IMG/VR virus record: IMGVR_UViG_3300027985_000085
Location: 1 to 26,409 of that record
Direction: 5' to 3' (one strand)
Length of the DNA stretch: 26,409 nt
Origin: a virus
This document shows positions 1 through 26,409 of the stretch, piece by piece. The notes under the pieces were generated by a model. That model worked only from the letters and a program-made list of their open reading frames with translations, was not told the DNA's origin and made no database searches. The first letter of the stretch is position 1. Every line of letters starts with the position of its first letter. The translations under genes and the position numbers were made by a program.

Positions 1-567
1 TACAAACGGCAGCAGTGCAATAGCAACGAGACAATCCAGCCGAACGAGACGCTATACATTGGCCAGGATTTCAACGTTGGCAAGATGGCGTCTACAATCT
101 ATGTGAAGCGTTACAATGAATGGCATATCGTTGCCGAGTTAGTAGACCTATTCGACACGCCGGACGTCATCCGCGTGATTAAAGAGCGCTGGCAAGACCA
201 CGGGCATAGAATCATAATCTATCCAGATGCGAGCGGAAAAGCCCGTAAGAGTAACGGCGCATCAATATCTGATATTGCGCTATTTCAGCAAGCGGGATTC
301 GAGGTTAGAGTGAAATCAACGAATCCGGCGGTTAAAGACCGCGTGCTGGCGATGAATAAGGCGCTCGAATCAGGTATTGTGAAGGTGAACGCGAAAGAAT
401 GCCCAGTCACGGCACGCGGGCTAGAACAGCAGGCATATGACAAAAATGGCGAGCCTGATAAATCGTCTGGGGTCGACCACCAAAACGACGCCACGACATA
501 CCCGATGGCCTATGAGCTGCCTGTTAGAAAACCAGTAGCGAACATCCCTATTTCATTTGCTTTGTGA
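1..567 (+). CDS. terL: Terminase large subunit, C-terminal nuclease part (5' truncated)
   Basis: The reading frame is open from base 1, so the gene starts left of the window; 188 residues are visible. The segment YIGQDFNVGKM (residues 19-29) is the first strand of the RNase H-like nuclease fold of large terminases, with D23 a likely metal ligand. Further acidic residues fitting the active site are D76 (IIIYPDASGK) and D159 or D163 (GVDHQNDA). The protein cuts concatemeric phage DNA during packaging; the missing N-terminal part would hold the packaging ATPase. The gene ends with TGA 8 bases before the next start codon and leads into the portal, the usual packaging-to-head order. I am confident of the family from the DFNV motif and the context. 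Confidence 0.9.
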   Translation, partial: YKRQQCNSNETIQPNETLYIGQDFNVGKMASTIYVKRYNEWHIVAELVDLFDTPDVIRVIKERWQDHGHRIIIYPDASGKARKSNGASISDIALFQQAGFEVRVKSTNPAVKDRVLAMNKALESGIVKVNAKECPVTARGLEQQAYDKNGEPDKSSGVDHQNDATTYPMAYELPVRKPVANIPISFAL

Positions 568-574
568 GGTTTGT

Positions 575-853
575 ATGAAATTTAGAAAGAAACCAGTAAT
601 TATCGAAGCCGTACAATTAACCGCAGATAATTTCGGAGAAGTAGAAACGTTCTTAGGAACGGCTAAACATATAAGGCATTTTATCAACGAACGCGATTTT
701 CTTAAAAAAACTAATCCCGTCGGTATCCTAATACAAACGCTAGAAGGCGCTATGCTGGCAAATATCGGCGATTACGTTATTAAAGGGGTTCATGGTGAGT
801 TCTACCCTTGCAAACCCGAAATATTCTCCGCTACTTATGAAAAGGCAGAATAA
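575..853 (+). CDS. Conserved small phage protein, unknown function
   Basis: A 92-residue protein. I chose ATG 575 because GAGG lies 6 bases upstream; an upstream start at 557 would overlap the terminase and lacks support. The N-terminus (KKPVIIEAVQL) and the C-terminal block (GDYVIKGVHGEFYPCKP) form a pattern that I recognise from many phage proteins of unknown role, usually near structural or early genes. There is no signal peptide or membrane segment. It lies between terminase and portal and ends 2 bases before the portal ATG, so it is probably co-transcribed with them. No biochemical role can be assigned. Confidence 0.8.
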   Translation: MKFRKKPVIIEAVQLTADNFGEVETFLGTAKHIRHFINERDFLKKTNPVGILIQTLEGAMLANIGDYVIKGVHGEFYPCKPEIFSATYEKAE

Positions 854-855
854 TT

Positions 856-2388
856 ATGTCTGATGCTCATAACGTAAAGACGAAACATCGCGACTATGAC
901 AAAGGGTTCGAGTCGTGGCAAAAGGTACGCCATGCGTTGGCTGGTGACCTAAAATCGTATCTTCGTAACGTCGGGCAGAACGAGCCCGACAAAGAGTATG
1001 GCGCGAAACGTCAGAAAGAATACGAGGACGGCGCGATTTGTTACAACTTCACCAAGCGCACGTTGGCCGGTATGGTCGGCGCGGTAATGCGCAAGCCGCC
1101 AGAAGTGCATCTGCAGAAAGAAATGGAAACGAAGGGCGAAACACGGCAGCAAGAGAAACCGAAAGGCCCGCTCGATTATCTGTTTAAGAATTGTGACGGC
1201 TCCGGCGTCGGCCTGTTTCAACACACGCAAGACACACTATCCGAGCTTGATTCAGTCGGTCGTGGCGGCTTGCTGGTGGACGCGCCTAATGTAGAAGTAG
1301 CAACGATGGCAGAGCAAAACGCGGGATTACTCAACCCGACGATTGCGTTTTATGCCGCCGAAAATATTACGAACTGGCGTCTTGAGCGTGTCGGGTCTGT
1401 GAATCGTGTTGTGATGGTCGTACTGCGCGAATGGTACGAATACACAGACGGCGCGAATGAGTTTTACACGCATATCGGCGAACAATACCGTGTGTTAGAT
1501 ATCTTCGAAGGCAAGTACCGCCAGCGCATCTATCAATTCGGCTATGAAGGCGAACTGCGCGGCGATGTGCTGGAGATTTTCCCGACATTAGGCAATCTAC
1601 CTGCGGGTGAAATTCCGTTTACATTCATCGGTGCGACGAATAACGACCACACGATTGATGATGCGCCTTTGTTGCCGTTGGCGGAATTGAACATCGGTCA
1701 CTATCGCAACAGTGCTGACAATGAGGAATCTAGCTTCGTTGTCGGTCAGCCCACGTTGTTTGTGTCCCCTGGTGAAAGCATGTCGAAAGAATCTTTCGCC
1801 GAGGCTAACCCGAATGGTGTAAAAATGGGCGCCCGCACGGGTCACAATATCGGGGCAGGCGGCACGGTTACGTTAGTACAGGCGAATCCTAACTCGTCCG
1901 CACGCCAGGGCATGTTAGACAAAGAGCAGCAAGCCGTACAGATTGGTGCGCAGCTAATCACACCGACGCAGCAAGTTACGGCAGAGTCCGCCCGATTACA
2001 GCGTGGCGCTGATACGTCTGTAATGGCTACGATTGCGGAGAACGTGTCAGAGGCGTATGAGAAGGCGCTCAAGTGGGTCGCGCAAATGATGAAACAGCCG
2101 GACACGGATATCGAGTTTCATCTAAATACTGAGTTCTTCTTGCAACAGATGACCGCGCAAGACCGCGCCGCATGGATGGCGGATATCAACGCTGGATTAC
2201 TACCGGCAACGGCTTACTATTCCGCATTGCGTAAGGCGGGTGTTACCGACTGGAAAGATGAAGAGATTCAGACCGCGCTACTAAATCAGCCGTTGCCGAC
2301 TAATACAACGGACGTTGCGGGGGATATTCCGGCGAAGGCCAATAACACGGATAATCAGGACCCGACGCAAGAAGAAAACCCCGCTTAG
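856..2388 (+). CDS. Portal protein, DUF4055-like
   Basis: A 510-residue protein directly after the terminase and before the MuF-like head gene, the normal portal position. The sequence resembles the DUF4055 portal family: an N-terminal helical part (to about residue 80, including FTKRTLAGMVGAVMRKPP), a central beta-rich region, and a helical C-terminal stretch around residues 360-460. It would form the dodecameric ring through which DNA enters and leaves the capsid. The C-terminal tail is Asn/Asp/Gln-rich and probably flexible. The stop codon TAG lies in the loop of the downstream terminator. Length fits the family; the assignment rests on recognised sequence character and gene order. Confidence 0.85.
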   Translation: MSDAHNVKTKHRDYDKGFESWQKVRHALAGDLKSYLRNVGQNEPDKEYGAKRQKEYEDGAICYNFTKRTLAGMVGAVMRKPPEVHLQKEMETKGETRQQEKPKGPLDYLFKNCDGSGVGLFQHTQDTLSELDSVGRGGLLVDAPNVEVATMAEQNAGLLNPTIAFYAAENITNWRLERVGSVNRVVMVVLREWYEYTDGANEFYTHIGEQYRVLDIFEGKYRQRIYQFGYEGELRGDVLEIFPTLGNLPAGEIPFTFIGATNNDHTIDDAPLLPLAELNIGHYRNSADNEESSFVVGQPTLFVSPGESMSKESFAEANPNGVKMGARTGHNIGAGGTVTLVQANPNSSARQGMLDKEQQAVQIGAQLITPTQQVTAESARLQRGADTSVMATIAENVSEAYEKALKWVAQMMKQPDTDIEFHLNTEFFLQQMTAQDRAAWMADINAGLLPATAYYSALRKAGVTDWKDEEIQTALLNQPLPTNTTDVAGDIPAKANNTDNQDPTQEENPA

Positions 2389-2398
2389 GCGGGGTTTT
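2375..2398. terminator. Bidirectional intrinsic terminator after portal
   Basis: A perfect stem AAAACCCCGC / GCGGGGTTTT with loop TTAG. T-rich tails occur on both strands, so it can serve the plus-strand portal operon and the converging gene at 2405-2824. The portal TAG stop is in the loop (2386-2388). Confidence 0.85.
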
Positions 2399-2404
2399 CT
2401 TTGC

Positions 2405-2824
2405 TTAATTATCGAACCAAAATACTATTCGTATTTTTGCTTTATCAAATACCCAATACGCGTTTGCGGATATCGTCATTATTTGAAGTAAAGCGGTCAT
2501 TGTTCGGTTTTCTTCCGGTAACGCTTTTGTGTAATCGCGCATTTCGTCAAAAGTAAGCCAGCTATGTGAGTGACCGTCCGCACCCCATTCCTCGGAATCA
2601 AGCTTTGTTTCTAGGGATATATCGCTTGGAAGCCCTCTAGGCTCAGATATCGGTGTCTCCCCCGAATAGTTTCTAACGCCTGCCATTTGCGAAAACAGGT
2701 GATACCATCTATCACATACGGGGTTAACCCTTTCTAGCTCATTGTCGGTTTTACTGTACAAAGACGCGTTTCTCCATGCGCCGTCTTTTAGAACCTCTAC
2801 GTGAGCGTGAATATCACATCCCAT
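2405..2824 (-). CDS. Conserved hypothetical GCDIH-type phage protein
   Basis: A 139-residue minus-strand protein inserted between portal and MuF-like genes. It opens with MGCDIHAHVEV and carries CDRWYHLFSQMAGVRN (about residues 37-52), ISEPRGLPSDIS and GADGHSHSWLTF. This set of blocks is familiar from phage proteins of unknown function; the conserved Cys, His and Asp residues could bind a metal, but that is inference. The start ATG has AGGAG about 8 bases upstream. It has its own sigma70-like promoter with the shared GCAACCAACAA element at the likely transcript start, and it ends at the shared terminator. The autonomous, opposite-strand layout suggests an accessory (moron-like) gene expressed apart from the virion genes. 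Confidence 0.75.
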   Translation of the reverse strand: MGCDIHAHVEVLKDGAWRNASLYSKTDNELERVNPVCDRWYHLFSQMAGVRNYSGETPISEPRGLPSDISLETKLDSEEWGADGHSHSWLTFDEMRDYTKALPEENRTMTALLQIMTISANAYWVFDKAKIRIVFWFDN

Positions 2825-2844
2825 TTCTTAATCTCCTGTGATAA

Positions 2845-2889
2845 TTGTTGGTTGCATTCTCAATATAGCACCGCAGCGATAATTTGCAA
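2845..2889 (-). promoter_or_regulatory. Promoter for the 2405-2824 gene with GCAACCAACAA start element
   Basis: On the minus strand: TTGCAA (2889-2884), 16-base spacer, TATATT (2867-2862), six bases, then GCAACCAACAA (2855-2845). The expected transcription start falls at the beginning of the last element. The same spacing recurs at 4734-4778. Predicted from sequence only. Confidence 0.6.
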
Positions 2890-2912
2890 TATCTTTTTCA
2901 TTGCGCAATGAT
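2884..2912 (+). promoter_or_regulatory. Candidate divergent promoter for the MuF-like gene
   Basis: TTGCAA (2884-2889) is its own reverse complement and is followed on the plus strand by a 17-base spacer and AATGAT (2907-2912). The -35 hexamer would be shared with the minus-strand promoter. A related CAACCAAC lies just downstream (2921-2928), before the ATG at 2939. The -10 match is weak. Confidence 0.4.
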
Positions 2913-2938
2913 TAGACAAACAACCAACTGGTGAAATT

Positions 2939-3982
2939 ATGAGTCTGCAATCCGCTTTTATAGCCCATCAAATATGGCTTCAGCGTTATTCGACGCAAGA
3001 GGCCAACAAGTTCACACCGTATCTGACGCTATTACGTGATGAGATACGGCAGCAAGTCTTAGCCTTTGGCGACGATAGCCGCACCAGGGCGCGCCTGACC
3101 GCCATGCTGAAAGATTTAAACGATGCCCTTTACGGAATTACCTCTGATTGGGATGCCGTGTTACTAGAAGACCTAAAGGATTTGAGCGTCTATGAATCGG
3201 AATTTACGACAGAAACGCTACAAAAGAACGTGGTGGCAAACTTCACAACGCCAAGCCCCGAGCAAGTCTGGTCAGCAATCAAATTCAACCCGTTGCAGCT
3301 CGACGGACGCCCCGTTGATTTCACCAAACTGTTAGCAGCCTGGTCTGACACGGAGATATCACGACTCGTCATGGGCGTTAAAACAGGATTCGTGCAAGGG
3401 CTGCCGACGCGCCAGATAGTGAAGCAGGTCATAGGCGCGGGCGGATTGATGGATATCTCAGAGCGTCACGTTAAGACGATGGTTCACACGGCAATTGCCC
3501 ATGTATCTAACCAAGCGACAATGGAGACGTACAAGAAAAACGATGATGTGGTTATCGGGTATGAGATTATTGTGACGTTCGATAAACGGACCTCCGACAT
3601 CTGCCGCAATTTGCCACCGAACGAAATCTATGAATTCGGTAAAGGACCAGTACCGCCTCTTCATCCTTTTTGTAGGGATAAAGTAGCCCCGGCGATTAGT
3701 TCAGAATTCGACTTCTTAGATAAAGGCGCTAAACGTGCCGCGCGGGGTGCGGAAGGCGGGACACAAGTTGCCGCAGATATGACTTACTACGAGTTCCTGA
3801 AATCACAGCCTGCGTGGTTTCAAGATGAGGCGTTAGGCCCTGTGCGCGGCAAGATATTCAGGAACGCGGGTATGACGCCCGAAGAGTTCCGCGTAGCGAG
3901 TGTAGACGGTTTCGGCAACCCGCTAACCATTAAAGAAATGGCGGAACTGGACAAACGAGTTGCCGATTATTTGGCGAAATAG
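2939..3982 (+). CDS. MuF-like phage head morphogenesis protein
   Basis: A 347-residue minor head protein. The central-to-C-terminal part has the MuF pattern: a helix ERHVKTMVHTAIAHVSNQA, then GYEIIVTFDKRTSDICRNL and a Pro/His/Cys segment GPVPPLHPFCRDKVAP (about residues 235-250). This resembles the Cys/His-bearing end of the phage Mu gpF domain. Proteins of this family sit inside or at the portal of the procapsid and help assembly. The gene follows the portal once the inserted minus-strand gene is discounted, which is the classic order. It has its own candidate promoter. The final 40 residues (GMTPEEFRVASVDGFG onward) are a tail of unknown role. Confidence 0.85.
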   Translation: MSLQSAFIAHQIWLQRYSTQEANKFTPYLTLLRDEIRQQVLAFGDDSRTRARLTAMLKDLNDALYGITSDWDAVLLEDLKDLSVYESEFTTETLQKNVVANFTTPSPEQVWSAIKFNPLQLDGRPVDFTKLLAAWSDTEISRLVMGVKTGFVQGLPTRQIVKQVIGAGGLMDISERHVKTMVHTAIAHVSNQATMETYKKNDDVVIGYEIIVTFDKRTSDICRNLPPNEIYEFGKGPVPPLHPFCRDKVAPAISSEFDFLDKGAKRAARGAEGGTQVAADMTYYEFLKSQPAWFQDEALGPVRGKIFRNAGMTPEEFRVASVDGFGNPLTIKEMAELDKRVADYLAK

Positions 3983-3984
3983 GA

Positions 3985-4006
3985 AAAGCCCCTATTTCGG
4001 GGCTTT
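3985..4006. terminator. Bidirectional intrinsic terminator after MuF-like gene
   Basis: Stem AAAGCCCC / GGGGCTTT with loop TATTTC, followed by GATTTT on the plus strand. It sits between converging genes; the stop of the minus-strand gene (3992-3994) overlaps the edge of the loop. Confidence 0.8.
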
Positions 4007-4714
4007 GATTTTACCGTCCTTGAGGTCGATATATAGCTGCCGGACTGCCTCATAACTTAGTGGATAACCAAATTGCTCTTTAAAATCGCGCATCCAATCA
4101 TTTCTTGAGCAGAATTCGGATAGCGCTTCATCCGTAACTGGTTTAACTTCATCAATATGGGCGACATCTATGTATCCGTTGTGCTCCTCATAAACCACCG
4201 TTGGGCCTTTTAATAAAAGAACTCTAACAACGTTCTCGAATAAATTCGGTAGGATGAACTGCACCAAGTCTCCAACTTCAAAAAGTAAACCATCATGCCG
4301 CTCTGCGTTTGCTTTGTCTGCGATACGCGCGGCTTCCATTAGAGGAGTTGGTGCTGTATTTTTTACTTTAGGTTTATTTTTATCGGGGGTGGGCCCATAT
4401 CGGTCCCTAAAACTTTTAACAGAAAGATTGGCCTTATCCGCGTACACATCCTCTAGCTTTTGCCCCTCCGGAACCCAGTACCACCACACGGCATGTTTAA
4501 CCCCCTCCGACGAGGGTATTTGTTCACGCTGTATGTATCCCGCCATATAAAGATTTGCCATAGTTCGGGATATTTCATCAGGGTACACCCCCGATAGCCC
4601 CACCAGCTCAGGGTCACTTGAATATCTTTTACCCCCAAGTACTTCAAGAGCTGTGTATACCTCCAGTTTAAGTCCGCTAAGTAGTTTAACGCCTTTCGTA
4701 AATTTTTGTCGCAT
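3992..4714 (-). CDS. Hypothetical protein with winged-helix-like N-terminus
   Basis: A 240-residue minus-strand protein that I do not recognise as a named family. Residues about 15-65 (LKLEVYTALEVLGG ... LVGLSG ... ISRTMANLYMAGYIQREQ) have the spacing of a winged helix-turn-helix with a recognition helix and beta-wing. A Lys/Pro-rich linker (about 105-125) follows. The C-terminal part has a possible small beta-barrel (LLFEVGDLVQFILP ... NGYIDVAHIDEVKPV) and ends with helices. A DNA-binding regulator is a reasonable inference, not proven. ATG 4714 has GGGG 8 bases upstream. The gene has its own promoter and terminator, so it can be expressed apart from the flanking head genes. Confidence 0.7.
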   Translation of the reverse strand: MRQKFTKGVKLLSGLKLEVYTALEVLGGKRYSSDPELVGLSGVYPDEISRTMANLYMAGYIQREQIPSSEGVKHAVWWYWVPEGQKLEDVYADKANLSVKSFRDRYGPTPDKNKPKVKNTAPTPLMEAARIADKANAERHDGLLFEVGDLVQFILPNLFENVVRVLLLKGPTVVYEEHNGYIDVAHIDEVKPVTDEALSEFCSRNDWMRDFKEQFGYPLSYEAVRQLYIDLKDGKIKAPK

Positions 4715-4733
4715 AAATATAACCCCTGTTTAT

Positions 4734-4778
4734 TTGTTGGTTGCGGCTTAATAATAGCGTATCCGCTGCCGTTTGCAA
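4734..4778 (-). promoter_or_regulatory. Promoter for the 3992-4714 gene with GCAACCAACAA start element
   Basis: On the minus strand: TTGCAA (4778-4773), 16-base spacer, TATTAT (4756-4751), six bases, GCAACCAACAA (4744-4734). Architecture and spacing equal those at 2845-2889, which supports both predictions. Confidence 0.65.
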
Positions 4779-5016
4779 TAACTTTTTTAATGGGCGAAAC
4801 TTAAACGGTGCATCGAGCTAAAAAGTAGATATAAATAGTTATATAAGTACATTATACAAGTATTTGTATCATAGTTCATTGTAGTGCTTATGTCTCGTAA
4901 GTCATTGAAAACAAAGGTTACGCAAAATTTAAGCAATTTGCGAAAAGTTTTGCGAAAGTAATAAAATCAATGACTTACGCGCATATGATTAATTGCCGTT
5001 TTAGAGAGGTAAAAAC
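4779..5016. other. AT-rich non-coding region with palindromes
   Basis: No gene is seen between the promoter at 4778 and the leader ORF at 5017. The left part is very AT-rich. It holds an operator-like palindrome ATACAA-GTAT-TTGTAT (4854-4869), a large nested inverted repeat (4896-4979, listed separately), and a good -10-like TATGAT (4984-4989) without a clear -35. It probably contains the control region for the spanin transcript, and possibly a replication or protein-binding site. Confidence 0.5.
4896..4979. repeat. Nested inverted repeat with TTTGCGAAA direct repeats
   Basis: CGTAAGTCATTGA (4896-4908) and its perfect reverse complement (4967-4979) enclose 58 bases. Inside, CGCAAAA (4921-4927) pairs with TTTTGCG (4948-4954), or alternatively CGCAAA with TTTGCG (4937-4942). 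TTTGCGAAAA and TTTGCGAAAG form two close direct repeats. This may be a large hairpin, a protein-binding array or an origin-like element. Confidence 0.7.
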
Positions 5017-5052
5017 ATGATAGAAATCAAGGAGTTACAGGAGAGATTCTGA
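5017..5052 (+). CDS. Possible 11-codon leader peptide
   Basis: ATG 5017 is preceded by AGAGAGGT at good spacing and encodes MIEIKELQERF before a TGA at 5050-5052. The stop lies 2 bases before the left arm of the structured element at 5054-5130. A ribosome terminating here would cover that arm. It could be a regulatory leader for the spanin genes. Without comparative data it may also be a chance ORF or the remains of a longer gene. Confidence 0.4.
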   Translation: MIEIKELQERF

Positions 5053-5053
5053 C

Positions 5054-5130
5054 TAAGCTCAAGGCCGCGCCGTTGCGCTTGGCTGTGGCACGCTTTAAGG
5101 CGGTGCCGCAAAGCTAACGCGCTGAGCTTA
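5054..5130 (+). ncRNA. Predicted three-way-junction RNA element upstream of spanins
   Basis: Closing stem TAAGCTCA (5054-5061) / TGAGCTTA (5123-5130). First inner hairpin: GCCGCGC, loop CGTT, GCGC-TT-GGC (5064-5083). Second inner hairpin: TGTGGCAC (5084-5091) with GTGCCGCA (5103-5110), extended by two G-C pairs around a six-base loop. The two inner helices abut without a gap. An alternative AAGCT (5111-5115) / AGCTT (5125-5129) hairpin, followed by ATCATTTTATTT, would compete with the closing stem. Folding was done by eye. Confidence 0.5.
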
Positions 5131-5181
5131 TCATTTTATTTCGTAAAAGTCAATACATACGGCAACATATAGGAAGCAAAA

Positions 5182-5559
5182 ATGAAAAATATTTTGTTAG
5201 CGTTCCTGGCGGGGCTGATAATCGCGTATTTGAACGGTCTGTATCAGCATCATTCAGGTTATCAGGACGGACAGACAGCGCTATTATCAGAGCAGGCACA
5301 AGAGCAAGCCGAACGACTCGCCGCACAACAACGGCAACAAAAAGAAGACGACGCGAAAGCCGCCGCCGCCGATGAGATGGGAAAACAGAAAACAGAGGTG
5401 ATTTATCGTGATGTGGTCAAATATATTAAAACTCCTGGGCGTAATGTTTGTGTGTTCGATTCTGACCGGGTGCGCATCAAAGCCAGTGCCGTATCAAATG
5501 CCAACTGTCTTGCCGGATTTGATGACTGCCCCGTGCAAGCTGGCGGAACCGTCAAGTGA
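5182..5559 (+). CDS. Rz: Inner-membrane spanin (Rz-like)
   Basis: A 125-residue protein with an uncleaved N-terminal membrane anchor (residues 3-20, ILLAFLAGLIIAYLNGLY). A long Gln/Ala/Glu-rich periplasmic coiled coil follows (about 28-75), then a C-terminal part with three Cys. This is the normal i-spanin plan. With the o-spanin encoded by the overlapping gene, it bridges inner and outer membranes and fuses them in the last step of lysis. The ATG has AGGAAG about 6 bases upstream. The spanins stand in the head gene block, far from any visible holin or endolysin, which is unusual. Confidence 0.85.
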   Translation: MKNILLAFLAGLIIAYLNGLYQHHSGYQDGQTALLSEQAQEQAERLAAQQRQQKEDDAKAAAADEMGKQKTEVIYRDVVKYIKTPGRNVCVFDSDRVRIKASAVSNANCLAGFDDCPVQAGGTVK

Positions 5560-5677
5560 TGCCGATGAGGATTTACAGATAGATGTCCAAAACGCGGAAT
5601 GTGTTAGAACGTTGAGGCTGAAAGTGTATCGTTTGCAGGATTGGATTAGGAACGCGACAAAAGAAAAGCCCCAGTGA
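5408..5677 (+). CDS. Rz1: Outer-membrane spanin lipoprotein (Rz1-like)
   Basis: An 89-residue protein overlapping the 3' half of Rz in another frame, the classic Rz/Rz1 overlap. The signal sequence ends in the lipobox LTGC (Cys22 counted from GTG 5408), so the mature lipoprotein is about 68 residues. A Pro-containing linker (ASKPVPYQMPTVLPDL) follows and the C-terminal part is helical. GTG 5408 has AGAGGTG 7 bases upstream; ATG 5411 is the alternative start. It extends 118 bases past the end of Rz, so it is overlapping but not fully embedded. The TGA stop is in the terminator loop. Confidence 0.85.
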   Translation: MMWSNILKLLGVMFVCSILTGCASKPVPYQMPTVLPDLMTAPCKLAEPSSDADEDLQIDVQNAECVRTLRLKVYRLQDWIRNATKEKPQ

Positions 5678-5684
5678 TGGGGCT
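5667..5684. terminator. Bidirectional terminator after spanins
   Basis: Stem AGCCCC / GGGGCT with loop AGTGAT, which contains the Rz1 TGA stop. The minus-strand direction has a strong T-rich tail (TTTTCTTTT); the plus-strand tail CATTTAATTT is weaker. Confidence 0.7.
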
Positions 5685-5950
5685 CATTTAATTTGTTCTA
5701 ACAAATCACGCGCTATTTTGTATTTACGTTTCACTTCCATACTTGCGCAAAAGTTACTACCAACGATTTCAACCATATCGTGTAGACTTTTTATAAGTTC
5801 TGCGTGGTTGTTTACTATTTTAATTAACTCATCCGCAGTACTTTCATTAGCGGACAAACAAACATAATCGCCGTCTTTATCAAACAAATCTACAACATAG
5901 ATAAACTCGTCGTCGTAATCATCACTTTTATGTATCGGGGCTTTAATCAT
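5684..5950 (-). CDS. Small acidic hypothetical protein
   Basis: An 88-residue protein on the strand opposite to the head genes. I chose ATG 5950; the longer TTG start at 5983 would run through the GCAACCAACAA element. The N-terminal half is acidic (SDDYDDEFIYVVDLFDKDGD) and beta-rich; the second half is helical (LIKIVNNHAELIKSLHDMV ... KYKIARDLLEQIK). This half resembles the helical ends of many short phage proteins of unknown function. It is the third minus-strand gene placed between head genes and uses the same control element and a shared terminator. No function can be given. Confidence 0.65.
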   Translation of the reverse strand: MIKAPIHKSDDYDDEFIYVVDLFDKDGDYVCLSANESTADELIKIVNNHAELIKSLHDMVEIVGSNFCASMEVKRKYKIARDLLEQIK

Positions 5951-5962
5951 ATTTTGTCCGTG

Positions 5963-5973
5963 TTGTTGGTTGC
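5963..5973 (-). promoter_or_regulatory. GCAACCAACAA element upstream of 5684-5950
   Basis: The exact 11-base element on the minus strand, 12 bases before ATG 5950. A 15-base match (with GAAT in front) is shared with the copy at 2845. The matching -10/-35 boxes are weaker here: TTTGAT or TTGATT, and ATGCAA at 6005-6000. Confidence 0.5.
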
Positions 5974-5999
5974 ATTCAATCAAACCTTAATTGATTATT

Positions 6000-6028
6000 T
6001 TGCATTTAGCAAGGAAATAATTTATATT
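6000..6028 (+). promoter_or_regulatory. Sigma70-like promoter for scaffold/capsid genes
   Basis: TTGCAT (6000-6005), 17-base spacer, TATATT (6023-6028). The expected start is near 6035, just before a GC-rich 5' hairpin (6040-6054), and the first gene starts at 6074. The -35 overlaps the likely -35 of the divergent minus-strand gene. Confidence 0.6.
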
Positions 6029-6039
6029 TTTATGTGAAA

Positions 6040-6054
6040 GACGGGCGGCCCGTC
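6040..6054 (+). promoter_or_regulatory. 5' UTR hairpin before scaffold gene
   Basis: GACGGG / CCCGTC with loop CGG, close to the predicted transcript start. Such a 5' hairpin can protect mRNA from decay. The role is inferred. Confidence 0.5.
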
Positions 6055-6073
6055 GATACGTCCAGAGGACATT

Positions 6074-6754
6074 ATGCACAAGATTTTAAAACACATTTTA
6101 CGCGAAGAAGCCAGCGCAGACGGCGCAGCTTCCGGCGGTACAACTGAACAGACGGCGAAGACATATACTCAGGCTGAGCTTGACGAAATTGTGTCGGGTC
6201 TGAAAGCGAATAATCAGGCGTTGCTTGATGAAAAGAAAGCGACTGCGCAGAAAGCGAAAGACGCCGAAAACGCCCGAGTGTTGGCTGAACAAACGGCAGC
6301 GAAAAACGCCGGTAAAATGGATGAATTCGAAAAGACAATCCGCAGTCAATATGAGCCCGTGTTGGCCGAGAAAGATGCGCGATTGAATGCAATGTCTGAG
6401 CGAATTCTTGGAAGTGAACGTAAAGCCGTGTTGGGCGCGATGGTCGCCGACTTTATCGACCCGTCCGCCGCCGATGTGCTGGCTCCGTTCATTAAGACAG
6501 AATTCGACGGTGACAGTATCGTGACAAAATTCATGGGCGCGGACGGTAACGTAATTACTACCGACCCAGCGCAGTTTAAAAAATACCTGCGCGAGCATAA
6601 AACCTTTTCGCATCTGATGAAAGCTGATGCGGCTACCGGCGGCGGGGCTGGCGGTAACAAATCCACGAATGGCGGGGCCACGAATGGGAATCTTACCGGC
6701 ATCGCTCGCACGCGAGCCGACATTCAACAGCGTCTTAACGCTAAATTCAAATAA
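6074..6754 (+). CDS. Putative head scaffolding protein
   Basis: A 226-residue protein directly upstream of the major capsid gene, the normal scaffold position. Residues about 30-75 are Ala/Lys/Glu/Gln-rich and strongly helical, likely coiled coil (AELDEIVSGLKANNQALLDEKK). A globular segment with DFIDPSAADVLAPFI (about 130-145) and TDPAQFKKYLREHKTF (about 160-175) follows, then a Gly/Asn-rich linker and a short basic C-terminal helix (TRADIQQRLNAKFK) of the kind that binds capsid subunits. ATG 6074 has AGAGGA about 6 bases upstream. I rely on composition, domain plan and position; no protease motif is evident. Confidence 0.75.
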   Translation: MHKILKHILREEASADGAASGGTTEQTAKTYTQAELDEIVSGLKANNQALLDEKKATAQKAKDAENARVLAEQTAAKNAGKMDEFEKTIRSQYEPVLAEKDARLNAMSERILGSERKAVLGAMVADFIDPSAADVLAPFIKTEFDGDSIVTKFMGADGNVITTDPAQFKKYLREHKTFSHLMKADAATGGGAGGNKSTNGGATNGNLTGIARTRADIQQRLNAKFK

Positions 6755-6757
6755 GGT

Positions 6758-7711
6758 GTGAATCATGGCTTTATCAAACATGAAAGTGTATCAGGAATCG
6801 AGCTGTTAGCTCAGAAAATTAATCAGTTCAACGCAGCTTCAGGCGGTGCAATCGTGCTGAACTCGCAAGCCTGGGAAGGTGATTTCACCAAAGAATCATT
6901 CTTCGCGTCATTAGCAGGTGCCCAGCGTCGTGTTGACCGTTACGCCGCAATCGCGTCTCAAGCGTCTACCGCGTTGACCGCAGGCGAATTAGTCGGCGTG
7001 AAAGTAGCGGGCGGCTTTGGCCCTGTGCTGTTCGAGCCATCGCAACTGTCTTACCTGCAAAAATCACCAGCAGCAGCAATCATGGCGATTTCTGAGGGTT
7101 TCTCTGATGCGCTGTTAGCGGACCAATTAAACACTTCAGTCGGTGCGGCGGTTGCTGCCGTTGAAAACGTTGCGGCGCTGGTGAACGACGTTTCAGGCTC
7201 AGGCGGTATTACTCAGGTAGTGCTGAACAACTCACACCGCAAATTTGGTGACCAGTCTCAACTGTTAATTGCTGACGTGATGACCGGTGACGTCTATCAC
7301 CGTCTGATTGGGGAAGCAATCGCTAACGCGGGTCAACTGTTCGTGTCTGGTAACGTGCAAGTTGTGGAAATCCTCGGCAAGCTGTTTGTCGTGTCTGATA
7401 TTCCGGCACTGTACGAAGCAGGTACACCGAACAAAGACAAAGTGCTGTCGGTGGTTGCTCAAGGTATCATCGTTGATAATGCTGGCGACATCATTACTAA
7501 CATGGAAACCACAAACGGCAACACTCGCATCGAGACCACATGGCAGGCCGATTACACCTTCGGTGTGAAACTGAAAGGCTATGCGTGGGACACTGCGAAC
7601 GGCGGCAAGTCACCAACTGACGCGGAACTGTTCACCGGTACTAACTGGGATAAAGCTGTTACATCTAACAAGCATACCCTGGGCACTCTGGCGATTGGAT
7701 CAGCTGCTTAA
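6758..7711 (+). CDS. Major capsid protein (5' end disrupted or re-started)
   Basis: The longest frame, from GTG 6758, gives 317 residues. The body is typical of a phage major capsid family: FNAASGGAIVL, then AQRRVDRYAAIAS (about residues 51-63) and VKVAGGFGPVLFEPSQLSYL. It builds the icosahedral shell. The start is odd. ATG 6765, with AAGG 8 bases upstream, begins MALSNMKVYQE, which looks like the authentic capsid N-terminus, but this frame hits TAG after 14 codons. The capsid frame is entered only from GTG 6758, giving an atypical first 12 residues. A small deletion (1, 4, ... or about 16-19 bases) near 6797-6800 or a sequence error would explain it. A GAAA-loop terminator follows. Confidence 0.85.
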   Translation: MNHGFIKHESVSGIELLAQKINQFNAASGGAIVLNSQAWEGDFTKESFFASLAGAQRRVDRYAAIASQASTALTAGELVGVKVAGGFGPVLFEPSQLSYLQKSPAAAIMAISEGFSDALLADQLNTSVGAAVAAVENVAALVNDVSGSGGITQVVLNNSHRKFGDQSQLLIADVMTGDVYHRLIGEAIANAGQLFVSGNVQVVEILGKLFVVSDIPALYEAGTPNKDKVLSVVAQGIIVDNAGDIITNMETTNGNTRIETTWQADYTFGVKLKGYAWDTANGGKSPTDAELFTGTNWDKAVTSNKHTLGTLAIGSAA

Positions 7712-7715
7712 TATT

Positions 7716-7736
7716 AGGGGCGAAAGCCCCTTTTAT
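7716..7736 (+). terminator. Terminator after major capsid gene
   Basis: AGGGGC / GCCCCT stem closed by a GAAA tetraloop and followed by TTTTAT. It probably lowers transcription from the highly expressed capsid gene into the neck genes. Confidence 0.85.
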
Positions 7737-7750
7737 CTTTGGAATTGATT

Positions 7751-7918
7751 ATGAAACCTGTAATTTATGAGCCGCATCCCGTAAGCGAAGAGCGCAAAGC
7801 GGAATTACGCGGATTAGGCTATAAGATTATTGATGCGAAGTTTAAACCTGCGGACGCTGAAGAGGTTCATGAAGAGCCAATAAAACGGCAACGTAAACGC
7901 CGCAACGAGGCTGAATAA
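7751..7918 (+). CDS. Small conserved phage protein after capsid
   Basis: A 55-residue protein starting at ATG 7751 with GGA 7 bases upstream. It begins MKPVIYEPHPVSEERKAELR, continues GLGYKIIDAKFKP and ends in a charged, Lys/Arg-rich tail (KRQRKRRNEAE). I know this HPVS..RKAEL..GYKIIDA.F.P pattern from small proteins behind capsid genes in tailed phages; their role is unknown. Its TAA abuts the ATG of the next gene, so translation is coupled. Confidence 0.75.
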   Translation: MKPVIYEPHPVSEERKAELRGLGYKIIDAKFKPADAEEVHEEPIKRQRKRRNEAE

Positions 7919-8137
7919 ATGCAACTGCCATTTCCCACACATATCCGACGCGCAAAAGATGCCGTCCGTCATGTTTGCGACGTGCTATCGTCAAAGTCTG
8001 TGGATAACTTTATCCACACGGAACAGGACTTTGTTACCGTCGACGTAAACGGCATATCGTGCGAGGTGGAAGTGGACTTTGAAAATCATATGGTTATTTT
8101 CTCGCCCGTCGGGACAGGGGATAAATTATGGCTCTAA
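7919..8137 (+). CDS. Hypothetical neck-region protein
   Basis: A 72-residue protein whose ATG follows the preceding TAA directly and whose end overlaps the next gene by 10 bases. This tight packing supports that it is translated. It has a helical N-terminal part (IRRAKDAVRHVCDVLSSKS) and a beta-rich C-terminal part (FVTVDVNGISCEVEVDF ... MVIFSPV). No family is recognised. From its position it may be a small virion or assembly protein. Confidence 0.65.
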   Translation: MQLPFPTHIRRAKDAVRHVCDVLSSKSVDNFIHTEQDFVTVDVNGISCEVEVDFENHMVIFSPVGTGDKLWL

Positions 8138-8637
8138 TCGTTGAGACGGGCGCAGTCGTAGCCGACGCGGACAGTTACATCTCCTTAGCAGACGCCCGCA
8201 CATTAGCTGCAAAATACGGCTGGACGTTGCCGACAGATGACGACGAGGCCGAAATCGCGTTGCGCAATGGGGCTGAATATGTTGGCTTGTTCGAGCCTGA
8301 AATGAAAGGCTCCCGCGTATCCGCAGACCAGACGCTGGCCTATCCGCGTAAATATGTTTCAATCTTCGGATTTGACCAAGCAGAAACGTTAATTCCTATG
8401 CGTCTGATGATGGCACAAGTCGTAGCGGCTTCAGAAATTGGTGCGGGATTGGACGCCCGCGCGTCTTCCGATGGCCGTGTCGTAGCATCCGAGCAAGTAA
8501 CTGGCGCGGTGGCCGTGTCGTACTTTAACAACGGCAGCACGGGCGCAATTACTAAAATCACGAAATGTTATGACCAGTTGAAGCCGCTGTTAACAGGTAT
8601 GAATAACGGCGTAACTTTTAATGTGACGCGGGGGTAA
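8128..8637 (+). CDS. Head-tail adaptor / DnaT-like phage protein
   Basis: A 169-residue protein. The pattern VETGAVVADADSYISLADA at the N-terminus, the helical ALRNGAEYVGLFEP and SADQTLAYPRKYV match the phage family usually labelled 'DnaT-like ssDNA-binding' or head-tail connector (adaptor) protein. In this position, between the capsid and the other neck genes, I favour the adaptor that sits under the portal. The DNA-binding label comes from distant similarity only. It overlaps the previous gene by 10 bases and is followed 2 bases later by the next ATG. Confidence 0.7.
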   Translation: MALIVETGAVVADADSYISLADARTLAAKYGWTLPTDDDEAEIALRNGAEYVGLFEPEMKGSRVSADQTLAYPRKYVSIFGFDQAETLIPMRLMMAQVVAASEIGAGLDARASSDGRVVASEQVTGAVAVSYFNNGSTGAITKITKCYDQLKPLLTGMNNGVTFNVTRG

Positions 8638-8639
8638 TT

Positions 8640-9248
8640 ATGGCCTTGACTAAAACAGAACTTTTTACCCTGATTGGCGAAAACCTACCGGATAACGTAG
8701 TCGGGCAAATCACGCCCGCGGATGTTCGAGAAGTAGCTACACAGACCGCCGACTCGATGATGTACGGCGCAAAAGAAGTCGAAGTGCTACGGGCCTATTC
8801 TACTGTAACGCAAACGCCGTCAGCATTGGACACGCCGCTGCAAGTTACTTTCGGCGCTGCACAAAACTCAGCCTCCGACCCTGTGATGATCAACGCCGCA
8901 GGTCTGGTAACTTTTAACGAGGCTGGCGTCTACGCTGTGCGCATTAAATTACAATGCGGACGCACGGGCGCGAGCGGAACGTCTATTCTGTTTAGCCGCG
9001 TTATTCATAATGGTGCGGCATATGGAGTTCCTGCCGCAGTTAAACTAGTAAGCGCTGATGTTACCATTCCTACAGAGTCCCGCGTCGTGATTGTCGCGGA
9101 AACAGGCGGCGAAACGTTAGCAATGGAAATCCTGCGAGATAGCGCTGGTACTAACTATGGCGGCGTGTTCGCTATCGCATCTTCTGCCGGATGGGGTACT
9201 TCGCCATCTGCGTTGTTAGTAGTGTCTCGCTTGGAGACCACAGAATGA
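8640..9248 (+). CDS. Putative virion decoration protein with jelly-roll-like C-terminus
   Basis: A 202-residue protein in the neck gene run. The first 40 residues are helical (TELFTLIGENLPDNVVGQI). The rest, from about residue 55, is beta-rich with a TNF/C1q-like flavour: VTFNEAGVYAVRIKLQCGR, SILFSRVIHNGA, then TLAMEILRDSAGTNYGGV. Such folds form trimers on capsid or tail surfaces. This is a judgement from sequence character; a head fibre, decoration protein or other virion surface protein are all possible. It overlaps the next gene by ATGA. Confidence 0.5.
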   Translation: MALTKTELFTLIGENLPDNVVGQITPADVREVATQTADSMMYGAKEVEVLRAYSTVTQTPSALDTPLQVTFGAAQNSASDPVMINAAGLVTFNEAGVYAVRIKLQCGRTGASGTSILFSRVIHNGAAYGVPAAVKLVSADVTIPTESRVVIVAETGGETLAMEILRDSAGTNYGGVFAIASSAGWGTSPSALLVVSRLETTE

Positions 9249-9598
9249 CCTTCGCCGGACGAATGAGCGACCTATCAACGCGATTGCTGTCTAAATACGG
9301 CAGCACTATTTCATTAGTACGTGCTGGTGCTAAAACGTGGGACAGTAACGCGGGTGAATATGTTTTTTCTGCGAGCACTTCGATACCGCTTAACGCCGTA
9401 CCCGTACCGATTCAAGCCGGATTAGTTGACGGAACGACGATTCAATCAGGCGACGTGATGCTTAAAGCTGATGGTCTGGTAAAACCTGAATTGACGGATA
9501 AAGTGAGTTTTAACGGCGCTCAGTGGTCAATCGTCGGGATTGAGTCTAAGATTATCAATGACGTAACGATTGCATATTTCATTCAGGTACGAAAATGA
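9245..9598 (+). CDS. Head closure / head-tail connector protein
   Basis: A 117-residue protein. ATG 9245 overlaps the preceding TGA in ATGA and is a better start than any further upstream. The beta-rich sequence LLSKYGSTISLVRAG ... SGDVMLKADGLVKPELTDKVSFNG ... WSIVGIESKIINDVTIAYFIQVRK fits the small stopper/head-closure proteins that follow the adaptor. These seal the portal after packaging. The last four bases overlap the next gene. The call rests on size, composition and gene order. Confidence 0.65.
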   Translation: MTFAGRMSDLSTRLLSKYGSTISLVRAGAKTWDSNAGEYVFSASTSIPLNAVPVPIQAGLVDGTTIQSGDVMLKADGLVKPELTDKVSFNGAQWSIVGIESKIINDVTIAYFIQVRK

Positions 9599-10026
9599 GC
9601 TTAACATTAGACGTTGCCGCATTTGTCGCGAAAGCGAAAAAGAATCCCGAAACGGTTATGCGTCAGACGTCTTTTAAATTGTTTAGCGCAATCATTAAGG
9701 GTAGCCCGGTTGACACTGGGCGCTTTCGTATGAACTGGCAGGCGTCGGGCAGCACTCCAATTAGAACCGTTGCGCAAGGTACGGACGTAACTGGGGAAAA
9801 AGCTATCTCTGATATGTCTAACTTCGTGCTAAAAAATCCGGGTTGGTGGGAATTTACACTCGCGAATAATCTACCCTATGCAAACGTGATCGAGTACGGC
9901 GGCTATCCGGGAGACGGCCCAAACACAACAGGCGGGTATTCAAAACAAGCCCCACAAGGTGTCGTCCGTGTAAATGTCACGAGATTTAACACACTACTAG
10001 CAGAAGAGGCGGCAAAAGTTAAATGA
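9595..10026 (+). CDS. Tail completion / neck protein, HK97 gp10-like
   Basis: A 143-residue protein. SPVDTGRFRMNWQAS (about residues 38-52) is the signature block of the HK97 gp10-type family, followed by LANNLPYANVIEYGGYP (about 95-111), also typical. These proteins help join the tail to the head. ATGA overlaps link it to both neighbours, so the group 9245-10439 is translationally coupled. Confidence 0.8.
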   Translation: MSLTLDVAAFVAKAKKNPETVMRQTSFKLFSAIIKGSPVDTGRFRMNWQASGSTPIRTVAQGTDVTGEKAISDMSNFVLKNPGWWEFTLANNLPYANVIEYGGYPGDGPNTTGGYSKQAPQGVVRVNVTRFNTLLAEEAAKVK

Positions 10027-10439
10027 GCACATACTTTGAAGACCTCACGAAAACCTTTGATATCGCGCTGATGAACTTCGGCACGACAAACGCAATCACC
10101 ATTGCCTTAGAAAATATCGACGCGCCTACATCAACAGATAATCCTTATCTGGCGTCGTTCATGCTGCTGGCGGATACCGAACAAGGTGATTTAGGATTTA
10201 CGGAGCGCCGCCCAGGTATTTATCAGGTCGATATTAATTACTCATCTACACTCGGCAGCGCACCGATTAACAAAATGGCGGACAAATTGAACGCTGTTTT
10301 CAAGGCTGGCGTGCCGTTTTCTCGAAATTATATCTGTGCTGAAGTACAATCAGTGAGTCTAGGCCCGTTGCAAGTAGCTAATGGATGGGCGACACGTTCA
10401 CTATCAATTAATTTTGTGGCTTATACTGCGAGGTTATAG
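10023..10439 (+). CDS. Tail terminator protein
   Basis: A 138-residue protein directly upstream of the tail tube gene and after the gp10-like gene, the standard place of the tail terminator (lambda gpU-like). It has an N-terminal helix (FEDLTKTFDIALMNFG), the block GDLGFTERRPGIYQVDINYSS, and a C-terminal beta segment (ATRSLSINFVAYTARL) that match phage tail terminator proteins. It forms the ring that ends tube polymerisation and binds the neck. Confidence 0.75.
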   Translation: MSTYFEDLTKTFDIALMNFGTTNAITIALENIDAPTSTDNPYLASFMLLADTEQGDLGFTERRPGIYQVDINYSSTLGSAPINKMADKLNAVFKAGVPFSRNYICAEVQSVSLGPLQVANGWATRSLSINFVAYTARL

Positions 10440-10440
10440 C

Positions 10441-11601
10441 ATGACAATCCCTTACAAAGGCGCGACGACCGCGCAGTTTTACATCGCCGAAGTTACCCCA
10501 GGCGTTACCCCCTCTAGCCCGGCGTGGCTGCCGTTACGCACAACAAGCGGTGTTCCTGCGGTCACTCGTGACGCTTTAGTATCTAACGAGCTGAACGCAT
10601 CCCGCGAGGTAACCAGTATCCGCACAGGCAACAAACAAGTATCCGGTGAGTACGCAATCGAGCTGAGCTCCGAATCGCAAGATGATTTGCTGGCGGGTGC
10701 GATGACGTCATCATGGGTCGCTGGTTCGACCGTTGCTGGTTTATCAATCACTGTTGACGCGGACCTAAAAACATTCACTCGCGCAAGTGGTGATTTTACC
10801 GCGGCGGTATCTGAAGGCGATTTAGTTTACTTCCCAAACTTAACCGGTGATAACGCTAAACCGTTCATCGCGACAACCGTCACGGCTTTAGTAATTACCG
10901 GCGCAGGCATCCCGCATACTCTGACAGATGAATCGACCGTAACCACTGACTTAGTGACCGCCGACCAGTTAGGAACCGGCGCACTGTGCAAAACGTTCTC
11001 GATTCTGACATGGTTCAAAGGCGCATGTGGCGGCGCTGACGCGTGGGTAATCACTCGCGGCGTTGAGTTCTCCGGCTTCTCGATTGAACAAGCAGTTAAT
11101 GCAATGGTTACTGGCTCGTTCCCGTTCTTAGGCCGTAGTCAAGAAGTGCTGCAAGCGCTGCCGAGCGGTTCGACATTCCCGACTTCATTCGACGCGGAGC
11201 CTTTTGCTTCGGTTGATGTGGCGGCGTTTGATGGCTCAACCGCACTTGAGCTGATTGATACCTTCACCATCGCCAACGACAACACGGCTTCGGCTCAGTT
11301 TGCATTAGGTAGCACAGACGTTGCTTTCGTTGAGCGTGGCACAGCGCAAAACACGTTCTCGTTAGCGGGCAAGCTGGCAAGTTTAACGTTGCTTGAGAAA
11401 TTCCTGAACGAAACCATGATTGAAGTCACGTCAATTCTGTCAGGTGTTAACGGCGCGATGTCTTTCACGCTGAAGAATGCGCAATTAACGGCAGCGACCC
11501 CAGAAATCGGCGGGCCCGAATCGGTTACTATCACTCTAGAAGGCCAAGCGACCGGTAGTGCTAACGAGTCATCAATCCTGATTCAGCGTTTAGTGTACTA
11601 A
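10441..11601 (+). CDS. Major tail tube protein
   Basis: A 386-residue protein. I start at ATG 10441 (GAGG about 11 bases upstream), not the longer frame that overlaps the tail terminator. The N-terminal part (TTAQFYIAEVTPGVTPSSPAW, with ELNASREVTSIRTGNKQVSG at about 44-63 and EYAIELSSESQDDLLAGAM following) is typical of tail tube proteins of this group. A Thr/Asp-rich middle segment (about 95-175) looks like an inserted domain. The final beta-rich part (SLAGKLASLTLLEKFLNETMIEVTS ... VTITLEGQATG) completes the tube fold. Hexameric rings of it stack to form the tail. A structured intergenic element follows. Confidence 0.85.
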   Translation: MTIPYKGATTAQFYIAEVTPGVTPSSPAWLPLRTTSGVPAVTRDALVSNELNASREVTSIRTGNKQVSGEYAIELSSESQDDLLAGAMTSSWVAGSTVAGLSITVDADLKTFTRASGDFTAAVSEGDLVYFPNLTGDNAKPFIATTVTALVITGAGIPHTLTDESTVTTDLVTADQLGTGALCKTFSILTWFKGACGGADAWVITRGVEFSGFSIEQAVNAMVTGSFPFLGRSQEVLQALPSGSTFPTSFDAEPFASVDVAAFDGSTALELIDTFTIANDNTASAQFALGSTDVAFVERGTAQNTFSLAGKLASLTLLEKFLNETMIEVTSILSGVNGAMSFTLKNAQLTAATPEIGGPESVTITLEGQATGSANESSILIQRLVY

Positions 11602-11604
11602 AAC

Positions 11605-11662
11605 TTAATCGTCGGCTAGGGTCATGACCCGAAAGCGCCTGGTTAACGCTGCCGACGATTAA
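11605..11662 (+). ncRNA. Predicted three-way-junction element between tail tube and chaperone genes
   Basis: TTAATCGTCGGC (11605-11616) pairs perfectly with GCCGACGATTAA (11651-11662). Between the arms lie GGGT-CATG-ACCC (11619-11630) and AGCG-N9-CGCT (11634-11650), giving a compact three-way junction. There is no T-tract after it, so it is not a standard intrinsic terminator. It could be a processing, stability or attenuation signal that sets the ratio of tail tube to chaperone. Folding was done by eye. Confidence 0.6.
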
Positions 11663-11692
11663 CCAACCACCTTACAACCGAAGGGTATAGCT

Positions 11693-12109
11693 ATGAAATT
11701 ATCAGATTTTTGTTATGCGGATAAAAACGCCGCCGGTTCTAAAATGCCGATTCTGCTGCCGTCGGGTGAGGACTCCGGCGAGTGGTTGCAAGTAATCGGC
11801 CCAGATTGTGACGCCGGAATTAAAGCAGGACGCGATTACACCACCGCATATCGTCGTTTACAGGACTCTCTTTCAGAGCTGGATGCGAAGTGTAAAGAAA
11901 AGAACGACTGGACAGAATACAACGAGCAATTAAACGCCGGAGTCGAGCCGCTTAATATCGCGTTTGCTGGCGAAATCGTTATCGGCTGGTCGCTTGAAGA
12001 TAAATTCACCAAGTCGAATTTAATCAAGTTACTGAAACAATATCGCGGACTGGCTGAAGCTATCGCAAAACATCATGCAGCGAGCAGAGCAGAACTTGCA
12101 AAAAAGTAG
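11693..12109 (+). CDS. Tail assembly chaperone, G-like (zero-frame product)
   Basis: A 138-residue protein between tail tube and tape measure, the position of lambda G. It is charged and mainly helical (YRRLQDSLSELDAKCKEKNDW, FTKSNLIKLLKQYRGLAEAI). The last codons are GCA AAA AAG TAG, so the stop falls directly after the slippery heptamer A AAA AAG. Most ribosomes should stop here; a minority slip back one base and make the longer GT protein. Both forms would coat the tape measure protein and recruit tube subunits. AAGGG lies about 8 bases before the ATG. Confidence 0.85.
   Translation: MKLSDFCYADKNAAGSKMPILLPSGEDSGEWLQVIGPDCDAGIKAGRDYTTAYRRLQDSLSELDAKCKEKNDWTEYNEQLNAGVEPLNIAFAGEIVIGWSLEDKFTKSNLIKLLKQYRGLAEAIAKHHAASRAELAKK
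12100..12106 (+). promoter_or_regulatory. Programmed -1 frameshift site (A AAA AAG)
   Basis: The heptamer is in phase with the zero frame (X XXY YYZ form) and is followed at once by the TAG stop of the G-like frame. The -1 frame is open from here to 12471 and encodes the T domain. This is the best-known -1 slippery sequence in bacteria. Confidence 0.9.
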
Positions 12110-12471
12110 AAGCGCTGCATAAATTCGCGCAGTATCAATTCGTTGATAAGCACAAACGGCAACAATTCGACAGTATCAAAGACGGACATATTGCCGCGAT
12201 GGTGTCGATGGGGCTAATGCAAGCGCCGGAAGTAAAACAAGAAACGGGGCCTGATTGCCCCGTTTTGTTTCTTGATGTGTTTGAAAAGTATCGCGAATTG
12301 AAATTTATGCAGCGAGACGATGGCGATAGAGTTATATTAATACCTAGAGAGCCTATTAAATGGGCCGATATAAAAGATTATAAAGACGTCACAGGTCGAG
12401 ACATTAGCCACTTAGAGACTGAGCTCATCATGAGTTTAGACGCTATTTTTGAAGGCCGAGACCATGACTGA
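12106..12471 (+). CDS. T domain of tail assembly chaperone (made by -1 frameshift as GT)
   Basis: Read in the -1 frame from base 12106, this adds 121 residues to the 138-residue G part, giving a GT protein of about 259 residues. The part upstream of the first ATG (VEALHKFAQYQFVDKHKRQQ) is protein-like and continuous with the rest, which argues against an independent start at 12199. The segment PVLFLDVFEKYRELKF and the acidic C-terminus are typical of T domains, which contact tail tube subunits. The end overlaps the tape measure start. An odd hairpin lies inside the gene (12238-12274). Confidence 0.85.
   Translation, partial: VEALHKFAQYQFVDKHKRQQFDSIKDGHIAAMVSMGLMQAPEVKQETGPDCPVLFLDVFEKYRELKFMQRDDGDRVILIPREPIKWADIKDYKDVTGRDISHLETELIMSLDAIFEGRDHD
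12238..12274. terminator. Terminator-like hairpin inside the T coding region
   Basis: CAAGAAAC-GGGGC, loop CTGATT, GCCCC, then GTTTTGTTTCTTG. GGGGC pairs with GCCCC and CAAGAAAC with GTTTCTTG around a bulge; the core GGGGC / GCCCCGTTTTGTTT resembles an intrinsic terminator on the plus strand. Here it lies within translated sequence, so ribosomes would normally hold it open. The function is unknown. Confidence 0.45.
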
Positions 12472-14242
12472 TACCGCCTCACTCGTCGCCCGTGTCAAAA
12501 CGGACGGCGTAACAGAATTTAATAAGCAACTCGATGAAATGGCCTCTTCTGCCGGTAGCGCGGAGAAGGCCGTCAATTCATTAATCCCCGATTTAAATAA
12601 AACCAATACGGCATCCGGAAACGCCGCCTCACAAGGCTTAACCAAGTTCAAAACGGTTGCCGGTCAAGCGGGCTACCAAGTACAGGATTTAATCGTACAG
12701 TTACAGTCTGGACAATCCGCGTTCGTAGCCATCGGACAACAAGGCTCCCAATTAGCCGGTGCGTTTGGTCCTGGCGGTGCAGTACTTGGTGCGGTCATTG
12801 CTCTGGCTTCTGCCGTTGGCGGTGGGCTGTATAACTCTTTAGGCACGGCTAAAACCAGCACGGAAGACCTAGAGAAGGCTAACAAGTCTCTCGCCGCCGT
12901 TTTGAAAGAGAGTCAGACCGGGGCGCAAGAGTTAACCGACGACATTTTAAAACTGGCGGGCGCGAATCAGACTTTAGCGCAGGCTAAAATCGCCGCAGCT
13001 ATGGCGGACGCGCAGACGAAGATAGACGCCGCCGGCCAATCGGCAGCTGACGCCGTGAATAAGTTTGATTCGTTCTGGTCGTCTCTTTATACCGTCGACT
13101 TAAGCAAAGCCTCAGGCGAATTGTCTAATTTAACGGCCTCCGGTAAAGATTCCGCCGATGTTCTGGCTCTGCTTGATTCCCGCACACAGGCCGCCGGTAA
13201 CGGCGCTAACAACCTATACACCTACGTTAACGAATTGTCGGACGGGTTAGGACTATCTAAAGAACAGGCGCTCGGCCTAGTTTCTAGTCTCGATAATGTC
13301 GCACGCACGAAAAGCCCCGAAGCCGTTCAGAACTTAGCCGCACAAACCGCCGTACTGGTTCAGCAAAACGGCACGGCAAACACCGCATTAAACGAATTCA
13401 ACAAAGTCTTGCAGGAAGCAACTGCCAACGGTTTGACCGGCGCGCAGATGCTCGAAACGCTGAAGGCGCGTTATGCGGATTTAGGCGCGCAGATTGATAT
13501 ATTCAACGCCAAACAAAAACAGGCAGGAGATAACTTCGTCGCGGCGTTAGAGGCACAGTCTAAGCGCGGCGCGGAAGCAATCAAAGCGCAGACCGCTTTA
13601 CTGAAAACCGAAATACAACAGCGTGAAGGGCTAGACGATGCGCAGCGCGCGAGAGCTTTAGCGGCTGCCGATGCTAACGAGGCGCAGCAGTTAGCCGACC
13701 TGAAAGCCGCAGAAGAAAAGAAAGGCCAAGCAAAAGCAGACGCCGCTAACAGACGCGCCGAAGCCCAAGCAAAACGAGACGAGCGCGAGTTACAACGGCA
13801 GCAGAAACAAGCCGATGAATTTATCGCGCGGGTTCAGCGACAAAGCGGGGATGAATTTGACCAGATAGATGCTGCGGAGCGCCAAAAACTTTCGCTACTT
13901 GCGCACTATAACGCCGAAAAGTTAGTCGATGACGTGGCTTATGAAAAAGCCCGTACAGATATCATGTTAACCGCCGAAGACGCACGCCAGAAAGAAATTG
14001 ACAAGCGTCGGGAAGAAGCCGCGCGTAAACAAGGCAAGCATGACCAATACCTTGCCGAAATTCAGGGGTTAAATGCCTCTGAACTGGAAATGATCGACGC
14101 ACAAACCGCCGCGAAAAAGGCGAAGGCGCAGGAATACCGTGACCGAGAAATCATTAACGAAAAAGAATATAAAGCCGCAATAGAAGCTATTAACGAAGAA
14201 TCAGCGAAGAATCAGAGAAGAAAAAGAACGAAGTATATTTAG
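12464..14242 (+). CDS. Tape measure protein, N-terminal and central part (frame broken)
   Basis: A 592-residue frame from ATG 12464 (GAAGG 8 bases upstream; overlaps the T domain end). The N-terminal part has AGYQVQDLIVQLQSGQSAFVAIGQQGSQLAGAFG broken over about residues 65-100, a well-known tape measure block of lambda gpH-like proteins, followed by a hydrophobic Gly/Ala stretch. From about 360 onward it is a long Ala/Lys/Glu/Gln-rich coiled coil. The protein sets tail length and enters the host envelope during DNA injection. The frame stops at TAG 14240-14242, while the expected C-terminus continues in the -1 frame, so this ORF is not the full protein. One added A in the A5 run at 14221-14225 restores continuity. 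Confidence 0.85.
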   Translation: MTDTASLVARVKTDGVTEFNKQLDEMASSAGSAEKAVNSLIPDLNKTNTASGNAASQGLTKFKTVAGQAGYQVQDLIVQLQSGQSAFVAIGQQGSQLAGAFGPGGAVLGAVIALASAVGGGLYNSLGTAKTSTEDLEKANKSLAAVLKESQTGAQELTDDILKLAGANQTLAQAKIAAAMADAQTKIDAAGQSAADAVNKFDSFWSSLYTVDLSKASGELSNLTASGKDSADVLALLDSRTQAAGNGANNLYTYVNELSDGLGLSKEQALGLVSSLDNVARTKSPEAVQNLAAQTAVLVQQNGTANTALNEFNKVLQEATANGLTGAQMLETLKARYADLGAQIDIFNAKQKQAGDNFVAALEAQSKRGAEAIKAQTALLKTEIQQREGLDDAQRARALAAADANEAQQLADLKAAEEKKGQAKADAANRRAEAQAKRDERELQRQQKQADEFIARVQRQSGDEFDQIDAAERQKLSLLAHYNAEKLVDDVAYEKARTDIMLTAEDARQKEIDKRREEAARKQGKHDQYLAEIQGLNASELEMIDAQTAAKKAKAQEYRDREIINEKEYKAAIEAINEESAKNQRRKRTKYI

Positions 14243-14247
14243 GCGCG

Positions 14248-14805
14248 TTGTCAGATATGACCTCGAATCTGAAAACGGCGTTAGGCGAAAACAATGCCCT
14301 GTATAAAGCGGCAGCGATTACCCAGACAATCATCGACACATACAAAGGTGCGCAAGCCGCATATTCGGCGTTAGCACCAATCCCATACGTTGGCCCCGCG
14401 TTAGGTATCGCGGCTGCGGCTGCCGCCATTGCCGCCGGTCTGGCTAACGTAGCGAAGATTCGATCTGCACGTGAGCAGGGCGGCACATTATCAGCAGGAC
14501 AATATTCTACGATTGCGGAGCGTAACAAACCAGAAGTGATTATGCCTGCTGGCGCATCTCGCGTGCGTACCGCGCAACAGATGCGTCAAATCATGGGCGA
14601 AAGCTCAGGTAATTCGTCAGGCGGGAATAATGGTGTTATTATTGTTAATAACACATCTGCACGTATAGACACGGCGCAGCAAGAAACAGATGACGAAGGC
14701 CGCTTAAGAATTATTATTCGGGAGTTAGTATCCAGTGATTTACAAGATTCTAATTCATCAATATCAAAATCACGTCGCGCCACTCGCGGTATGGCAGGGT
14801 TTTAA
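14248..14805 (+). CDS. Tape measure protein, C-terminal part in the -1 frame
   Basis: 185 codons from a TTG at 14248; the -1 frame is open from 14194. The sequence (ALYKAAAITQTIIDTYKGAQ, an Ala-rich hydrophobic helix with GPALGIAAAAAAIAAGLANV, then EQGGTLSAGQYSTIAERN and KPEVIMPAGASRVRTAQQM) is the standard C-terminal end of lambda-like tape measure proteins. No good Shine-Dalgarno sequence precedes TTG 14248 or ATG 14257. I therefore read it as the severed end of the tape measure gene, not a separate gene. With one extra A in the homopolymer, the join reads QRRKKNEVYLGALSDM, a natural continuation. Confidence 0.75.
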   Translation: MSDMTSNLKTALGENNALYKAAAITQTIIDTYKGAQAAYSALAPIPYVGPALGIAAAAAAIAAGLANVAKIRSAREQGGTLSAGQYSTIAERNKPEVIMPAGASRVRTAQQMRQIMGESSGNSSGGNNGVIIVNNTSARIDTAQQETDDEGRLRIIIRELVSSDLQDSNSSISKSRRATRGMAGF

Positions 14806-14807
14806 TT

Positions 14808-15302
14808 ATGTCTGACTTACGGTTTCCGGCAGCACTTCGCCCGATAGTATCGAAAGGTTACGCGCAGACGCGCGGTTCAAATATCGTGCGCAATCCGGTA
14901 CAAGGTGGGCTGCCGAGAGCAGCCCGTGATACCTACTTCGAGCCCGTCCCGTTTAGTATCACACTGATTGTCTCCCCACTAGGCCGACAGGCTTTCTATT
15001 CGTTTCTGAATAATATTTCCGGCGGCGCTGATACTTTCGTAATGTCGCTTGATTCGGGCTTAGGACTTCAGGACCATCAATGCTTAATCACTAGCACGAT
15101 TGGGGACAGCACGGAAGATAATATAAACTGGATTATTACTTTTACCGTGACCGCGGAGAAAACCGCGATTCAAGAAGACACGGAAATGACGTTATATCTA
15201 CCTGATTTATACGGAGCGTATGGCGATAATCTCCCGACGTTTTTATCCTTATTTGAGCAGTACGTCACAAATCCGCCTTTTATTTTTAATCCGGACATTT
15301 AA
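14808..15302 (+). CDS. Minor tail protein, distal-tail region
   Basis: A 164-residue protein directly after the tape measure, where lambda gpM-like or distal tail proteins are found. It starts LRFPAALRPIVSKGYAQTRG, then FEPVPFSITLIVSPLGRQAFYSF broken at about residue 60, with a beta-rich middle (INWIITFTVTAE) and a C-terminal part with several Tyr and Pro. This type occurs upstream of the DUF1833-like gene in related phages. It should sit in the tail tip ring. A precise family name is uncertain. Confidence 0.65.
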   Translation: MSDLRFPAALRPIVSKGYAQTRGSNIVRNPVQGGLPRAARDTYFEPVPFSITLIVSPLGRQAFYSFLNNISGGADTFVMSLDSGLGLQDHQCLITSTIGDSTEDNINWIITFTVTAEKTAIQEDTEMTLYLPDLYGAYGDNLPTFLSLFEQYVTNPPFIFNPDI

Positions 15303-15304
15303 CG

Positions 15305-15817
15305 ATGAGCGAAGCGTCTGTTATTTCAGCGTATAAATTAAAACTATCCTCGAATCCAGAAGGGACGCTTGATTTTGAGACGGTCGAAATTACACATTCT
15401 TTATTGTCAAAACGTTATTTGATTGTGCGGGGGAATGAACCTTTAACCGCGACACTGGAGACTGGAGAATTAGTAACATTTGATCCCTCTCCGATGGAGT
15501 CAACCGACGCGGCGAACAGCAATGATTTAGACCAGCAGGCCTCGTTCACATTGCCGGATGTAGGTAATTTATTAGACGATGAAATGCAAAACATCCCGCT
15601 AGATAATCTAGAGTGGCCGGTGTTTACATTTCGACGATATGTTAGTACAGATTTATCATATCCATGCGTTGGCCCGATTGCCTACGATTTACAGAGCCTG
15701 TCACAGTCTAAAGGTATCTTTACCGCAGAAGTCGGTGTGCCGCGTTTGAATGAGCGACCAACGGGTATTTTAGCTACGCCTACGGATATCCCATTATTGC
15801 GTGGACTGTTGTCATGA
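15305..15817 (+). CDS. Minor tail protein, DUF1833-like (L analogue)
   Basis: A 170-residue protein, beta-rich in its first half (LDFETVEITHSLLSKRYLIVR), with FTLPDVGNLLDDEMQNIPLDN in the middle and a C-terminal PRLNERPTGI. The layout resembles the DUF1833 family that replaces lambda gpL in many siphophages. It lies between the distal-tail gene and the NlpC/P60-like gene, which supports a role in the tail tip. It overlaps the next gene by four bases. Confidence 0.65.
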   Translation: MSEASVISAYKLKLSSNPEGTLDFETVEITHSLLSKRYLIVRGNEPLTATLETGELVTFDPSPMESTDAANSNDLDQQASFTLPDVGNLLDDEMQNIPLDNLEWPVFTFRRYVSTDLSYPCVGPIAYDLQSLSQSKGIFTAEVGVPRLNERPTGILATPTDIPLLRGLLS

Positions 15818-16179
15818 ATATTACGGACTATACGGGCAAGGCGTATAATTTCAGAACCTACAATTGCTGGCATCACGTATCGAAAGTTCGGCATGATGCG
15901 GGGTTAGCCACGCCTGATTTCAACGTTGCAAATCCGATGCTGATCAATTATGCATTCGATTCAGGGCATAAAAACTCAAAAGGCTTAGTACGGCAGCAAA
16001 TCCCTGAAGACTTCGATATTGTTCTCTTAGGATTTAAACACGCGGGACGCATTGTATGGCATTCTGGCGTATATCATGGCGGTAATGTAAGCCATTGTGA
16101 ACGCATTGCTAAACAGGTTAAATATGAGCCATTGGCTGACCTGAAAGCAGTTTATACGGAGGTAGAATTTTGGCGATAA
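15814..16179 (+). CDS. NlpC/P60-like peptidase, K analogue of the tail tip
   Basis: A 121-residue protein. YNCWHHVSKVRHDAG places Cys18 at the start of a helix, as in NlpC/P60 cysteine peptidases. WHSGVYHGG (His83, with His88 following) supplies the likely catalytic His. Such proteins act as the lambda gpK analogue and probably cut the peptidoglycan cross-link locally during DNA entry. It is short compared with full K proteins because it lacks the extra metalloprotease domain. It overlaps both neighbours. The catalytic assignment is by motif position only. Confidence 0.75.
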   Translation: MNITDYTGKAYNFRTYNCWHHVSKVRHDAGLATPDFNVANPMLINYAFDSGHKNSKGLVRQQIPEDFDIVLLGFKHAGRIVWHSGVYHGGNVSHCERIAKQVKYEPLADLKAVYTEVEFWR

Positions 16180-18725
16180 TCGAACATTACACGCAGAAAG
16201 ATGGCGCATTTGTTAGCACAAAACATGAAGGCGAACCGATGCCGTTTGTACTGGAGAACATACCTGACGGTGTTCCTTTCAAAATTTATAAAGATTCCGT
16301 TTGTGAGTCGAACGATGTCACTGAAAATTATGATGCGCTTCAATCTGACGGTATTTTTTATATCATCGAAGGCGCTGGTGGAGGCGTGTTTAGGTTTATT
16401 GGTAACGTTTTAAAACCAATCATGAAACTATTCGCGACTCCTGCTAGTACGTCTACGCCAAACTCTCAAGCTGAAAGCCCGAATAATAGTCTTACCGACA
16501 GAAAAAACAAGTCCAGGCCATATCTGCGATCATATGATATTTGCGGCACCGTACAATGTATCCCGTCTAATTTGATGCAGGATTACACATTATATAACAA
16601 CTCCGGTAAAGCGATTGAATTTGGTTTCTACGATATCGGGCGTGGGTATTTAAGTACACCTGCTGAAGGTATCACTGATGGAGATACTAAATTACAGGAT
16701 ATTTCTGGATCTTCCGCTGCTGTATATGCGCCTTATACTTCCCCAAATAGTGGAACTCCTCAAACATTAGTAGGCGACGCCATCACAGAGCCATTATTTA
16801 TAACTGTTTCCTCTAACGAGATTGATGGGCCGACTTTAAAAGCGCCTAACGATTTACAGTCTTATTTATCTAATATTGCTACCGTTAAACTAGCAGGTAT
16901 AACCGGAACTATTACAGACGCAACCGGCGATGCAGAATTCAGTTCATTAATATCAATTGGCGACACGGCCAGAGTATCTAATGCTCGCGTATACTTGGGG
17001 ATAGACCCTAACTTGTTGTTGCCGATCTTCGCCACACTATCTGGTGATTATGAAGTAACGGCGGTTAGTGAATTTGATATTTCGCTAAATGTTTCATGGA
17101 ATTTAGCCGAATGGCAAAAATTAACGGGTGAAATGACATTAGAATCAAGTGAGTCCACAACGGTAGGCCCCGTGGATTTAGTCGAAGCAAGTTTTTCAGA
17201 ATGGGTGACGTTAAACTCTATTAAACAAACACGTATTGTTGCTAATATTAGCGCGGAAAATGGTTTATATAAAACACCAGATAACGCAACTAAAAAACAG
17301 GCGTCTGTTACCGCCGAAATGCAATATCAGTTGCTAGATGATAGCGGAAATCCCTACGGGCCTTATTATTCCGCTCAACAAACAATGACTGGCCGCTCTA
17401 GTGATTCGCGTGGTATGAGTATTATAGCTGTCCTGCCAACAGCATCATTTTGTCGTGTTCGTTGCCGTAGAGTAAATAACCAGGATTTGAGTTATAAAGG
17501 CTCTGTTGTCGACGAAATTAAATATGTCAATTTATACGGACAAACACGCGACACAACGGCTCACTACGGCAACCGGACTACTGTGCATACGGCACGAAAA
17601 CAGACTGTACGGGCAACATCATTAAAAGCCCCAAAACTGGCGCTGATGACGACGGAACTTGTTTATAAATATCTCGGGGCTGGCGTATTTGATACGGTAT
17701 TAACTGAAAATACCAGTGCCGTGCAATCGTTAATTCGGTTATTACGTGATCCGGTTGTTGGTGGATTAACTCTATCTACTGCAAACATGGACGCTCTACT
17801 GGCCACGCAGACAGAAATAGAGACTTATTTTAATAATTCTGCTGCTGGACAATTCTGTTATACGTTCGATACCTACGAAACAACCGCGCAGGATATTATA
17901 TCCACCATCGCAGACGCTATTTTCTGTAAAGCGTATCGACAAGGACACAGCATTTTATTAGACTTCGAGCGTCCACGCGCTGGTCCTTCTATGATATTTA
18001 CACATCGAAGCAAAGCGCCCTCCGGTGAAAAATGGCTACGCAGTTTTAATGACCGAAGCGCATTTGACTCGCTGGAATATCAATACATCGACCCTGATAC
18101 AAACACACAAGCCACGATTAAAATCCCGTCAACAGGCGGGGAAAATACGGATAAATACACAGCTAAAGGCGTGCGTAACTACCAGCAGGCTTACTGGTTG
18201 GCGCACAGACGGCACCAAAAGAATATTTTAAGCAAAGTTTCCGTCGAGTTCACCGCTTTAGAAGAAGGCGCACTGGCTAAAGTAGGTCGCACCGTGTCCG
18301 TTGTTAAAGGCTCACGTGTCGCCCCGTATGACGGATATGTGGTTGCTGTTGATGGCTTAAAATTGACCTTATCACAGCCGGTGACGTTTACGGCGGGGCT
18401 AGGCCACTCTGTTATATTGAAGAAACGCGACGGCTCTGTTCAAAGTGCCCTCGTGACTCAAGGCGCTAATGACCGGCAAGTGATTTTGCAAACCGCATTA
18501 GAAGAACCGGTTTATACCGGTAATTCCGCGCTAAAAACTGAATTTTCATTCGGCAGCGATGATCTACATGCGGGCCAGCATATTATAGTTTCTACAGTAG
18601 AGCCGTCTGACGATCGCACTGTAAAAATAACAGGGTATAATTATTCCGACGATTTTTATTTATATGACGGCGTTCCTGCGTTTTTTGGCGGATTCAGCAA
18701 CGGATTTAGTAATGGTTTCAACTAA
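16170..18725 (+). CDS. Tail tip / host-specificity protein, I-J fusion
   Basis: An 851-residue protein starting with TTG at 16170 and a perfect GGAGGT 6 bases upstream, overlapping the K-like gene's end. Residues about 20-75 (VLENIPDGVPFKIYKD ... DGIFYIIEGAGGG) look like the beta-grasp part of lambda gpI. A hydrophobic segment (VFRFIGNVLKPIMKLFA) and a Ser/Pro/Asn linker follow. From about residue 120 (RPYLRSYDICGTVQCIPSN) the sequence is of J-like tail hub/fibre type. The C-terminus has a Gly/Phe/Asn repeat (GGFSNGFSNGFN). The protein forms the tail tip and carries the tailspike or receptor-binding parts. No separate I gene is seen, which supports the fusion. Confidence 0.8.
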   Translation: MAIIEHYTQKDGAFVSTKHEGEPMPFVLENIPDGVPFKIYKDSVCESNDVTENYDALQSDGIFYIIEGAGGGVFRFIGNVLKPIMKLFATPASTSTPNSQAESPNNSLTDRKNKSRPYLRSYDICGTVQCIPSNLMQDYTLYNNSGKAIEFGFYDIGRGYLSTPAEGITDGDTKLQDISGSSAAVYAPYTSPNSGTPQTLVGDAITEPLFITVSSNEIDGPTLKAPNDLQSYLSNIATVKLAGITGTITDATGDAEFSSLISIGDTARVSNARVYLGIDPNLLLPIFATLSGDYEVTAVSEFDISLNVSWNLAEWQKLTGEMTLESSESTTVGPVDLVEASFSEWVTLNSIKQTRIVANISAENGLYKTPDNATKKQASVTAEMQYQLLDDSGNPYGPYYSAQQTMTGRSSDSRGMSIIAVLPTASFCRVRCRRVNNQDLSYKGSVVDEIKYVNLYGQTRDTTAHYGNRTTVHTARKQTVRATSLKAPKLALMTTELVYKYLGAGVFDTVLTENTSAVQSLIRLLRDPVVGGLTLSTANMDALLATQTEIETYFNNSAAGQFCYTFDTYETTAQDIISTIADAIFCKAYRQGHSILLDFERPRAGPSMIFTHRSKAPSGEKWLRSFNDRSAFDSLEYQYIDPDTNTQATIKIPSTGGENTDKYTAKGVRNYQQAYWLAHRRHQKNILSKVSVEFTALEEGALAKVGRTVSVVKGSRVAPYDGYVVAVDGLKLTLSQPVTFTAGLGHSVILKKRDGSVQSALVTQGANDRQVILQTALEEPVYTGNSALKTEFSFGSDDLHAGQHIIVSTVEPSDDRTVKITGYNYSDDFYLYDGVPAFFGGFSNGFSNGFN

Positions 18726-18737
18726 AAAGGTATTTTT

Positions 18738-20756
18738 ATGACGGACATTTTAACGATTGCGGATTTAGAAACGGACAAAAAACATAGCACGTTTTTTGCC
18801 GAAGTGATCACCGGTAAATCTGGGGGGATAGTTGGCGGCGCGGATATCGATACCGCAACGAATCAAGTGACCGGCCAAGTGCAAAAAACAGTTCCTGCTG
18901 TTGTGCGCGATATTGCTTTTCTAAATGTAGGCACTTTTGCGGCGGGGTATACGCTGGTTAACGCCCGACAAACGCTATTATACAACGGTCTGTATTATAG
19001 TTGGTCGGGTGCTTTTCCAAAAGTAGTTGCTGCCGGTAGTACACCGACACCTGTCTCGGAGGGTAACTGGGTTGACCGCAGCGGGGATTTATTACGCCAG
19101 GAATTGGCGAGTAATTCCGGATTATCCTTGATCGGTACTTTCCCCACTATGGCCGCGTTAAAACTGGTAGCGGGAACCGCAACCGGAAAACGAGCGTATA
19201 TTCGAGAGTATAATACCGGGACCAACCTCGGCAGTGGTTGGTTTACATGGGATGCTGCCTCTACCGTTGCGGATGATGGTGGCGTTGTAATTCAGGTTAC
19301 AGGTACCACAACAGGCCGATGGGTTCGTGATGTCGGCGGTTTTGTTACCCCGACGATGTTTGGCGCGATTGGGGGTGCCGGTAATTCGACAAACGACACG
19401 ACAGCGCACCAAAAAGCGTTAGCTTACGCCATCGCAAATAAAAAGATATTGCGTCTAGACCCGGGCGAATACTATCTAACCGCTACGCTAACATACTCCG
19501 GAACCAATCCGGTTGTCATAGCGGGTCCGGGGCGATCACTTTGTAATTTATATTTTACTGGTAATATCAACGGCTTCAGTATTACCACAACAAATATTAC
19601 GGACATTGGCAATTTCTCGATAATGACCCCCGACGTTAAGACATCGGGGATTGCCGTTTCTGTCACAAATTCCGGCCAGGTAAAATTAAATAATTTATAC
19701 ATTGCCCGAACCGGCGGTTCTAATACCTGGTTCGGCGGCATTTCATTTAACAACTGCAACTATACTGTCACCGATAATTGCTTTATCACCTCCATCGCTA
19801 ATGCCGGTGTTTATGGTATCGCGTGGGAAGGCTCTGCATCTAGCGTATCGCATGATGTTGTCAATACCATGATGTACTCCGTTGATGTCGCGTACTACGC
19901 GCATACCTCGGCAGCGGCCACATCTGGCGTAGAAGGCATTCGAATCTCTGGTGGTGAAGCTGTTTGTAACACCGGATTTATGTTCCTGTCCGATGCTAAT
20001 ACCTCCGTGTATGTTCCGCCGTTATACATGATTTCAAATACACATATTAACGTAGCAACAAGACTTGGACGCATCAAGAACACGACTGAAATCGTTCTAA
20101 ATAATTGCATTGTTTACAACAGCGACACCACTGGCGAGGCATGGATTGATAACCAGGGTTGCGGGACACTAGCCATTTCTGGAGGGGAATACATATCCAT
20201 CGTAGCCTCCTCTAATTCTGCATCATTCCATTACGCGGGTGTTTCGGCGTGTGAGAGTCTCATTTTTAATAATGTACTGATAAAATTGCCAACTACCGGG
20301 TCTAAGTTATCAACAGCAACTACGGAAGGTTTCTTGAAAGATGTTCAAGTAACTGGCGTCCGGTTAAACGCGGGGGGTTCTTGGTATAGTACGGGAGATA
20401 TTTGGTTTATCGGAGATATGCCGACCGATTTAGTATTTGCTAATAATACCCCGCTATGTACTGCCGACCTAACGGCGGCTACGGTGATAACGGCGAATGC
20501 AGTTATACTTACGGGCATTCGTGCCAATCTGGTTACCTTGGCGGGCGCGGGCACGATTACGAGTATAACTACTGGTGCGAAAAATCCGACAAAGGATATA
20601 ACCGTTGTTTGCAATGTAGCCGGTACTGTTTTCCAGCATAACGCCGCATTGTTATTAAAGGGGTCTACTAATGCAACTACGGCAACGGCGGGGGACTCAA
20701 TAACCTTCAAATATATCGGCGGGTCTGTATATCGAGAAGTATCACGAACATTCTAA
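18738..20756 (+). CDS. Tailspike with right-handed beta-helix (pectate-lyase-like)
   Basis: A 672-residue protein, last of the structural operon. Residues about 15-130 (FFAEVITGKSGGIVGG ... LYYSWSGAFPKVVAAGS ... GNWVDRSGDLLRQEL) resemble the N-terminal virion-attachment part of phage tailspikes. A second connector (about 136-205) precedes the beta-helix entry motif PTMFGAIGGAG ... TAHQKALAYAIANKKILRLDPG broken near residue 235. Many short N/G/T-rich strands then fit a parallel beta-helix to about residue 560. The final part (about 590-672) is a distinct C-terminal domain. Such spikes bind and often cut surface polysaccharide. The enzyme specificity cannot be read from the sequence. Confidence 0.8.
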   Translation: MTDILTIADLETDKKHSTFFAEVITGKSGGIVGGADIDTATNQVTGQVQKTVPAVVRDIAFLNVGTFAAGYTLVNARQTLLYNGLYYSWSGAFPKVVAAGSTPTPVSEGNWVDRSGDLLRQELASNSGLSLIGTFPTMAALKLVAGTATGKRAYIREYNTGTNLGSGWFTWDAASTVADDGGVVIQVTGTTTGRWVRDVGGFVTPTMFGAIGGAGNSTNDTTAHQKALAYAIANKKILRLDPGEYYLTATLTYSGTNPVVIAGPGRSLCNLYFTGNINGFSITTTNITDIGNFSIMTPDVKTSGIAVSVTNSGQVKLNNLYIARTGGSNTWFGGISFNNCNYTVTDNCFITSIANAGVYGIAWEGSASSVSHDVVNTMMYSVDVAYYAHTSAAATSGVEGIRISGGEAVCNTGFMFLSDANTSVYVPPLYMISNTHINVATRLGRIKNTTEIVLNNCIVYNSDTTGEAWIDNQGCGTLAISGGEYISIVASSNSASFHYAGVSACESLIFNNVLIKLPTTGSKLSTATTEGFLKDVQVTGVRLNAGGSWYSTGDIWFIGDMPTDLVFANNTPLCTADLTAATVITANAVILTGIRANLVTLAGAGTITSITTGAKNPTKDITVVCNVAGTVFQHNAALLLKGSTNATTATAGDSITFKYIGGSVYREVSRTF

Positions 20757-20759
20757 ATA

Positions 20760-20782
20760 AAAGCCCCTTACGGGGCTTTTTT
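20760..20782. terminator. Bidirectional terminator between tail and replication modules
   Basis: AAAGCCCC / GGGGCTTT with loop TTAC, T6 on the plus strand and TTTTATTT on the minus strand. The helicase stop TAA overlaps the loop. It separates the two converging gene blocks. Confidence 0.9.
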
Positions 20783-22201
20783 CTTCATGTAGTCCATTAG
20801 CAAATCCTGCACAGACTTTTTACTAATAACCCTCTCGGCAACAAGCCCGTCGAGCGTTTTATCCGCTTGAATCATGTACAAAAATACCGGTCGCGGGTGC
20901 CCCGCTTGCATCTGGCGCACAGGTCCGATACGTTCGATTATCTGCGCGTGGTGCTCGAAATTCCACGTAGGACTGAAAAACGCCAGGTGATGCCCGCCAT
21001 CTTGTAAGTTAAGCCCATGTCCCGCGCTCGCGGGATGAACGCATAAAACTGGCATTTCTCCCCGGTTCCAAGCGTCAATCTGATTGTTGCCGCGTTTACC
21101 TTTGGCGAGTGCTTCGGCCTGCGGGAATCGCTTCAGGATACGCGCTAAGTCGTGTTTGTATTGATACGCGACTAACAACGGCGCTCCGGCTAACTCCTCA
21201 ATAATAGAATCAAGCGCGTCCAGTTTCGCGTCGTGAATGCGTTCCCATTCGCCTGTCGACTCGCCGTCTTCATCGGTCACATACACCGCACCGGACGCAA
21301 TCTGTAAACACTTCGATGTTTTAGCCGCAGCGTTCGCCGCTTCGACTTCCCCCCGCTCTAGTTCTGCGCATAGCTTTTCTTCCATCTGCTGATAGGCTTT
21401 CATCGCTTTCGGCGGCAACGTCACGACGACCGGAATAGTGACAGGTTCGTCGCAACCGAAATACTCTGCGGCGTCGATAGTGAGGCTGATATCCGCTAGT
21501 TTCTCATGAATTTCTGTATCAGCGCCTTTTCGTGGGGAATACTCACGCGCTGCCGGATGCCCGCCTTTCGATACCGACGAGAACCATCTGTCTGTAAACG
21601 CCGAATAAGATGACCCGAGGCGCTCGCCTGCGTCAATAAACCAGTTTTGACCCCATAAGTCTTTTAGCCCGTTTGGCGACGGCGTACCGGTTAAGTTAAC
21701 GAATCGTTTCACATTTTTAAAGGCTACTTTGCTCAGTGCTTTGGCACGTTTGCTGCCGCCAGAGCGACTGCGGAACGATTTTAATTTGGTTGATTCATCG
21801 GCAACAATCATAGTGAATGGCCATGCGTCGCCGTAGTAGTCGATTAACCAGTCAATCACCTCGTAATTAATAGCGATGATATTCGAGTCGCTATTCAATG
21901 CACGGATGCGGTCTGCTTCTTTTCCGGTTGCGTCCGCGATGCGCACATTACGAAAGTTCCATTTTAATTGCTCTTTCGGCCATGTATCTGACGCAACGCG
22001 CAACGGCGCCAGTATTAAAACGCGGTCGCCGGTTTCTCCGTCCCAGTCTCGCAAGTCACCTGTATGAAGCATCCTGTCGATGCTCCACATTATTGAGCTG
22101 GTCTTCCCGGAGCCCATCGTCGCGTAAATATTGCAGCGACAATTCTCAATCACGAATTTAGTAATTTCTTTTTGATAAGGGCGTCGTTTAAATTTCGCCA
22201 T
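20768..22201 (-). CDS. SNF2-like DNA helicase / translocase
   Basis: A 477-residue superfamily 2 ATPase. Motif I (Walker A) is ATMGSGKT (GSGKT at 30-34); motif Ia LILAPLRVA (62-70); motif II VADEST (133-138); motif III NLTGTPSPNG (169-178). The second RecA domain has SAGHGLNLQDGG (392-403) and ERIGPVRQ (423-430), a motif VI form common in phage SNF2-like helicases. It likely remodels or unwinds DNA in phage replication or recombination, working with the neighbouring nuclease and polymerase. The ATG overlaps the end of the upstream Cys-rich gene. Length is normal for this phage group. Confidence 0.9.
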   Translation of the reverse strand: MAKFKRRPYQKEITKFVIENCRCNIYATMGSGKTSSIMWSIDRMLHTGDLRDWDGETGDRVLILAPLRVASDTWPKEQLKWNFRNVRIADATGKEADRIRALNSDSNIIAINYEVIDWLIDYYGDAWPFTMIVADESTKLKSFRSRSGGSKRAKALSKVAFKNVKRFVNLTGTPSPNGLKDLWGQNWFIDAGERLGSSYSAFTDRWFSSVSKGGHPAAREYSPRKGADTEIHEKLADISLTIDAAEYFGCDEPVTIPVVVTLPPKAMKAYQQMEEKLCAELERGEVEAANAAAKTSKCLQIASGAVYVTDEDGESTGEWERIHDAKLDALDSIIEELAGAPLLVAYQYKHDLARILKRFPQAEALAKGKRGNNQIDAWNRGEMPVLCVHPASAGHGLNLQDGGHHLAFFSPTWNFEHHAQIIERIGPVRQMQAGHPRPVFLYMIQADKTLDGLVAERVISKKSVQDLLMDYMKKKAP

Positions 22202-22457
22202 AATACGATTTATCCTTCAGCTTTGTTACATCTTTTACTAAAGTGCGTTTAACCCGCAACCGCTCCGCCTCGCGTTTACTACGGCAACTTTTACAAGTGG
22301 TGCGGAAGCCGTCGGCACTGCGGCACGATTTACCGATGTACTTGCTAAACTCCGCCAACGGCTTTTCTTTCTCGCAGACGTTGCAGACCTTTTTCAAAAG
22401 GGTGAGCTGCCGTTGTGTGATTGTTTCGGCTAACTTTTTCGGCTTTGGTTTTTTCAT
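22188..22457 (-). CDS. Small Cys4 zinc-finger-like protein
   Basis: An 89-residue basic protein. I chose ATG 22457; an upstream TTG at 22508 would overlap the nuclease gene and read through the palindrome TGGTTGCAACCA. It has two CxxC pairs (Cys25/28 and Cys55/58) that could bind zinc, with KEKPLAEFSKYIGKS between them and a Lys/Arg-rich C-terminal helix. This looks like the zinc-binding part of endonuclease VII-type or HNH proteins, but no catalytic HNH block follows. It is probably a DNA-binding accessory protein. It overlaps the helicase start by 14 bases. Confidence 0.65.
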   Translation of the reverse strand: MKKPKPKKLAETITQRQLTLLKKVCNVCEKEKPLAEFSKYIGKSCRSADGFRTTCKSCRSKREAERLRVKRTLVKDVTKLKDKSYYGEI

Positions 22458-22475
22458 GAATTTATTCTTGTAGTG

Positions 22476-22487
22476 TGGTTGCAACCA
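22476..22487. promoter_or_regulatory. Perfect 12-base palindrome TGGTTGCAACCA
   Basis: Lies in the gap between the VRR-NUC gene and the Cys-rich gene. It contains the GCAACCA core of the element found upstream of four minus-strand genes. It could be a protein-binding site; evidence is sequence only. Confidence 0.4.
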
Positions 22488-22492
22488 ATAGT

Positions 22493-22780
22493 CTACGTCA
22501 TGCCGCAATATTTAGCAACCAATGTCATTACTTGCCGCTCGTCACCGACGACATGAACTGTCGCGCCTTTCTTTACTAGGCGCATGTGCTCCCGTTTCTG
22601 GTGTTCTGCGGCTTCAGTATCGGCTGATTTTTTCATCTCTAAGAACAACACGAACCCGTTAATCACAACTAATAAGTCGGGGCATCCTCGACGCCCCTCA
22701 TATGAAATTTTGCGAACTAATGCGCCGCGTTTTTTAAATTCGTCCATCGCGAATTTTTGTACCTTTCCTTCAGGCGTCAT
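22493..22780 (-). CDS. VRR-NUC family nuclease
   Basis: A 95-residue stand-alone VRR-NUC (PD-(D/E)xK) nuclease. I chose ATG 22780 because it overlaps the preceding TGA as ATGA; ATG 22795 is also possible. The active site reads E4, then GCPDLLVV (Asp35) and FLEMKK (Glu48, Lys50), with Gln61 in HQKREHMRL. These match the family's E..PD..ExK..Q pattern and full domain length. Such proteins are common beside SNF2-like helicases in phages and are thought to resolve branched DNA. Known from family; activity here is inferred. Confidence 0.85.
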   Translation of the reverse strand: MTPEGKVQKFAMDEFKKRGALVRKISYEGRRGCPDLLVVINGFVLFLEMKKSADTEAAEHQKREHMRLVKKGATVHVVGDERQVMTLVAKYCGMT

Positions 22781-22938
22781 ACCGAGTACCGCCATAGCAA
22801 GTACAGTACAAAAGCAGTTGATTCCGCGATAAATATTGCGATTCTAGGGAACCCGCTTTGCCATACGTGCGCGCATAAAAATCCATACGTTCCGCCAAGC
22901 AATACGGATATTGCGCTAAGTAGGATAATACCCATCAT
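22777..22938 (-). CDS. Small two-pass membrane protein
   Basis: A 53-residue protein. It starts ATG ATG at 22938, overlapping the stop of the upstream 30-residue gene, with GGGGG just before. Two hydrophobic segments are clear: MMGIILLSAISVLLGGTYGF (1-20) and IAIFIAESTAFVLYLLW (33-49), joined by a short polar loop. The stop overlaps the nuclease ATG (ATGA). No family is recognised. Chained stop/start overlaps on both sides support it as a real gene. It could be an inner-membrane accessory protein, for example a lysis or exclusion factor; the sequence does not decide. Confidence 0.6.
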   Translation of the reverse strand: MMGIILLSAISVLLGGTYGFLCAHVWQSGFPRIAIFIAESTAFVLYLLWRYSV

Positions 22939-23027
22939 GCAACCCCCGCGAAAAAGTAGCCTACCAGATAAAAGATGATAAAAAAGGCGAGGAATAAACC
23001 CGCGCCCTGTAAGAATTGTTTAAGCAT
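22935..23027 (-). CDS. Tiny one-pass membrane peptide (30 residues)
   Basis: ATG 23027 to TGA 22937-22935, 30 codons. It starts MLKQFLQGAG and then has one strong transmembrane segment (LFLAFFIIFYLVGYFFAGV). The stop overlaps the next start (GCATGATG), and the start lies in the end of the upstream gene, so it is part of a translationally coupled chain. No family is known to me. Its size and plan resemble small phage inner-membrane peptides. Confidence 0.55.
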   Translation of the reverse strand: MLKQFLQGAGLFLAFFIIFYLVGYFFAGVA

Positions 23028-23229
23028 GAGTGCCCCCGACTAATTCAGACGTTTCGAGTAACAGCGCATAACCGTCATAATCGCGCAACGTAACAGTGCG
23101 GCCGATAGACGTGGGTTTGATGGGCCAATCTTCGGACAACGCTTTCACGGCATCAGCCATTGAGCTATGCCCAGTAACGCAAGGATTGGCGCGGGCGCTA
23201 TTTGGGTAAATCAGTGTTGAGATGATCAT
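23020..23229 (-). CDS. Hypothetical protein
   Basis: A 69-residue protein. ATG 23229 has GGAG about 7 bases upstream. It includes GHSSMADAVKALSEDWP and TVTLRDYDGYALLLE, suggesting one helix and a small beta-sheet; no family is recognised. The start lies within the end of the upstream gene and the end overlaps the next small gene by 8 bases, so it belongs to the compact minus-strand operon. Confidence 0.6.
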   Translation of the reverse strand: MIISTLIYPNSARANPCVTGHSSMADAVKALSEDWPIKPTSIGRTVTLRDYDGYALLLETSELVGGTHA

Positions 23230-23413
23230 CGTCGTGCTCCTGTAGCCAGTTTCTTAACATTTCAGCTTCTTTTTCGTATTGCTGAAGTTTCTCCCAGTCG
23301 TCTTTACTACATAATCCGCGTTTTAAGGCTTTTCGTTTCAGTTCAATGAAGAACGCCGCGTTGTGTAGCATTTGCCGTGCTAGTTCCGGCGTTAATGTTT
23401 GCGCTTTTTGCAT
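23198..23413 (-). CDS. Hypothetical helical protein
   Basis: A 71-residue protein, almost entirely helical and charged (TPELARQMLHNAAFFIELKRK ends near residue 28; DDWEKLQQYEKEAEMLRNWL at about 38-57). ATG 23413 has AGGA about 8 bases upstream. It could be a small coiled-coil partner protein. No family is recognised. It overlaps genes on both sides. Confidence 0.6.
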   Translation of the reverse strand: MQKAQTLTPELARQMLHNAAFFIELKRKALKRGLCSKDDWEKLQQYEKEAEMLRNWLQEHDDDHLNTDLPK

Positions 23414-23679
23414 AATGGTTTCCTGATGAATGCCTGTGCCAAACTAAAAGCACTCGGGCGAACCGTAAAGCGGATATCGTCCGCACGGTTGCCGAAGTTC
23501 GCTTTTCCTAGCACTTCCATTGAGATGGTTAAATGAAACTGGTCGTCGTAACGCATGGCGTAGCTTACCGCCTCCGTTACCGCCTGCTTACGGCATTTAA
23601 GCGCCGCGCACACTTCAGAGCGTAACACCGGCGCGTTATTAATCACATATCTGACAATAGCGTTATCACTTGCTGACAT
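23392..23679 (-). CDS. Hypothetical protein with HTH-like N-terminal part
   Basis: A 95-residue protein and first gene of the small-gene run after the polymerase. Residues about 5-45 (AIVRYVINNAPVLRSEVCAA ... QAVTEAVSYAMRYDD) have the helix spacing of a winged helix-turn-helix. The rest has DIRFTVRPSAFSLAQAF and a basic end (KKRKH). A possible DNA-binding regulator, unproven. ATG 23679 is preceded by a 72-base gap that holds a GCAACCAACAA element, so a promoter may lie here. Confidence 0.6.
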   Translation of the reverse strand: MSASDNAIVRYVINNAPVLRSEVCAALKCRKQAVTEAVSYAMRYDDQFHLTISMEVLGKANFGNRADDIRFTVRPSAFSLAQAFIRKPLCKKRKH

Positions 23680-23727
23680 CGTTCAAAACCCTGTTTTGTT
23701 ATCGTGTTTTAATACTAGCGCTTATAT

Positions 23728-23738
23728 TTGTTGGTTGC
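23728..23738 (-). promoter_or_regulatory. GCAACCAACAA element downstream of polymerase
   Basis: Exact copy of the 11-base element on the minus strand, 48 bases before ATG 23679. The upstream sequence is AT-rich but shows no clear -10/-35 boxes, so its link to a promoter here is weaker than at 2845 and 4734. Confidence 0.45.
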
Positions 23739-23751
23739 AAATATTTATTTG

Positions 23752-26409
23752 TTATTTGGCGTATCTTTTCATGCAAGCGCCCTCTGCGGCTAAAGGAAAT
23801 CCCTGTGCCCAGTCTGGAAGCGTGCACATTAATTCTTCCAAACCTTTGACTGAATATTCGTCTGTGTCAGGAACTTCAGTGATAATTTCGTCGTGAACGT
23901 GCAACACGATTGGATAACCGTTTTCTTCAACATTCAGCAAGGCGTTAGCCAATAAGTCGCGGCAAAGTGCTTGAGTGCAGTTGTGCGCGATTACCGGGCC
24001 ATCATTACCAAACACAACAAATTGGTTACGCGGGCCACAATTCACTAAGTCGTAGACGTCAGCGCGCGCTCGTGCGTCCACCCATTGTCTAACCGGTAGA
24101 GAAGCGTTGAATAATTTATTTTGTAACGTCGCGCCGCTTCTGCCACTGAAATTAATCCCAGAGGCGTATTCATTAAACGGGTTGTTCGCCTGTTGTTCGC
24201 GTTTTTTCTTCGCGAGTGCCAGCGACAATTCTCGGCGCAATAGCTGCCGTTGTTGTCTTTTCTGTTTAAATCCTTTCCGGTTCGATAAGTAGGACCCATA
24301 TCCGCCCAGAAGTTCTCGAAACTTTCCTGCCATCTGGCACAAACCGTTATCCCGCGTCCTCCGTAGTTTTTCCAAGCTTGATGCGTTGGTAAACGGCAAC
24401 GGTCTACCATTGACCTCCATACGGAGAATGCGGGATGATTTGACATGCCGTGCGTTTGTTGTTTTTTCCCTATTGTTACCTTCCTCATACAACCGCATGA
24501 TGCCGTTACCTCTCGCTTTTGCTGCTTTATCAATTCTGTTGCTGGCATTGTTACGACTTTTCCGCAGTCGCATTTTATCTCCCATATTGATTTTTTCCCA
24601 TCTGAGCCCACCCAGCGTAACGCCACTAGGTAACCAACACGTAATCCTGTTATGTCTTTCGCACGATGATGCATCCGTCCATCCTTCTTTGGTTAGAATT
24701 TTGTGGTCTGGCGTAAGTATAGCACCGTATTTTGATATTACGGTTTGTTTACCTTTATAAACTAATTTATCAAAAGTTACAAATTCCAAGCCGTCCCACA
24801 CTTTAAAGTTAGGATTGGCGCGATGTAGCGGCATTAAACCCATATGCTCCTGCAATATCAGCATATCCCCACTTATGCAGTTTTCTGCTAGTTTTCCGCC
24901 ATATGTGTACTGGGTAGACCATTGGCGTGTTGTCTGGTTTTCGCCCTGATATCTAATTTTGGTTCGCTTGTTTTCTTTGCCAGAGTCCTCGTCTATTTCA
25001 ATCTCAACAGACAAACCGATACCTGGATAAGACAAAATGCGTCCAGACGGCAGCTCTACTTTAAGCCACCAGCTCGGATTTTTACCATCTAACGGGCGGG
25101 TGATTCGGATCGCCCTGTTGCCGTCTGTACGCACACGAGCGCCAGCCCAGTAATCTCTACCCGGATTACGGATGGCATTAACTGCCGCCTCTTCTAAATC
25201 CCACCAGAATTGTTGGATATGTGGATTTGATTCGCGATACATGCGCTTGATTGAATCGCATGTTAACCAGACCTTTTTAGGCAAATCGTAGGATGGACGT
25301 TCGGCTTTCTGTCCTTTCGGTGCGCGTTTGTTCTTTTCCTGAATACGGGCGAATTCAAATCCTTTTAGCGCCGCTTTCCATATGTGGTCGGGGAAAGTTC
25401 CGTCCATATCCTCAGACAGTTTTAGCAGGTCTAGCCCTAAGTTTTTAGCAAATGTTAAAAACGCGGCGACTCCACCGCCATAGCCAAGCCCTAAAATGCA
25501 CGCTTTGGCGACTTGGCGCTGGTCTTTATTTACGTCGTCATAATTAACTTTGAACATTGACGAGGCGAGCACTTTATAAAGGTCTGTACCTGCTCGGAAA
25601 ACATCGAGCGTCTTTTCTTCTCCAGCTAACCAAGCAAGCCCGCGCCCTTCCACATTCGAATAGTCGGCAACAGTGAACTTGTTTCCAGATTCTGGCGCAA
25701 CACACGACCGAACCGTCGATGCGGCCAATTTAGCCACATCAAACCGTCTATGCGCTCGGCTTCGTAGTAACGCTTTTATACCTCGTTCTAAATCCTTATC
25801 GTGATAATACCCTCGCGCTAAGTTCTGCGGCTGAAAAGATTTTCCAGACCAACGCAACGTCCGTTTAGCTCCGCCGTACTGCAAACAGCCACGACGACGC
25901 CCATCTTTAGACAATCCGCGAAGTAAAGGGTGATACTTAGTCGAGGCGGTAGAAGAAGCGCCCAGGCGCATTTCTATGAGCTCTCGAGCCTCGTCTGGCA
26001 AGTCTTCATCGTCTAGTAAACCGTTCAGCGTGGATTTCTGCGCATTCGGTACTTGGTGCGCGGGCGCTAACTCGCGCAGAGTCGGCAGGAACGACGCGCC
26101 TGTTAAGCTGCTGCCGTGGTTATCTTGCGCGGTCTGTTGGAGTTCCTTTTTGTGCGCTGTTACAGCAGCAATCGCGGCATTCGCTAAAGCCGTGTCCACG
26201 TAAAAGCCCCGGTCATTGATTTTAATGTCCAGCTCTAACACGCGGTCTTCGAATTCAGAATTTCCCCACGTAGGCATAGCCCAATAGACCTCACGCATTG
26301 CCTCGACGTCTTTACGGGCGTAGTTCAGAAAGCGTTTCCAGTCTTCGGGGTGCGTTTCACTCGTATAGCGGCGCACTTTGTAATTCTTTGGCGTCGGTTT
26401 GCAGAAACG
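23752..26409 (-). CDS. Family A DNA polymerase interrupted by an intein (5' truncated)
   Basis: The frame is open to the window edge (RFCKPTPKNYK precedes GTG 26376), so the true start lies outside. Counting GTG 26376 as residue 1: end of the 3'-5' exonuclease region with ARKDVEAM (20-27); motif A VADYSNVEGRGLAWL (236-250, Asp238); motif B RQVAKACILGLGYGGG (287-302); motif C VLHVHDEI (824-831, His828-Asp829-Glu830). These are the palm and finger residues of family A phage polymerases. An intein occupies residues 500-799, between motifs B and C; without it the host sequence reads YGGKLAEN-CTQALCRDLL. Active polymerase therefore needs protein splicing. The enzyme replicates the phage genome and heads the minus-strand DNA module. 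Confidence 0.92.
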   Translation of the reverse strand, partial: RFCKPTPKNYKVRRYTSETHPEDWKRFLNYARKDVEAMREVYWAMPTWGNSEFEDRVLELDIKINDRGFYVDTALANAAIAAVTAHKKELQQTAQDNHGSSLTGASFLPTLRELAPAHQVPNAQKSTLNGLLDDEDLPDEARELIEMRLGASSTASTKYHPLLRGLSKDGRRRGCLQYGGAKRTLRWSGKSFQPQNLARGYYHDKDLERGIKALLRSRAHRRFDVAKLAASTVRSCVAPESGNKFTVADYSNVEGRGLAWLAGEEKTLDVFRAGTDLYKVLASSMFKVNYDDVNKDQRQVAKACILGLGYGGGVAAFLTFAKNLGLDLLKLSEDMDGTFPDHIWKAALKGFEFARIQEKNKRAPKGQKAERPSYDLPKKVWLTCDSIKRMYRESNPHIQQFWWDLEEAAVNAIRNPGRDYWAGARVRTDGNRAIRITRPLDGKNPSWWLKVELPSGRILSYPGIGLSVEIEIDEDSGKENKRTKIRYQGENQTTRQWSTQYTYGGKLAENCISGDMLILQEHMGLMPLHRANPNFKVWDGLEFVTFDKLVYKGKQTVISKYGAILTPDHKILTKEGWTDASSCERHNRITCWLPSGVTLGGLRWEKINMGDKMRLRKSRNNASNRIDKAAKARGNGIMRLYEEGNNREKTTNARHVKSSRILRMEVNGRPLPFTNASSLEKLRRTRDNGLCQMAGKFRELLGGYGSYLSNRKGFKQKRQQRQLLRRELSLALAKKKREQQANNPFNEYASGINFSGRSGATLQNKLFNASLPVRQWVDARARADVYDLVNCGPRNQFVVFGNDGPVIAHNCTQALCRDLLANALLNVEENGYPIVLHVHDEIITEVPDTDEYSVKGLEELMCTLPDWAQGFPLAAEGACMKRYAK
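24045..24674 (-). CDS. HNH homing-type endonuclease nested out of frame inside the intein
   Basis: A complete 209-residue gene in the +1 frame relative to the polymerase. N-terminal KDITGLRVGYL and a Cys-rich part (Cys35, Cys37, Cys60, Cys62) may bind zinc. The nuclease core has WKNYGGRGITVCARW (101-115) and NRKDNNGSYCAENCRW (137-152) followed by NANNRR (158-163). A C-terminal helix-turn-helix (ISVAEAARRYKINYSTLL, 175-192; GWTHERALT) would read DNA. This is the plan of free-standing phage HNH nucleases. The family's usual LDR reads LNR here (Asn137), which may matter for activity. ATG 24674 has AAAGAAGGA 7 bases upstream, and a TAA closes the frame 6 codons before it. The stop lies inside intein block F. 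It probably drives intein homing. Confidence 0.88.
   Translation of the reverse strand: MHHRAKDITGLRVGYLVALRWVGSDGKKSIWEIKCDCGKVVTMPATELIKQQKREVTASCGCMRKVTIGKKQQTHGMSNHPAFSVWRSMVDRCRLPTHQAWKNYGGRGITVCARWQESFENFWADMGPTYRTGKDLNRKDNNGSYCAENCRWHSRRKNANNRRTTRLMNTPLGLISVAEAARRYKINYSTLLYRLDNGWTHERALTSTT
24682..24690 (-). promoter_or_regulatory. Internal ribosome binding site for the nested HNH gene
   Basis: AAAGAAGGA lies 7 bases before the HNH ATG at 24674. The same bases encode the intein residues after block B (KEG). Its strength and spacing support independent translation of the nested gene. Confidence 0.75.

Follow-up and report, generated by a model that had tools for sequence, protein, structure and literature searches.

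In textbook homing inteins, the nuclease is carried inside the spliced protein itself. Fractured genes, reportedly described by Dassa et al. in 2009, are said to be split inteins with an intervening homing endonuclease gene. A further arrangement is the ShiLan domain, an out-of-frame HNH in mycobacteriophage methylases, where no intein blocks occur according to its authors (PMC11855218). A sequence-only reading of the phage locus analysed here, which proposed an intein with a complete out-of-frame HNH gene, knew of no standard description for such an element. This was nearly right: the closest published case that we found is the ShiLan out-of-frame HNH, which is not an intein (PMC11855218). 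In the accessible literature, no description of inteins with an out-of-frame nuclease was found. The window, a stretch of 26,409 nucleotides from the IMG/VR virus record IMGVR_UViG_3300027985_000085, very probably holds a two-frame mobile intein, composed of a splicing unit and a separate HNH homing gene in the +1 frame.

The gene that hosts the insert (Table 1) encodes a family-A DNA polymerase (Pfam DNA_pol_A, E=4e-20; PHROG DNA polymerase, E=1.5e-93), and its reading frame of 885 aa, open at the 5′ end, contains no internal stop. The insert starts with CISGDM (Cys1), carries TPDH as block B and ends in VIAHN (His-Asn), followed by a +1 Cys. Its intN and intC profiles are common to 97 other inteins, and an hmmsearch comparison with solved inteins gave a best E of 6e-6. 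In the AF2 model, for which alignments were built from the window and the scan loci only, residues 1-88 and about 270-300 are confident, with pLDDT below 50 at residues 90-174, 176-185 and 192-263. The top Foldseek matches of this model were all inteins (best E 2.7e-3, probability 1.00), and on the predicted structure the insert is an intein with a HINT fold. No in-frame nuclease domain was found in the window intein, where the in-frame region is disordered and has no nuclease match. The locus differs in this way from a conventional homing intein, as the HNH lies in the +1 frame; from a fractured gene or split intein, as the host frame is continuous; and from a ShiLan-type insert, as the out-of-frame HNH is present but so are the intein blocks. 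Near the polymerase gene, positions 22188-22508 (-) encode a small cysteine-rich protein (CNVCEKEKPLAEFSKY...CKSC) with no Pfam match.

The HNH gene begins at the second base of an intein codon and stops inside block F. Its product matches the PHROG_374 HNH endonuclease (E=6e-55), 821 phage records match it at E<=1e-5, and a fold search of the HNH model against the PDB gave no meaningful match. The Shine-Dalgarno-like site of the gene pairs with the 16S tail with a duplex energy of -7.9 kcal/mol, and an in-frame TAA ahead of the ATG shows that the HNH frame does not continue from a longer one upstream. The coordinates and the frame coincide with those first proposed, namely a 300-residue intein and a 209-residue +1 HNH with a Shine-Dalgarno sequence, an ATG, an upstream stop and a stop codon in block F. 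Elsewhere in the window, at 5182-5677 (+), the ORFs 5182-5559 and 5408-5677 overlap in different frames, and the second one has a lipoprotein-like start; they resemble a nested Rz/Rz1 spanin pair.

Table 1. Features of the polymerase locus, in coordinates of the window
Feature	Position	Strand	Remarks
Family-A DNA polymerase gene (phage), intein host	23752..26409	-	5′ end outside the window
Intein, 300 aa	23980..24879	-	Between ...YGGKLAEN and CTQALCRD
N-terminal splicing half, blocks A and B, intein residues ~1-88	24616..24879	-	pLDDT ~90 over residues 1-80; TPDH conserved
C-terminal splicing half, blocks F and G, residues 272-300	23980..24066	-	pLDDT ~90; VYDLVNCGPRNQFVV...VIAHN conserved
Overlap in the intein frame, predicted disordered filler, intein residues 90-263	24091..24612	-	AF2 pLDDT
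HNH-type endonuclease gene, 209 codons and stop, +1 frame	24045..24674	-	Nested entirely within the intein
Shine-Dalgarno-like GAAGGATGG of the HNH gene	24679..24687	-	Same bases are the intein codons Glu-Gly-Trp
TAA in the HNH frame	24693..24695	-	21 nt upstream of the ATG; from sequence

To find relatives of this unit, IMG/VR and GTDB genomes were scanned with the HNH, either as a single protein or as an alignment; the intein-block alignment was too diverse to serve for this. Together with the GenBank phages, this gave at least 98 non-redundant inteins in which a +1 HNH and the intein frame around it are both free of stops; in three of them the HNH profile scores weakly (40-43 bits). The true size of the class probably exceeds 98, because only 80 of the 172 confirmed stretches from the last IMG/VR scan entered the count. 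Two-frame units occur in GenBank in the APSE phages of Hamiltonella, four Caulobacter phages and Shewanella phage SFCi1, and nine of the 98 come from bacterial genome assemblies (Alicyclobacillus, Paenibacillus, Novosphingobium, Burkholderiales, Spirochaetota, Verrucomicrobiota, Oscillospiraceae and Clostridiales). Near relatives of the window phage itself, as judged by the polymerase exteins, were not found in IMG/VR. Compensating indels or an assembly error were considered as the source of the register and rejected, as all 98 non-redundant records share it, with no indels that would bring the HNH in frame. Neither did we find families where the HNH frame is routinely broken and the intein frame is kept, the other observation that would have spoken against the sequence-only reading. 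In one record (L187) both frames shift together at one point, which looks like a single indel or a sequence error. Judged by these sequences, what was noticed as a single oddity is a large recurrent class in phages and prophages, and the data point to two-frame inteins as a widespread, barely described kind of mobile element.

Among 59 full-length free-standing HNH relatives, neither alternative frame is ever open (means of 16.3 and 9.3 stops), and the one that matches the intein frame, with a mean of 16 stops, is open in 0 of the 59. The openness of the intein frame is not an ascertainment effect, because this frame was unused in finding the relatives; that of the HNH frame is ascertained. 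In 20,000 synonymous shuffles of the window HNH, which kept protein and codon usage, 7.9 stops were expected in the intein frame and the frequency of an open frame was 5e-5, close to the roughly 4 in 100,000 estimated beforehand. With the codon usage of the free-standing relatives, no open frame appeared in 5,000 draws (13.6 stops expected), and the codon-shuffle P for an open intein frame is <=0.01 in 83 of 95 nested genes.

The pattern of substitutions tells the two frames apart. Between pairs of units that diverge by 10-25%, 60% of the changes fall at HNH position 3, which is the first position of intein codons, and mean amino-acid identity is 0.81 in the HNH vs 0.54 in the intein frame; the pairs share history, and both statistics are descriptive. 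Four-fold sites are only slightly above saturation (an excess of about 0.04 in nested vs 0.013 in free copies at 45-55% identity), and nested copies retain zinc-type cysteines and motif residues just as free copies do. The idea that the intein-frame filler is strongly conserved was rejected, with four-fold sites near saturation and changes concentrated at HNH position 3. Since such changes accumulate and yet no stops appear, the HNH is, on the sequence comparison, selected as a protein and the intein frame in the overlap mainly to stay open; the disorder that AF2 predicts for the overlap agrees with selection mainly for openness. The initial proposal that selection holds the intein frame open stands as regards openness (98 open frames vs none among the 59 free relatives), and is refined in that selection acts mainly on openness, not on sequence. 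Likewise, the synonymous-site comparison that had been suggested for both frames revealed protein-level constraint in the HNH, but little sequence constraint in the intein frame.

A two-frame mobile intein would work through a single stretch of mRNA read in two frames. The polymerase frame would give a HINT intein, with two splicing halves joined by about 180 poorly conserved disordered residues, which is expected to excise itself and leave an intact polymerase. Ribosomes that start separately in the +1 frame would yield a free HNH-type homing endonuclease. The expected target of this enzyme is the insertion site in polymerase alleles without the intein; repair of a cut allele would then copy in the whole 900-bp unit, resulting in homing.

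One residue sets the nuclease of the window apart from nearly all others: it has Asn137 at a position that is Asp or Glu in 96 of 98 nested or split copies and in 62 of 62 free ones, and also in the L024 and APSE-1 homologues. The sequence match of the window HNH to I-HmuI is weak (E=0.047), and by that alignment N137 falls at the motif acid. As it replaces a near-invariant Asp/Glu, this copy may be weakened, and we consider it possibly attenuated, perhaps not fully active. A stronger version, where the window copy would be a relic with an inactive HNH, its frame still open because the loss of activity was recent, seems unlikely to us: N137 speaks for it, as do deletion derivatives such as L116, an indication that HNH loss happens, but the frame, the start and the other conserved motif residues are intact. 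Moreover, protein-level conservation is strong throughout the family; relic status could hold for the window copy, not for the family.

The distribution of the units bears on the proposed mobility. The polymerase exteins of the window share about 70% identity with Guernseyvirinae polymerases that lack an intein. By comparison, the window HNH has 61-63% identity to its counterparts in two other units (L008 and L024), while the polymerases of those two reach only 37-39% identity to that of the window. Intein-less alleles at the AEN/CTQA junction, which the sequence-only reading had proposed to look for, do exist in Tsm2 (YGGKLAENIVQALCRD) and BPP-1 (YGGKLAENVTQAASRD). Around YGGK|L|xEN|V, the polymerase insertion sites are staggered by a few codons, and the +1 residue is always Cys. 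Some polymerase genes (L148, L129, L139 and L160) contain two such inteins each, eight units reside in SNF2-type helicase genes at two nearby sites, and one record (L031) combines a two-frame intein in the polymerase with another in the helicase. The SNF2-type helicase of the window, at 20768-22201 (-), reads ...NAAAKTSKCLQIASGAVY, the empty version of the site occupied by two-frame inteins in L031 and L048. In three other records (L012, L122 and L125), a second small intein of about 120-140 aa lies upstream in the same polymerase gene, and no HNH was found in this small intein.

Two further sets of units extend the picture. In Jerseyvirus-type polymerases (L006, L112, L115, L209 and L210) the HNH lies in the +2 frame, at another site. 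The Salmonella phages LDDK01 and CTH7 differ by exactly one such unit of 897 bp, with flanks 94% identical; 155 Salmonella records match its HNH, and it is only for the related +2 units that mobility is shown at the level of alleles. A third set, again with a +1 HNH, occurs in polymerases of Streptococcus and Gardnerella phages (L111 and L114). Because different registers are found at similar places, several independent captures are suggested. The sequences as a whole fit a two-frame unit that is patchily distributed and moves between genes and phages.

As to its origin, a free-standing HNH gene probably entered a mini-intein at the usual endonuclease position. This direction, already put forward from the sequence alone together with the idea of a resulting two-frame unit, finds support in free-standing outside relatives, mini-inteins and the patchy distribution. 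In the HNH tree, nested copies are strongly clustered (5 changes vs 40 with shuffled labels), helicase units form their own clade, and the nearest relatives outside the nested clade are free-standing genes. Mini-inteins without HNH (L113 and L116) exist in the same kind of polymerase, and L116 keeps, by eye, remnants of both ends of a Javan113-type insert, as expected after nuclease loss. Directly 3′ of an intein-less polymerase, record L183 has a free-standing HNH of the nested clade (3377-4012) that is sister to the nested copy of L189 (support 100/99), a possible intermediate of invasion or escape. An in-frame HNH domain could instead have been shifted out by indels, to acquire its own start later and persist as a gene, and the standard intein endonuclease position of the HNH would suit such a history. 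We find it improbable, as none of the classified units (98 with +1, 6 with +2) has its HNH in frame with the intein, the closest relatives outside the clade are those free-standing genes, and the occurrence of both +1 and +2 registers suggests separate insertions.

Of the nested genes, 63 have an ATG or GTG at the domain start or at most one codon away. Shine-Dalgarno-like sites precede 92% of nested HNH genes, and the 20 nt upstream of the starts of those 63 members pair with the 16S tail with a mean of -7.5 kcal/mol, or -6.4 after synonymous resampling of the intein codons. Therefore, the conserved Glu-Gly-Trp motif of the intein (GAA GGA TGG) appears to double as a Shine-Dalgarno sequence, extra codon choice being a small part of the signal, and the ribosome site of nested genes is, at the sequence level, partly a by-product of this motif. 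We infer that the HNH protein is made by internal initiation. Programmed +1 frameshifting, which would produce an IntN-HNH fusion with no independent start, is very unlikely: it would account for the +1 position of the HNH throughout the main family and for its beginning right after block B, but not for the starts and Shine-Dalgarno sites of those 63 members, the stop that precedes the start in the HNH frame of the window, the +2 register of Jerseyvirus-type units, or relatives where the halves and the nuclease are three separate genes with an ATGA overlap. These last ones (L018, L145 and L184), with IntN, HNH and IntC as three ORFs and the HNH stop overlapping the IntC start, are by their sequence split-intein, “fractured gene” versions of the two-frame family.

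A self-splicing RNA intron that carries an ORF is hardly credible as an explanation of the insert, and a group I intron was rejected: the annotators of SO-1 gp38/gp39 proposed one for a related insert, and group I introns are known in polymerase genes of T7-like phages (reference 40 of PMC11855218), but blocks A, B, F and G, the His-Asn end and the +1 Cys are present, 98 loci have a host frame that reads through the insert with no stop, and Rfam searches returned no match in the window at 23500-25300 (E<=1) and no intron in ten relatives, SO-1 included.

Two-frame inteins, rather than an isolated case, likely form a major class of phage inteins with overlapping frames, which had several independent origins (one at the polymerase C-site and in helicases, with a +1 HNH; one in polymerases of Streptococcus and Gardnerella phages, also +1; and one in Jerseyvirus-type polymerases, +2), uncouples the nuclease from splicing, and feeds into split inteins when the host frame breaks. 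On the same reading, members would have been missed because annotation usually reports one frame, and many polymerase genes probably hold an unannotated nuclease gene. If so, nuclease translation and splicing could be tuned separately while locked together in the DNA, where a frameshift in the overlap would break both intein and HNH. The family also offers a testable model for the entry of endonucleases into inteins, for the loss that gives mini-inteins such as L116 and for the origin of split inteins (L018, L145, L184), and about 100 natural long overlapping gene pairs for studies of dual-frame selection.

Parts of this arrangement have been seen before but left unexplained, in APSE-1 P46, SO-1 gp39 and the non-intein ShiLan domain. 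The same nested organization is visible in the annotation of APSE-1 P45/P46 (NC_000935), where P46, inside P45, is annotated only in part (about 140 codons), and in that of Sodalis phage SO-1 (L210), where gp39 lies inside gp38 and the two-frame intein is labelled a “type I self-splicing intron”, a label with no Rfam support. In ShiLan and Pacc40 gp60 (PMC11855218), too, an open insert in a phage gene contains an HNH gene out of frame, with a patchy distribution; the ShiLan insert has no intein blocks, detectable splicing or visible ribosome site (PMC11855218), whereas the window has a clear intein and a Shine-Dalgarno sequence. With free-standing phage HNH proteins (PHROG_374) and I-HmuI, the window HNH shares the sequence family and the conserved motif, but it is nested in an intein, and the position of the I-HmuI motif His is Arg in nearly all family members, nested and free. 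Fractured genes have a separate endonuclease gene between the intein halves, as L018, L145 and L184 do, whereas the intein halves of the window are one continuous frame that overlaps the nuclease gene. Finally, full-length homing inteins such as PI-SceI and HINT mini-inteins share with the window the splicing halves, Cys1, the His-Asn end, the +1 nucleophile and the nuclease position between blocks B and F, but the window encodes its nuclease in another frame as a gene of its own, outside the spliced protein.
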